A stretch of 44,789 bases of DNA from a virus. Every line of letters starts with the position of its first letter. Within the stretch, counting starts at the first letter, position 1. Shown here in pieces: positions 1 to 44,789 of this stretch. Location: the IMG/VR virus record IMGVR_UViG_3300042469_001163, positions 1-44,789 of that record; one strand, 5' to 3'. The translations under genes were made by a program, and so were the position numbers. The notes under the pieces were generated by a model. That model had not been told where the DNA came from. It did no database searches and was given only the letters and a program-made list of their open reading frames with translations.

Positions 1-434
1 GATTCACTTGGATTGGGGTCATCATTCAAAAATCCCTGTCGATATATCAAAAAAACAAGTCCATTTTTAGATTTAACGGCTTCTGCTTCTGAGAAGTACC
101 TTGAATCAGAAATAATTAAATTTTTTGTTTTGTCTCTTAAAGCGATATCAATCCAAATATCTGGACGAATTTGTCTGAATCCATCACCAATAAATTGCAA
201 GGCCTTACGAACAGGCATTGATAAATTAGGAGGACACTCATCTTTAGTCTTCCATTCTTCAATAAATTGTCGATCAACTTCAAATGTTTTACAAAAAGTA
301 TCTTTTACTGCGTTTGCAAATGCAGTACGCTCCCATATAATTTTATTAGGCATACTATTTAATTCTTTTTGCAGATAATCACAAAAAGTATCTTTACCAT
401 TTTGAGCTTGGCCTGTAGCTGAAATGATTTTCAA
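1..434 (-). CDS. Deoxynucleoside monophosphate kinase (T4 gp1-like), 3' end cut by window
   Basis: Probable dNMP kinase, which phosphorylates deoxynucleoside monophosphates for phage DNA synthesis. The visible 144 residues begin MKIISATGQAQNGKDT, a P-loop-like GxxxxGK[DT] at the extreme N-terminus, as in T4 gp1-type kinases. A conserved stretch with LQFIGDGFRQIRPDIW and a later IISDSRY segment also fit that family. The start is a TTG at 432-434, chosen because AAGGAGA lies about 8 nt upstream and no in-frame ATG fits the P-loop position. The gene continues past base 1, so the C-terminal part is not seen. It diverges from the next gene across about 40 bp. Family assignment is by motif only. 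Confidence 0.75.
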   Translation of the reverse strand, partial: MKIISATGQAQNGKDTFCDYLQKELNSMPNKIIWERTAFANAVKDTFCKTFEVDRQFIEEWKTKDECPPNLSMPVRKALQFIGDGFRQIRPDIWIDIALRDKTKNLIISDSRYFSEAEAVKSKNGLVFLIYRQGFLNDDPNPSE

Positions 435-474
435 TTTATTTCTCCTTAACTAAATTATAAGCGGAGTTTAAGTT

Positions 475-744
475 ATGTTCAAGAAAAAACCTGTAGAAAA
501 AGTATGCGGCAATTGTCTTTTGTACAACCATGAAAAAAAAGAATGTAAAGTTGCAGTTCTCGTCGAAGGACAAGAATATCATCTTCCTGTTTTCCATCGT
601 GATAAATGTCATCTAGAACAACTAAATATACCAGTCCAACAAGTAAGATGGTGGGTCGAAGATGAAAACGGCAACCAAACTGAAGGCAATGGGACAGTAA
701 AAGTAGAATATCCCACGGGATTTTTCGGCGAAGAAAGGAAATAA
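475..744 (+). CDS. Small Cys-containing protein, unknown function
   Basis: An 89-aa protein I do not recognise. It has CGNC at residues 11-14, a Cys at about 23 and an HRDKC segment near 41-45, a spacing that could form a small zinc site, though this is inference. The C-terminal half is acidic. A GGAG lies 8 nt upstream of ATG. The stop overlaps the next start (TAATG), so the two genes are probably translated together. The neighbour is also Cys-rich, so both may contribute to one structure. Confidence 0.65.
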   Translation: MFKKKPVEKVCGNCLLYNHEKKECKVAVLVEGQEYHLPVFHRDKCHLEQLNIPVQQVRWWVEDENGNQTEGNGTVKVEYPTGFFGEERK

Positions 745-1421
745 TGGCTGGAAACTGTACTCCTCCTTATGCATGTGGAACAGGTGGGTTTTGCAATTGT
801 AATTGCAAATGCATACGTCCATGTGGGAATTATTCTTGTTGTGTCGAAAACATAACGTATAAATACACAATATATTTTAATTACGCTGAAAAACCATGCT
901 GTCCAACAGCAACAGTAAATGTTGACATTGAATTTTTACTAGAAACCGATGGATGTTGCTTCACTCCATATGAAAGTCCACTCGGCACCATGATGGAACT
1001 TCGTGTAGTAGGAAATGGAGTTCTCAAAATAACGCCGGGATCACATTATCAAGATTCAGGTTGTTTTTGTGTGCCAACTGATCTATCTTGTGATGTTCCG
1101 GGCACTAAACCAATAGTATATGCGACAATATTAAATATTACTACAGGATATTCTTGCACACTGTCAGAAGCAGCTGCATTGGCTGGAGAAAATCTAGAAT
1201 GTGGCGTCAATGATTGTGATTCAATACAAATTTTTTTCCAACCAACTGCAAGCTGGCCGGGAACTTGTTGTTGTGCTGGTGGCCCTAGTGGATACATACT
1301 TGGCAATGATATTGGAAATACTTGCAGCAGTGGTATGCCCATGAGAAGAAATAGAACAACTATGCTTGGACTAAAATATCAAATTTTATCACGCATTAAA
1401 AAAGTTCGCTACAAGCCTTGA
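744..1421 (+). CDS. Cysteine-rich protein, possible virion component
   Basis: A 225-aa protein with about 23 cysteines (10%). They include a dense N-terminal block (residues about 5-33, with CNCNCKC and SCC), several CC pairs (PCC, GCC) and a CCC. Between the clusters it is rich in Thr, Val, Gly and Ile, as in beta-sandwich proteins. No signal peptide or membrane segment is visible. The last 13 bp overlap the convergent helicase gene. The protein is not recognised; a zinc-loaded or disulfide-stabilised structural role is inference. Confidence 0.65.
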   Translation: MAGNCTPPYACGTGGFCNCNCKCIRPCGNYSCCVENITYKYTIYFNYAEKPCCPTATVNVDIEFLLETDGCCFTPYESPLGTMMELRVVGNGVLKITPGSHYQDSGCFCVPTDLSCDVPGTKPIVYATILNITTGYSCTLSEAAALAGENLECGVNDCDSIQIFFQPTASWPGTCCCAGGPSGYILGNDIGNTCSSGMPMRRNRTTMLGLKYQILSRIKKVRYKP

Positions 1422-3430
1422 GCCTGTTGAATAATTTTTTTAACTGCATCACCTTTCATATTAATTATTTTACCAAGTTTTTCTGCATCAGTATTAGCAA
1501 TGTCTTTAGCAGTTTTTATTCCTGCATCATATAACTTATTGGCTCTAACACGTCCAATATTATCAATCTTACACAAATTAATCAAGTGTGCAGGAACACC
1601 ATAAGCTATTCTTCCCTCAAGAGTTTTTAACCACCCAGAACGATTCCAAGAACCTCCCATGCTATCTAAAGCTATCAAAATCTGAGATAATCTATTGAAA
1701 TCGAACTGTAAATTTCTTTGAAAGCTAGCCAAAGCTTGTGAGTTAGTGCCATTCAAGAGTGAATAGTAACAGTATCCAGCCTTAATGGCTCCATCGGCTA
1801 AGAATTTACCAGTAAACTTCAATCTAGCCTGATTGGCGTACAAGCTCATTTCGTCTTTCTCTGCTTTGTTAACAATGTTAGACCTTTGACTGTCAATGTT
1901 GCCTAGTGCCAATGAAAGAAGATGATCATCATTCTCTTTTCCAGAATCAAACAAAGACTTGAAGTTAAAATACAAATCGCTTACATCAAAAGGACTTATG
2001 TAAAACATACTGGCAACTTTGCCAATTGTTCTGGCATTCCACTTATCATCCTCTAAGCCAATGGCACCGCATTTTCTCAATAATTCAAGAGTAGAATCAA
2101 CAACGCTATCATCGAATGACTTATTTTGAAAATAAGCCAATGATCTTTTAAACCACTTGCGAACATCATCTGTGGTTTCAATTCCGCCAAAATAAATTTC
2201 ACTAACCAAGTGAAACGCCAATGTTTTATAATTATTGCCATATTTTTCGAGAAGCTGAGATTCTATTCTGTTCGGCTTGTTGAATTTTTGCTTATATAAA
2301 CTCACTTGGCTTTCTGGAACAAGAACATAAGCATCTCCCATGGGATCGATGCCATATCTTCCTGATCTACCGCACATTTGAATAATTTCATGAGATTCGA
2401 CTTCGTCAACACCACGATTGACACCTAAGATAATCACTCTTCTGGCAGGCATATTAAGACCTGCTGCCAAAGTACTTGTTGCAACAACTACTTTGAATTT
2501 TGGATCGTTACGGAATTTATCTTCTACTTTTGCTCTTTCTGCTGATTCGAGGTCAGAACTATGAAATTGGCAATCAATTCCTGCTGATTGAAGTTCTTTC
2601 TTCATCATTTCGCCAGTTCTTTTGGTATGAGTAAAGACGATGAACTTATCATCTTTATACCATTCGACAATATCCATTGCCTTATTGATTTTTTCTTGCT
2701 CTAGGAGATCATATCTTTTTATGCTGTCGTCATATGTTTCATAATGGATTGTAAGAGGAACAGGTCTATATTCTGACCTTAGAACAAATGTCTGCTTTTG
2801 ATTAAGGCTATAACTTACCCATTCTGCAAGTTGTTCTACGTTTGGCATTGTTGCGGAAAGGAGAACGATTCTGGCAGTTGGATTGATTTGAGTGAATTTC
2901 ATCAATCCGACTTCTAGGTGATCTCCACGATTTTGAACTCCGATTGTGTGGAATTCATCGATGACAAGAGTCCCAATTTTCTTGAGAAATTGACTTTGTT
3001 CTGAATTGTGTGATCTGCTTCTATGACTAAGCATTTCACTTGTCATGATGATAATATCGGCATCATCAAGCTCTTTGGTTCTTTCTTTGGTGAGTCTGTA
3101 ATCGCCTGTGCAGATGCTTATTTTTAGGTCAGAGAGGTGATATTCTGGATTTGTCCAATCGGTCACCTTTTCACGGGCCAAGGCTCTGAGAGGGGCAAGG
3201 AACATTCCTTTTCCTCCTCTTTCACGAATTTCTTGAGAGAGAAACTGTTCTGCAATCACGGTTTTACCAGCACTTGTCCTTGCTGCGACAAGTGTATTGC
3301 AGTCTTGATTATAGAAGTCCATGATCCTGCTTTGGACAGGATTGAATTTTTCAAATTTCCATTTAGCGAATGGAAATTCCGATGTGGCTACGCAAACATC
3401 TTGATCTGAAACTTTAATGATGGGCGGCAT
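1409..3430 (-). CDS. Hel308/Ski2-like superfamily 2 DNA helicase
   Basis: A 673-aa ATP-dependent helicase of superfamily 2. Motif I AARTSAGKT is at residues 49-57, motif Ia APLRALA near 79, motif II DEFH at 158-161, motif III SATMPN at 192-197, then a TSTLAAGLNMPARRVI segment and motif VI QMCGRSGR. The C-terminal region carries a helix-hairpin-helix-like stretch (about 620-665, NIGRVRANKLYDAGI). This order matches archaeal/eukaryotic Hel308 and Ski2 helicases, which unwind forks and remodel recombination intermediates. An AGAGG lies upstream of ATG, and a good promoter precedes the gene. Such helicases are less usual in phages than UvsW, which is also present here at 34.3 kb. Family confidence is high; the cellular role is inferred. 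Confidence 0.88.
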   Translation of the reverse strand: MPPIIKVSDQDVCVATSEFPFAKWKFEKFNPVQSRIMDFYNQDCNTLVAARTSAGKTVIAEQFLSQEIRERGGKGMFLAPLRALAREKVTDWTNPEYHLSDLKISICTGDYRLTKERTKELDDADIIIMTSEMLSHRSRSHNSEQSQFLKKIGTLVIDEFHTIGVQNRGDHLEVGLMKFTQINPTARIVLLSATMPNVEQLAEWVSYSLNQKQTFVLRSEYRPVPLTIHYETYDDSIKRYDLLEQEKINKAMDIVEWYKDDKFIVFTHTKRTGEMMKKELQSAGIDCQFHSSDLESAERAKVEDKFRNDPKFKVVVATSTLAAGLNMPARRVIILGVNRGVDEVESHEIIQMCGRSGRYGIDPMGDAYVLVPESQVSLYKQKFNKPNRIESQLLEKYGNNYKTLAFHLVSEIYFGGIETTDDVRKWFKRSLAYFQNKSFDDSVVDSTLELLRKCGAIGLEDDKWNARTIGKVASMFYISPFDVSDLYFNFKSLFDSGKENDDHLLSLALGNIDSQRSNIVNKAEKDEMSLYANQARLKFTGKFLADGAIKAGYCYYSLLNGTNSQALASFQRNLQFDFNRLSQILIALDSMGGSWNRSGWLKTLEGRIAYGVPAHLINLCKIDNIGRVRANKLYDAGIKTAKDIANTDAEKLGKIINMKGDAVKKIIQQAQGL

Positions 3431-3451
3431 GACAACCTCTTGATTTTTTTG

Positions 3452-3479
3452 ATTATAGCAAATTAATCAAGGTTTTCAA
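3452..3479 (-). promoter_or_regulatory. Sigma70-type promoter for the Hel308-like gene
   Basis: On the minus strand TTGAAA (3479-3474), a 16-nt spacer and TATAAT (3457-3452) match bacterial sigma70 elements. A perfect 7-bp inverted repeat, CTTGATT at 3439-3445 and AATCAAG at 3465-3471, brackets the -10 box and could be an operator. The promoter overlaps the end of the upstream small membrane gene. Confidence 0.7.
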
Positions 3480-3697
3480 TATGGAATTTTATCATTGAAC
3501 ATATCGAGGATTTTTTTGTTCTCTTGGAATCTTCGGCCATCATTTTTATTTGTTGCTCTATCAAAGCTATCAAACATAATAATGGTGTCTGCTGCACCTT
3601 CACGATAGCCGTGAGATTGTCCCCAATAAAATCCAAGAGCCAAGCAGGTAATACCAGCAAGGCTCATTGGAATTAAATGTAATGCGTACTTAATCAA
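3476..3697 (-). CDS. Small single-pass membrane protein
   Basis: A 73-aa protein with one hydrophobic segment (about residues 4-25) followed by GFYWGQSHGYREGA and a polar C-terminus. The start is TTG overlapping the TGA of the upstream gene, with only a weak GGGTG ahead of it; a downstream ATG at codon 11 lacks a ribosome site. The post-membrane pattern G-aromatic-xxGxxxGY recurs in the small protein at 39643-39789. Function unknown. Confidence 0.55.
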   Translation of the reverse strand: MIKYALHLIPMSLAGITCLALGFYWGQSHGYREGAADTIIMFDSFDRATNKNDGRRFQENKKILDMFNDKIPY

Positions 3698-3948
3698 GCA
3701 ACTGCACCCAATCTTTTTTCATGTTCCTTATTAACTGCAAAGTAAACCATATCAATCATATCATACAATTCAAAACATCCATCCGCAGAATCGAACCATT
3801 TATCAATTTCTCTGATGTTGCCGAGAAATTCAACTGATTCACCTAAATCGCCACCCAATCTTTGACTGAGTCTGCCATGTAAAAATCTAACATGGTCGTC
3901 AGAAAGTTTCAAGCAGAACTCTCTTAGATAAACTTCTGGCTTCTTCAT
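3694..3948 (-). CDS. Small conserved-looking hypothetical protein
   Basis: An 84-aa soluble, mixed-charge, probably helical protein starting MKKPEVYLREF. The ATG at 3948 is preferred over an in-frame GTG four codons upstream because that GTG-AGG contains the GAGG ribosome site itself. It is translationally coupled to the membrane protein downstream (TTGA overlap) and diverges from the gene at 3972. Not recognised. Confidence 0.6.
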   Translation of the reverse strand: MKKPEVYLREFCLKLSDDHVRFLHGRLSQRLGGDLGESVEFLGNIREIDKWFDSADGCFELYDMIDMVYFAVNKEHEKRLGAVA

Positions 3949-3971
3949 ATTTAACCTCACGGGAGAAAAGT

Positions 3972-4298
3972 GTGGATATTTTTAATGCTGACAAACTAGA
4001 ATCTCTTTTAGTCGCCAACTGGACACACTTTATTAACAGTTCCAAGCTGATGGCGTATGTACTGAAAAACGTACAAGAAAACGCTAACTGCCTCGATATT
4101 ATATCAAGCGAAAAAATAAAAAACAAAGGTATACGAGTCACCTTATCAAGATTCCATTTAAATAAAAATGGATTCTTGATTTGGGTTGAATTTAATACGC
4201 CAGTTGCCAACAGCAAGTATGCTGAAGGTACAATGGAATTAAATTTAAGTTTTGATGGCACATTAAATTTCATTACCATGAATGGTAATTTAATTTAA
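3972..4298 (+). CDS. Hypothetical protein
   Basis: A 108-aa protein with GTG start and GGAGA upstream. The N-terminal half is helical and charged, and the C-terminal half (from about residue 58) alternates hydrophobic and polar residues as in beta strands, ending in a FDGTLNFITM stretch. It is a single plus-strand gene between minus-strand genes, and its end overlaps the convergent gene by 4 bp. No family recognised. Confidence 0.55.
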   Translation: MDIFNADKLESLLVANWTHFINSSKLMAYVLKNVQENANCLDIISSEKIKNKGIRVTLSRFHLNKNGFLIWVEFNTPVANSKYAEGTMELNLSFDGTLNFITMNGNLI

Positions 4299-4594
4299 AC
4301 AACATCCAATCTTCTGATATTATCGCCGTCTCTGTCTATAAATTTATCTTCAAAAACCAAAACTCTCTCATCATCTGAGAATCTTAAGCCCATATTATAC
4401 GCATCCAAACTTGTTGATCTTCCCTCTCTGGAGGCAATGACCCAACAATAATCATCTTTTCTTACTAATTCTCCATTTTTATTTTCTTGAGTAGTACCAA
4501 TTTCCAATTTAACGCTATCTGGCAGAAGTATCTCTAGTTGTCCGTACTTTAGAAGATGCTCTACAATAAGAGCCTGAATTTTTCTTTTTTTCAT
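4295..4594 (-). CDS. Hypothetical protein, possibly DNA-binding N-terminus
   Basis: A 99-aa protein. It opens with a basic, helix-like MKKRKIQALIVEHLLKYGQ and continues with short strands and many Asp/Glu/Arg. The start is supported by GAGGG 8 nt upstream. It has its own promoter (4643-4671) and a 5' leader that can form a small hairpin. The first 20 residues resemble the opening of a winged-helix fold, but this is weak. Function unknown. Confidence 0.55.
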   Translation of the reverse strand: MKKRKIQALIVEHLLKYGQLEILLPDSVKLEIGTTQENKNGELVRKDDYCWVIASREGRSTSLDAYNMGLRFSDDERVLVFEDKFIDRDGDNIRRLDVV

Positions 4595-4642
4595 GTTTGG
4601 ACCCTCGTTAAAGGAAAACGTCAGTATATGACGCTGCGAAGT

Positions 4643-4671
4643 TATATATTGTTTTTTTATTTGATTGTTAA
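4643..4671 (-). promoter_or_regulatory. Putative sigma70 promoter with leader hairpin
   Basis: On the minus strand TTAACA (4671-4666), a 17-nt spacer and TATATA (4648-4643) precede the gene ending at 4594. A small hairpin (CGTCA/TGACG, about 4619-4633) lies in the leader. A second inverted repeat, TGCGAAG...CTTCGCA, flanks the promoter at about 4635 and 4675 and could be an operator. Confidence 0.5.
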
Positions 4672-4703
4672 AATCTTCGCACCAAACTTCATGTTTTGAA
4701 AAA

Positions 4704-5168
4704 TTAAAAGAAATCTACATTTTTAGGTTGCATGTATATATACTGGAACCCTTCATACTCGCAAGATTCTGTGTCATATTGATTGGGAATTGGAACTGGT
4801 TTTTCAGATCTATCTAAGCAAACAGACCAAATATAAATCTTCCTATGATCTTTAAAAATTTCAATTAATGATAAGTGCTTTGACCCAAGAAATCTTTTGC
4901 CAATTTTGCAAATTAAATTAAATGGCAAGAATGGGTGTTTTGTGTTATGAATTTGTAGAGTTTCAATAAGATATTCATTGTAATCTGATTTTTGATAATG
5001 TAAAAAAAGATTATAACCATCTATGGTAACTTCTCTTGCCTTGAAGATTGCCAAATCATCCTCCCAAGTAATCAGTGTTTTGGGATAATTAAAAGGAACA
5101 AGTACATTGCCAAGGTTTTTCATTTCCTTGATTATTTCATCAAGTTTTGATGATTTGCAAAAACTCAT
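4704..5168 (-). CDS. Hypothetical protein
   Basis: A 154-aa protein starting MSFCKSSKLDEII with AAGG upstream of ATG. The middle is rich in aromatic residues and alternating hydrophobics (TIDGYNLFLHYQKSDY, RKIYIWSVCLDRSEK), suggesting an alpha/beta or beta-rich fold. It lies 25 bp downstream of the amidoligase-like gene on the same strand and is probably cotranscribed with it. Not recognised. Confidence 0.55.
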   Translation of the reverse strand: MSFCKSSKLDEIIKEMKNLGNVLVPFNYPKTLITWEDDLAIFKAREVTIDGYNLFLHYQKSDYNEYLIETLQIHNTKHPFLPFNLICKIGKRFLGSKHLSLIEIFKDHRKIYIWSVCLDRSEKPVPIPNQYDTESCEYEGFQYIYMQPKNVDFF

Positions 5169-5193
5169 AAAACCTTAAGTTTAATTAACAATG

Positions 5194-6216
5194 TTATATA
5201 CGAAAATTAGGATTAAATATATCATCATAATTTATTGACATTTCGCCATACTCAGAACACATATCTTCAATTTCTTTTTGAGCAAACCTTCTAGCACTAC
5301 TACCCATTATACCATTTGATTTTTCATAATTGCAATTTAAATGCAAACGATCAAGAAACCATTCATATACTTGAGTCAATCCCGGTGAAAGATTGTATTT
5401 TGAATTGAATCCAAGAAAATCAAAAACATCTCGTGGATCAAGCCAACAATAACCAGACCAAGGATCTCCAGAGTAATAAGAGTTTGGCACGCCAAACTTT
5501 AAGGCTCTATCAATAAAATGTAATAAAAGTCTGATGTAATTCTTTGCCGTCCATGGATCAAGACAGCATTCTCCATCCATGATTCTAAACTCAATCGTTT
5601 TTCGTTTGTTGTTGTAATAATGATAAGTGTTAATTGTATAATACTTGCAGCAACCAAGCTTGCGAATCAAATAATCATTAGAATGAAATCCATCTTCAAC
5701 TCTTTCAAAAATTTCCGATTGCCCCAGCAACTGACAATACTGATTGCGCTTGCGGCTTGTTGGCATTGAATCCATAAAAACTGGCTCACATTTAATCCAC
5801 CAAGTAATAATGTTTGCCAATTCTTGCTCGCTAAGATCACTCACATCAACATGAACGTGAAAGCTGCATCTTTCATCAGCATTGATTTTATTATCGTTCC
5901 CAAGCGCATCAATTACCTTACAAGTTTCCATAAGTCCAGCCCAGCCCTTAAGCACTGGTGTGCATATTTCGATGCCACAACTACTGTCAGGTTTGATAAT
6001 CCAATCACTATTGTTGTGGTCATATGCCCATTTGTGTATTTTAACTATTTTTTCAGAAGATTTTTGTACTAAATTTGCTACATAATATGTGCCTTCTGGC
6101 AATATTCCATCATTGTGACCAAGCGGCCTATTCCTAAAATCAAATGCATTGATTTCAATTTCCGCACCAAATCTTCGGAGGTTGTTTATATCAATATTTT
6201 CTTTGATAAATTCCAT
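5194..6216 (-). CDS. Amidoligase-like protein (COOH-NH2 ligase / GCS superfamily)
   Basis: A 340-aa protein resembling putative amidoligases of the glutamine synthetase/glutamate-cysteine ligase fold, which join carboxyl and amino groups using ATP. Supporting segments are FGAEIEINAF near the N-terminus (metal-binding acidic pair), GIEICTPVLKG, a central SFHVHVDVSDL and KTIEFRIMDGE in the C-terminal half. The ATG at 6216 is preferred over one six codons earlier, because AGGGGG falls between the two and a sigma70 promoter starts transcription just upstream. A substrate such as peptidoglycan peptide or a phage peptide cannot be told from sequence. Fold confidence is moderate. Confidence 0.65.
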   Translation of the reverse strand: MEFIKENIDINNLRRFGAEIEINAFDFRNRPLGHNDGILPEGTYYVANLVQKSSEKIVKIHKWAYDHNNSDWIIKPDSSCGIEICTPVLKGWAGLMETCKVIDALGNDNKINADERCSFHVHVDVSDLSEQELANIITWWIKCEPVFMDSMPTSRKRNQYCQLLGQSEIFERVEDGFHSNDYLIRKLGCCKYYTINTYHYYNNKRKTIEFRIMDGECCLDPWTAKNYIRLLLHFIDRALKFGVPNSYYSGDPWSGYCWLDPRDVFDFLGFNSKYNLSPGLTQVYEWFLDRLHLNCNYEKSNGIMGSSARRFAQKEIEDMCSEYGEMSINYDDIFNPNFRI

Positions 6217-6234
6217 CGAAAACCCCCTGTTCAC

Positions 6235-6263
6235 ATTATAAGAATAGCAACTTTGAGTAGCAA
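6235..6263 (-). promoter_or_regulatory. Sigma70-type promoter for the amidoligase-like gene
   Basis: On the minus strand TTGCTA (6263-6258), a 17-nt spacer and perfect TATAAT (6240-6235). The predicted start near 6228 gives a very short leader with an AGGGGG ribosome site, consistent with the ATG at 6216. Confidence 0.65.
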
Positions 6264-6285
6264 TTTATTAAATCAAACCTATAAT
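6258..6285 (+). promoter_or_regulatory. Weaker divergent promoter for the 6324 gene pair
   Basis: A perfect TATAAT lies at 6280-6285. The best -35 at normal spacing (TAGCAA, 6258-6263, spacer 16) is poor, and TTGAGT at 6253 is too distant. It overlaps the -35 of the opposite promoter. Confidence 0.4.
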
Positions 6286-6323
6286 TATTTACAAAGGCGT
6301 CGTAAAGACACAAGGAGCAATAC

Positions 6324-6782
6324 ATGAAATGCCTCTTAATTGAAACTAAAGATAAAAGAAAATTTTTCACTCATAAGAAAAATTTCAGTCAACTTATTGA
6401 ATTTTGCAAAATTTTTAAAGCAAATTTATCAATAGTCAACATGAAAGAAGGTGCGATTTTAGATCTAGAAGAATTAGTTCCTGCTCTTTGCAACCCAAAA
6501 CAAAAAAAACAAAACTATGAATATGTCGTTATAGAAAATAAAATTTCACCATGTTGTGAAAAACCAAACAAACGTGAAATGGCAAAAAAAATTCAAAACA
6601 ATATTAAAAATAATTTTTTAAGTAATAAAATAATTGTTTTGAAAGAACTTAAAGGAAAATATAACAAATATGGTTTTAGTGACGCAAATCTTTGCAATTA
6701 TGTAAAGAAAATTAAAAACGAACTTTCAAAAGAAGGATATACTTTTTCAAAAATAGCAGCAGGAGCATATAAAATTTTATGA
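6324..6782 (+). CDS. Hypothetical protein with winged-helix-like C-terminus
   Basis: A 152-aa, Lys-rich protein with AGGAGC upstream of ATG. The N-terminal 60 residues look alpha/beta (MKCLLIETKDKRKFFTHKKN). The C-terminal 70 residues run REMAKKIQNNIKN...KYGFSDANLCNYVKKI, ending TFSKIAAGAYKIL, like a small helical or winged-helix DNA-binding domain. The ATGA overlap couples it to the glycosyltransferase gene downstream. Function unknown. Confidence 0.6.
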   Translation: MKCLLIETKDKRKFFTHKKNFSQLIEFCKIFKANLSIVNMKEGAILDLEELVPALCNPKQKKQNYEYVVIENKISPCCEKPNKREMAKKIQNNIKNNFLSNKIIVLKELKGKYNKYGFSDANLCNYVKKIKNELSKEGYTFSKIAAGAYKIL

Positions 6783-7831
6783 AATATGATATAGACATTG
6801 TTGTTCCTGTAGAAACATCAAATAGAACCATCAAAACAAGAATTAATGATTTTAAAAAATATGGGTTTATTAATACAAATAAAATTAAAGCACGATTGAA
6901 CTTGCTGGCCAGTGAAGACAATAATGACGAATTTGAATGGCTAAGTACTGGGTGGCCAGAAAATATTGAAATAAATATAATTCATTGCCCCTACAACCAT
7001 GTCGCTCAAAAGATTTATTACTTTTATCATAAGTATCTAAAAGCCGATATAGCTAAATGGTATATGAGAATAGATGAAGATAGCGTCAATGATCTTGAAG
7101 GGTTAATTCAAAATTTAGATCGGTATTTTGATTATGAGAGAGAATATCATATTGCAAGTAGATTGCTTTATGACATTTACCCATTAGATCAAAAGCTTTT
7201 AACAATACTTGGTTTTGGCTGGTGGTATCGTAATAGTACATTATGGCCAAACATTGAATCACCAGCACATGAACAAGAAATCAGCATTACCAGTAATGCC
7301 GCAATCAAAAAAGTCACCGAAAACCCAAAAGCCAATAAGTATTTTCAACTAAGAAAAGAATTTCCCGAAGGATATGGCGATCACGGTCTTTGTCATGCTT
7401 TGCGAATGTCGAAAATTTATGGAGTAGAAGTCAAATTTATAAGTCACGAAAGTGACTTATGGCTTCACAGTTATTTTGGTGGCCACAAAAATCACGTCCA
7501 CTGGGTTGGTAGAGACAAATGTCCCAAATATATGGAATGGATGGACTATTACGAAAAAACAACTTTTTCAGAAATTGAAAATAAAGTATTCTTAATTGAA
7601 GATAAAGAAAATAAAAATGCAAATAAACTTGTAAAGTTTTTCCCAGATCAAAAAATTAAATTATATAATGAAATAACTTCTGATTCAGAAAACAATAACA
7701 CAGTAGGACTATGGTGTAAAAAAGAAGACAAAATAATCATTATTCTTGATAGCCTACAAAAAGTTGCACACTTTACAAAAAATAATGACATTTATACTTA
7801 TGAAAAAATTTCTATGATAGAAATCAATTAG
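6779..7831 (+). CDS. GT-A fold glycosyltransferase-like protein
   Basis: A 350-aa probable sugar transferase. It starts with a strand typical of the nucleotide-sugar site (YDIDIVVPVETSNRT) and has WYMRIDEDSVND near residue 100, a DxD-type metal/nucleotide motif. The middle is Trp/Gly-rich (GFGWWYRNSTLW) and is followed by YGDHGLCHALRM, a plausible acceptor-side acidic site. The last 90 residues are Lys/Asn-rich and look like an added domain. It is coupled to the upstream gene by an ATGA overlap, and a strong hairpin terminator overlaps its stop. Acceptor unknown; family level only. Confidence 0.6.
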   Translation: MKYDIDIVVPVETSNRTIKTRINDFKKYGFINTNKIKARLNLLASEDNNDEFEWLSTGWPENIEINIIHCPYNHVAQKIYYFYHKYLKADIAKWYMRIDEDSVNDLEGLIQNLDRYFDYEREYHIASRLLYDIYPLDQKLLTILGFGWWYRNSTLWPNIESPAHEQEISITSNAAIKKVTENPKANKYFQLRKEFPEGYGDHGLCHALRMSKIYGVEVKFISHESDLWLHSYFGGHKNHVHWVGRDKCPKYMEWMDYYEKTTFSEIENKVFLIEDKENKNANKLVKFFPDQKIKLYNEITSDSENNNTVGLWCKKEDKIIIILDSLQKVAHFTKNNDIYTYEKISMIEIN

Positions 7832-7856
7832 GAGGCAGCAATTTGCTGCCTCCTAA
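7828..7856. terminator. Hairpin terminator between convergent genes
   Basis: A nearly perfect palindrome forms a stem of about 12 bp (TTAGGAGGCAGC/GCTGCCTCCTAA) with a 5-nt loop, followed on the plus strand by TTTTCTC. It lies between the convergent glycosyltransferase and recombinase genes and can end transcription from both sides, though the minus-side T-tract is weak. Confidence 0.75.
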
Positions 7857-7864
7857 TTTTCTCA

Positions 7865-9082
7865 TTATCCTTCCAATTCTTCGTCGATACTTTCATCGTC
7901 ATAAGAATCAGTTTCGCTTAATTCAACATCAGAATCATCTTCTGCCCTACTAGCAATAGCCAGCTTATAAGGCTCAAGATACGCATCGACCTGATCAGAT
8001 GAATTAGCATCAATGAGTGCTGGACACTTCAATAAAATGTCCATGGGTACATCGTTACGATCCATACTTGCACGGAATTTAACTTCTTCGCCATTAGAAA
8101 AAGCAGGCTTGACCTTGAATGATCCTGTTCCTGCAATTTCAATCCTATCAGCATCTAACAAACAAGAAAGAAGACCACTAATTGGATTAATTCCCTTATC
8201 AAAAAGAAGCTGAACATTCTCAGACTCCACAAAAGGTCTGTGAGTCTTGTTTTTAACATTCTTGAGCTTCACATTGATGCCAAGAATCTTCTTCTTCTTA
8301 GCACTTATCTTCTTTTCTATTTTCTGCATTGTCTTGGTTTCAAGACGACAAGACGCATAGAAAGGAAGGGCATTTCCACCACCAGCAGTTGTTTTGGTGG
8401 GAATGTAAGTTCCAATTTTATCACGAGTCTGATTGAGAATCACAACTGTTGCGTTGTGTTTCTCCATGACCGTGTTAAGTTTTCTTAATTCTCTTGAGCA
8501 AATTTTAGCTCTTTCTCCGGGTTGTTCATTTCCGCCTACTATCTTCTTGAACTGTTCTTTCGTGTAGTTTTCTGGCAATGCAACTTCACGAAGTTCACGG
8601 GCAGAAGGACTTACCCCAATCGAGTCATAAACAATGACGATTGGGACTTCATTGTTCGTTTTTTCACGGGCTTTTTCAATAACCCTATACATTGTTGAAA
8701 AAACTGCTTCCAGTGTTTCTGGAGTATGTCTTACAATTCGCTTCAGATTACAATGGCTTGCAATCTGAATGAATTCTTTATTGGCGCTATTCTCACAGTC
8801 CATAAGAATAGGAATGCCTTTGACTTTCTGTGTGCCGAACAAAATATTGGCACCGAGCAGAGACTTGGATGAACTGTTTGGACCGTATATTTCAGTCAAT
8901 TTTCCACCGGGAATTCCTCCCGTGATGAATTGACCTGAACAAATATAATTAAGTGCTAGACTTCCTGTGTCAACGAAATACTTAACTGAGTCGATTGCAT
9001 CAAGAACATCGCCTCCAGTTTCTTCTGCGAGATTTTCAAAAAAATTATCATCAACGCCTTCACTTGCTTTTTTCTTTGCCAT
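7865..9082 (-). CDS. recA: RecA/UvsX-type recombinase
   Basis: A 405-aa strand-exchange ATPase that forms filaments on ssDNA for recombination and recombination-dependent replication. Walker A is at residues 67-74 (GPNSSSKS, where RecA has GPxSSGKT), Walker B VIVYDSIG near 149-156, and VVILNQTR near 213-220. TTAGGGNALPFYASCRLE near 231 matches the RecA loop 2 region closely. The C-terminus is very acidic, as in RecA. The start at 9082 (MAKKKASEG) has AAGGTGG upstream; an in-frame upstream ATG lies inside the terminator hairpin and is rejected. Ser replaces the third Walker A Gly, as other phage UvsX proteins also vary there. The SSB gene is immediately upstream. Confidence 0.92.
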   Translation of the reverse strand: MAKKKASEGVDDNFFENLAEETGGDVLDAIDSVKYFVDTGSLALNYICSGQFITGGIPGGKLTEIYGPNSSSKSLLGANILFGTQKVKGIPILMDCENSANKEFIQIASHCNLKRIVRHTPETLEAVFSTMYRVIEKAREKTNNEVPIVIVYDSIGVSPSARELREVALPENYTKEQFKKIVGGNEQPGERAKICSRELRKLNTVMEKHNATVVILNQTRDKIGTYIPTKTTAGGGNALPFYASCRLETKTMQKIEKKISAKKKKILGINVKLKNVKNKTHRPFVESENVQLLFDKGINPISGLLSCLLDADRIEIAGTGSFKVKPAFSNGEEVKFRASMDRNDVPMDILLKCPALIDANSSDQVDAYLEPYKLAIASRAEDDSDVELSETDSYDDESIDEELEG

Positions 9083-9116
9083 AACACACCACCTTATGTT
9101 GAGAGAATGAAAAAAA

Positions 9117-9148
9117 ATGGGTGTCCAGATTATGCTCTGGACACCCAT
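9117..9148 (-). terminator. Rho-independent terminator after the SSB gene
   Basis: A 13-bp perfect stem (ATGGGTGTCCAGA / TCTGGACACCCAT) with a 6-nt loop is followed on the minus strand by eight T residues. It starts 10 bp after the SSB stop and ends about 35 bp before the recombinase start, so recombinase expression must rely on read-through or a promoter inside this short space. Confidence 0.9.
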
Positions 9149-9158
9149 TCTGTTTTGA

Positions 9159-10160
9159 TTACATGCCTGAAAGTTCTTTCAGGAAGTCGTCATCGGCTAG
9201 ATCATCGCTTGGTTTTGATTCTTCTTTAGCAACAGAAGGAGTGCTGCTGACAACCAATTCTTCTCGAACTGTCTCAACGACTTTAGGCTTGGAAGGAGTA
9301 GCAGAGCCTGCGTTCCTGAATTCATCAAGTTCGCTATCGGTGCCACTTGCATCACCTTCTTTGACCATACCAAGATGAACACGAAGTGCGTGCTTGAGTT
9401 CATCTTGCGTTTTAACTACACGAAGAGCCTGAAGATCATGGATGTTTTCCAACCACGACTTCAATTCATCGAGACTTCCAGCTGGTGTTGGTTCTTCAAA
9501 CTTACTATTGTCATAGTTGGGGTATTCAGCGCCACCTCCACCTTTAACAACTTTCTTGACAACTCTAAAGTCACGTCCATCCCTTGGATGAGTAATGTCA
9601 CCCAATGGTTTTTCTCCAGCGGCTTCATCCCCACGCATTGCACGAATAATCTTAGAATGAGTCGTTTTACCACAAGAATAAATCTTAGGGCCAACATTCT
9701 TTTTGATGTTGCCATCTTTATCCTTTTCAGATCGAACAATTACATTGTAATAGTATCGTTCGACAGGCTTGATTGCTCTTGCCTGATTCTGAAGGTCTTC
9801 TTGTTCTTTGCCATGTTTTCCTTCAGATTTTTGCCACAAATCTGAATAGTACTTGCAAATGATACAGTCGCCCATCCAACGCTCGCCCTTATCCGTTTGC
9901 ACTAAATTGCGAGGGCAATGATAGGTTTTCTTTTGGCGAGTAGATGGATTATTCAATGTGTGAACACGAGTTGCACACCATACAACTCCGCCTTTTTTTC
10001 GTGGCATAATACGCATAATTACAAAGCCATCACGATCAGGCATCTTGACAAACTTTTCAAGATAATCACCACTGTTTCCAGCGGCAACACCTTCTTCAGA
10101 GACTCTTTTAGCCTCTTTGTTAATCTCATTCAAATCCAGTGGTTCAAAGTCTAGTGACAT
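9159..10160 (-). CDS. Single-stranded DNA-binding protein, T4 gp32-like
   Basis: A 333-aa SSB. The zinc-binding pattern His67-Cys82-Cys99-Cys102 (VHT...YHCPR...GDCIICKYY) parallels the His-Cys-Cys-Cys site of T4 gp32. Aromatic and basic residues (KPVERYYYNVIVRS) follow, as in the OB-fold. The C-terminus ends DDLADDDFLKELSGM, the acidic tail that recruits partner proteins in gp32-type SSBs. GAGGACACT precedes ATG. The gene lies between two terminator hairpins, which suggests its own transcript level; T4 gp32 regulates itself at the mRNA level. Confidence 0.9.
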   Translation of the reverse strand: MSLDFEPLDLNEINKEAKRVSEEGVAAGNSGDYLEKFVKMPDRDGFVIMRIMPRKKGGVVWCATRVHTLNNPSTRQKKTYHCPRNLVQTDKGERWMGDCIICKYYSDLWQKSEGKHGKEQEDLQNQARAIKPVERYYYNVIVRSEKDKDGNIKKNVGPKIYSCGKTTHSKIIRAMRGDEAAGEKPLGDITHPRDGRDFRVVKKVVKGGGGAEYPNYDNSKFEEPTPAGSLDELKSWLENIHDLQALRVVKTQDELKHALRVHLGMVKEGDASGTDSELDEFRNAGSATPSKPKVVETVREELVVSSTPSVAKEESKPSDDLADDDFLKELSGM

Positions 10161-10182
10161 AGTGTCCTCGTTGTAAAAAGTA

Positions 10183-10216
10183 AAAGTGACGGTAGCCTCA
10201 TCAGCCCCGTCACTTT
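10183..10216 (-). terminator. Rho-independent terminator after the coiled-coil gene
   Basis: AAAGTGACGG (10183-10192) pairs with CCGTCACTTT (10207-10216) around a 14-nt loop. On the minus strand the stem is followed by TTTTACTTTTT. It ends transcripts of the genes above 10265 before the SSB gene. Confidence 0.75.
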
Positions 10217-10264
10217 ATTATCGACAAAAATCACTAAGACTTTAATGAATTTTGAAAAATATTT

Positions 10265-10717
10265 TTATTTTTTATTTATATCAAAATTTTCACTAGCTGC
10301 TTCTGCAAGATCATTTGCTACTTTTTCCATGCTTAAAGCCTTTTCGTGAAGGGCGTCCATCTTTTCCTTCATGGTTTTGTAGCCTTCTGATTCTAATTTA
10401 TCATTGATATTCTTGCGGTTAGACTGTTCGTTTTCGTACTCTTGCTCTAAATTCTTCAAAATTTCCAAATTATGCTTTAATTTTTCACTTATTTTCTTTT
10501 CTCTTTCTGCCTGCCTAATTTTAGCCAATTCAGCATTTCCCGGCAGGGCAGGTGGTGTGTATCCGTATTCTATCTTGTGCATTTCTCTCTCTTTACTTCT
10601 TTCGTTCTCGACCAATTTTCTCTCTCTTCTTATTTCTTCTCTTTGTTCTAAAACTTTCTTTCTAACAGATTCTTCACGAACCTTACGCTTTTCTATTTGC
10701 TTTCTTGATAGTGACAT
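10265..10717 (-). CDS. Highly charged coiled-coil protein
   Basis: A 150-aa protein, almost entirely Lys/Arg/Glu-rich helix. Residues 1-50 (KRKVREESVRKKVLEQREEI) and 65-115 look like two coiled-coil arms separated by a short Gly/Pro linker (YGYTPPALPGNAE). AAGGAGATGAC precedes ATG. Its position between the SSB gene and another unknown gene in the replication region suggests a scaffold or nucleic-acid-associated role, but nothing proves it. Confidence 0.65.
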   Translation of the reverse strand: MSLSRKQIEKRKVREESVRKKVLEQREEIRRERKLVENERSKEREMHKIEYGYTPPALPGNAELAKIRQAEREKKISEKLKHNLEILKNLEQEYENEQSNRKNINDKLESEGYKTMKEKMDALHEKALSMEKVANDLAEAASENFDINKK

Positions 10718-10720
10718 ATG

Positions 10721-11497
10721 TCATCTCCTTCTCAAATCAGGCATACCCGGATCATTGGATGATTTGCCCCAATAAAGATTTCCACCATCTTTTTCTTCTG
10801 GGGTTTCAGAAAAATTTAATTCTCTATCAGCAACAAGATTAATATTGGCTGGCACAAAATAAATGTCTGAAACAACCTGCTCACGCCCAGTATCATCCTG
10901 CACAACAAACATTTCTCCGACACCTGTTGGCGATGGACGTTTTTCAGTTATTGGATATTTCTTATTGACCGTAAATTTCAAATTCTTCTGTTTTGCTTGA
11001 TGTAAATGCAATGCTTCTGGCAAAAAAACCATTACGTCAACAAATCTTTTGACAGATTTATTATTATTGTTTTTCACATTGTGAGGATGGGTAGCAGCGG
11101 CTGAAAGCTGCTGTGCTGGCATATTTGAGCTACTTGGCTGAAATTCCGTTACCGTATATTGCTGTTGTGTTGATGGGGCTGATAGTTGCTGTAATTCTTC
11201 AACAGCAATGAATGATGAATCTTCACCAGCCCCATCAAAAGAAAACTTTTTATTTTTTATGATAATTCCACTTTTTGATTCTTTGAAACTTATAAATTTT
11301 TTGGTTAACTCATAAATCTCAACATCAATGATAAGAATATCTCTTCTTGCCATCTGTGCCATGATAGAAGCTGCTACTTTTTCAACAGGCACATCGTCAA
11401 ATGGATCGCCAACCTTTTTCTTAAAAGTTTTTGTTTCTTCCTTATTATATTCACCATCAATTTTTTCATAATAGTGATAACAGCACTCAAATCCCAC
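10721..11497 (-). CDS. Hypothetical protein with disordered Gln/Ser-rich middle
   Basis: A 258-aa protein with GTG start preceded by a perfect AGGAGG. Residues 1-90 look folded (VEKVAASIMAQMARRDILII). Residues about 100-145 are low-complexity Gln/Ser/Pro/Ala (STQQQYTVTEFQPSSSNMP). Residues 150-235 look like a second folded domain (KRFVDVMVFLPEALHLHQAK). It ends 3 bp before the coiled-coil gene and is probably cotranscribed with it. Not recognised. Confidence 0.6.
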   Translation of the reverse strand: MGFECCYHYYEKIDGEYNKEETKTFKKKVGDPFDDVPVEKVAASIMAQMARRDILIIDVEIYELTKKFISFKESKSGIIIKNKKFSFDGAGEDSSFIAVEELQQLSAPSTQQQYTVTEFQPSSSNMPAQQLSAAATHPHNVKNNNNKSVKRFVDVMVFLPEALHLHQAKQKNLKFTVNKKYPITEKRPSPTGVGEMFVVQDDTGREQVVSDIYFVPANINLVADRELNFSETPEEKDGGNLYWGKSSNDPGMPDLRRR

Positions 11498-11540
11498 AAA
11501 TACCTCCTGTCCACTCCATTAAATTAGTCTAAAATTTTAT

Positions 11541-12170
11541 TTATTTTTGTAAAATTCCAGTTCCATTGCGAGTTGAAAAAATGATTGGCTCTCTATTTTT
11601 ACTAAAAGCAAATGCATTAAAAGCTTCTTTTGTTGGTTCGTGATAAATAATATTTTCACAAACCATTATACCATTTTCACTTAGGTGCGGCCAGAAAAAT
11701 TCCATATATTCAAGTTGCTTATCATATGCTTGCTCCATCGTGATTATAATCATATCATAAGGTTTTGATAAATTTTTATCAAGTAAATCATCATAAATCG
11801 TACCAAAATGAAAAACTATTGGACCCTTGAAGTATTTTTTAATATTCCTTTGACCAATTTTTGAAGAAAAATAATAATCTTTTTTATTTTCACGAAAAGC
11901 TAAAAATTTTTCTACAGTTTTACAAGAAATCATAAAGCATCCAGAAAACAGACCCAAATCAAAACCAACTTCCAACAAAGATTTAGGCTCTAAGTACTTA
12001 CCAAGATGATAATAAAAAGCAGTAAATTTTGGATCAGAATAAGATGGTGATTTTCTAGAATCCTCATTAATCATACAGAATCGATCAAGCAATAACTTAC
12101 CACTAATTAATTCTTTTTTCAAATGAACATCTACATCCAACTTAAGTTTTTTCAAATCAATTTGTTTCAT
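11541..12170 (-). CDS. Class I SAM-dependent methyltransferase-like protein
   Basis: A 209-aa protein of Rossmann type. LLEVGFDLGLFSGCFM near residue 66 corresponds to methyltransferase motif I (ExGxxxGxxS), a weaker IVFHFGTIYDD lies near the ribose/adenine site, and YDMIIITMEQAYD followed by SENGIMVCENI matches motifs IV-V. Small enzymes of this type in phage glycan regions often methylate sugars. It diverges from a glycosyltransferase gene 26 bp away. The exact substrate is unknown. Confidence 0.6.
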   Translation of the reverse strand: MKQIDLKKLKLDVDVHLKKELISGKLLLDRFCMINEDSRKSPSYSDPKFTAFYYHLGKYLEPKSLLEVGFDLGLFSGCFMISCKTVEKFLAFRENKKDYYFSSKIGQRNIKKYFKGPIVFHFGTIYDDLLDKNLSKPYDMIIITMEQAYDKQLEYMEFFWPHLSENGIMVCENIIYHEPTKEAFNAFAFSKNREPIIFSTRNGTGILQK

Positions 12171-12196
12171 AAAATTTCACTCTTATATTAGAATAG

Positions 12197-13024
12197 ATGT
12201 CAGACTTACATATTTATTTTGAAACAGGAGCCATTGGAGACACAGGACTAAATCTGTGCAGGGCTAATATTGCCATGTGTGCCATTGGTCACGATGCATC
12301 AATAATCCATACATCACCAATTTTTAAATCACATGGAAAAGAAACAAAAACAAATCCTAATGTAAAAGTTATACTTGAAAGATGCAAATTTATCAAAAAA
12401 ATTGAATATGATGTTGATTATAATGAAAAAAATTCATTTTATTTCAGCAAAAAATATAATTGTCAAATTTATCAACCAATGCTCACACGAGACGAACACG
12501 ACATAAAAGAATGGATTGATTTAAAAGACTTTACACCAGAAATTAATACAAAAAATAAAATAGCAGTTCTTCAACCAGTAAGTATCGATCTAAAGCCACA
12601 GCAATTTATAGATTGGTATATACCAATATGGGACAGATGCATAGGATTATTACATGAAAAAGGCTATGATATTTACATGGTTGGTGGGCAAAATGATCCG
12701 ATAGAAAAAACAATGAAAAAAGAAAGTATTGAAAAAACAAAAAATAAAATTGGATCTTGGTCGATATTAGAAGCATTGGCATTTACAATTTATCGTGCTG
12801 ATATTGTTCTTGCTTGTGACAGTTGGGCTGCTATCTGGGGACCAGCAGCGAAAATTCCAACATTCACCGCATGGGGCTATAGAATGGAAAACAATATTGA
12901 TTTTTGGGTTACTGGATTTCTTGGAAATAGAAATTATTACAAATACGGTTGGAGTTCACAAAAAGAATACTGTGACGCATACTTAGCGGGATGTTTGAGT
13001 GATCATCTAGCTGGGGGTAAATAA
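12197..13024 (+). CDS. GT9-like (heptosyltransferase-type) glycosyltransferase
   Basis: A 275-aa protein. The N-terminus HIYFETGAIGDTGLNLCRAN resembles the first GT-B strand and Gly-rich loop of GT9 enzymes. The C-terminal LACDSWAAIWGPAAKIPTFT is the typical donor-site segment (D-S/T-xxxH-xxA in heptosyltransferases), although here Trp-Ala-Ala replaces the usual His. It is shorter than usual for GT9 (about 320-350 aa). UDP-galactopyranose mutase starts 2 bp later, so the two are cotranscribed. The sugar transferred is unknown. Confidence 0.6.
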   Translation: MSDLHIYFETGAIGDTGLNLCRANIAMCAIGHDASIIHTSPIFKSHGKETKTNPNVKVILERCKFIKKIEYDVDYNEKNSFYFSKKYNCQIYQPMLTRDEHDIKEWIDLKDFTPEINTKNKIAVLQPVSIDLKPQQFIDWYIPIWDRCIGLLHEKGYDIYMVGGQNDPIEKTMKKESIEKTKNKIGSWSILEALAFTIYRADIVLACDSWAAIWGPAAKIPTFTAWGYRMENNIDFWVTGFLGNRNYYKYGWSSQKEYCDAYLAGCLSDHLAGGK

Positions 13025-13025
13025 A

Positions 13026-14150
13026 ATGCCTGAATTTGACTTTATGATTGTGGGATCAGGATTCTTTGGTGCCACTTTTGCAAGAAAAGCAACAGATGCT
13101 GGCAAAAAGTGCCTTGTAATTGATAAAAACAATCACATTGCTGGCGCAACATATGATCGAAAATGGGACAATGGCATTATTGTAAGTGAATATGGAGCGC
13201 ACATATTCCACACTCAAAGCGAAGAAGTCTGGGACTTCATTAATAAATTCACAACAATTATGCCTTTCACAAACAAACCAAAAGTTTTATCTAAAGGAAA
13301 TGTTTATTCATTCCCAATTAACATGATGACTCTTCATCAATTATGGGGAGTTATCAATCCAGAAGAAGCATACCGTAAACTGCAAGATGTGCGGATACCA
13401 TGCGAAAATCCTAGAAACTTTGAAGAATGGGCTTTAGACAGAGTTGGCAAGGAAATCTATGAATTATTCTTTTATGGATACACTAAAAAACAATGGATGA
13501 AAGAACCTAGAGATCTTCCAGCCTCAATAATTCAGAGACTGCCAATAAGACTTACTTATGAAGAAAATTATTTCACAACAAAATATCAAGGCATTCCAAA
13601 TGAAGGATATTCAGCAACAATAAAAAATATGCTTGATGGAATTAAAACAGAACTCAATACTGATTTTTTTACAATTAGAAACAAATGGCGTGATTATGCC
13701 AAACATCTGATCTACACAGGACCAATAGATAAGTTTTACGACTATGAGTTTGGATCTTTGGAATACAACACTTTAAGATTTGAACACAAAAAAATGCATG
13801 GCGACTATCAAGGGAATGCTGTGTTTAATCATGTAGACATGTCTGTGCCACATATCAGGACAATAGAGCATAAGCATTTTTACAAAAACAATCCAAAACA
13901 TTATGAAGTCAAGCTGCAATCGAAAGAAGAAACTGTTGTCTCATATGACATTCCAGTTGCATTTAAAGATCATCCCGAACCTTACTATCCAATCAGAGAT
14001 GATAAAAACAGCGAACTATACAATAAGTACGCAGATCTTAAAACAAACCACAAAGAAATCACTTTTGGAGGAAGGCTTGGTGAATATAAATATCTGGACA
14101 TTGACCAGACAATTGCTTCAGCATTAACTAAGTTTAAAACATTTGTGTAG
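13026..14150 (+). CDS. glf: UDP-galactopyranose mutase
   Basis: A 374-aa flavoenzyme that interconverts UDP-galactopyranose and UDP-galactofuranose. The FAD-binding MIVGSGFFGATFARKA is at the N-terminus. It is followed by GATYDRKW and YGAHIFHTQSEEVW, which match the conserved HxFHT region, FSFP-like YSFPINMMT, then ELFFYGYTKKQW and a C-terminal TFGGRLGEYKYLDIDQ. The length equals bacterial Glf (about 365-390 aa). With a GT9-like gene on either side it suggests a galactofuranose-containing glycan (inference). Identity is confident. Confidence 0.93.
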   Translation: MPEFDFMIVGSGFFGATFARKATDAGKKCLVIDKNNHIAGATYDRKWDNGIIVSEYGAHIFHTQSEEVWDFINKFTTIMPFTNKPKVLSKGNVYSFPINMMTLHQLWGVINPEEAYRKLQDVRIPCENPRNFEEWALDRVGKEIYELFFYGYTKKQWMKEPRDLPASIIQRLPIRLTYEENYFTTKYQGIPNEGYSATIKNMLDGIKTELNTDFFTIRNKWRDYAKHLIYTGPIDKFYDYEFGSLEYNTLRFEHKKMHGDYQGNAVFNHVDMSVPHIRTIEHKHFYKNNPKHYEVKLQSKEETVVSYDIPVAFKDHPEPYYPIRDDKNSELYNKYADLKTNHKEITFGGRLGEYKYLDIDQTIASALTKFKTFV

Positions 14151-14353
14151 AGAGGCTAAACCAACAAGGTTAACCTCTCTGTCTCGATTTCAAGTTTTTA
14201 ATTAAACTTATTTGAATTGCCTTTGAAAAGTGCCTCAAAGCATCCTTTTCCTGCATTAAGGTTTCAGGTATTACATAATGATCCGACATCCATACAGACA
14301 GCCTGAACTTTTATAATTGTAATACCGAGGTAGTAAAAAGAGACAATATATAT
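14149..14353 (+). other. Intergenic region with terminator-like hairpin
   Basis: A hairpin at 14149-14180 (AGAGAGG...CCTCTCT, continued by TAA/TTA and CC/GG around one mismatch and one bulge) directly follows the mutase stop. Its T-rich tract is distant (TTTTT near 14195), so termination may be partial. The rest holds a TATAAT near 14311 without a good -35, and an AT-rich leader before the next ATG. No tRNA or ORF is seen. Confidence 0.5.
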
Positions 14354-15304
14354 ATGTTTCCTTATGTTAAGAAAAAACAAATTGAACCAATAAGTCTAAA
14401 AGAACACTTTCTGAGAAGAAATAAGGTTTTAATTAAAAGAAAGTATGGTGGTCATGGTGATATCATCATGCAAAGAATGATGTTTGAAGATTTTCAAAAA
14501 CACATGCCAGAAATAGAATTAACCTACACATGTCCTAAATTATATAAAGATTTTGCAAATAATCACCCATTTGCAAAATGGGTGCCTATAGAAGAAATCA
14601 ATGAAAGAGATTATGGCATTATTTTTGACATAAGCACAGCTTGTCGTGTTCATGAAAGTAAAATGGGCGGGAGAAATACTGACCATCGCAGTGACATATG
14701 GGCGAAAAGTTGTGGTGTAGAACTTACGAATCACAACTGTCACATGGAAATTAATGATGTAGATCTTTATAAAAAATTTATTGAAGAACTTAATCCACAA
14801 AAACTGCCAACTGTTTTATTCGCAACTCAATCAACAAAAGACAATTTCGGCCAAGCTAAAAGTCTGCCAGAAAAAACTACCTACCAAACAATAAGCAAAC
14901 TCAAAGAGCTTGGGTTCTTTGTTTTTACAATTCACAAAGAGCCAATTGAAATATTCACACTAACAAATACTGTTCAATTTATTAATATAGAACTTTCTGC
15001 TTGGGCAGGATTGACAGCAGCAGCAGATTATGTCATATCGATTGACACAGGAACATTTCATCTTGCTGGAGCTTTAAAAAAACCATTAGTAGGAATTTTT
15101 TCATTTACCGATGGAAAAGTATACGGTAAATATTACAAATTCACATTGGTTCAAAGACATCGTGACAATGGCAATTGGGATTGTGGTCCATGCTATAATT
15201 GCACAATCTGTCCAAAATCAAAAGAAATTATAAAACCTTGTATGAGCGATATTAGATTTGAAGAAATAATCGATGCTTTTCAAAAAGAATGTAAAGCTAA
15301 TTGA
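14354..15304 (+). CDS. GT9-like glycosyltransferase
   Basis: A 316-aa probable heptosyltransferase-type enzyme. The N-terminal RKYGGHGDIIMQRMMFEDFQ is the GT9 acceptor-side loop (G-x-GD-hydrophobic). The donor-side AAADYVISIDTGTFHLAGAL has the family D-T-G-xxH-xAG motif. A Cys-rich stretch near the C-terminus (DCGPCYNCTICPK) could bind zinc and is unusual. Length is normal for the family. It ends by overlapping the convergent deaminase-fusion gene by 8 bp. Donor and acceptor sugars are unknown. Confidence 0.75.
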   Translation: MFPYVKKKQIEPISLKEHFLRRNKVLIKRKYGGHGDIIMQRMMFEDFQKHMPEIELTYTCPKLYKDFANNHPFAKWVPIEEINERDYGIIFDISTACRVHESKMGGRNTDHRSDIWAKSCGVELTNHNCHMEINDVDLYKKFIEELNPQKLPTVLFATQSTKDNFGQAKSLPEKTTYQTISKLKELGFFVFTIHKEPIEIFTLTNTVQFINIELSAWAGLTAAADYVISIDTGTFHLAGALKKPLVGIFSFTDGKVYGKYYKFTLVQRHRDNGNWDCGPCYNCTICPKSKEIIKPCMSDIRFEEIIDAFQKECKAN

Positions 15305-16193
15305 CATCTACCGCTTTCTTTAACCAAACATTATCTAAATCAAATTCACGAATTTTAATTCCAGACATTAAAATTATATCTTGTCTCATTTTATTTGTTT
15401 CATCGTTTTCCGTAATAGAACCAACTCTCTTGGCATAAATTATTTCATTTATGCCAAAATTGATAATTCTCTGCAAGCAATTAACGCATGGAGTTCCTGT
15501 TATGTATATTTTAGATCCACCTATGGTAAGTGGATTTGTGGTACAGTTCAAAATGGCATTCTCTTCTGCGTGAATCATCCATAATCTTTTTTTATCTCTT
15601 ATTTTATAAGGAATTTTGCTCTTATCCGATCCACGAATTGTCGCATTATATCCAGTTCCAATAATATGATTTTGACTGGTAACGATCACAGATCCATGTC
15701 TAATATCAGGATCATCTGATCTTAAAGAAACATCAAATGCTATGTTTAGAAAGTATTCATCAAAAGTAGGCCTTTCAATTTTCCCAATAGAATAATTATT
15801 TAAAAAGCATCTTCTGCAATATTCAAGAAAAACATCATCTGTGAAACTACCTCGCATAATACTTAAATTTTTATGTATCCAACGAACATTCCCTTCAATA
15901 TATCCAAGGGAACGATCTATCATGTCTAAAAAGACAGAAGAAAAATCACCTTCTAAATCAAATGAATTAAATTCTAATGGCATTCCAGACAGGCTACATT
16001 TTCCGTTTTGATTCAGAAATAAATTCCACAAATATTGCGGTGACAAATCAAAAGGTATTTTTTTGCCTATCGTATTTTTCTTCAAGTTGTCAACATAAAC
16101 AAGTGGCAAATCTCCACATTGTCTTTTTTCATCATTGCCAAGAACAGGAATATCATTGCTGATAAATCCTGTCAAATCATTATTTTCTACCAT
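15297..16193 (-). CDS. HNH-like domain fused to dCMP/cytidine deaminase-type domain
   Basis: A 298-aa two-domain protein. Residues about 53-125 resemble the HNH family in which GKCSLSGMPLEF is followed by DMIDRSLGYIEGNVRWIHKN, though Met replaces the usual His/Arg of D[HR]ID. Residues about 144-285 are a zinc-dependent deaminase: HAEENAI (His208, Glu210) and TPCVNC (Cys236, Cys239), preceded by HGSVIV...HIIGTGYNAT as in deoxycytidylate deaminases. The dCMP deaminase reaction would feed dUMP to dTMP synthesis. The N-terminal domain may be a former nuclease or a nucleic-acid-binding module. It is cotranscribed with the GNAT gene from one promoter. Confidence 0.8.
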   Translation of the reverse strand: MVENNDLTGFISNDIPVLGNDEKRQCGDLPLVYVDNLKKNTIGKKIPFDLSPQYLWNLFLNQNGKCSLSGMPLEFNSFDLEGDFSSVFLDMIDRSLGYIEGNVRWIHKNLSIMRGSFTDDVFLEYCRRCFLNNYSIGKIERPTFDEYFLNIAFDVSLRSDDPDIRHGSVIVTSQNHIIGTGYNATIRGSDKSKIPYKIRDKKRLWMIHAEENAILNCTTNPLTIGGSKIYITGTPCVNCLQRIINFGINEIIYAKRVGSITENDETNKMRQDIILMSGIKIREFDLDNVWLKKAVDVN

Positions 16194-16210
16194 TAGATCC
16201 TCAACATGTC

Positions 16211-16714
16211 CTATGCATTCTTCTTAGCCTTATAGTTTCTTTTCACAATATTTTTTTTGACTTCATTCATATCAAGAACGAATTCATAAGCATCGTGAAG
16301 TGGACCAAAATAATTTTTACGAACCTTTATTGCAGTAAAACTAATTGCCTTTAAAAATTGATGACAATTTAAGTTTTGATCACTGACAATCACATTTATT
16401 TTATTTCTCGGACCTTGTGTTGAAGATCTAATTTTTGTTATCAAATATTGGATCATGCGATTCCCATAGCCCTTACGACACATTTTGGGATCAACAGCCA
16501 AACTTATAACATTATAACAATTTTTACCCAAACTGAAAATAAGATACCCAATTATATTATGATCTTTTTCAATAACAAGACCAACATTGTCTTTATTTTT
16601 AAGACAAATATCAAAATCCCTTTCATCCCAAGGAAAAGGAAAACATTGATTTTCTATCTCAATGATTGAAGAAATGTCGCTTTGCAGTATCCATCGCATC
16701 GTCGGTTCTGACAT
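16211..16714 (-). CDS. GNAT family N-acetyltransferase (RimI-like)
   Basis: A 167-aa acetyltransferase. DISSIIEIENQCFPFPWDER near the N-terminus is typical of RimI-type enzymes. The acetyl-CoA pyrophosphate site appears as VDPKMCRKGYGNRMIQYL, matching Q/RxxGxG/A. ATG at 16714 is chosen because AAGGGG lies 8 nt upstream; a codon eight earlier has no site. RimI-type enzymes acetylate protein N-termini, but the substrate in a phage is unknown. Confidence 0.8.
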   Translation of the reverse strand: MSEPTMRWILQSDISSIIEIENQCFPFPWDERDFDICLKNKDNVGLVIEKDHNIIGYLIFSLGKNCYNVISLAVDPKMCRKGYGNRMIQYLITKIRSSTQGPRNKINVIVSDQNLNCHQFLKAISFTAIKVRKNYFGPLHDAYEFVLDMNEVKKNIVKRNYKAKKNA

Positions 16715-16736
16715 GTTATGTCCCCTTCCTAGAGAC

Positions 16737-16764
16737 AATATACAAAATAAATAATTTAAGTCAA
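16737..16764 (-). promoter_or_regulatory. Sigma70-type promoter for the GNAT and deaminase-fusion genes
   Basis: On the minus strand TTGACT (16764-16759), a 16-nt spacer and TATATT (16742-16737) lie just before the AAGGGG ribosome site of the GNAT gene, directly after the stop of the upstream operon. Confidence 0.7.
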
Positions 16765-16766
16765 TC

Positions 16767-17270
16767 TTATTTTAAATAATCTTCAAATGTGCAAGAATTT
16801 TTATTAGCATCGGTTTTATTAGCATCGGTATCGTAAATATCACGATTAAGAACTTTCATTTCTTGTCTTAAAGAATGACCTCTATTTTGTACATTTTCAT
16901 GATTCTTGTCCCATGCTTTCAAATGAGCCTTAATATGCCCGACAACTTCTTTCCTATCAATAACATGTCTTTTTGCAGCAACAACATCAACATTTGCTGT
17001 TGAATAAGCCTTGGCATAATTATCTGAATTTCCAGCGTCTTTTGATTCAATGAATCTCAAACTATAAATCGCTTCCGAATCAACTTCTGCAATCAATAAT
17101 TCTTTCTGAGCATATTCCAGTTGTTTACCCAAATAATCAACCCATCCATATTCTTTGCTCATATATTCTGGGAGATTATTTTCATTATATTTCATGTTAT
17201 CAGGGTCGAGAATAATCTCTTTGCCCTGAACTGTTACTCGAACTTTTTCCAAAGGTGCATCAATGGCCAT
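16767..17270 (-). CDS. Possible UvsY-like recombination mediator
   Basis: A 167-aa helical protein. The shape fits T4 UvsY and its phage relatives: a helix with EYMSKEYGWVDYLGKQLEYA, a polar middle with IESKDAGNSDNYAKAY, and a long C-terminal helix pair (DVVAAKRHVIDRKEVVGHIK, then QNRGHSLRQEM). UvsY loads the recombinase onto SSB-covered DNA. The ATG at 17270 (MAIDAPLEK) has GGAGAG upstream; the longer upstream frame is the shadow of a small gene. It is the last gene of the helicase operon, which supports a replication role. The assignment is by pattern, not clear identity. Confidence 0.5.
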   Translation of the reverse strand: MAIDAPLEKVRVTVQGKEIILDPDNMKYNENNLPEYMSKEYGWVDYLGKQLEYAQKELLIAEVDSEAIYSLRFIESKDAGNSDNYAKAYSTANVDVVAAKRHVIDRKEVVGHIKAHLKAWDKNHENVQNRGHSLRQEMKVLNRDIYDTDANKTDANKNSCTFEDYLK

Positions 17271-17421
17271 ATAATGACTCTCCAATAAAAAAACAAGCCT
17301 TATCAGCAGTAAAATAACTACGATCAAATTGATCTGGAGGATGACCTCCATCAGGACCAAGTCCATATTTAGGACTATTATAGATTTTAGCAACATCATT
17401 TATGTTTTCAAACTGTCTCAC
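17260..17421 (-). CDS. Small 53-aa protein in the helicase operon
   Basis: A short gene with GTG start, GAGGG 7 nt upstream, encoding MRQFENINDVAKIYN followed by GLGPDGGHPPDQFDRSYF and ending in SLYGH. It overlaps the UvsY-like gene by 11 bp and starts 2 bp after the previous stop, which fits tight operon packing. No family recognised. Confidence 0.6.
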   Translation of the reverse strand: MRQFENINDVAKIYNSPKYGLGPDGGHPPDQFDRSYFTADKACFFIGESLYGH

Positions 17422-17423
17422 AA

Positions 17424-17597
17424 TTATCCCTCAAATTGCTGACCATTAATTGTCAAACTTACCTTGTTGGGATGGATAGTACGAATAATATTGGCGGCTT
17501 CTTGCGGAGAATTAGCCTCAACTTCGTCAACCAAAACTTGAGTTGGATGATTGACATATTCATTCAGAACATTTTCAAAAACTTTATATTTAGCCAT
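17424..17597 (-). CDS. Small 57-aa protein after the replicative helicase
   Basis: A short gene starting at an ATG at 17597, reading MAKYKVFENVLNEYVNHPTQ, then VLVDEVEANSPQEAANIIRT. It starts 2 bp after the helicase stop and ends just before the next small gene. The EVEANSPQEAANIIRTIHP pattern (xVEAxSPxEA) is common in small phage proteins with a beta-alpha fold. Function unknown. Confidence 0.65.
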   Translation of the reverse strand: MAKYKVFENVLNEYVNHPTQVLVDEVEANSPQEAANIIRTIHPNKVSLTINGQQFEG

Positions 17598-17599
17598 TT

Positions 17600-19129
17600 T
17601 TATGCCTCGTAGGTGTCTTCTTCTGGAACAAATCCCTTTTTACTGCGCTGCTTCTTGCCCGAAGGAGCATCGCCTACATTGTCCATAGTAACTTCTCCAG
17701 CTTTCTTTTCCTGAATCAAGTTCATTCTTTCACGATATGTATCCTTCGATATTTCAAACATGTCAAGAGTACCAATCTTATAATCAAAGCCAATCTTAAA
17801 TGCAAACCTTGACCGACCATTCCTGTGCTTAATGACAAAAACCCTTCCAACTTCAGCATCTTTTTCAAGAACTTGCTGATTAATTGACCAGAAAGCATCA
17901 AGAGGTTTGAACTGATCAAAGCTAGTGCCAATATTAGATTCATCAATATATTGACCAACTTCAAGTTTTGCAGCACTTTGGTTTGGCTGAACACATGTAA
18001 ATGTACAATGACCTTTTTCAACTCCATAACCACGAAGATCACGCAAAATACGATAAGCACTTTCATATTTTTTAACTGATGGATCGTCTTTCATTTCACC
18101 AACATAGTCAACAATTAAAACATTAGGCTTCCATCCTCTTAATTCTAATTGCGCCATATATGCTCTAATTCCATTGACATCAATCTGACCGCCGGGAAAC
18201 TGTTTGACGTGCAATAGATTTGGATCTTCTTTTTCCTTTTTGAATTCTTCAATAGTTGCTTTAATTTCATCCTTCATATCACGAAGATTATTGATGTCCA
18301 TCTTGGCAAACTGACTTGTAAATCTCTGAACAATACCAAGCTCATCCATTTCCAATGTAATATAAAGAACCTTATGGCCAAGTAAAACATTCTGAACAGC
18401 AGTTTTTACTAGAGCTAGAGACTTACCAGTTCCCGGCAAGCCAATCCAACTTCCAATCTGACCAGCAAACAATCCGCCGCCCGTCAAGGCATTGTCAATC
18501 GCTGGGAAACCCGATGTGAATCTATCTTTACCAATGAATACATCATCCATACGACGAAACATTTCGTCAATATTCATGAAGTATTCAAGACCCGGTTCGT
18601 AAGACCTATCCACGAGCATGGCTTCACGCATTTTTTCGTAAACAAAACTCCATGTTTTTTCATCTTCAGGAGCCTCTTGCATTTTTTCCAAACTAGAATG
18701 GAAAGCAAGCTTTACAGCTTGAACTTTAGCAAAATATGTTACCTTGTCTATCAGGTATTCACGAGAATCAACTCCCGGGACATAATAGTCATAAACACTT
18801 TTCAATTCAGCTTGATAATGCAACTGAATTGTACGATCACGATCTTTAAGGGCATTAGATAATTCTTGCTGAAGTATCCAATCCTTTGGTATAGACTTTT
18901 TGGTGCTAAAATATTCAAGAAGAATACGACAAATAATTACATGAGCCTCATTGCTAAAATATTCAGGTTTAATTTTATCCATCGACTGAACAAGCATATA
19001 ATCATCAGTCAAAATCATCGCCAACAATCTGCGCTGAAAAGTATCATCCCATGCAAATTTAGGCCTAATGACTTCTGGGTCAGTCATTGATTCAAGCTTG
19101 GCTTGTTCTTCTGGTGTGAGTTCACGCAT
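17600..19129 (-). CDS. dnaB: Replicative DNA helicase, DnaB / T4 gp41 type
   Basis: A 509-aa hexameric helicase that would unwind DNA ahead of the fork. The RecA-type core has Walker A GLPGTGKS at residues 230-237, LEMDE near 259 and Walker B VLIVDYVGEM near 336-345, followed by an acidic Ser/Lys C-terminus. The first 170 residues are the helical N-terminal domain (FQRRLLAMILTDDYML). Start: ATG at 19129 with AGGA 7 nt upstream; a TTG one codon earlier is less likely. The ribosome site and start lie in the loop of a 12-bp hairpin. Upstream on the same strand are the candidate small RNA and the polymerase gene. Confidence 0.92.
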   Translation of the reverse strand: MRELTPEEQAKLESMTDPEVIRPKFAWDDTFQRRLLAMILTDDYMLVQSMDKIKPEYFSNEAHVIICRILLEYFSTKKSIPKDWILQQELSNALKDRDRTIQLHYQAELKSVYDYYVPGVDSREYLIDKVTYFAKVQAVKLAFHSSLEKMQEAPEDEKTWSFVYEKMREAMLVDRSYEPGLEYFMNIDEMFRRMDDVFIGKDRFTSGFPAIDNALTGGGLFAGQIGSWIGLPGTGKSLALVKTAVQNVLLGHKVLYITLEMDELGIVQRFTSQFAKMDINNLRDMKDEIKATIEEFKKEKEDPNLLHVKQFPGGQIDVNGIRAYMAQLELRGWKPNVLIVDYVGEMKDDPSVKKYESAYRILRDLRGYGVEKGHCTFTCVQPNQSAAKLEVGQYIDESNIGTSFDQFKPLDAFWSINQQVLEKDAEVGRVFVIKHRNGRSRFAFKIGFDYKIGTLDMFEISKDTYRERMNLIQEKKAGEVTMDNVGDAPSGKKQRSKKGFVPEEDTYEA

Positions 19130-19157
19130 CAATTATTCCTGTAGGCTCACACCAGAA
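19109..19157 (-). promoter_or_regulatory. Hairpin exposing the helicase ribosome site and start codon in its loop
   Basis: TTCTGGTGTGAG at 19109-19120 is the exact reverse complement of CTCACACCAGAA at 19146-19157. In the helicase mRNA this makes a 12-bp stem with a 25-nt loop containing AGGA and ATG. Such a structure could present, or under protein binding block, the start; T4 genes are controlled by translational operators at starts. The regulator is not known. Confidence 0.65.
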
Positions 19158-19192
19158 TAACACAAAAATATGAAATCATCTAGATTAATTTG

Positions 19193-19295
19193 AAAAAAAT
19201 GAGCAGCACGCCGTTAAACTCAGCCATTGCGAACTATGTAAATTAATTAAATGTATTTTATAAAATATGGTCAGGACGGCGAACTATACTGCTCA
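19193..19295 (-). ncRNA. Candidate small structured RNA upstream of the helicase gene
   Basis: On the minus strand UGAGCAG (19295-19289) pairs with CUGCUCA (19206-19200), and CGCCGU (19281-19276) with ACGGCG (19214-19209). The outer stem is followed by seven T residues (19199-19193). A good promoter starts transcription at its first base. Inside are a repeated AUAGUUCGC and an AT palindrome. It looks like a self-contained RNA of about 100 nt ending in an intrinsic terminator; an attenuator for the helicase gene is the alternative. Confidence 0.5.
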
Positions 19296-19299
19296 AAAT

Positions 19300-19328
19300 A
19301 TTATATTGATCTCAATGCAGGAAATCAA
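19300..19328 (-). promoter_or_regulatory. Sigma70-type promoter for the candidate small RNA
   Basis: On the minus strand TTGATT (19328-19323), a 17-nt spacer and perfect TATAAT (19305-19300). It lies in the last codons of the upstream gene, and its predicted start falls at the first base of the RNA's closing stem. Confidence 0.6.
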
Positions 19329-19863
19329 ACTCGCTTAATGAAACCATACCACTACGAATTGATTTTTCACGGGTAATTCTTTTACCCATGCTCTTCTGAC
19401 CATTCCAAACAATTGCCTTGCAATATGTCGTGAACTTAGTGTCAATCTTCAAAGGAGCATCTTTTTTAGGCTGCTGATCCTTTGGAACAAATCTATTGAT
19501 AATGTTTTCAAGTAAATTTTCTTGAAAGCAACCATATTTCTGTCGGTTGGCTCCGTGACGAGTTCTATTCTCCCAAAGATTTTGAAGCTCTTCCAAAACT
19601 TTTTGAATAAAATTATCACTCACATACTTCTTAGCTACATCAAGACATCTCTCGATATAAACTTGCCTCTTGTAATAGCTTCCTGCCCTAAGCATACTCA
19701 TCTGAAGCTCTTGCTTTATATCTTCTGCGTCATCAATAAAATTATTATTGCTATTCTTCTTTTTCAATTCATGCGCTGCGTGCCAACAAAGCTTGGAAAA
19801 CTTTTTATCAAGATCAAAAAATTCAATTTCAGTAATTGGAAAATTGTGAACAATCTCAATCAT
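19312..19863 (-). CDS. Candidate sigma-factor-like protein (possible gp55-type late sigma)
   Basis: A 183-aa protein. NFIDDAEDIKQELQMSMLRA (about residues 40-60) resembles sigma region 2.2. TKFTTYCKAIVWNGQKSMGK (about 142-161) resembles the F-S/T-TY-C/A segment of region 2.3/2.4. The last residues, SEFDFLH, recall the C-terminal LDFLYE sliding-clamp contact of T4 gp55. Between these parts is a helical insert (VYIERCLDVAKKYV...). AAGGAGAAGAA precedes ATG. A gp55-like factor would direct late transcription. The match is by eye and unproven; a helicase-loader-type protein is an alternative. Confidence 0.4.
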   Translation of the reverse strand: MIEIVHNFPITEIEFFDLDKKFSKLCWHAAHELKKKNSNNNFIDDAEDIKQELQMSMLRAGSYYKRQVYIERCLDVAKKYVSDNFIQKVLEELQNLWENRTRHGANRQKYGCFQENLLENIINRFVPKDQQPKKDAPLKIDTKFTTYCKAIVWNGQKSMGKRITREKSIRSGMVSLSEFDFLH

Positions 19864-19873
19864 TTCTTCTCCT

Positions 19874-21187
19874 TTAAGACGTTTTTATCACTTTCAAATC
19901 GTTAAGATTGCGTCCACCACGACATGAAACCTTCAGTCGAAGTTTAGGACAAAGTTCAGATTCGCTTGTAAGCGCATCCATGCTTTTCTTGAAAATTTGT
20001 TTCCAGTTATCTTTAGTTACATAAATAACGTAACCGTCATGTACAGTATAAGCAATTTGAGCTTTGCCTTCCAACGCAAAATATAATTTAATCAACTTTT
20101 CTAGGCATATCGTTGCAGCAGGAGACTGCACAGCAAAATTTCTAGCAAGATATTCCTTGCCAACCTCAAAGTTTGTTCTTCGCTTACCGAAGATATCCTT
20201 TGCGTATCCATCTTTTTTAACTTTGCTTTCGCAATCGGCAACAAATGAAATAGCAGTGGGAAACAAAGAACTAATTCGCTCCACCACTTTCTCAGCCACA
20301 TCAGCCGCCAAACCACATCTCAAAGAAAGTGATCGGGCCGACTGTCCATATATAACAGGCAAGAAGCATTTTTTTGCCAATTCCCTATCATTTTTTTCTG
20401 GATCACTTGACATCAAGACCTGAAACAGTGCCGAATAAATATCATCACACTCACACAAACGCAATAGTTTAGAGTCTTGACTAGAGTTGGCTAACACAAA
20501 AACTTCCATACCCTTAAAATCAAAACTCATAAATAAATTATCACAACCAATCGGCTTCAAAACATCTTTCAAATCAGATCCCATTGTATGCGGAACAAAT
20601 GATTTTTTGTAAGCCCCATGACAACGTAATCGACCGTTTTCCTGACCATCAATCTCGTAGTAAGCGTGTACTTTGGCAGCACGTTCTACATCCAATATTC
20701 CTACACTCTCAAGATGAGGCAGAACTGTCGTCATTAACGGTAAATGAATCTTACGATAAATGTTTTCACTTTCTTTCCACAAACCCGACGAAACCAAATG
20801 CTTAATCCTATTCATCGCCTCAACAAACGAAACAGGAGCAACTTTTTTAATACCACTAAATGATTCTAATATCTTTATATCAATTATAGAAGCCTTTATA
20901 TCAAGACTCTTGCCAGTCTTACACAAAACATAGCTTGAAAAGTTCTTCCAATTCCAAGTAAAAACCTTTTTATCTTTTGAAAACAGTGATAATTGCAACA
21001 TACTCAAAATTAAAGGCAATGTATCATCACGAATCATTACTTGAAACGAAACACCATCAGAAAGCATGAACTGAAGCTCATTCTCCAAGTCTTTTTCAGC
21101 AATGTCCATGATCTCTGGATTAAACCGCAAGAAAACGGCTTTCTGATCAATTCCAGATAACAACTTGGCCAGAGATTCAAAATTCAT
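19874..21187 (-). CDS. DNA polymerase, family A, short form
   Basis: A 437-aa replicative-type polymerase. Motif A is FMSFDFKGMEVFVLANSSQD (Asp223, where PolA has DYSQIELR). Motif B is RELAKKCFLPVIYG (Arg268, Lys272, Tyr280-Gly281; Leu at the family Phe762 position). Motif C is YTVHDGYVIYV (His383-Asp384-Gly385, where the family has HDE). The N-terminal 130 residues look like a shrunken 3'-5' exonuclease domain (VFTWNWKNFSSYVL) without its acidic residues. AGGAGG precedes ATG. A separate DEDDh exonuclease at 33623 might proofread. T4 itself uses family B, so this is a real difference. Confidence 0.9.
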   Translation of the reverse strand: MNFESLAKLLSGIDQKAVFLRFNPEIMDIAEKDLENELQFMLSDGVSFQVMIRDDTLPLILSMLQLSLFSKDKKVFTWNWKNFSSYVLCKTGKSLDIKASIIDIKILESFSGIKKVAPVSFVEAMNRIKHLVSSGLWKESENIYRKIHLPLMTTVLPHLESVGILDVERAAKVHAYYEIDGQENGRLRCHGAYKKSFVPHTMGSDLKDVLKPIGCDNLFMSFDFKGMEVFVLANSSQDSKLLRLCECDDIYSALFQVLMSSDPEKNDRELAKKCFLPVIYGQSARSLSLRCGLAADVAEKVVERISSLFPTAISFVADCESKVKKDGYAKDIFGKRRTNFEVGKEYLARNFAVQSPAATICLEKLIKLYFALEGKAQIAYTVHDGYVIYVTKDNWKQIFKKSMDALTSESELCPKLRLKVSCRGGRNLNDLKVIKTS

Positions 21188-21424
21188 AGATCGTTCCTCC
21201 TAGGCCCAATTCTGCAAAACTTTTCCAGTTAAAACAAGACCAATTTATTTTTGAAATTTTTATTTACAATCAAACTTTGGAACGGGATGCTGACCTAAAT
21301 GGTAATTGCTGTATAAGTCAGTAAGAATAATGACTTATTAGGTAAACAAGATTAGTAGAGCAAAAATTTAGCGTTTAAGCTTATTCTTTTTGTTACTGTC
21401 TTATTCACTTCAGCTTTTACCTTT
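21188..21424 (-). other. Long polymerase leader with hairpins, no ORF
   Basis: An AT-rich stretch before the polymerase ribosome site. It holds a perfect 8-bp hairpin (ATAAGTCA 21313-21320, TGACTTAT 21331-21338) nested in a 6-bp repeat (ACCTAA 21293, TTAGGT 21338). No terminator with a T-tract is seen on the minus strand, so the large RNA upstream could run into the polymerase mRNA. Confidence 0.5.
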
Positions 21425-21701
21425 TGGTTGGTGAAGACTTGCGTACTTTTTTTTGCAGTAAACCTAAGATCGAATAGTCCATGGCATTGTGTTTGTTTGG
21501 GAGACACAGGAGCCATGAAAGTCAGCATAAATTCTATTCGACTTTACCTCTACTGCCGTGAGAACAATGCTACCCGTAATAGCATTTGTTGTAGAACAAC
21601 TACAAAGACCTGCCCATGGTATGGGCCTCACAGGTTAGGCACCTTCATCAACTCAGGTAGTACGAAACCATTGTTGAATCCAGTTGGGGGATTGCCAACC
21701 A
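21425..21701 (-). ncRNA. Candidate large structured noncoding RNA
   Basis: About 277 nt without a credible protein on either strand but dense in complementary segments. These include GCCCAT/ATGGGC (21612-21626) inside ACCT/AGGT, AATGCTA/TAGCATT (21566-21586), GTTGT/ACAAC (21588-21600), AAAGTC/GACTTT (21518-21545), and CATGGC/GCCATG enclosing TGTGT/ACACA (21480-21517). A long-range pairing TGGTTGG (21695-21701 read on the minus strand) with CCAACCA (21425-21431) can close the whole domain, competing with a local 5' hairpin GTTGG/CCAAC. A strong minus-strand promoter ends at its 5' edge. No match to tRNA, tmRNA or RNase P signatures was recognised. It could be a stand-alone RNA or a polymerase mRNA leader. 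Confidence 0.5.
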
Positions 21702-21702
21702 T

Positions 21703-21730
21703 ATTCTACAGATTAAAGCATGAATGTCAA
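21703..21730 (-). promoter_or_regulatory. Strong sigma70-type promoter for the structured RNA
   Basis: On the minus strand a perfect TTGACA (21730-21725), a 16-nt spacer and TAGAAT (21708-21703). It is the best promoter match seen in the window and sits 20 bp after the stop of the upstream glycosyltransferase gene, so transcription starts near 21696. Confidence 0.75.
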
Positions 21731-21750
21731 ATATTATTTGCCCCAAAATG

Positions 21751-22638
21751 TCAAAAAACTTGCTTCAACCATTCAATTTTTTGATCATAATTAAAAATAA
21801 TTTCTGGAAACTCTACTGGCAATTCATTAAAAGAACTTCTATCCTCAGGCAATATTTCCCTTACTTTTTCAATCAGCCTTTCATAACAAACACTACCGAA
21901 ACTACTATTTTTAGTTTTTTGTATGCTTTCTTGATTAGTTCTATCTAACATCTGTACATCACTAGCAAAACTTAACCAAAATGATATTTTACTTTCTTGA
22001 TGAAGTTTAAGAAGATTGAATTCAAGAAGTAGGTCTTCTCCCAATAATTGTTCTTCATCGTACCTTATCATGTTGCTTAATTTTTTACTATAAAATACAT
22101 GTCCACCTAAATTTCTTGCTGCCTTATGACCTAATGTAAATATATCATGCTTTTCGGGTCCATACTTATATCCAAGATTAATAATATTCATGCCCCAACA
22201 TACTGCATATTTATTTTCTCCAATCTGATTAGAGCCGTTTGTTTGTTCATTTAAAACTTGATCTGAAGGCTTGACAATTAAAACATCAGTTCCCGGGTGA
22301 TGCCTCATGTGTTTTTCAATTTGAATTGCGCCTGTTGGGTAAAATAGGTCGTCTCCATCAGTGAGACTCAGACCATCATATTCTGAGTTTTGCAAAAAAT
22401 CTAATACAGAGTTTTTACCCTTACTCGGAGTGCCATTTGATTCTGTAACTTTATATTTGACATTCTCTTTTTCGCACCATTCTGAAAAATGAGAAACAAA
22501 TTCTTGATTTTGAGAATTGATAATTGCAACTGTTTCTATTTCAATGGATTCGGTTGAAAATTGATTGCGACAAGAATTTGTGGCACGAATTGCCTTGTCC
22601 ATATCACGACTAACTAATGGGCAAAATGCTATTTTCAT
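21751..22638 (-). CDS. GT-A glycosyltransferase-like protein (GT2-type)
   Basis: A 295-aa protein. The N-terminus MKIAFCPLVSRDMDKAIRAT and a following TVAIINSQNQEFV fit the nucleotide-sugar fold. GLSLTDGDDLFYPTGAIQIE near residue 90 has the DxD metal motif (DGDD). It ends with a Trp/Phe-rich tail. It diverges from the gene at 22678 and is followed by the promoter of the structured RNA. It is one of many sugar-transfer genes in the window; donor and acceptor are unknown. Confidence 0.65.
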   Translation of the reverse strand: MKIAFCPLVSRDMDKAIRATNSCRNQFSTESIEIETVAIINSQNQEFVSHFSEWCEKENVKYKVTESNGTPSKGKNSVLDFLQNSEYDGLSLTDGDDLFYPTGAIQIEKHMRHHPGTDVLIVKPSDQVLNEQTNGSNQIGENKYAVCWGMNIINLGYKYGPEKHDIFTLGHKAARNLGGHVFYSKKLSNMIRYDEEQLLGEDLLLEFNLLKLHQESKISFWLSFASDVQMLDRTNQESIQKTKNSSFGSVCYERLIEKVREILPEDRSSFNELPVEFPEIIFNYDQKIEWLKQVF

Positions 22639-22677
22639 TTAATACATACCTTGCTTTTCCAAATTTAAAGGAGTAAC

Positions 22678-23391
22678 ATGAAGTCTGAAAAAAAAGAGGA
22701 TGACTACATGTGGCTCTTAGATGCAGTTGAAAAGTATAATATGGACGATCTTGAGGCAAAAGCTTGCAATCTTTCTGCAATGTGGCTTGAACAGAGCAGA
22801 AAAACATTTCCTGATTATCGTCACTCAACAATGAAAAAGGGCGACCCTAGAAAGTCTCTCATATTTAAAATAGCATATAAGCTTGCAAGAGAAACTCAGG
22901 GAATTCTTGAGAACAATGAATATTCACTTTATATCCGTGCTCAGTTAGAAGTTCTTAAATATATAAATTCTGGAAAAGATCATCCTCTTATTGATCCAAA
23001 CTGCTTAGTTGGCGAAAGAGCTTGGAAAAGATGGAAGCTTTGGAAGAAAAGGTACGACTCAGTCAAAAATAAACCAGCAGAATCTGTTGCTAATGGAATT
23101 GGATTCCAAAAAGCAATTGATGGAATTGAAAAAACAAAAGAATTTTTTGCTAAAATATTCGGCTCTGAACACACATTAAACAAAATGCAAGAATGTTATA
23201 TTAACAATAATATTTTCCGATGGATTAATCTTGGAAAAATTTCTCCTTATTATCTTGCTATTTCTTCATTTGTTAAAAAAATATTTACAGAAGATGATTA
23301 TAAGAAAATTAATTTTGAACTTGATGTTTATATGTCTTGCATTAATGACAATGTCAGAGAAAAATTTAAAGAATTATTTCCTTACGAATAA
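22678..23391 (+). CDS. Hypothetical helical protein
   Basis: A 237-aa protein starting MKSEKKEDDYMWLLDAVEKY with AAAGGAG upstream of ATG. It is predicted to be mostly helical, with aromatic and Lys-rich stretches (AWKRWKLWKKRYDSVKNK) and no membrane segment. Its end overlaps the convergent methyltransferase gene by 10 bp. I do not recognise it; its isolated plus-strand position gives no functional hint. Confidence 0.65.
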   Translation: MKSEKKEDDYMWLLDAVEKYNMDDLEAKACNLSAMWLEQSRKTFPDYRHSTMKKGDPRKSLIFKIAYKLARETQGILENNEYSLYIRAQLEVLKYINSGKDHPLIDPNCLVGERAWKRWKLWKKRYDSVKNKPAESVANGIGFQKAIDGIEKTKEFFAKIFGSEHTLNKMQECYINNNIFRWINLGKISPYYLAISSFVKKIFTEDDYKKINFELDVYMSCINDNVREKFKELFPYE

Positions 23392-24026
23392 TTTTTAAGC
23401 CATAAGGCCATAAATCCTCTTGATAAACAAGAATCATAATATCCTGTACAATTTGGATGTCGTGCTAGTTCAAAAATATCACTTCTATACTTTTGTTGAA
23501 TGTGTTGAGGTGTAATTACATCGAGACGATATGGTGAAGTATCATGAAATATAGCAACATTATTTAAAATATTACGATCTAAACAAATTTCACATTCTTT
23601 TGCACGAATAGTTGTCTCACTATCAAAAAATCCTATTTCAAATTTATAATTTGTTATATTTAGAAATTCAATGCTATCTGAGCAAATAACTTCTGCATAT
23701 TTTTTTAAATTATTTTCTTCTAATATTTCTTCGACTTTGACACATTGTTTGGAATCATTTTCAATACTGATAACTTTTCCAAATCCATTTAGTTTGCAGG
23801 CATGAGCTAAAGCTAAAGTTCCGATTCCCTCATACGCTCCTGTTTCCAAAACTAATTTTGGTTTTAGGACACGAATTGTAGAATGAATCCAATTTAATAC
23901 TTCATATTCAGTTGAACCAATATCAAGAGCATGAAAAAGATGTGATTTTTCTTCTTCTTGATGTGGATGTACCTGATCTTCTCTATTGTACGATGCCCAA
24001 GAAGGCATCCATGTTATATCTTTCAT
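23382..24026 (-). CDS. SAM-dependent methyltransferase-like protein
   Basis: A 214-aa class I enzyme. KLVLETGAYEGIGTLALAHA near residue 55 is motif I (ExGxxxGxxT), VISIENDSKQC matches motif II's acidic end, CSDSIEFLN and EIGFFDSETT the later strands, and a C-terminal aromatic segment follows. It resembles the O-methyltransferase type often found with glycosyltransferases. It starts 5 bp after the aspartate carbamoyltransferase stop on the same strand, so they share a transcript. Substrate unknown. Confidence 0.7.
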   Translation of the reverse strand: MKDITWMPSWASYNREDQVHPHQEEEKSHLFHALDIGSTEYEVLNWIHSTIRVLKPKLVLETGAYEGIGTLALAHACKLNGFGKVISIENDSKQCVKVEEILEENNLKKYAEVICSDSIEFLNITNYKFEIGFFDSETTIRAKECEICLDRNILNNVAIFHDTSPYRLDVITPQHIQQKYRSDIFELARHPNCTGYYDSCLSRGFMALWLKNYS

Positions 24027-24031
24027 AAAAT

Positions 24032-24967
24032 TTATATTTCTCTGTAATATTTGTGTAAGGGACTTGTATAGAGGGTGTAATCTAAAAGAGCAGTTCTTAT
24101 ATAAAGACCATTCCTGACTTGTCTTTCATGATAGTCAGCACGAGAATCATCATCTATGTCTTCACTAATTTCTTCATTTCTAGGGAGAGGATGAAGAATT
24201 GCAGCGTTTTCTTTGATTTTATTGATATTGGTTTTGTCAATCTTAAAGAAATCTAGAGAACCACTGACACCTTTGAATCTTTCTTTTTGGATTCTGGTCA
24301 TATAAATGACATCGATTTCTGGAAGAATGTCATTTGCGTCACATATTTCAACATTTTTACAAGGAATATTTGCAAGGTATTTTTCAGGTATGCTCAAATC
24401 ACAATCTGCATGATCAGTGGCAGCGCAATAATATATTTTGCAACCATAAATGTGAAGAAGTTCAATAAGACTGTGTATTGTTCTTCCGTTTTTAAGATCT
24501 CCACACAACATAACCTTAAGATTACTGACATCTTTCCATTTTTGTTTAATTGTGTGAAGGTCAAGAAGTGCCTGTGTTGGATGTTCCCCAGATCCACTTC
24601 CTGCATTAATTACTGGAACACGAGAATATGCTCTTGCTATTTCTGGCCAGCTTGAATCACCATGACGCATAATTATAGCATCAGAATACTGGCCAAGGGT
24701 GCGAAATGTATCCTTGAGGCTTTCACCTTTGATTAAACTGCTACTTGAAGATGCATCAGCAGCCGTAACACATCTTCCTCCAAGCCAATGCATTGCTCGC
24801 TCAAAGGAAAATCTGGTTCTAGTAGAAGGTTCTGCAAAAAACGAAGAAATACATTTGTTGTTCATTTGGCGACAAAATTCCCAATTCTTTTCAATGTCTG
24901 TCGCAATTTCTAAAACAGTTTCAATTTGATCTTTAGTGAAGTCGGAAATGGACAAAAAATGACGCAT
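24032..24967 (-). CDS. pyrB: Aspartate carbamoyltransferase catalytic subunit
   Basis: A 311-aa enzyme joining carbamoyl phosphate and aspartate, the committed step of pyrimidine synthesis. All hallmark segments are visible: EPSTRTRFSFERAM, SSSSLIKGESLKDT, IIMRHGDSS, SGEHPTQALLDLHTI, GDLKNGRTIHSL, YMTRIQKERF and LHPLPR, then DSRADYHERQVRNGLYIRTA. The length equals E. coli PyrB. The ATG at 24967 (MRHFLSISDF) fits the family start and has GAGA upstream; a TTG 10 codons earlier has no site. No PyrI is nearby. A phage copy is unusual and would raise pyrimidine supply. Confidence 0.93.
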   Translation of the reverse strand: MRHFLSISDFTKDQIETVLEIATDIEKNWEFCRQMNNKCISSFFAEPSTRTRFSFERAMHWLGGRCVTAADASSSSSLIKGESLKDTFRTLGQYSDAIIMRHGDSSWPEIARAYSRVPVINAGSGSGEHPTQALLDLHTIKQKWKDVSNLKVMLCGDLKNGRTIHSLIELLHIYGCKIYYCAATDHADCDLSIPEKYLANIPCKNVEICDANDILPEIDVIYMTRIQKERFKGVSGSLDFFKIDKTNINKIKENAAILHPLPRNEEISEDIDDDSRADYHERQVRNGLYIRTALLDYTLYTSPLHKYYREI

Positions 24968-25016
24968 TTGTTCATCTCGTAATTTTTTGCTTGACAATTA
25001 ATTATATGTTGAGAAC

Positions 25017-25832
25017 TTAGTACTGCAAGAAAATTTTAATGATATTTTCAACTATTTCATGATCATCTTGCTTTGGGGAAAACATTTCATCCCACTGAGA
25101 AGGCTGAACATAAAACTTTCTTTCTCTTGAACTACTGTCAATATCGTAGCCAAAACATCTAATCATGCCTTTTTTTGGATAGTAGATCAAATCAATGTTG
25201 AACTGTTCAGCCCTCCCAGTTTTTCCGTTATATGGAGTTCCAACACCTTGGCCTCTGAATTCATAGACAAGCTTGTAATAATTTTCATCCTGTTTCCTTA
25301 ACTGTGTTGGAAACATAATATAAGAAGGATGTTGCTTTTTAGTTGCATACCACAATTTTTGTGCAAGTCGTTCTAATTCTGTGTACCCTTTCTCTGGACC
25401 ATCAATTTCTTTTTGATTTATTTCATTCATTTTTTCATAAACATCATTCGCAATATTAGATTCATTGCTTTGATCATCAAAATCACTTATTGTATGAATG
25501 CTTTTACAGATCCAACTATCATTTCCTTCTAAGTCTTTTGTTAATCTGCGAGTCACAACTCTCATAGAGCCAAGAGGCGTCAATTCAATTTTAAAGGCAC
25601 CAGCTTGATCGCCATATTGTATCACATCATTAAAAGTTTGCTTTGCTTCAGTAGCAGGTATAATAGATGGCATTTTTATAAGCTCAGAAATAATTAAATT
25701 TGGATTTATTCTTTTAAATAAGTCATCACCTTTCATTACATCTGTGCCACCTAGAATTTGATCCAGTGGATCGCCAAAACCATAATTGGCCATTTCTTTT
25801 ACAAGCCAATATTTGAAAGACAATCTGTTCAT
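25017..25832 (-). CDS. Hypothetical protein with SFxxWL N-terminus
   Basis: A 271-aa protein starting MNRLSFKYWLVKEMANYG. The middle is mixed alpha/beta with RVVTRRLTKDLEGND and many charged residues, and the C-terminal half has strands with PSYIMFPTQLRKQ and GMIRCFGYDIDSS. It is 20 bp upstream of the carbamoyltransferase on the same strand. The first residues resemble those of the 97-aa protein at 25882 (SFQTWL). Such short N-terminal motifs occur in virion and capsid-core proteins of T4-like phages, but this is only a hint. Confidence 0.6.
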   Translation of the reverse strand: MNRLSFKYWLVKEMANYGFGDPLDQILGGTDVMKGDDLFKRINPNLIISELIKMPSIIPATEAKQTFNDVIQYGDQAGAFKIELTPLGSMRVVTRRLTKDLEGNDSWICKSIHTISDFDDQSNESNIANDVYEKMNEINQKEIDGPEKGYTELERLAQKLWYATKKQHPSYIMFPTQLRKQDENYYKLVYEFRGQGVGTPYNGKTGRAEQFNIDLIYYPKKGMIRCFGYDIDSSSRERKFYVQPSQWDEMFSPKQDDHEIVENIIKIFLQY

Positions 25833-25881
25833 GCAATATATACCAATCGCATAAACAGTATTTATTATTGGAATAAATAAA

Positions 25882-26175
25882 ATGAAAAATTTTTCTTTTC
25901 AAACTTGGTTAGAAGATAAGCAAGATGATTATAATTTTTACAAAGATTTAATTTTAGGAAAATTGAATTATAATAAAAAGAATAAAATTAATAGTGTTTC
26001 AACTTCTTTAAAATTATGGAATCCGCCTGATAATTTAATAAGCCTACTTGACAATTTAGGCGAATTCAAGAATTTAGATGACAAAATTCAAAAACAGGTT
26101 AAAGATAAAATATTAAGCCAAGAAGGAACATTAGGAGACATTATTGATTTGATGTCCAAAGATAGAAAAAAATAG
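25882..26175 (+). CDS. Small hypothetical protein with SFxxWL N-terminus
   Basis: A 97-aa Lys/Asp-rich helical protein starting MKNFSFQTWLEDKQDDYNFY, with no clear ribosome site (GGAATAAATAAA before ATG). Its C-terminus has LGDIIDLMSKDRKK. It precedes the collagen-like gene group on the same strand. The SFxxWL opening is shared with the divergent gene at 25017-25832, so the two may be functionally linked. Not recognised. Confidence 0.55.
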   Translation: MKNFSFQTWLEDKQDDYNFYKDLILGKLNYNKKNKINSVSTSLKLWNPPDNLISLLDNLGEFKNLDDKIQKQVKDKILSQEGTLGDIIDLMSKDRKK

Positions 26176-26199
26176 ATGGGTTCGCACGATAAATAAGAC

Positions 26200-26451
26200 A
26201 TGGCAACAAAAAAAACAACTTGTAATTTACCAGCTGGATTGAGCGAGTGTTGCATCAATCCATCTATTGTTTTTAAATGTCCTCCACATAAATCTTCAGA
26301 AGTATGTGTAGACAATCAAAGCGATGGAGCTTATGTTCCTCGCACTGTTTCTTATGAAGAAGCATATCGTCAATGTAAGTATATCAAGCAAACAAGTTAT
26401 CAAGGACAATATAAGCAATTTGGCAGCGCCTTCTCAAATAGCTTCAAATAG
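26200..26451 (+). CDS. Small Cys-containing protein before the collagen-like genes
   Basis: An 83-aa protein starting MATKKTTCNLPAGLSECC with six Cys (also FKCPPHKSS, EVCVDN, RQCKY) and a Ser/Gln/Tyr-rich C-terminus (TSYQGQYKQFGSAFSNSF). No strong ribosome site is seen. The TSYQGQYKQ tail vaguely resembles the Gln-Gly composition of the proteins downstream. It starts 7 bp before the first collagen-like gene and may be part of the same virion structure. Confidence 0.5.
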   Translation: MATKKTTCNLPAGLSECCINPSIVFKCPPHKSSEVCVDNQSDGAYVPRTVSYEEAYRQCKYIKQTSYQGQYKQFGSAFSNSFK

Positions 26452-26458
26452 GAAAAAA

Positions 26459-27943
26459 ATGATAAATCAAGGTAATCAAGAAAATTTTGATAACAAAGAA
26501 GAATTATTAATCAATAATTCCGCCTACGTCAAAGCTTTACAGCTTGGAGAACAAGGATATCAAGGATATCAAGGAACTAAAGGAACTCAAGGAACTCAAG
26601 GTTATCAAGGACCCGGAATAGGATCTCAAGGAAGACAAGGACATCAAGGAAGACAAGGAGAGCAAGGAGAGCAAGGATATCAAGGAAGACAAGGAAGACA
26701 AGGTCTGCAAGGAGAAAAAGGACTAACGGGACCACAAGGAGGATTAGGATTAACAGGAGTAAAAGGGGATAAAGGGAATCAGGGTCAACAAGGAGAAAAA
26801 GGATCTGTAGGCATAGGAAACCAAGGACAACAAGGAAATCTAGGACTTCAAGGACGACAAGGAAATAAAGGACTTCAAGGAGACTTTGGAAATCAAGGAG
26901 AAAGAGGAAATCAAGGTTTACAAGGAAGAGACGGTTTTCAAGGCACTATTGGATTTCAAGGTCGTCAGGGATTTCAAGGAAATCAAGGAAATCAAGGTTT
27001 TCAAGGATTTCAAGGTCGCCAAGGATTTCAAGGCCGTCAAGGAGAAAAGGGCTATCAAGGCAGTCAAGGTTTTCAGGGATATCAAGGTCATCAAGGTCGT
27101 CAAGGATTTCAAGGTCGCCAAGGATATCAAGGTCATCAAGGATATCAAGGATATCAAGGTCATCAAGGACGCCAAGGATTTCAAGGTCGCCAAGGATTTC
27201 AAGGTCATCAAGGATTTCAAGGTCGCCAAGGATTTCAAGGTCACCAAGGATTTCAAGGTCGCCAAGGAGAAAAAGGATTAATTGGAGTTCAAGGAGCAAT
27301 AGGATTAACTGGGGCAATAGGCCCACAAGGAAAACAAGGAATAAACGGCTTAGGAGGAGTTGTTGGTCCGAAAGGGTCTCAAGGCGCTCAAGGCGCAATA
27401 GGGCCGAAAGGATCAACAGGATCAACAGGCCCCAAAGGAGCAACAGGTGCGACAGGCCCCACAGGAGCAACAGGTGCGACAGGAGCAAAAGGATCAACAG
27501 GAGCAAAAGGAGCACAAGGTTCAGCAGGAGCTAAAAATGCAATTGTTCCAATTATACAAGAATATTCTGAAAAATATGTTGGCTTGTCTTGCGTAGAAAT
27601 GCCTGAAGTTCGGTTTGAAGATTTAGTTTTTACAGTTATTGGCAATCAAGGCACTAACAATCATAAAGATTTTATTAAATTAAATGATAGTTTTGTGCAA
27701 GTTTGCGATCCTCAGTCAATTGTCGTCGTCAGTGTAGTTCCATCAGCTCCAATTAACATTGGAGCATACATAGAAGGTGAATTTTTGTTTATCGAAGCAG
27801 AAAGCGAAAAGTTAATTGAAAATGAAATAAAATTAACAATTAGACTATCAGGAATTAGATTGGGCTTTAGCGGCAGAAGATTTGTTGAATACACATACAA
27901 AGAAATGATTAAAAACAATCAATTTTGGAATAGTTGGGAATAA
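26459..27943 (+). CDS. Collagen-like repeat protein, shorter paralogue
   Basis: A 494-aa protein. The N-terminus (about 30 residues, MINQGNQENFDNKEELLINN) leads into about 325 residues of Gly-X-Gln triplets, with Phe/Tyr/Arg/His/Asn at X, then Gly-Ala-Thr/Lys-rich triplets, and a C-terminal domain of about 135 residues ([17 protein letters not shown]...). That domain is paralogous to the one at the end of the larger protein. AGGAAAAA precedes ATG at 26459; an upstream in-frame ATG lies in another gene and is rejected. Gly-X-Y repeats form triple helices, and phage examples act as fibres or trimer stems. Attachment or capsid-surface display is inferred. Confidence 0.85.
   Translation: MINQGNQENFDNKEELLINNSAYVKALQLGEQGYQGYQGTKGTQGTQGYQGPGIGSQGRQGHQGRQGEQGEQGYQGRQGRQGLQGEKGLTGPQGGLGLTGVKGDKGNQGQQGEKGSVGIGNQGQQGNLGLQGRQGNKGLQGDFGNQGERGNQGLQGRDGFQGTIGFQGRQGFQGNQGNQGFQGFQGRQGFQGRQGEKGYQGSQGFQGYQGHQGRQGFQGRQGYQGHQGYQGYQGHQGRQGFQGRQGFQGHQGFQGRQGFQGHQGFQGRQGEKGLIGVQGAIGLTGAIGPQGKQGINGLGGVVGPKGSQGAQGAIGPKGSTGSTGPKGATGATGPTGATGATGAKGSTGAKGAQGSAGAKNAIVPIIQEYSEKYVGLSCVEMPEVRFEDLVFTVIGNQGTNNHKDFIKLNDSFVQVCDPQSIVVVSVVPSAPINIGAYIEGEFLFIEAESEKLIENEIKLTIRLSGIRLGFSGRRFVEYTYKEMIKNNQFWNSWE
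26551..27530 (+). repeat. Collagen-type triplet repeat array 1
   Basis: In-frame 9-nt units of the GGA-TTT-CAA type (Gly-X-Gln), in many near-identical copies, turning into GGA-GCA-ACA-type units near the end. Long antisense and out-of-frame ORFs here are shadows of the repetition. Confidence 0.9.
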
Positions 27944-27981
27944 GCTATTTTATAATAAATCAAAAAAAGTATAGGAATAAA

Positions 27982-30900
27982 ATGGCAAATCAATGCAATC
28001 AATCAGCAACGCAAAGAACAGAAGAAGAATTATTGTGTGTTTTTGCAGACAATAACCAAGGTGGAATTACCGCACAAGATCTGCGAGATTTTGTTGTTTC
28101 GACTCAAATTGGACAGTCAAAACAAGGACCACAAGGAAACCAAGGGCAATCTGGCTCACAAGGCAACCAAGGCTCACAAGGAAGAGCAGGGTCTCAAGGC
28201 GCTCAAGGTGGTCCTAGTATTGTTGCGGGTCCACAAGGCGCACAAGGTACAAAAGGAAATCAAGGAAATCAAGGATTACAAGGAAATCAAGGAACTATTG
28301 GCCTTCAAGGCAGTCCTGATGGATTCCAAGGAATTCAAGGTCTTCAGGGCGAACAAGGAATCAAAGGTGAACAAGGTCTTCAAGGCGAACAAGGAATCCA
28401 AGGTGCTGGATTTCAAGGAGATATTGGCCTACAAGGCTATCAAGGGTTCCAAGGTCAAGGATATCAAGGACAAAAGGGAAGTCAAGGAATTGATGGAGCA
28501 CAAGGACAACAAGGCGTTCAAGGTTTTCAAGGACCGCAAGGTGGAAAAGGCGCACAAGGAACAACAGGCGCAACAGGGATTGGAACACAAGGCGTTCAAG
28601 GGCTTCAAGGACTACAAGGCAATCAGGGAATTCAAGGCGCTGGATATCAAGGCGCTCAAGGATATCAAGGAAGACAAGGAACTATTGGATTACAAGGAAC
28701 TATTGGATTACAAGGACAACAAGGACAACAAGGCCAACAAGGATTTCAAGGACATCAAGGAAGACAAGGTTTAATAGGAAATCAAGGCGAAAAAGGGTTC
28801 CAAGGAGAACAAGGGCGACAAGGATTTCAAGGACATCAAGGAAGACAAGGTTTAATAGGAAATCAAGGCGAAAAAGGGTTCCAAGGAGAACAAGGGCGAC
28901 AAGGATTTCAAGGCCGTCAAGGGTTAACTGGAAATCAAGGATCAACTGGAAATCAAGGCGAAAAAGGGTTCCAAGGAAATCAAGGAAACCAAGGACAAGG
29001 ATTCCAAGGAAATCAAGGATTCCAAGGATTCCAAGGAAATCAAGGATTCCAAGGATTCCAAGGATTCCAAGGATTCCAAGGATATCAAGGATTAGGATAT
29101 CAAGGATACCAAAGCAACCAAGGATTCCAAGGGCTTCAAGGTTTCCAAGGAAATCAAGGCGAACAAGGGCTTCAAGGTTTCCAAGGAAATCAAGGCGAAC
29201 AAGGCTATCAAAGTGAACAAGGATTTCAAGGTGAACAAGGAAGACAAGGAAGACAAGGCGAACAAGGATATCAAGGAGATAAAGGCGAACAAGGATATCA
29301 AGGATTTCAAGGAATACTAGGAAGTCAAGGATTTCAAGGAATACTAGGAAGTCAAGGAAATAAAGGAGATACTGGAAATCAAGGCGAACAAGGATATCAA
29401 GGAAATCAAGGCTATCAAGGTCATCAAGGATTTACTGGAATTCAAGGAGATAGAGGATATCAAGGATATCAAGGTAGACAAGGAAGACAAGGCGAACAAG
29501 GCGATGTTGGATTAACTGGCAATCAAGGAAGCCTAGGATATCAAGGAGAACAAGGATATCAAGGATTAGGATATCAAGGAGAAACAGGATATCAAGGATA
29601 TCAAAGCAATCAAGGATACCAAGGAAATCAAGGTGAACAAGGATATCAAGGACTAGGATATCAAGGAGAAACTGGAAATATAGGAGATGTAGGATATCAA
29701 GGATATCAAGGAAATCAAGGTGAACAAGGATATGTAGGACAACAAGGAAGCGAAGGTGAGCGAGGATACCAAGGATATCAAGGAATCCAAGGATTTCAAG
29801 GTCGTCAAGGATACCAAGGAAATCAAGGAGATAGAGGATATCAAGGATTTCAAGGAACTCAAGGAGCACAAGGAGATCTTGGATTAACTGGTTACCAAGG
29901 ACAAATAGGCTATCAAGGTCTGCAAGGTGAACAAGGATATCAAGGTTTTCAAGGGTTCCAAGGATATCAAGGACTAGGATATCAAGGGTTCCAAGGATAT
30001 CAAGGGTTCCAAGGATATCAAGGGTTCCAAGGATATCAAGGATTTCAGGGATATCAAGGATTTCAGGGATTCCAAGGTACTATTGGAATTACTGGCGCTC
30101 AAGGCATAACTGGCGCTCAAGGATCTCAAGGATTCCAAGGCTATCAGGGAAATCAAGGATTCCAAGGGTTTCAAGGATTCCAAGGTTACCAAGGAAATCA
30201 AGGTCATCAAGGTTATCAAGGGCTACAAGGCTATCAAGGTTATCAAGGGCTGCAAGGATTTCAGGGAAATCAAGGAAATCAAGGGCTGCAAGGTAGTCCC
30301 GATGGATTTCAAGGAGGCCAAGGTTATCAAGGGTTCCAAGGTCATCAGGGAGAACAAGGCTATCAAGGAAATCAAGGATTCCAAGGGTTCCAAGGTCATC
30401 AAGGAAATCAAGGATTCCAAGGGTTTCAAGGTCATCAAGGAAATCAAGGATTCCAAGGGTTCCAAGGAAATCAGGGAGAACAAGGCTATCAGGGAAACCA
30501 AGGATTCCAAGGGTTCCAAGGATTTCAGGGAAACCAAGGCTATCAAGGGTTCCAAGGAAATCAAGGCAATCAGGGAGAACAAGGATTCCAAGGGTTCCAA
30601 GGATTTCAGGGAAACCAAGGCTATCAAGGGTTCCAAGGAAATCAAGGCAATCAGGGAGAACAAGGATTTCAAGGATTCCAAGGATTTCAGGGAAATCAAG
30701 GTAATCAGGGAGAACAAGGGGCTGGTTATCAAGGAAATCAAGGTTACCAAGGAAATCAAGGGCTGCAAGGTAGTCCCGATGGATTCCAAGGAGGCCAAGG
30801 CTATCAAGGGTTCCAAGGGTTACAAGGAAATCAAGGCTATCAAGGGAACCAAGGCTATCAAGGGTTCCAAGGTCATCAGGGAGAACAAGGCTATCAGGGA

Positions 30901-32961
30901 AATCAAGGATTCCAAGGATTCCAAGGCCATCAAGGAAATCAAGGATTCCAAGGGTTCCAAGGAAATCAGGGAGAACAAGGCTATCAGGGAAACCAAGGAT
31001 TCCAAGGGTTCCAAGGTCATCAGGGAGAACAAGGCTATCAGGGAAATCAAGGATTCCAAGGATTCCAAGGCCATCAAGGAAATCAAGGATTCCAAGGGTT
31101 CCAAGGTCATCAGGGAGAACAAGGCTATCAGGGAAATCAAGGATTCCAAGGGTTCCAAGGTCATCAAGGAGAACAAGGTTATCAGGGAAATCAAGGTTTT
31201 CAAGGATTCCAAGGTCATCAGGGAGAACAAGGCTATCAAGGAAATCAAGGATTCCAAGGATTCCAAGGTTATCAAGGAAATCAAGGGTTCCAAGGGTTTC
31301 AAGGAAATCAAGGATTCCAAGGATATCAAGGAAACTTGGGATATCAAGGAGATGCTGGTGAATCTGGTGTTCAAGGACCGCAAGGCATTACAGGCACTGG
31401 ACTACAAGGCAATCAGGGATTACAAGGTCCTGCTGATGGATTTCAAGGATATCAAGGATATCAAGGATATCAAGGATCAATAGGGAGTCAAGGTGTTGCT
31501 GGAACAGGTGGTCAAGGCTATCAAGGAAACCAAGGAACTCAGGGATATCAAGCATATCCTTTTGGATTTCAAGGCAGTCAAGGCAACGTAGGAAGCCAAG
31601 GATTCCAAGGACCAGCTAATGGTTTTCAAGGAAGACAAGGCGCACAAGGAAGACAAGGATTCCAAGGAAACCAAGGAAATCAAGGAGAACAAGGAAATCA
31701 AGGCAATCAAGGAGCAGGATTCCAAGGCAATCAGGGATTGCAAGGCCCTGCCGATGGATTTCAAGGATATCAAGGTAACCAAGGATATCAAGGTAACCAA
31801 GGATATCAAGGTAACCAAGGAAGACAAGGATATCAAGGAAGACAAGGATATCAAGGCAACCAAGGAAATCAAGGTTTTCAAGGTCCTGCCGATGGATTTC
31901 AAGGCATTCAAGGAAATCAAGGATCTTTATTTGGTCCAAAATATAAGTATGAGTCGGTATATGGTAATCAAGCTCCATCTGCTGGTTATATTCACTTTAA
32001 TAATGCAACAATAAGTAATGTAACTCAGATTTACATCAAAAAAGTTGATTATAACGGTATAGATGAAGGAAATTACATCGAAGATTTTATTGTAAATAAT
32101 TACATTTACATTGAATCCGACAATACAACAAATTTAGCAATATTTAATTCAAATGGAAGTCCCATTGGCTACCAGTCTGGGGGATATTCTGGATTTCCAA
32201 TAGATTATTATTCAGTTCCAGTCAATTTTGTTTCTGGAAACGCATTAGTAAATCAAGAAATTTATAGCTTACTTACAGGAATAACAGGGAATCAAGGTTA
32301 TCAAGGTTATCAAGGTTATCAAGGAAATCAGGGTACAATTGGGGCACAAGGAAATCAAGGTGGACCAGCTGGATTTCAAGGCCAAACAGGAGCACAAGGG
32401 CCTAAAGGCGATCAAGGCGATCAAGGTGATCAAGGTGAGCCGGGTCCTCTAGGAGAACAAGGTCCTCCCGGCGAAAATGGTTCTGGATTGCAAGGTTCAG
32501 CCGGAGCACAAGGCGCACAAGGCGCAGAAGGTCCACAAGGTGATAAGTATGCGATCCTTCCTGTTGTTACTTCTCAAGGAACTGAATATGTTGAGCTTAT
32601 ATGTGTAGAAATGCCAGAAGTTAGATTTGAAGATATCGTCATATTCAAGGTTGGTGGACTTGGACATAAAACAGAAAATGTTTCAAAATTTATTGATGAT
32701 CGGTTGTTACAAGTTTGTGCCTTTAACACAATAAAACCTGTAAGTGTTGTTCCATCAATGCCAGTTATTGTTGGAGCTTATGTGAGAGACAATCTTATTA
32801 TTATTGATGTGGAAAGCGATAAGCTTATCAATAATCAAATTGAAGTGGTAGTGAGACTTTCTGGAATAAGGGCTGGCGCTGCACATAAGAGATTCGCAAC
32901 CCATACCTACGAAGAAATGGTTAGGAATAATACATTCTGGAGTAGATGGAGAGAAGGTTAA
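27982..32961 (+). CDS. Giant collagen-like fibre protein
   Basis: A 1659-aa protein. Residues 1-45 carry [20 protein letters not shown] followed by DLRDFVVST, an N-terminal segment typical of phage fibre proteins. Residues about 46-1313 are Gly-X-Gln triplets with Phe/Tyr/Asn/His/Glu at X and very little Pro. Breaks recur as GSPDG (3 times), GPADG (3), GPANG (1) and GLG. Residues about 1316-1430 form a non-collagen domain ([20 protein letters not shown]), followed by about 90 further triplet residues and a C-terminal domain paralogous to the shorter protein's. AGGAATAAA precedes ATG. At 0.286 nm per residue the main helix would span about 360 nm if continuous. It is probably a surface fibre or tail-fibre-like adhesin. 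Confidence 0.88.
28120..31929 (+). repeat. Collagen-type triplet repeat array 2, with 81-nt tandem duplications
   Basis: About 3.8 kb of Gly-X-Gln codons. Exact or nearly exact 81-nt (27-aa) units are duplicated in tandem at 28740/28821 and again near 30503/30584, and 54-nt units recur from 30850 to 31260, indicating recent expansion by slippage or recombination. Confidence 0.9.
32281..32544 (+). repeat. Collagen-type triplet repeat array 3
   Basis: A short Gly-X-Y block ([10 protein letters not shown], later [13 protein letters not shown] and [10 protein letters not shown]) between the inserted globular domain and the C-terminal domain. It is richer in Pro and Asp than array 2, closer to classical phage collagen. 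Confidence 0.85.
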
Positions 32962-32964
32962 ATT

Positions 32965-33504
32965 TTACAGAATATAACCAAGTATGGTTCCTTCAAAGTC
33001 ACAACCAACAGAAGCTTCATGAGTTACTTTCAAAACGATTGTAACTCCTTCTGGGACTTTGATCGGAGAATAACTGTAAGTTAAATTGAGTGTTAAATTT
33101 GCCACTGAACTACGACCAGCTAGAACTGGATCGCCATCAACATAAAGCTTAAAAAGCGCATTAGCGTTTCCGCTAACATTAACCCCAATAAAATAAAATG
33201 TTTTATCTGCTGGAACAGTATAAGTAACAACTGTTGTTTCGGTTGATGTTAAAACAAGAGCTACATCTCCAAACGTATTTGCTTCAGTCCCGGGATAACT
33301 AGGAACTATTGGCCGAGTTACTAAACCGAACTCATCTCCAATAGGATTAGTCACTTGCGCTGGGACTATGTCATCAATACCTTCCCCTGTAATGACAACA
33401 CGGGGTCTTTTACGATTGGTCGGAGACGATGGATAAACCACAAGTGATTCATCCATGACATCCCCGCCAACGCCGGGATTAAGTATTGTGTAATCATCAG
33501 CCAT
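32965..33504 (-). CDS. Probable beta-rich virion protein
   Basis: A 179-aa protein, Thr/Val/Gly-rich without charged clusters. Its C-terminal part (FYFIGVNVSGNANALFKLYV, then VTHEASVGCDFEGTILGYIL) reads like a jelly-roll or fibre-tip domain common in phage structural proteins. AGGAG lies about 11 nt before ATG. It is convergent with the giant fibre gene and ends 4 bp from it. A role at the virion surface is inferred from composition and location. Confidence 0.6.
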   Translation of the reverse strand: MADDYTILNPGVGGDVMDESLVVYPSSPTNRKRPRVVITGEGIDDIVPAQVTNPIGDEFGLVTRPIVPSYPGTEANTFGDVALVLTSTETTVVTYTVPADKTFYFIGVNVSGNANALFKLYVDGDPVLAGRSSVANLTLNLTYSYSPIKVPEGVTIVLKVTHEASVGCDFEGTILGYIL

Positions 33505-33558
33505 ATTTGACTTTTCTCCTTATATATTTAGCACTTGATGCCACAAAACTTATTCTTC

Positions 33559-33587
33559 TTGAATTTTCTCAAAAACTCCTGTACAAT
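33559..33587 (+). promoter_or_regulatory. Sigma70-type promoter for the plus-strand exonuclease operon
   Basis: TTGAAT (33559-33564), a 17-nt spacer and TACAAT (33582-33587), followed by a short leader to the GTG at 33623. It probably drives the tightly packed operon to about 40.3 kb. Confidence 0.75.
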
Positions 33588-33622
33588 AAGCACTTGGAGA
33601 CCGTTCTAATGAGGCCAAAATC

Positions 33623-34252
33623 GTGAAATTCGCCAGCATTGACATTGAAACAACAGGTCTTTCTCAGGAAAACTGTGACATATTACAGTTTGCTGTTGTT
33701 TTGGATGATTTGAAAAACCCAAAACCACTTGAAGAACTTCCTCGATTCCAAGCTATATTTATGCAGGATAACTATAAGGGTAATCCATTCGCTTTGAGTA
33801 TGCATTCAGAAATATTCAAAAAAATTGATATGGCTAAAAAGAAAAATCTGGAATATTGCCCAGACCAAGACATTTATTTCATGCCCATAGATCACTTGCC
33901 AACCGCTCTTACCGCCTTTTTTCTCAAAAATGGTTATAATCAAAATGATAAAAATGGCAATATTTATATAAATCCAGCAGGTAAGAATTTATCTTCTTTC
34001 GACATTCCTTTCCTTAAATCAAAAATCAAGGATTGGGGAAGCATTTACTTTCTTAATCGCTCTATAGATCCTGCTATATTGTATTTTGATTTGGAAAATG
34101 ATCATTCTCTTCCTGACATGAAAAAATGCATGGAAAGAGCAGGCATCGCAGGAGAAGTTGCCCATACTGCTCTTGAAGACGCTTTAGTTGTGATTAAACT
34201 TTTGAGACACAAGTTGATAAATAAAGAATGTGTTGCGGAAGAAAAAAGGTGA
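33623..34252 (+). CDS. DEDDh 3'-5' exonuclease (DnaQ-like)
   Basis: A 209-aa exonuclease. FASIDIETTGLS at residues 3-14 is ExoI (Asp, Glu), NLSSFDIPFLKSKI near 132 contributes the ExoII Asp, and VAHTALEDALVVIKLL near the C-terminus is ExoIIIepsilon (HxxxxD). These metal-ligand motifs match proofreading and RNase T-type enzymes. Start: GTG at 33623 with GAGG 8 nt upstream. It leads the operon with UvsW. Since the family A polymerase seems to lack exonuclease residues, proofreading in trans is a plausible job; recombination end-trimming is another. Confidence 0.85.
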   Translation: MKFASIDIETTGLSQENCDILQFAVVLDDLKNPKPLEELPRFQAIFMQDNYKGNPFALSMHSEIFKKIDMAKKKNLEYCPDQDIYFMPIDHLPTALTAFFLKNGYNQNDKNGNIYINPAGKNLSSFDIPFLKSKIKDWGSIYFLNRSIDPAILYFDLENDHSLPDMKKCMERAGIAGEVAHTALEDALVVIKLLRHKLINKECVAEEKR

Positions 34253-34362
34253 AAAAGAGGAAGACTACAGGACCAAGATCTGGTCTGACTAAGTCTCGTG
34301 CAAAAGTGCAATCTCAGGAGAAGTTAAAAAAAGATGACCAACATCCTCCGAATCAACAATGA
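34249..34362 (+). CDS. Possible very small basic protein
   Basis: A 37-aa reading frame with GTG overlapping the exonuclease stop and GGAAG upstream, encoding MKKRKTTGPRSGLTKSRAKV then QSQEKLKKDDQHPPNQQ. Strongly basic N-terminal half, as in small nucleic-acid-binding peptides. Its last 29 bp overlap the UvsW gene. It could also be untranslated spacer holding the UvsW ribosome site. Confidence 0.35.
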   Translation: MKKRKTTGPRSGLTKSRAKVQSQEKLKKDDQHPPNQQ

Positions 34363-35779
34363 TTATTCTTTTTTCTTGTCTGATGATATGAAAATCAGAA
34401 CTGAGTTGTGGGACAGATTACGTTTCCGTGATAAGAATTACTTTCACAACCGTGCCTACAAGATGAAAAAGTGGGACGGCTTCATCAATTTTTTTGCATT
34501 AGAAACAGGTAAATTTTTGACTGGTTTGCTTCCTGAAGTTAGTGCTGTCTTGAATCATTTCAAAACAGAATATACAGTTGAAGACTTGAGAACTAAGAGT
34601 CTATTCGCTTATCAAGAAGTTGACAAACTTTTTCTTAATCAATGGCTTCCAGAAACGAACAGTATTGGCGACAAGATCAAGTCTCTTGAGCTTTATGATT
34701 ACCAAGTTGAAATGATTAATCAAGTTGTCAAACATCGCAGAGGTGTTATCTATGCTCCTACTTCTGCTGGAAAATCATTGGTAATGCTCGGTATCCTTAA
34801 AACTATTGCTCCTAATACACCTACATTGGTTTTGCAGAATAGGGCTAGTTTGGCTCAACAAAATTACGATGAGTTTGTTAAGTGGGGTCTTCCTAATGTT
34901 GGATCATTATGGGGTGGAAGTGTAAATCCAAGTATGATAACAGTTGCAACAGTTCAATCTGTTGCCAAAATGGAAAAAGTATTGCCTAAAATCAAAGTTC
35001 TTATTGTTGATGAAATTCATGATATGATGAGTACTTTGCCAAAAGCTGTTTATCGTCGTCTCAAGTCTGCTGATATTCGTGTTGCAGTAAGTGCAACTCC
35101 TTTCAAATTTGGTGGTAAAGACCAAGTTCAAAAATTTTATGTTCGTGGTTTTTTCGGGCCAATCTTGAAGATTAAGTCGGCAGAAGGTGGAGTTCTAACT
35201 ACTTCTGAATTGCAAGACCGTGGAATTTTGGCAAAGAGCAAGTGTATATTCTATCCAATTCGTGAGCCTAAGATTCCACATGACATTTACATTGATGCAG
35301 TAACTCGTGGAATTGCCGAAAGCTTTCATTTTCATGATGTTGTAACTCGTCTTGCCAAGAGTTTAAGAGGTAGAACTCTTATTCTAGTTGATCGTATTGC
35401 TCATGGAGATGCTTTGAACAAGCTTCTTCCCAACAGTCTTTGGGTTCAAGGCAAAGACAATGCTGTTACCAGAAAGTCAGTAATTAAAGAATTGCAGAAG
35501 GCTAAGGGCGATTTAATTGCGATTGCAACTCAGCAGATTTTTAATACGGGAATCAATGTTCACCCAAACAATTTAATTAATGCTGCTGGTGGTCAGGCTG
35601 ATCACATGATTATTCAGCGTATGGGTCGTGGATTAAGAACAGCCGATGACAAAGAAAGATTGAATTATTTTGACTTTGTTTTTGAAATTAATGATTATCT
35701 GGAAGATCACAGCAACAAAAGAATTGAAATTTTGAAGAAAGAAGGTCATAATGTTGAAATCAAGGAGATAGACTTTTAA
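34334..35779 (+). CDS. uvsW: UvsW-like superfamily 2 helicase
   Basis: A 481-aa helicase. The N-terminal domain (about 1-110, MTNILRINNDYSFFLSDDMK, then YKMKKWDGFINFF) is the UvsW type. The core has motif I APTSAGKSLVMLG, motif II VDEIHD, motif III VSATPF, and motif VI QRMGRGLRTADD. UvsW removes R-loops and branch-migrates recombination forks, shifting T4 from origin- to recombination-dependent replication. AGGAG lies about 13 nt before ATG. It overlaps the next start (TAATG). Length matches T4 UvsW (about 500 aa). Confidence 0.9.
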   Translation: MTNILRINNDYSFFLSDDMKIRTELWDRLRFRDKNYFHNRAYKMKKWDGFINFFALETGKFLTGLLPEVSAVLNHFKTEYTVEDLRTKSLFAYQEVDKLFLNQWLPETNSIGDKIKSLELYDYQVEMINQVVKHRRGVIYAPTSAGKSLVMLGILKTIAPNTPTLVLQNRASLAQQNYDEFVKWGLPNVGSLWGGSVNPSMITVATVQSVAKMEKVLPKIKVLIVDEIHDMMSTLPKAVYRRLKSADIRVAVSATPFKFGGKDQVQKFYVRGFFGPILKIKSAEGGVLTTSELQDRGILAKSKCIFYPIREPKIPHDIYIDAVTRGIAESFHFHDVVTRLAKSLRGRTLILVDRIAHGDALNKLLPNSLWVQGKDNAVTRKSVIKELQKAKGDLIAIATQQIFNTGINVHPNNLINAAGGQADHMIIQRMGRGLRTADDKERLNYFDFVFEINDYLEDHSNKRIEILKKEGHNVEIKEIDF

Positions 35780-36084
35780 TGTTGGATTCTCCTGATTTTG
35801 AACTTGAATTTTACGATGAGCAGAATCGTATGATGATGGAGAGGTATGTAGTTGTTTTCAAAAAATGGAAAATTCCTTGGAAGACATATGTCAAAGATGT
35901 TGAAAAAAGGCTTAGAAATAGAAAATATTGGCTATGGTCTTACTTAGTTGGAATAGAGAAGTTCATTCAAGATATGGGTGAAAATGTTCCATCCAAAGAG
36001 TTAGTGGAAAAAGATAAAGATTCCCGTATCAGTAGAATTGTAGGGGACTTCTACAAAGTCGAACAATACATCAGGAACCTATGA
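35779..36084 (+). CDS. Hypothetical protein downstream of UvsW
   Basis: A 101-aa, Lys/Trp-rich, probably helical protein (KKWKIPWKTYVKDVEKRLRN). AAGGAGATAGAC precedes ATG, and ATGA/TAATG overlaps link it to both neighbours. In T4-like phages a small gene often follows uvsW, but this protein's sequence is not recognised. Confidence 0.65.
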   Translation: MLDSPDFELEFYDEQNRMMMERYVVVFKKWKIPWKTYVKDVEKRLRNRKYWLWSYLVGIEKFIQDMGENVPSKELVEKDKDSRISRIVGDFYKVEQYIRNL

Positions 36085-37481
36085 GCCAAGAACCACAAGG
36101 CATAAGCGATCTAGAGCCTTTTATTATTGCTCTTCAAAAAATTGGATATAAAGATCTTGCAATTAAATGTCTTGATGCTTTTTCCGAATCAGCTTCACTA
36201 TTTGGTCAACATGACAATTTATCTAAATGTTATTTTAAGATAAAAGAATATAAGAAATCAATAAAGCATGGTAAGGCATCTTTAACCGTTGCTCCAAGCG
36301 CACAACATGTATTTGTAACAAGAAACAATCTTATAAATGTTTACAACAGTGCCAATATGCCAGAAGAGGCGATGACTTATATCGGTTTTAATGAAGGAGC
36401 AGGATCATCTGGAGAGATTGAACTTCATAAGTCTTATGCTCTTTATTTGTTAAACAGAAAACCTGAAGCTCAAAAAATACTTGAAAACGCATTGTTGAGC
36501 GATGATATTCCTGAAGAAATTCGTGATAAGATTAAATTCAATCTAGGAACATATTATTTATATGAAGATAAATTCCAAAAAGGGATGAGGCAATTTCTCT
36601 TGGGTGGAGCCAAGATGAAACTTTGGAATACAGAAGTAATATTCACAAAAAATAATGCTTTGAATCTGCCATTTTGGCAAGGCTCTCCAGATGTAAAAAA
36701 TCTTGTTGTTTATGCCGAAGCAGGAATCGGCGATGAGATCATCAATATTCGATTTATGAATCATTTGAAAGAACGTGGCATTAATGCCTATTGGTATGAA
36801 GCTACACAGAAAAATAAAAAAAATGATAGACAAGGAATAACTAATCTTTTTGTAAAAAATGGCTATCCTGTCATTCAAGATTTGGAAGAAGTATTGCATA
36901 TGCCTGATGTCATGTGGACATATTCAATGCAATTACCAATTTATTTGAATCTTGGCTATGCCGATTTATGGAAAGAACCATATCTAAAACCTTGTCCAGA
37001 ATTTCAGAACAAATGGAAAATTGACACAGATAAGCCGAAAATCGGTATTCGTTGGAAGGGAAGTAAGAATTACGAACAAGATCTACATCGATCCTATCCT
37101 GTCTCTCAGCTTTATTCAAATATTGGTCATATTGATGCTCATTTCATTAGTCTACAAAGAGATGATGGAGTAGAAGAAACTGTTGATTTCCCTAATGTTG
37201 TTGATTATAGTGATAAGCTAGAAACAATTGAAGATACTTTTGCATTGATCAGTAATCTTGACATTGTTATTACGTCATGCACAAGCATTGCTCATATGGC
37301 AGCATCACAAGGCAAGAAGGTTTATGTTTTTGTACCAATTTCAGCATATTACACTTGGTGCCACTCAGCAGAGAAAAGCCCTTGGTATGGTGAAAATGTA
37401 ACATTGCTAAGGCAAACAAAACCAAGAAATTGGGATGAACCCATGGCAAAACTTAAAGATTTGTTAGGGTATTTGAATTGA
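36081..37481 (+). CDS. TPR-domain glycosyltransferase (GT9/OGT-like)
   Basis: A 466-aa protein. The first about 190 residues are tetratricopeptide-like helices (DNLSKCYFKIKEYKKSIKHG, then LHKSYALYLLNRKPEAQKIL). Residues about 200-466 are GT-B: LVVYAEAGIGDEIINIRFMN is the GT9 GxGD loop, and VITSCTSIAHMAASQGKKVY the donor-side motif with a conserved His. TPR plus GT9-like domains are common in bacterial and phage proteins that glycosylate proteins. ATGA overlap with the upstream gene and TTGA with the next indicate coupling. A protein acceptor such as the collagen-like fibres is a guess. Confidence 0.8.
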   Translation: MSQEPQGISDLEPFIIALQKIGYKDLAIKCLDAFSESASLFGQHDNLSKCYFKIKEYKKSIKHGKASLTVAPSAQHVFVTRNNLINVYNSANMPEEAMTYIGFNEGAGSSGEIELHKSYALYLLNRKPEAQKILENALLSDDIPEEIRDKIKFNLGTYYLYEDKFQKGMRQFLLGGAKMKLWNTEVIFTKNNALNLPFWQGSPDVKNLVVYAEAGIGDEIINIRFMNHLKERGINAYWYEATQKNKKNDRQGITNLFVKNGYPVIQDLEEVLHMPDVMWTYSMQLPIYLNLGYADLWKEPYLKPCPEFQNKWKIDTDKPKIGIRWKGSKNYEQDLHRSYPVSQLYSNIGHIDAHFISLQRDDGVEETVDFPNVVDYSDKLETIEDTFALISNLDIVITSCTSIAHMAASQGKKVYVFVPISAYYTWCHSAEKSPWYGENVTLLRQTKPRNWDEPMAKLKDLLGYLN

Positions 37482-38269
37482 AAACAATATTTTTCTTATC
37501 TGGTCTTCCAAGATCTGGATCGACACTTTTAGGTTCGATCATAGGTCAAAATCCAGATTTTCATGTTACTCCAACTAGTCCTCTTTTAGATTTACTTTGT
37601 TTTGCCAATCAGAATTTTAACTTGTTGGAACAAAAATATACCTATGACAAAGATGTAGTTTCTGCTAATGTTTACAAAGGAATTATCGAAGGCTTTTACA
37701 AGCATATAGACAAGAAATATATTTTAGATAAACATCGTGGTCATCCACGAAACTTGGTTCCTTTGAAAAAATTTGTAACAGATGAACCTAAAATAATTTG
37801 TACTGTTCGTCCAGTTTCAGAAATAATTGCTTCTTATATTAAATTAATTGAAAAAAACAAACAATCTGATAATTTTATTGACAATCATTTGAAATCAAAA
37901 AAAATACCAATTAACATTGGCAATCGTGCCAAGTGCTTATGGGAAGAATACATTATATCTCCATATGAAAGCATGAAGTTTGGACTGAAAAATTATAGAG
38001 ATAATTTGCATATTGTTGAGTATGAAAACTTAGTAAACAAGCCTGACATTGTGTTGAAACAAATTTATGACTTTTTAGGTTTGCCTCATTATTTGGGTCA
38101 TCTTTATGAAAACATTCATAATTTTTGTGCTGAAGAAAAGGATGCTGCTTGGGGATTAGAAAATTTACATTTAATTAGAACAATCTTAAAGAAGACAAGC
38201 ACTCCTCCTGATGAGATACTTGGGCCATATTTGACTGAATATTATAATCAATTTAATCTGGTGTACTAA
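37478..38269 (+). CDS. Sulfotransferase-like protein (PAPS-type)
   Basis: A 263-aa protein. FFLSGLPRSGSTLLGSIIGQ at residues 5-24 is the 5'-phosphosulfate-binding loop (PRSGST). IICTVRPVSEIIASYIKLIE near 107 is the 3'-phosphate site, followed by a YENLVNKPDIVLKQIYDFLG segment typical of family 1/3 enzymes. It would transfer sulfate from PAPS to a sugar or tyrosine. Start: TTG at 37478 overlapping the upstream TGA with AGGG nearby. It lies between a TPR-glycosyltransferase and two GT25 genes, so a sulfated glycan is likely. No PAPS synthesis genes are in the window. Confidence 0.8.
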   Translation: MKTIFFLSGLPRSGSTLLGSIIGQNPDFHVTPTSPLLDLLCFANQNFNLLEQKYTYDKDVVSANVYKGIIEGFYKHIDKKYILDKHRGHPRNLVPLKKFVTDEPKIICTVRPVSEIIASYIKLIEKNKQSDNFIDNHLKSKKIPINIGNRAKCLWEEYIISPYESMKFGLKNYRDNLHIVEYENLVNKPDIVLKQIYDFLGLPHYLGHLYENIHNFCAEEKDAAWGLENLHLIRTILKKTSTPPDEILGPYLTEYYNQFNLVY

Positions 38270-38949
38270 TGCAAATATTAAATGAAACTCTACACGCAAA
38301 ATACGATCTAGTAGTAGACAAAGCCTACATCATCACCATTCGTGGTCATGAAACATCAGAGAAATTAGCTTCTCGATGCCTTGAATCATGTAAAAGAGTA
38401 GGACAAAAAGCCGAAATTTACGATGCTTTTGATGGTACTGATCCTAATGTTGAAGGAATTAAAGTCCCAGAACATTGCCAAGACGCTACATGGCTTAAAT
38501 GGCTTCGTCTTGTAAATCACGAATTGACAAAACCAGAAGTATGTTGCTTGTTAAGTCATTTTTCCTTGTGGTGCAAATGCATTGAACAAAATAAACCTTT
38601 AATTGCATTGGAGCATGACGCTGTAATGCTTCAGCCTTTTACAGAACATCAAGCAGTAAATGCAATTATTTATTTAGGATGTAATGAACAAGTAAGAAAT
38701 AATTTTTGGAGTATCATTCCTCCTCACGCACAACTTAATCCAGATTATAGGCACATACTCAGAACACATGCTTATAGCATTGATCCTTTTATGGCAAAAA
38801 ACTTAGTTAGCCATGTATTGGAAAAAGGAATATTTTCTTCTGCTGATGTGACAATAAGTCTAAATCGCTTCGCAATGTTGTGCTTCGGGATATATGCCAT
38901 GGATGTTCCCGGCGAATCAACAATTCCAGAGAAAGGAAAAGAAAAGTGA
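38269..38949 (+). CDS. GT25-type glycosyltransferase, first tandem copy
   Basis: A 226-aa protein of glycosyltransferase family 25, which holds bacterial LPS galactosyltransferases and animal collagen galactosyltransferases. DKAYIITIRGHE near residue 17 is the family start, CCLLSHFSLWCKCIEQNK the conserved LSHxxLW segment, and LIALEHDAVM the metal site (EHD for the usual EDD). The C-terminal RTHAYSIDPFMAKNLV includes the AYxI/V signature. It overlaps the previous gene by one base (TAATG) and the second copy by GTGA. Acceptor unknown. Confidence 0.8.
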   Translation: MQILNETLHAKYDLVVDKAYIITIRGHETSEKLASRCLESCKRVGQKAEIYDAFDGTDPNVEGIKVPEHCQDATWLKWLRLVNHELTKPEVCCLLSHFSLWCKCIEQNKPLIALEHDAVMLQPFTEHQAVNAIIYLGCNEQVRNNFWSIIPPHAQLNPDYRHILRTHAYSIDPFMAKNLVSHVLEKGIFSSADVTISLNRFAMLCFGIYAMDVPGESTIPEKGKEK

Positions 38950-39632
38950 ATTTACATTACAAATATGAAATTGGAGTTGATTCAGCTTATATCATCTATT
39001 TGCCCGACAATGAAAAATCATGTCAGTACGCAAATGAATGTGCTAAATCATGTGAAGATGTTGGAATGCCTTGCAAATTATGGCCAGCTTTTGATGGTAC
39101 TGGTGATGAAATAAAAGTACCTGAACATTTGAATAATAAGGATTGGTTGAAATGGATTAAATGCTCAAATCCAACCTTAGATAAAACAGAAATTTCAATT
39201 TTTTTAGCTCACATAAGTCTCTGGGCAGAATGTACTGAACAAGACAAGCCAATTGTTATTCTTGAACATGATGCGATAGTTTTACAAAAAATCACACAAC
39301 ATTTCGCAATGAATGCAATCATATACTTAGGAAGTCATGAGCAAGTGGGAAATAACTTCATCTCTAATGCTGTTCCAATTATGATGCAATGGCAAGGACT
39401 ACGCTGTTTGTGTAGGGCACACGCTTATAGTATTGATCCTTTTATCGCAAGAAGGCTTTTATCAAGCGTTATGGTAACAGGAATAAACAAAAGCGTAGAT
39501 GTTTATATGAGGTCAGATATATTCACTCAAATTCAAAATGGTATTTTTGCATATGACAAAAAGAATAGTGAATCAGTGATAAAGAGAAATAAGTCTCCTG
39601 AAGATAAAAGAATTTGTGGCAAAATATTATAA
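38946..39632 (+). CDS. GT25-type glycosyltransferase, second tandem copy
   Basis: A 228-aa paralogue of the upstream gene: VDSAYIIYLPDNEKS, IFLAHISLWAECTEQDKP, VILEHDAIVLQ and AHAYSIDPFIARRLLSS align with the first copy. The start is GTG at 38946 with AAAGGA upstream, not the longer frame from 38880. Gene duplication within the operon allows two linkages or two acceptor positions. The pair next to collagen-like genes is notable, since animal GT25 enzymes glycosylate collagen hydroxylysine, but no hydroxylase is visible here. Confidence 0.8.
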   Translation: MNLHYKYEIGVDSAYIIYLPDNEKSCQYANECAKSCEDVGMPCKLWPAFDGTGDEIKVPEHLNNKDWLKWIKCSNPTLDKTEISIFLAHISLWAECTEQDKPIVILEHDAIVLQKITQHFAMNAIIYLGSHEQVGNNFISNAVPIMMQWQGLRCLCRAHAYSIDPFIARRLLSSVMVTGINKSVDVYMRSDIFTQIQNGIFAYDKKNSESVIKRNKSPEDKRICGKIL

Positions 39633-39642
39633 ATAGGTTATG

Positions 39643-39789
39643 ATGTCATTCTTAAAAAAAATACCTTATTTCATCATGCTTTTAATTTTAAGCATGATTT
39701 ATTTATCGTGTGGCTATCTAATAGGTTATTATAATGGATACAATCAAGCCCAAAAAGAATGCGTCGAAACAGGTGAATCCCTTAAGTAA
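39643..39789 (+). CDS. Small membrane protein
   Basis: A 48-aa protein: MSFLKKIPYFIMLLILSMIY followed by LSCGYLIGYYNGYNQAQKE. One transmembrane segment with a Cys just after it; a lipoprotein signal is possible but not typical. The second ATG is chosen because AGG lies 5 nt upstream. Part of the coding sequence is a 26-nt inverted repeat (39673-39698), a possible hairpin in the mRNA. The GY-x2-G-x3-GY motif resembles that of 3476-3697. Confidence 0.6.
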   Translation: MSFLKKIPYFIMLLILSMIYLSCGYLIGYYNGYNQAQKECVETGESLK

Positions 39790-39804
39790 CGCACAGGAGA
39801 AAAA

Positions 39805-40119
39805 ATGGCTTTAATCACAAAAGACAGTCCGATCATAGAACCCGCAACAATTGAAAAAATCTATAATGTATGGTGGGTTGAAAACCTTACTCTTGACGCA
39901 ACACTTACTGCTAGCCCAGAACCAATTCTAGTTGTTGACTACAGATTATGCTACCTAGATGAAAATGGAAAACCAAACTTTCATCCAACAGAAAGAAGAA
40001 GACTTCATATGAGAGATCTTTTTTCTTATACTGCTACAGACACAACAGTCTATGATGCTGTTTGGAATGCAGTTGATGTTCTTGGTAATATTGGTAAAAG
40101 CCAAGGTGTTCTTGACTAA
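39805..40119 (+). CDS. Hypothetical protein, possible virion-associated
   Basis: A 104-aa protein with AGGAGA before ATG. It looks folded and beta/alpha (NLTLDATLTASPEPILVVDY, then RRRLHMRDLFSYTATDTTVY). No known motif is seen. The TAATG overlap links it to the next small membrane protein. Confidence 0.6.
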   Translation: MALITKDSPIIEPATIEKIYNVWWVENLTLDATLTASPEPILVVDYRLCYLDENGKPNFHPTERRRLHMRDLFSYTATDTTVYDAVWNAVDVLGNIGKSQGVLD

Positions 40120-40286
40120 TGTTCAAAAAATTCTGGTCAATTTGGCGTAAAGCCATGGGTGACGACTTAATGTGTGATGACATTGAATGTCACATAGGAG
40201 CCGTCATTCGCACATTCTTTTGGATAATAAACATTATCACATGCGGATTCATCATGGCAAATTGTATTAGACATTGGAATTCTTAG
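40119..40286 (+). CDS. Small 55-aa membrane protein
   Basis: Encodes MFKKFWSIWRKAMGDDLMCD, then a transmembrane segment (TFFWIINIITCGFIMANC) and RHWNS. It has four Cys. It starts in a one-base overlap with the previous stop and ends 19 bp inside the convergent methyltransferase gene. Too short for most gene finders. Function unknown; a holin-like or anchor role is only a guess. Confidence 0.6.
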   Translation: MFKKFWSIWRKAMGDDLMCDDIECHIGAVIRTFFWIINIITCGFIMANCIRHWNS

Positions 40287-41841
40287 TCATTTCAACATAT
40301 ATGCTAATCTCAGGGAGATAATCCATTGTCTCTCTTATTATTTGCAAGTTTCCTTCATTGAAATTCCTTCTCTCAACACGGAATCCAGCTTCCATACCAA
40401 TCTGCTCTAAACTACTAAAATCATATGCAATCTTGTGACCATCAAATAAGAATGACCACAATTTGAATGTTTGTGCTTTGTTTTGAGAAGCAGTGACATT
40501 CATCTGATCCAAAAATTCAAGATTGTTATCCTTATAATAACTAACTAATTTTTCTGCATCTGGAACAGCAATCCTTATGGTCGCATTTGGTTTCATAATG
40601 CGATTACATTCTTTAAGAAAATTCAATCCTTCATTCCAATCCAGATGCTCAAGCATATGACTGGAAACAATCAAATCAATAGTATTATTTTCAAATGGAA
40701 GAGTATGCCTACAATCCATCTGAAGGAATTTGTATTGATTTTGAGCGGCATAATCATTCAAATTAACAATGTCTGTGTTGATCCAGCCATTATGCAACAT
40801 TACCGTAAAACTACCAATATTGAGTTTAAGCTTACCATCTCCAGCAGGTATGTTAAGAGCAAGAGATCCTTCTGTTAAATGCTTATTGTCGATAAATTCC
40901 TGATTACTCCAAGAAAGATTTAGGCTATTTGTGTTTACTCCATGCATTCCTCTGGAAGAAACACGATTTATTTCTTTGAGAATAACAGGAATATATTCTG
41001 CTTCAATAAAATCAAAAAATCCATGTGATACACATAAATCAAACTGATTGTCTTCAAATGGCCAAGGTGTTTGCCTCACATCAAATTCAGCAACAGAATC
41101 ACTCACTCTTGTTAAAATACAATGCTTGGATATTTCCAGTCCTTTGCAAATTATTTCTTTAGATTCAAACCTTTTAAGCAAATATCCTCTTCCACAGCCA
41201 ATTTCCAAAACAGAAGTTGGATTCTTCTTCATGATGTTATTGAAAACAATCCAATTGCTTGGATGGTCACGATAGAATCCAGTGTTCTCACCATAAAAAT
41301 GAGGATTATCAAAATACTCTCTATTGAATTCAATTTTATTGGTGGTTTTAGTGGCTTCAATAATCATATCTGTCTCTAATTCCCCAAAAGGCAAGACAAC
41401 AACATTGGTGAATCCAGCATCAGTCATTAACTTAATTGCATATTTTGGACTGAAGCTGTTGCGATGAGTGTTTTCTGGATAATCTTGATCGCCGAAAATA
41501 ATACAAGAACAGTTATCGTCCCACTCATCGTGATCAAGAACATATTGCATTTGCTTTTCAGTGTTGGCTGTAATGAAAACAACTTTACCATTGTTCTTGA
41601 GAATACGATAAACTTCACTGATGAATAGTTTTACTTTACGCCAAGAAAGATGTTCAATGCAAAATTGACTGAATACACCATTGTATTCATTGTCTGGTAT
41701 TGGTAATGGTTCATTAAAATCAGCAACTATGTCAATGCTTGTTCCTGAGCGGACATCGAGATTTGGACGGAAATATGGTCTATCTCCTCCTCCTAATTCA
41801 ATTACCTTGTCGGTTTGAATAAATGGAAATGAATAACTCAT
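40267..41841 (-). CDS. Three-domain SAM methyltransferase
   Basis: A 524-aa fusion of three class I methyltransferase domains. Domain 1 (about 10-165): VIELGGGDRPYF with later CIEHLSWRKV. Domain 2 (about 205-335): VLEIGCGRGYLLKRF with FDLCVSHGFFDF. Domain 3 (about 335-524): KLNIGSFTVMLHNGWINTDI, a weaker motif I, with VSSHMLEHLDWNEG. GAGG precedes ATG at 41841, and ATGA overlaps the upstream glycosyltransferase stop; an earlier in-frame codon lacks a site. Such fusions may add several methyl groups to one glycan. Substrates unknown. Confidence 0.85.
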   Translation of the reverse strand: MSYSFPFIQTDKVIELGGGDRPYFRPNLDVRSGTSIDIVADFNEPLPIPDNEYNGVFSQFCIEHLSWRKVKLFISEVYRILKNNGKVVFITANTEKQMQYVLDHDEWDDNCSCIIFGDQDYPENTHRNSFSPKYAIKLMTDAGFTNVVVLPFGELETDMIIEATKTTNKIEFNREYFDNPHFYGENTGFYRDHPSNWIVFNNIMKKNPTSVLEIGCGRGYLLKRFESKEIICKGLEISKHCILTRVSDSVAEFDVRQTPWPFEDNQFDLCVSHGFFDFIEAEYIPVILKEINRVSSRGMHGVNTNSLNLSWSNQEFIDNKHLTEGSLALNIPAGDGKLKLNIGSFTVMLHNGWINTDIVNLNDYAAQNQYKFLQMDCRHTLPFENNTIDLIVSSHMLEHLDWNEGLNFLKECNRIMKPNATIRIAVPDAEKLVSYYKDNNLEFLDQMNVTASQNKAQTFKLWSFLFDGHKIAYDFSSLEQIGMEAGFRVERRNFNEGNLQIIRETMDYLPEISIYVEMTKNSNV

Positions 41842-42845
41842 ATCATGCCTCGCCACAATTGGATGTATTGTTCTTTGACCTTGTCCCAAGTGTAATTTTT
41901 CGCTTTTGCTTCTGCTTTTCTGCCAAATTCTTCACAAAGATTTGGATTGTTTTTTAAGTTGTCGATCATTTGTGCAAGCTTTTTGGTGTTTTTCTTCTCA
42001 AATACAAAACCACAATCTTCAACGCAGTCAGATGCTCCAGCACCATCAGAAACAACAACAGGTCTGCCAGAACTCATAGCTTCAAGAACTTCAATCCCAA
42101 ATCCTTCTGTTGCGCTTGGCTGAACATAAATAGAGCAACTATTGTAAAAATCTTCCGTAGATTTAACCCAGCCTTGAATGTTAATGTTGCCTTTGCCGAA
42201 ATGCCTAATCAATGGCAATAAACCGGGAGTCTGACTTCCAGCAAGATTCAATATTGCATCTTTGTAGTTTAGAATAGACCAAGCTTCTAACAAATATCGC
42301 AATCCCTTATCAGGTCCACACTGACCAAGATATCCAACTGTAAACCTCTTTGGATGTTTCTTGTTTCTAACAGGGATATGACCGTGCGGAATTATTTTTG
42401 TATTGTTTATTCCATATTTATTATTGGTTTTTTTTGCAACTGATGATGGACATATTACAACATCAGCATTCTTGTAGCAGCTTATGTATTTTTGAAATAA
42501 ATTTGGATCATTTAAGTGTGGAAAGTCAAAAGAAGCACCTAAACCTAAAAATTCTTCCCTGCTGATGTCAACATCGTGAGCAGCTACAGTATAAGTTATT
42601 TTTACGCCATTTGCTTTTAACTTGGTGGTTAGTTCTGGGAATGTGCCAGCATAGAAGTGTGCAAGTTTATACTTGCTGAAATCAATTTCTTGGATTGCCT
42701 TTTCTGAATCAAAAGGATTATTGGTTGGCTCAGGATTGATAACATCAACTGGACCAAGTTGATTTAACGCTTCAAATTCATGTGCGGTTACTTGACCTCC
42801 TCCTGTTTCTGACCCGATTTTATCATTTGTTACAAATAAAAACAT
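41838..42845 (-). CDS. GT4-family glycosyltransferase
   Basis: A 335-aa GT-B enzyme. The N-terminal domain starts LFVTNDKIGSETGGGQVTAH. The donor domain has FTVGYLGQCGPDKGLRYLLE (the phosphate-binding strand), then QPSATEGFGIEVLEAMSSGR with the EGFGIExLEAM E-x7-E motif of GT4. Length is typical. Coupled to the triple methyltransferase by ATGA. Sugar unknown. Confidence 0.85.
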   Translation of the reverse strand: MFLFVTNDKIGSETGGGQVTAHEFEALNQLGPVDVINPEPTNNPFDSEKAIQEIDFSKYKLAHFYAGTFPELTTKLKANGVKITYTVAAHDVDISREEFLGLGASFDFPHLNDPNLFQKYISCYKNADVVICPSSVAKKTNNKYGINNTKIIPHGHIPVRNKKHPKRFTVGYLGQCGPDKGLRYLLEAWSILNYKDAILNLAGSQTPGLLPLIRHFGKGNINIQGWVKSTEDFYNSCSIYVQPSATEGFGIEVLEAMSSGRPVVVSDGAGASDCVEDCGFVFEKKNTKKLAQMIDNLKNNPNLCEEFGRKAEAKAKNYTWDKVKEQYIQLWRGMI

Positions 42846-42848
42846 GAT

Positions 42849-43508
42849 TTAATCCAATGGTTTTCTTAATCTTACATAGCAAGAAACATGAGGCAATCCA
42901 ATTGTATTCAGTATAGCCTCATTCATTGATATTGGGCTTCCAACAGAAAAAACCTTACCGTTGATTGTTATTTCTTCGCAAACACCAAGATTGAATACTT
43001 CTGTGCTAAAATCTTGAACAATTCTTTCCAGTAGATTTGCCCAATCATAAACACGCCAATGAGGTTTGTGTTCAACAAATTTACCACCGAAAGGTGTTGT
43101 TAAATAACAAGTTCCACCCGGTTTCAATAAATCATAAATGTATCGCATGGCAATAACATCGTAATATTCATGCTTCCTGCCTTCTCCATAAGTATTCAAA
43201 CCAAAATGTTCAATGGCAGAGACAATAACAGCAGCATCGAAAGTTCCTATGTTTTCACGAATGAAGTAAGATGGTAACCGACAGAAATCAGCAGTAATGT
43301 GATTATAGTTTAATTCTTGATCAGAATCTCTTAGATCAATGCCTGTAACGTGAAACCCACATTTAGCCATCATACTGGCAAGAGGACTGTGTTGAGATCC
43401 AATTTCAAGTATTTTCGAGCCTTTTGGTTCATCAAAATCAGCAAAAAATAATCCTACTTCTGGATCAAAAGTTTTATATTCTTGAATAATATGGTCAGGT
43501 ATTTTCAC
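42849..43508 (-). CDS. SAM-dependent methyltransferase
   Basis: A 219-aa class I enzyme. KILEIGSQHSPLASMMAKCG is motif I, FHVTGIDLRD motif II with its acidic end, AAVIVSAIEHFGLNTYGEGR motif IV-like, and LLKPGGTCYLTTPFGG the post-motif. The GTG at 43508 overlaps the previous stop (GTGA), matching the style of the other genes in this operon, and replaces a longer frame from 43547. It is probably a sugar or lipid-linked methyltransferase; substrate unknown. Confidence 0.75.
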   Translation of the reverse strand: MKIPDHIIQEYKTFDPEVGLFFADFDEPKGSKILEIGSQHSPLASMMAKCGFHVTGIDLRDSDQELNYNHITADFCRLPSYFIRENIGTFDAAVIVSAIEHFGLNTYGEGRKHEYYDVIAMRYIYDLLKPGGTCYLTTPFGGKFVEHKPHWRVYDWANLLERIVQDFSTEVFNLGVCEEITINGKVFSVGSPISMNEAILNTIGLPHVSCYVRLRKPLD

Positions 43509-44209
43509 AAATCCCACACTTTCAAACATATTGTGGCAAGAACACAACCGCCGGGAAAACTTGCAGAATAATATTTTTCGTTATTATATTCAGGCACACC
43601 AAAATAATTTAATATTTCTGCTGCCTCATTTTTTCTCATGTAAAAATCAAACTGATTTTCACCTTCTTCTATGATAAAATCAAAAGTTAAATAAAGCTCT
43701 CCGTCCTTCTTCAACATTCCTATCATGTTTTCAATACATTCAATTCTTTCACTACTACTCTGTATGTGTTCTAGAACAGATATGCAATAGATCTTATCAA
43801 ATTTTTCTTCACTTCTATAATCTTGAATTTTAGAATTATAAAACTCAATGTTTTTGAAGCCAAGTCTTTCTGCTGATCTTATAGATTTGTCAAGATAGTC
43901 TTGATTCATGTCAATCGTGACTACTTTGGCGCATCTTTTGGCAACTGCATATTTGAAAACAGCATATGCTCCTCCAGCATCAAGGCAAACATCGCTTGGC
44001 TTCAAATTACTATGCATAATTGCCCAAGGATATTCGTATTGTCTGCTCCAGTGCAAACTTGTAAAGCTAGTTGGAACCTCAAAGTTTAGTGGAGCATTTT
44101 CATGTGGCTCTAAAATTGTGCATTCTGGGCATTGAATGTCATAGCTCATCAATTCACGAAGAATTGTTTCGTCAGGACAGCCATAAGTATAAGAAATATG
44201 TATTTTCAC
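43505..44209 (-). CDS. SAM-dependent methyltransferase
   Basis: A 234-aa class I enzyme. SDVCLDAGGAYAVFKYAVAK near residue 71 is motif I, KVVTIDMNQDYLDKS motif II, FDKIYCISVLEHIQ motif IV and KKDGELYLTFDFI the following strand. The start is GTG overlapping the upstream stop (GTGA). The N-terminus (YDIQCPECTILEPHEN) holds CPEC, as in some methyltransferases that carry a zinc motif. It lies between a GT4 enzyme and another methyltransferase in one operon. Confidence 0.75.
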   Translation of the reverse strand: MKIHISYTYGCPDETILRELMSYDIQCPECTILEPHENAPLNFEVPTSFTSLHWSRQYEYPWAIMHSNLKPSDVCLDAGGAYAVFKYAVAKRCAKVVTIDMNQDYLDKSIRSAERLGFKNIEFYNSKIQDYRSEEKFDKIYCISVLEHIQSSSERIECIENMIGMLKKDGELYLTFDFIIEEGENQFDFYMRKNEAAEILNYFGVPEYNNEKYYSASFPGGCVLATICLKVWDL

Positions 44210-44789
44210 CAGCCACCTGTGTCTATTGATTCAAAACAAAGATCTTCATATCTTTTAATCATGTTGTCATAAGAAAACTGATTTGCCCATTCAATGCAGT
44301 TACTTGATTTAATTGTTGAAACAGCATCATCTTTGATAAGTTTTTCCATTTCTTCTTGACTGTTCACAAGGAATCCTGTTTCGCCATGCTTGATTGTTTC
44401 CTTGCAAGCACCATGATTCCATGCGATTACAGGCATACCGCATAGTTGAGCTTCAACTGGAGCAAGTCCAAATGGCTCACGGAAGTGTTTATTGGGGTGT
44501 AGGAGGGCTTTATTCGTATTGAACCATACGCTGCACTCATCACGGTTTTGATGCCCTACATACCTAAGATTGGGCGATACAGAGCATTTGGTCTTAATGC
44601 TGTTGAGAAGATCGGGTTCTCCTGTGATTCTGTCATCTCCGACTAGATCCAATCCAATTTTGCAAGTATTGGCCACATCAACAGCAATATGTGGACCCTT
44701 GATTGTGCTTATTCTGGCGAGGAAGAGATAACGGTCGTTTCTTGTTAATCCTGTGTTTTTATAAAAATTAACATCAACTCCGTTATAAG
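44206..44789 (-). CDS. GT4-family glycosyltransferase, N-terminus cut by window
   Basis: The C-terminal 194 residues of a GT-B enzyme, open at the window edge. Visible are YNGVDVNFY at the edge, YLFLARISTIKGPHIAVDVA (donor-domain first strand), LRYVGHQNRDE, and REPFGLAPVEAQLCGMPVIA, the GT4 E-x7-E motif. It ends TGGW followed by TGA, overlapping the next GTG. The true start lies beyond 44789. It opens the minus-strand glycan operon. Confidence 0.85.
   Translation of the reverse strand, partial: YNGVDVNFYKNTGLTRNDRYLFLARISTIKGPHIAVDVANTCKIGLDLVGDDRITGEPDLLNSIKTKCSVSPNLRYVGHQNRDECSVWFNTNKALLHPNKHFREPFGLAPVEAQLCGMPVIAWNHGACKETIKHGETGFLVNSQEEMEKLIKDDAVSTIKSSNCIEWANQFSYDNMIKRYEDLCFESIDTGGW

Follow-up and report, generated by a model that had tools for sequence, protein, structure and literature searches.

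In origins of the T4 R-loop type, a transcript made from a phage promoter opens the phage origin, and we know of no conserved complex fold for these T4 origin transcripts. The T4 proteins gp43 and gp32 each bind the leader of their own mRNA. Little is known of how large phages initiate replication, and a conserved origin RNA with a complex tertiary fold provides a testable handle. Around 30% of huge phages show the skew of bidirectional replication (PMC7162821), and RNA II, transcribed at the ColE1 origin and noncoding, leaves a remnant that serves Pol I as primer (PMC5043065). Here we show by computation that a conserved ~450-nt RNA, encoded in a 44.8-kb viral fragment (the whole stretch of DNA analysed, hereafter the window), forms a new RNA family with a defined fold.

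A structured RNA in the longest noncoding gap

The noncoding gap at 21188-21750 is 563 nt long and by far the longest of the window (runner-up 203 nt), as a sequence-only reading of this DNA had already stated. That reading had also placed the window's best promoter match here: the site is present and matches 11 of 12 consensus positions, but it is tied with two other 11/12 sites in the window, one of which has a poor 19-nt spacer. Near relatives carry promoters in the same place (TTGACA-17-TATAAT in L029, TTGACT-17-TACAAT in L036). A perfect 13-nt inverted repeat of the window (21722-21734 and 22453-22465) contains the -35 box of this promoter (ATATTTGACATTC), and its second copy lies within the upstream gene, facing the divergent gene.

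The block of roughly 277 nt proposed downstream of the promoter (21425-21701, minus strand) is indeed structured, with a fold of -87.4 kcal/mol and a z of -3.96 that none of 200 shuffles equalled, and it contains the local hairpins claimed for it, five or more in number. It was drawn too short, however, as conservation runs on to ~21253 and the 3' third of the RNA had been missed; the full 462 nt fold with a z of -4.39. The 5' end of the RNA given below is inferred from the promoter, and its 3' end (~21253) is the limit of conservation.

21703-21730, minus strand: sigma-70-like promoter of the RNA, TTGACA-16-TAGAAT (11/12 consensus match; z 3.9 over shuffles)
21253-21697, minus strand: structured noncoding RNA of ~445 nt (~450), from the relatives' alignment, fold and covariation
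21683-21699, minus strand: 5' hairpin P0 (GUUGG/CCAAC), read directly from the window sequence; the automatic search did not pick it
21648-21677, minus strand: hairpin P1; its loop, CGUACU at 21659-21664, takes part in pseudoknot PK1
21556-21633, minus strand: four-way-junction core, closing helix P2 with P3, P4 and P5 (covariance model R1)
21612-21626, 21588-21600 and 21566-21586, minus strand: core hairpins P3, P4 and P5, respectively
21455-21556, minus strand: long hairpin P6, with changes on both sides in 12 of 14 pairs
21442-21447, minus strand: 3' strand of PK1, AGUACG, pairing with the P1 loop at 21659-21664
21313-21408, minus strand: 3' region with the predicted hairpins P8 and P9, from alignment conservation and the minimum-energy fold
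21282-21294, minus strand: 3' element GUCAGCAU-CCCGU, GUCAGCAU forming PK3 and CCCGU forming PK2
21253-21271, minus strand: A/T-rich 3' segment GATTGTAAATAAAAATTTC, kept in close relatives

The predicted start of the RNA lies inside P0 or at its first bases, and counterparts of it, 5-bp hairpins with a loop of the CUCUCU type, occur at the 5' end in several diverged relatives (stems GGACG/CGUCC, GAAGG/CCUUC, GGAAG/CUUCC and UGGAG/CUCCA). The outer stem of P1 pairs poorly in the alignment (62%), while its inner G-C pairs show little or no variation. Within P6, AGGUAAA/UUAGGU makes up a conserved internal loop, and the inner strand AUGCUGAC (21521-21528) takes part in PK3; P8 carries a conserved UUAAAC motif (21371-21380), and P9 occupies 21313-21339.

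Covariation and pseudoknots

A covariation check with a model built from relatives, as the sequence-only reading had suggested, revealed extensive compensatory changes in homologues. In the full-length alignment of 10 sequences, 91% of the cells pair and 38 of 64 pairs have changes on both sides; none of 500 shuffles reached the real value, and slid controls gave 30-43% paired. For the core model R1 the figures are 94% of cells paired and 14 of 22 pairs with both-side changes, again with 0 of 500 shuffles.

Besides these helices, the RNA contains three long-range covarying pseudoknots, PK1 to PK3, two of which tie the 3' element, outside the block described earlier, to the core. PK1 joins the P1 loop with the strand just 3' of P6; the window pairing CGUACU/AGUACG is replaced elsewhere by UGUACU/AGUACA, CGCACU/AGUGCG, AGUAUC/GAUACU, UGCGUU/AACGCA or GUACCC/GGGUAC. 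PK2 connects the P5 loop ACGGG (21573-21577) with CCCGU of the 3' element and occurs in the types CGGG/CCCG, CGAG/CUCG and CAAG/CUUG, while PK3 pairs AUGCUGAC of P6 with GUCAGCAU of the same 3' element (types GCUGAC/GUCAGC, GCCGAC/GUCGGC and GCAGA/UCUGC), and is weak or absent in L045, L048, L050 and L070. For PK1 we counted 10 distinct covarying combinations, and its own pairs beat all 20000 permutations. Since the pseudoknot strands had first been picked by eye, a register-free test was run as a guard, in which the longest complementary run in fixed windows was compared between a sequence's own partner and the partners of other sequences. The runs for own versus other partners were 5.9 versus 4.1 bases for PK1, 4.7 versus 3.8 for PK2 and 6.1 versus 4.1 for PK3. 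The observed sum was reached by 0, 1 and 0 permutations, respectively, each of 20000; these permutations are uncorrected for relatedness, but the changes nonetheless arise in several separate lineages.

A long-range closing helix, TGGTTGG with CCAACCA, had been proposed as well, together with a two-state switch in which a 5' hairpin competes with it. This helix is unconserved even in near relatives, where 1 of 7 pairs is kept in L029, 1 of 7 in L035 and 4 of 7 in L036. The two-state switch is therefore unsupported, and it is the 5' hairpin that represents the conserved element.

No conserved ORF was found in the RNA region: a 118-aa plus-strand frame is not kept in relatives, in line with the earlier statement that the block holds no credible ORF. 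The statement that it matches no known RNA class was followed up with Rfam 15, where gathering and relaxed thresholds yielded no family match, apart from chance snoRNA matches. The Rfam covariance models of GOLLD and ROOL matched no member searched, no described RNA II family was hit by sequence or covariance (Rfam, gathering or relaxed thresholds), and group I/II introns, RNase P, tmRNA and 6S gave no match with Rfam models or ARAGORN. The RNA class, as distinct from any mechanism, is regarded as new, with no Rfam relative and no paper in limited, open-access literature searches. The proposal of an undescribed phage noncoding RNA is thus well supported by covarying homologues, by the lack of an Rfam match and by the promoter at the 5' end.

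Distribution of the RNA

Relatives were found in IMG/VR with the adjoining family A DNA polymerase (PolA) as bait, on contigs of up to 381 kb that are all metagenomic and probably incomplete. The RNA is kept in relatives whose PolA is 39-76% identical, and nearly all relatives with a PolA at least 39-40% identical have it in the gap before PolA. R1 matched only PolA-adjacent sites, one per contig, and its position is identical at every core-model locus, always in the intergenic region ahead of PolA. This linkage also holds from the RNA side, as a search with the RNA pattern found the new locus L192, which has a 39% identical PolA just downstream. The pattern search gave no RNA elsewhere in viral contigs among the matches listed, a pattern scan of bacterial and archaeal genomes found none, and a direct DNA search of annotated phages returned chance matches only. 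Matches of loose patterns to viral contigs were mostly due to chance, and two loci with model scores near 20 bits (L172, L105) were rejected, having no adjoining PolA and lying in or beside coding sequence; L070 and L045 (26 bits) were accepted solely for their position before PolA and for keeping PK1 and PK2. Seven IMG/VR contigs from different samples (L001-L007) encode a PolA 100% identical to that of the window, and their RNA region is identical too.

The replication block and its origin

The RNA lies in a syntenic replication block that consists of a divergent gene, the RNA, PolA, a 183-aa protein and a DnaB-like helicase.

22678-23391, plus strand: divergent gene (237 aa) at the opposite flank of the origin region, orientation kept in most relatives examined
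19874-21187, minus strand: family A DNA polymerase (PolA), 437 aa (Pfam DNA_pol_A, 1.7e-27; model pLDDT 88)
19312-19863, minus strand: 183-aa protein, family unknown, with 57-86% identity across all relatives examined
17600-19132, minus strand: DnaB-like helicase (Pfam DnaB_C), syntenic

The structure model of PolA matches Pol nu, Pol theta and Pol I, and the relatives' contigs encode one PolA and no PolB each. A PADLOC match to 'RTasPolA' was discarded, as it reflects PolA-domain similarity only and no reverse transcriptase was found nearby. The 183-aa protein has no match in Pfam or PHROG and exceeds PolA in conservation. In the relatives examined, its gene separates PolA from the DnaB-like helicase, and the protein is possibly an origin or helicase-loading factor. 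Because the whole neighbourhood is syntenic, the idea of the RNA as a specific partner of PolA is weakened.

The window also encodes gp32-like, RecA and DEAD-box helicase proteins. Further genes are a phage-encoded aspartate/ornithine carbamoyltransferase (24032-24997), two collagen-like genes of the tail-fibre type (539 and 1675 aa, within 26324-32961) and, elsewhere, genes for a glycosyltransferase, a UDP-galactopyranose mutase and a sulfotransferase. The distant relative L066 has a CRISPR-like array with the repeat GGTGTGGAACACCTTGAATTGTAGGTAGACCGCAAC immediately upstream of PolA, within ~800 nt (PolA start 3001).

The cumulative GC skew minimum falls within ~2 kb of the locus in G001, G002 and G008, and the strongest GC-skew rise, with or without correction for gene direction, within ~5 kb in most of 12 contigs. 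Once gene direction was regressed out, the steepest change of skew over 40 kb was at most ~5 kb away in G001-G003, G005-G008, G012 and G014, the skew results for G002 and G005 being limited by the contig edge. Support from the skew is weak or lacking in G004 and G013, and G011 was positive at other window sizes of the skew analysis. In the pooled skew of ten contigs, the sign change lies ~1.5 kb ahead of the PolA ATG, which places it at the RNA or immediately upstream. Since the switch lies at the locus in most large related contigs, our computations place the RNA at or next to the replication origin of the syntenic block, a position that had escaped the sequence-only reading.

The skew switch is also located at PolA in G003, G007, G008, G011 and G012, all without a recognised RNA of the family, which indicates that the origin is older than, or independent of, the RNA. 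G011 and G012 are distant relatives in which PolA is still at the switch although the core model detects no RNA; consequently that origin can work without the RNA, whose presence at the locus might reflect synteny alone. G003 and G007 have a different folded sequence at the locus, and L057 (in G008) has neither a significant fold nor a recognised RNA there. A strongly folded sequence other than the RNA (z -4.27) occupies the same place in the close relatives L040, L042 (2480-2900) and L043, whose PolA is 54-55% identical; it is nearly invariant among the three and not matched by R1 even with filters off, and it may also have a four-way junction.

Discussion

To our knowledge, few RNAs of this size have three covarying pseudoknots, and most of those with known functions are ribozymes or parts of essential ribonucleoproteins. 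From the computed fold and location we infer a role in replication initiation: with a probability of roughly 40%, the locus encodes a free-standing, ~450-nt noncoding RNA of the origin, with its own promoter and three pseudoknots, that most likely acts in this process. The RNA would be transcribed from its promoter at 21703-21730 across the origin, would fold during transcription around the four-way junction and would be locked by the three long-range pseudoknots. The folded transcript might then remain on its template and be extended as a primer by the neighbouring family A polymerase, or it might mark and open the origin for replication proteins. Such an initiation would proceed much as ColE1 RNA II works with Pol I, with no claim to membership of that family. 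In this way, the replication of these large bacterial DNA viruses may involve a previously unseen kind of RNA.

A wider claim, that pseudoknotted RNAs of this sort are a new class of origin RNA that starts large-phage genome replication by folding on its own origin, replaces an initiator protein and serves as primer or loading platform for a family A polymerase, appears rather doubtful to us. Several points speak against a role of the RNA in initiation, namely the RNA-less origin of G011 and G012, the weak or absent skew support from G004 and G013, the Toprim primase encoded by some of these phages and the rarity of RNase H, for which a host enzyme could serve. RNase H (PF00075) was detected in 1 of 12 contigs, G011, which lacks the RNA (gene at C1:204671-205114, just upstream of PolA), and a 5'-3' exonuclease domain in none of the contigs searched, so that processing of a primer would need host enzymes.

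A serious rival, although we lean against it, is that the transcript is a stable trans-acting RNA unrelated to initiation, such as an RNA-only particle, a protein scaffold, a regulator or a ribozyme, which would owe its place near the origin to a clustering of early, high-copy genes. Its structural complexity without conserved coding potential resembles the ornate GOLLD and ROOL RNAs (PMC12286853), and both its own promoter and the presence of the origin in relatives without the RNA would fit; however, the RNA always precedes PolA in core-model loci and occurs nowhere else among the viral matches listed.

The sequence-only reading had also considered a regulatory leader of the polymerase mRNA. 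That the RNA is a long structured 5' leader controlling PolA expression, for example as an autoregulatory site bound by PolA, is less likely but likewise a serious rival. It does lie on the strand of PolA, ~65 nt from the ATG in the window, and as the PolA gene of the window lacks a clear promoter (z 0.0) and a search downstream of the RNA gave no terminator there, read-through into PolA is possible. Nevertheless, a promoter-like site separates the RNA from PolA in many relatives, apparently most of them, and the mean promoter z amounts to 1.70 upstream of the RNA and 1.41 upstream of PolA, compared with 0.06 inside the RNA. In addition, conservation of the RNA stops ~65 nt before the window PolA ATG, and further away in other relatives. 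The stretch from the RNA to the start codon lacks conservation and so gives no sign of a conserved contact with the ribosome-binding site, and the alignment of relatives contains no conserved structure that reaches this site. The RNA is also far larger than known operators of such a kind.

Very improbable is a function of the DNA itself, as origin hairpins and sites for replication proteins: the locus is at the skew switch, but the compensatory changes respect the nested and pseudoknotted pairing of a single folded strand and accept G-U pairs, and neither DnaA boxes nor iterons were found there.

Compared with known systems, the RNA shares with GOLLD and ROOL that it is large, ornate, phage-encoded, pseudoknotted and devoid of coding potential, but it has no Rfam match and always lies at the origin-PolA locus. 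Like the translational operators of T4 gp43 and gp32, it is a structure upstream of a phage replication gene; those operators are small and lie beside the ribosome-binding site, whereas here a 445-nt RNA with its own promoter is followed by a non-conserved gap before the start codon. With T4-type R-loop origins, the proposed initiation has in common a transcript from a phage promoter at the origin. In contrast to ColE1 RNA II, the RNA described here has no sequence or Rfam match to it, contains three long-range pseudoknots and is paired with a phage-encoded polymerase; features of the ColE1 system are also an antisense RNA I from the opposite strand, an RNA-DNA switch site and an RNA-DNA hybrid that RNase H cuts and Pol I extends. 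As in ColE1-type systems, a noncoding sequence is found at the replication origin, here at the skew switch and without a conserved ORF, and both RNAs, ours as a predicted transcript, are structured, noncoding and ~450-550 nt long, are located at the origin, have their own promoter and concern a family A polymerase.
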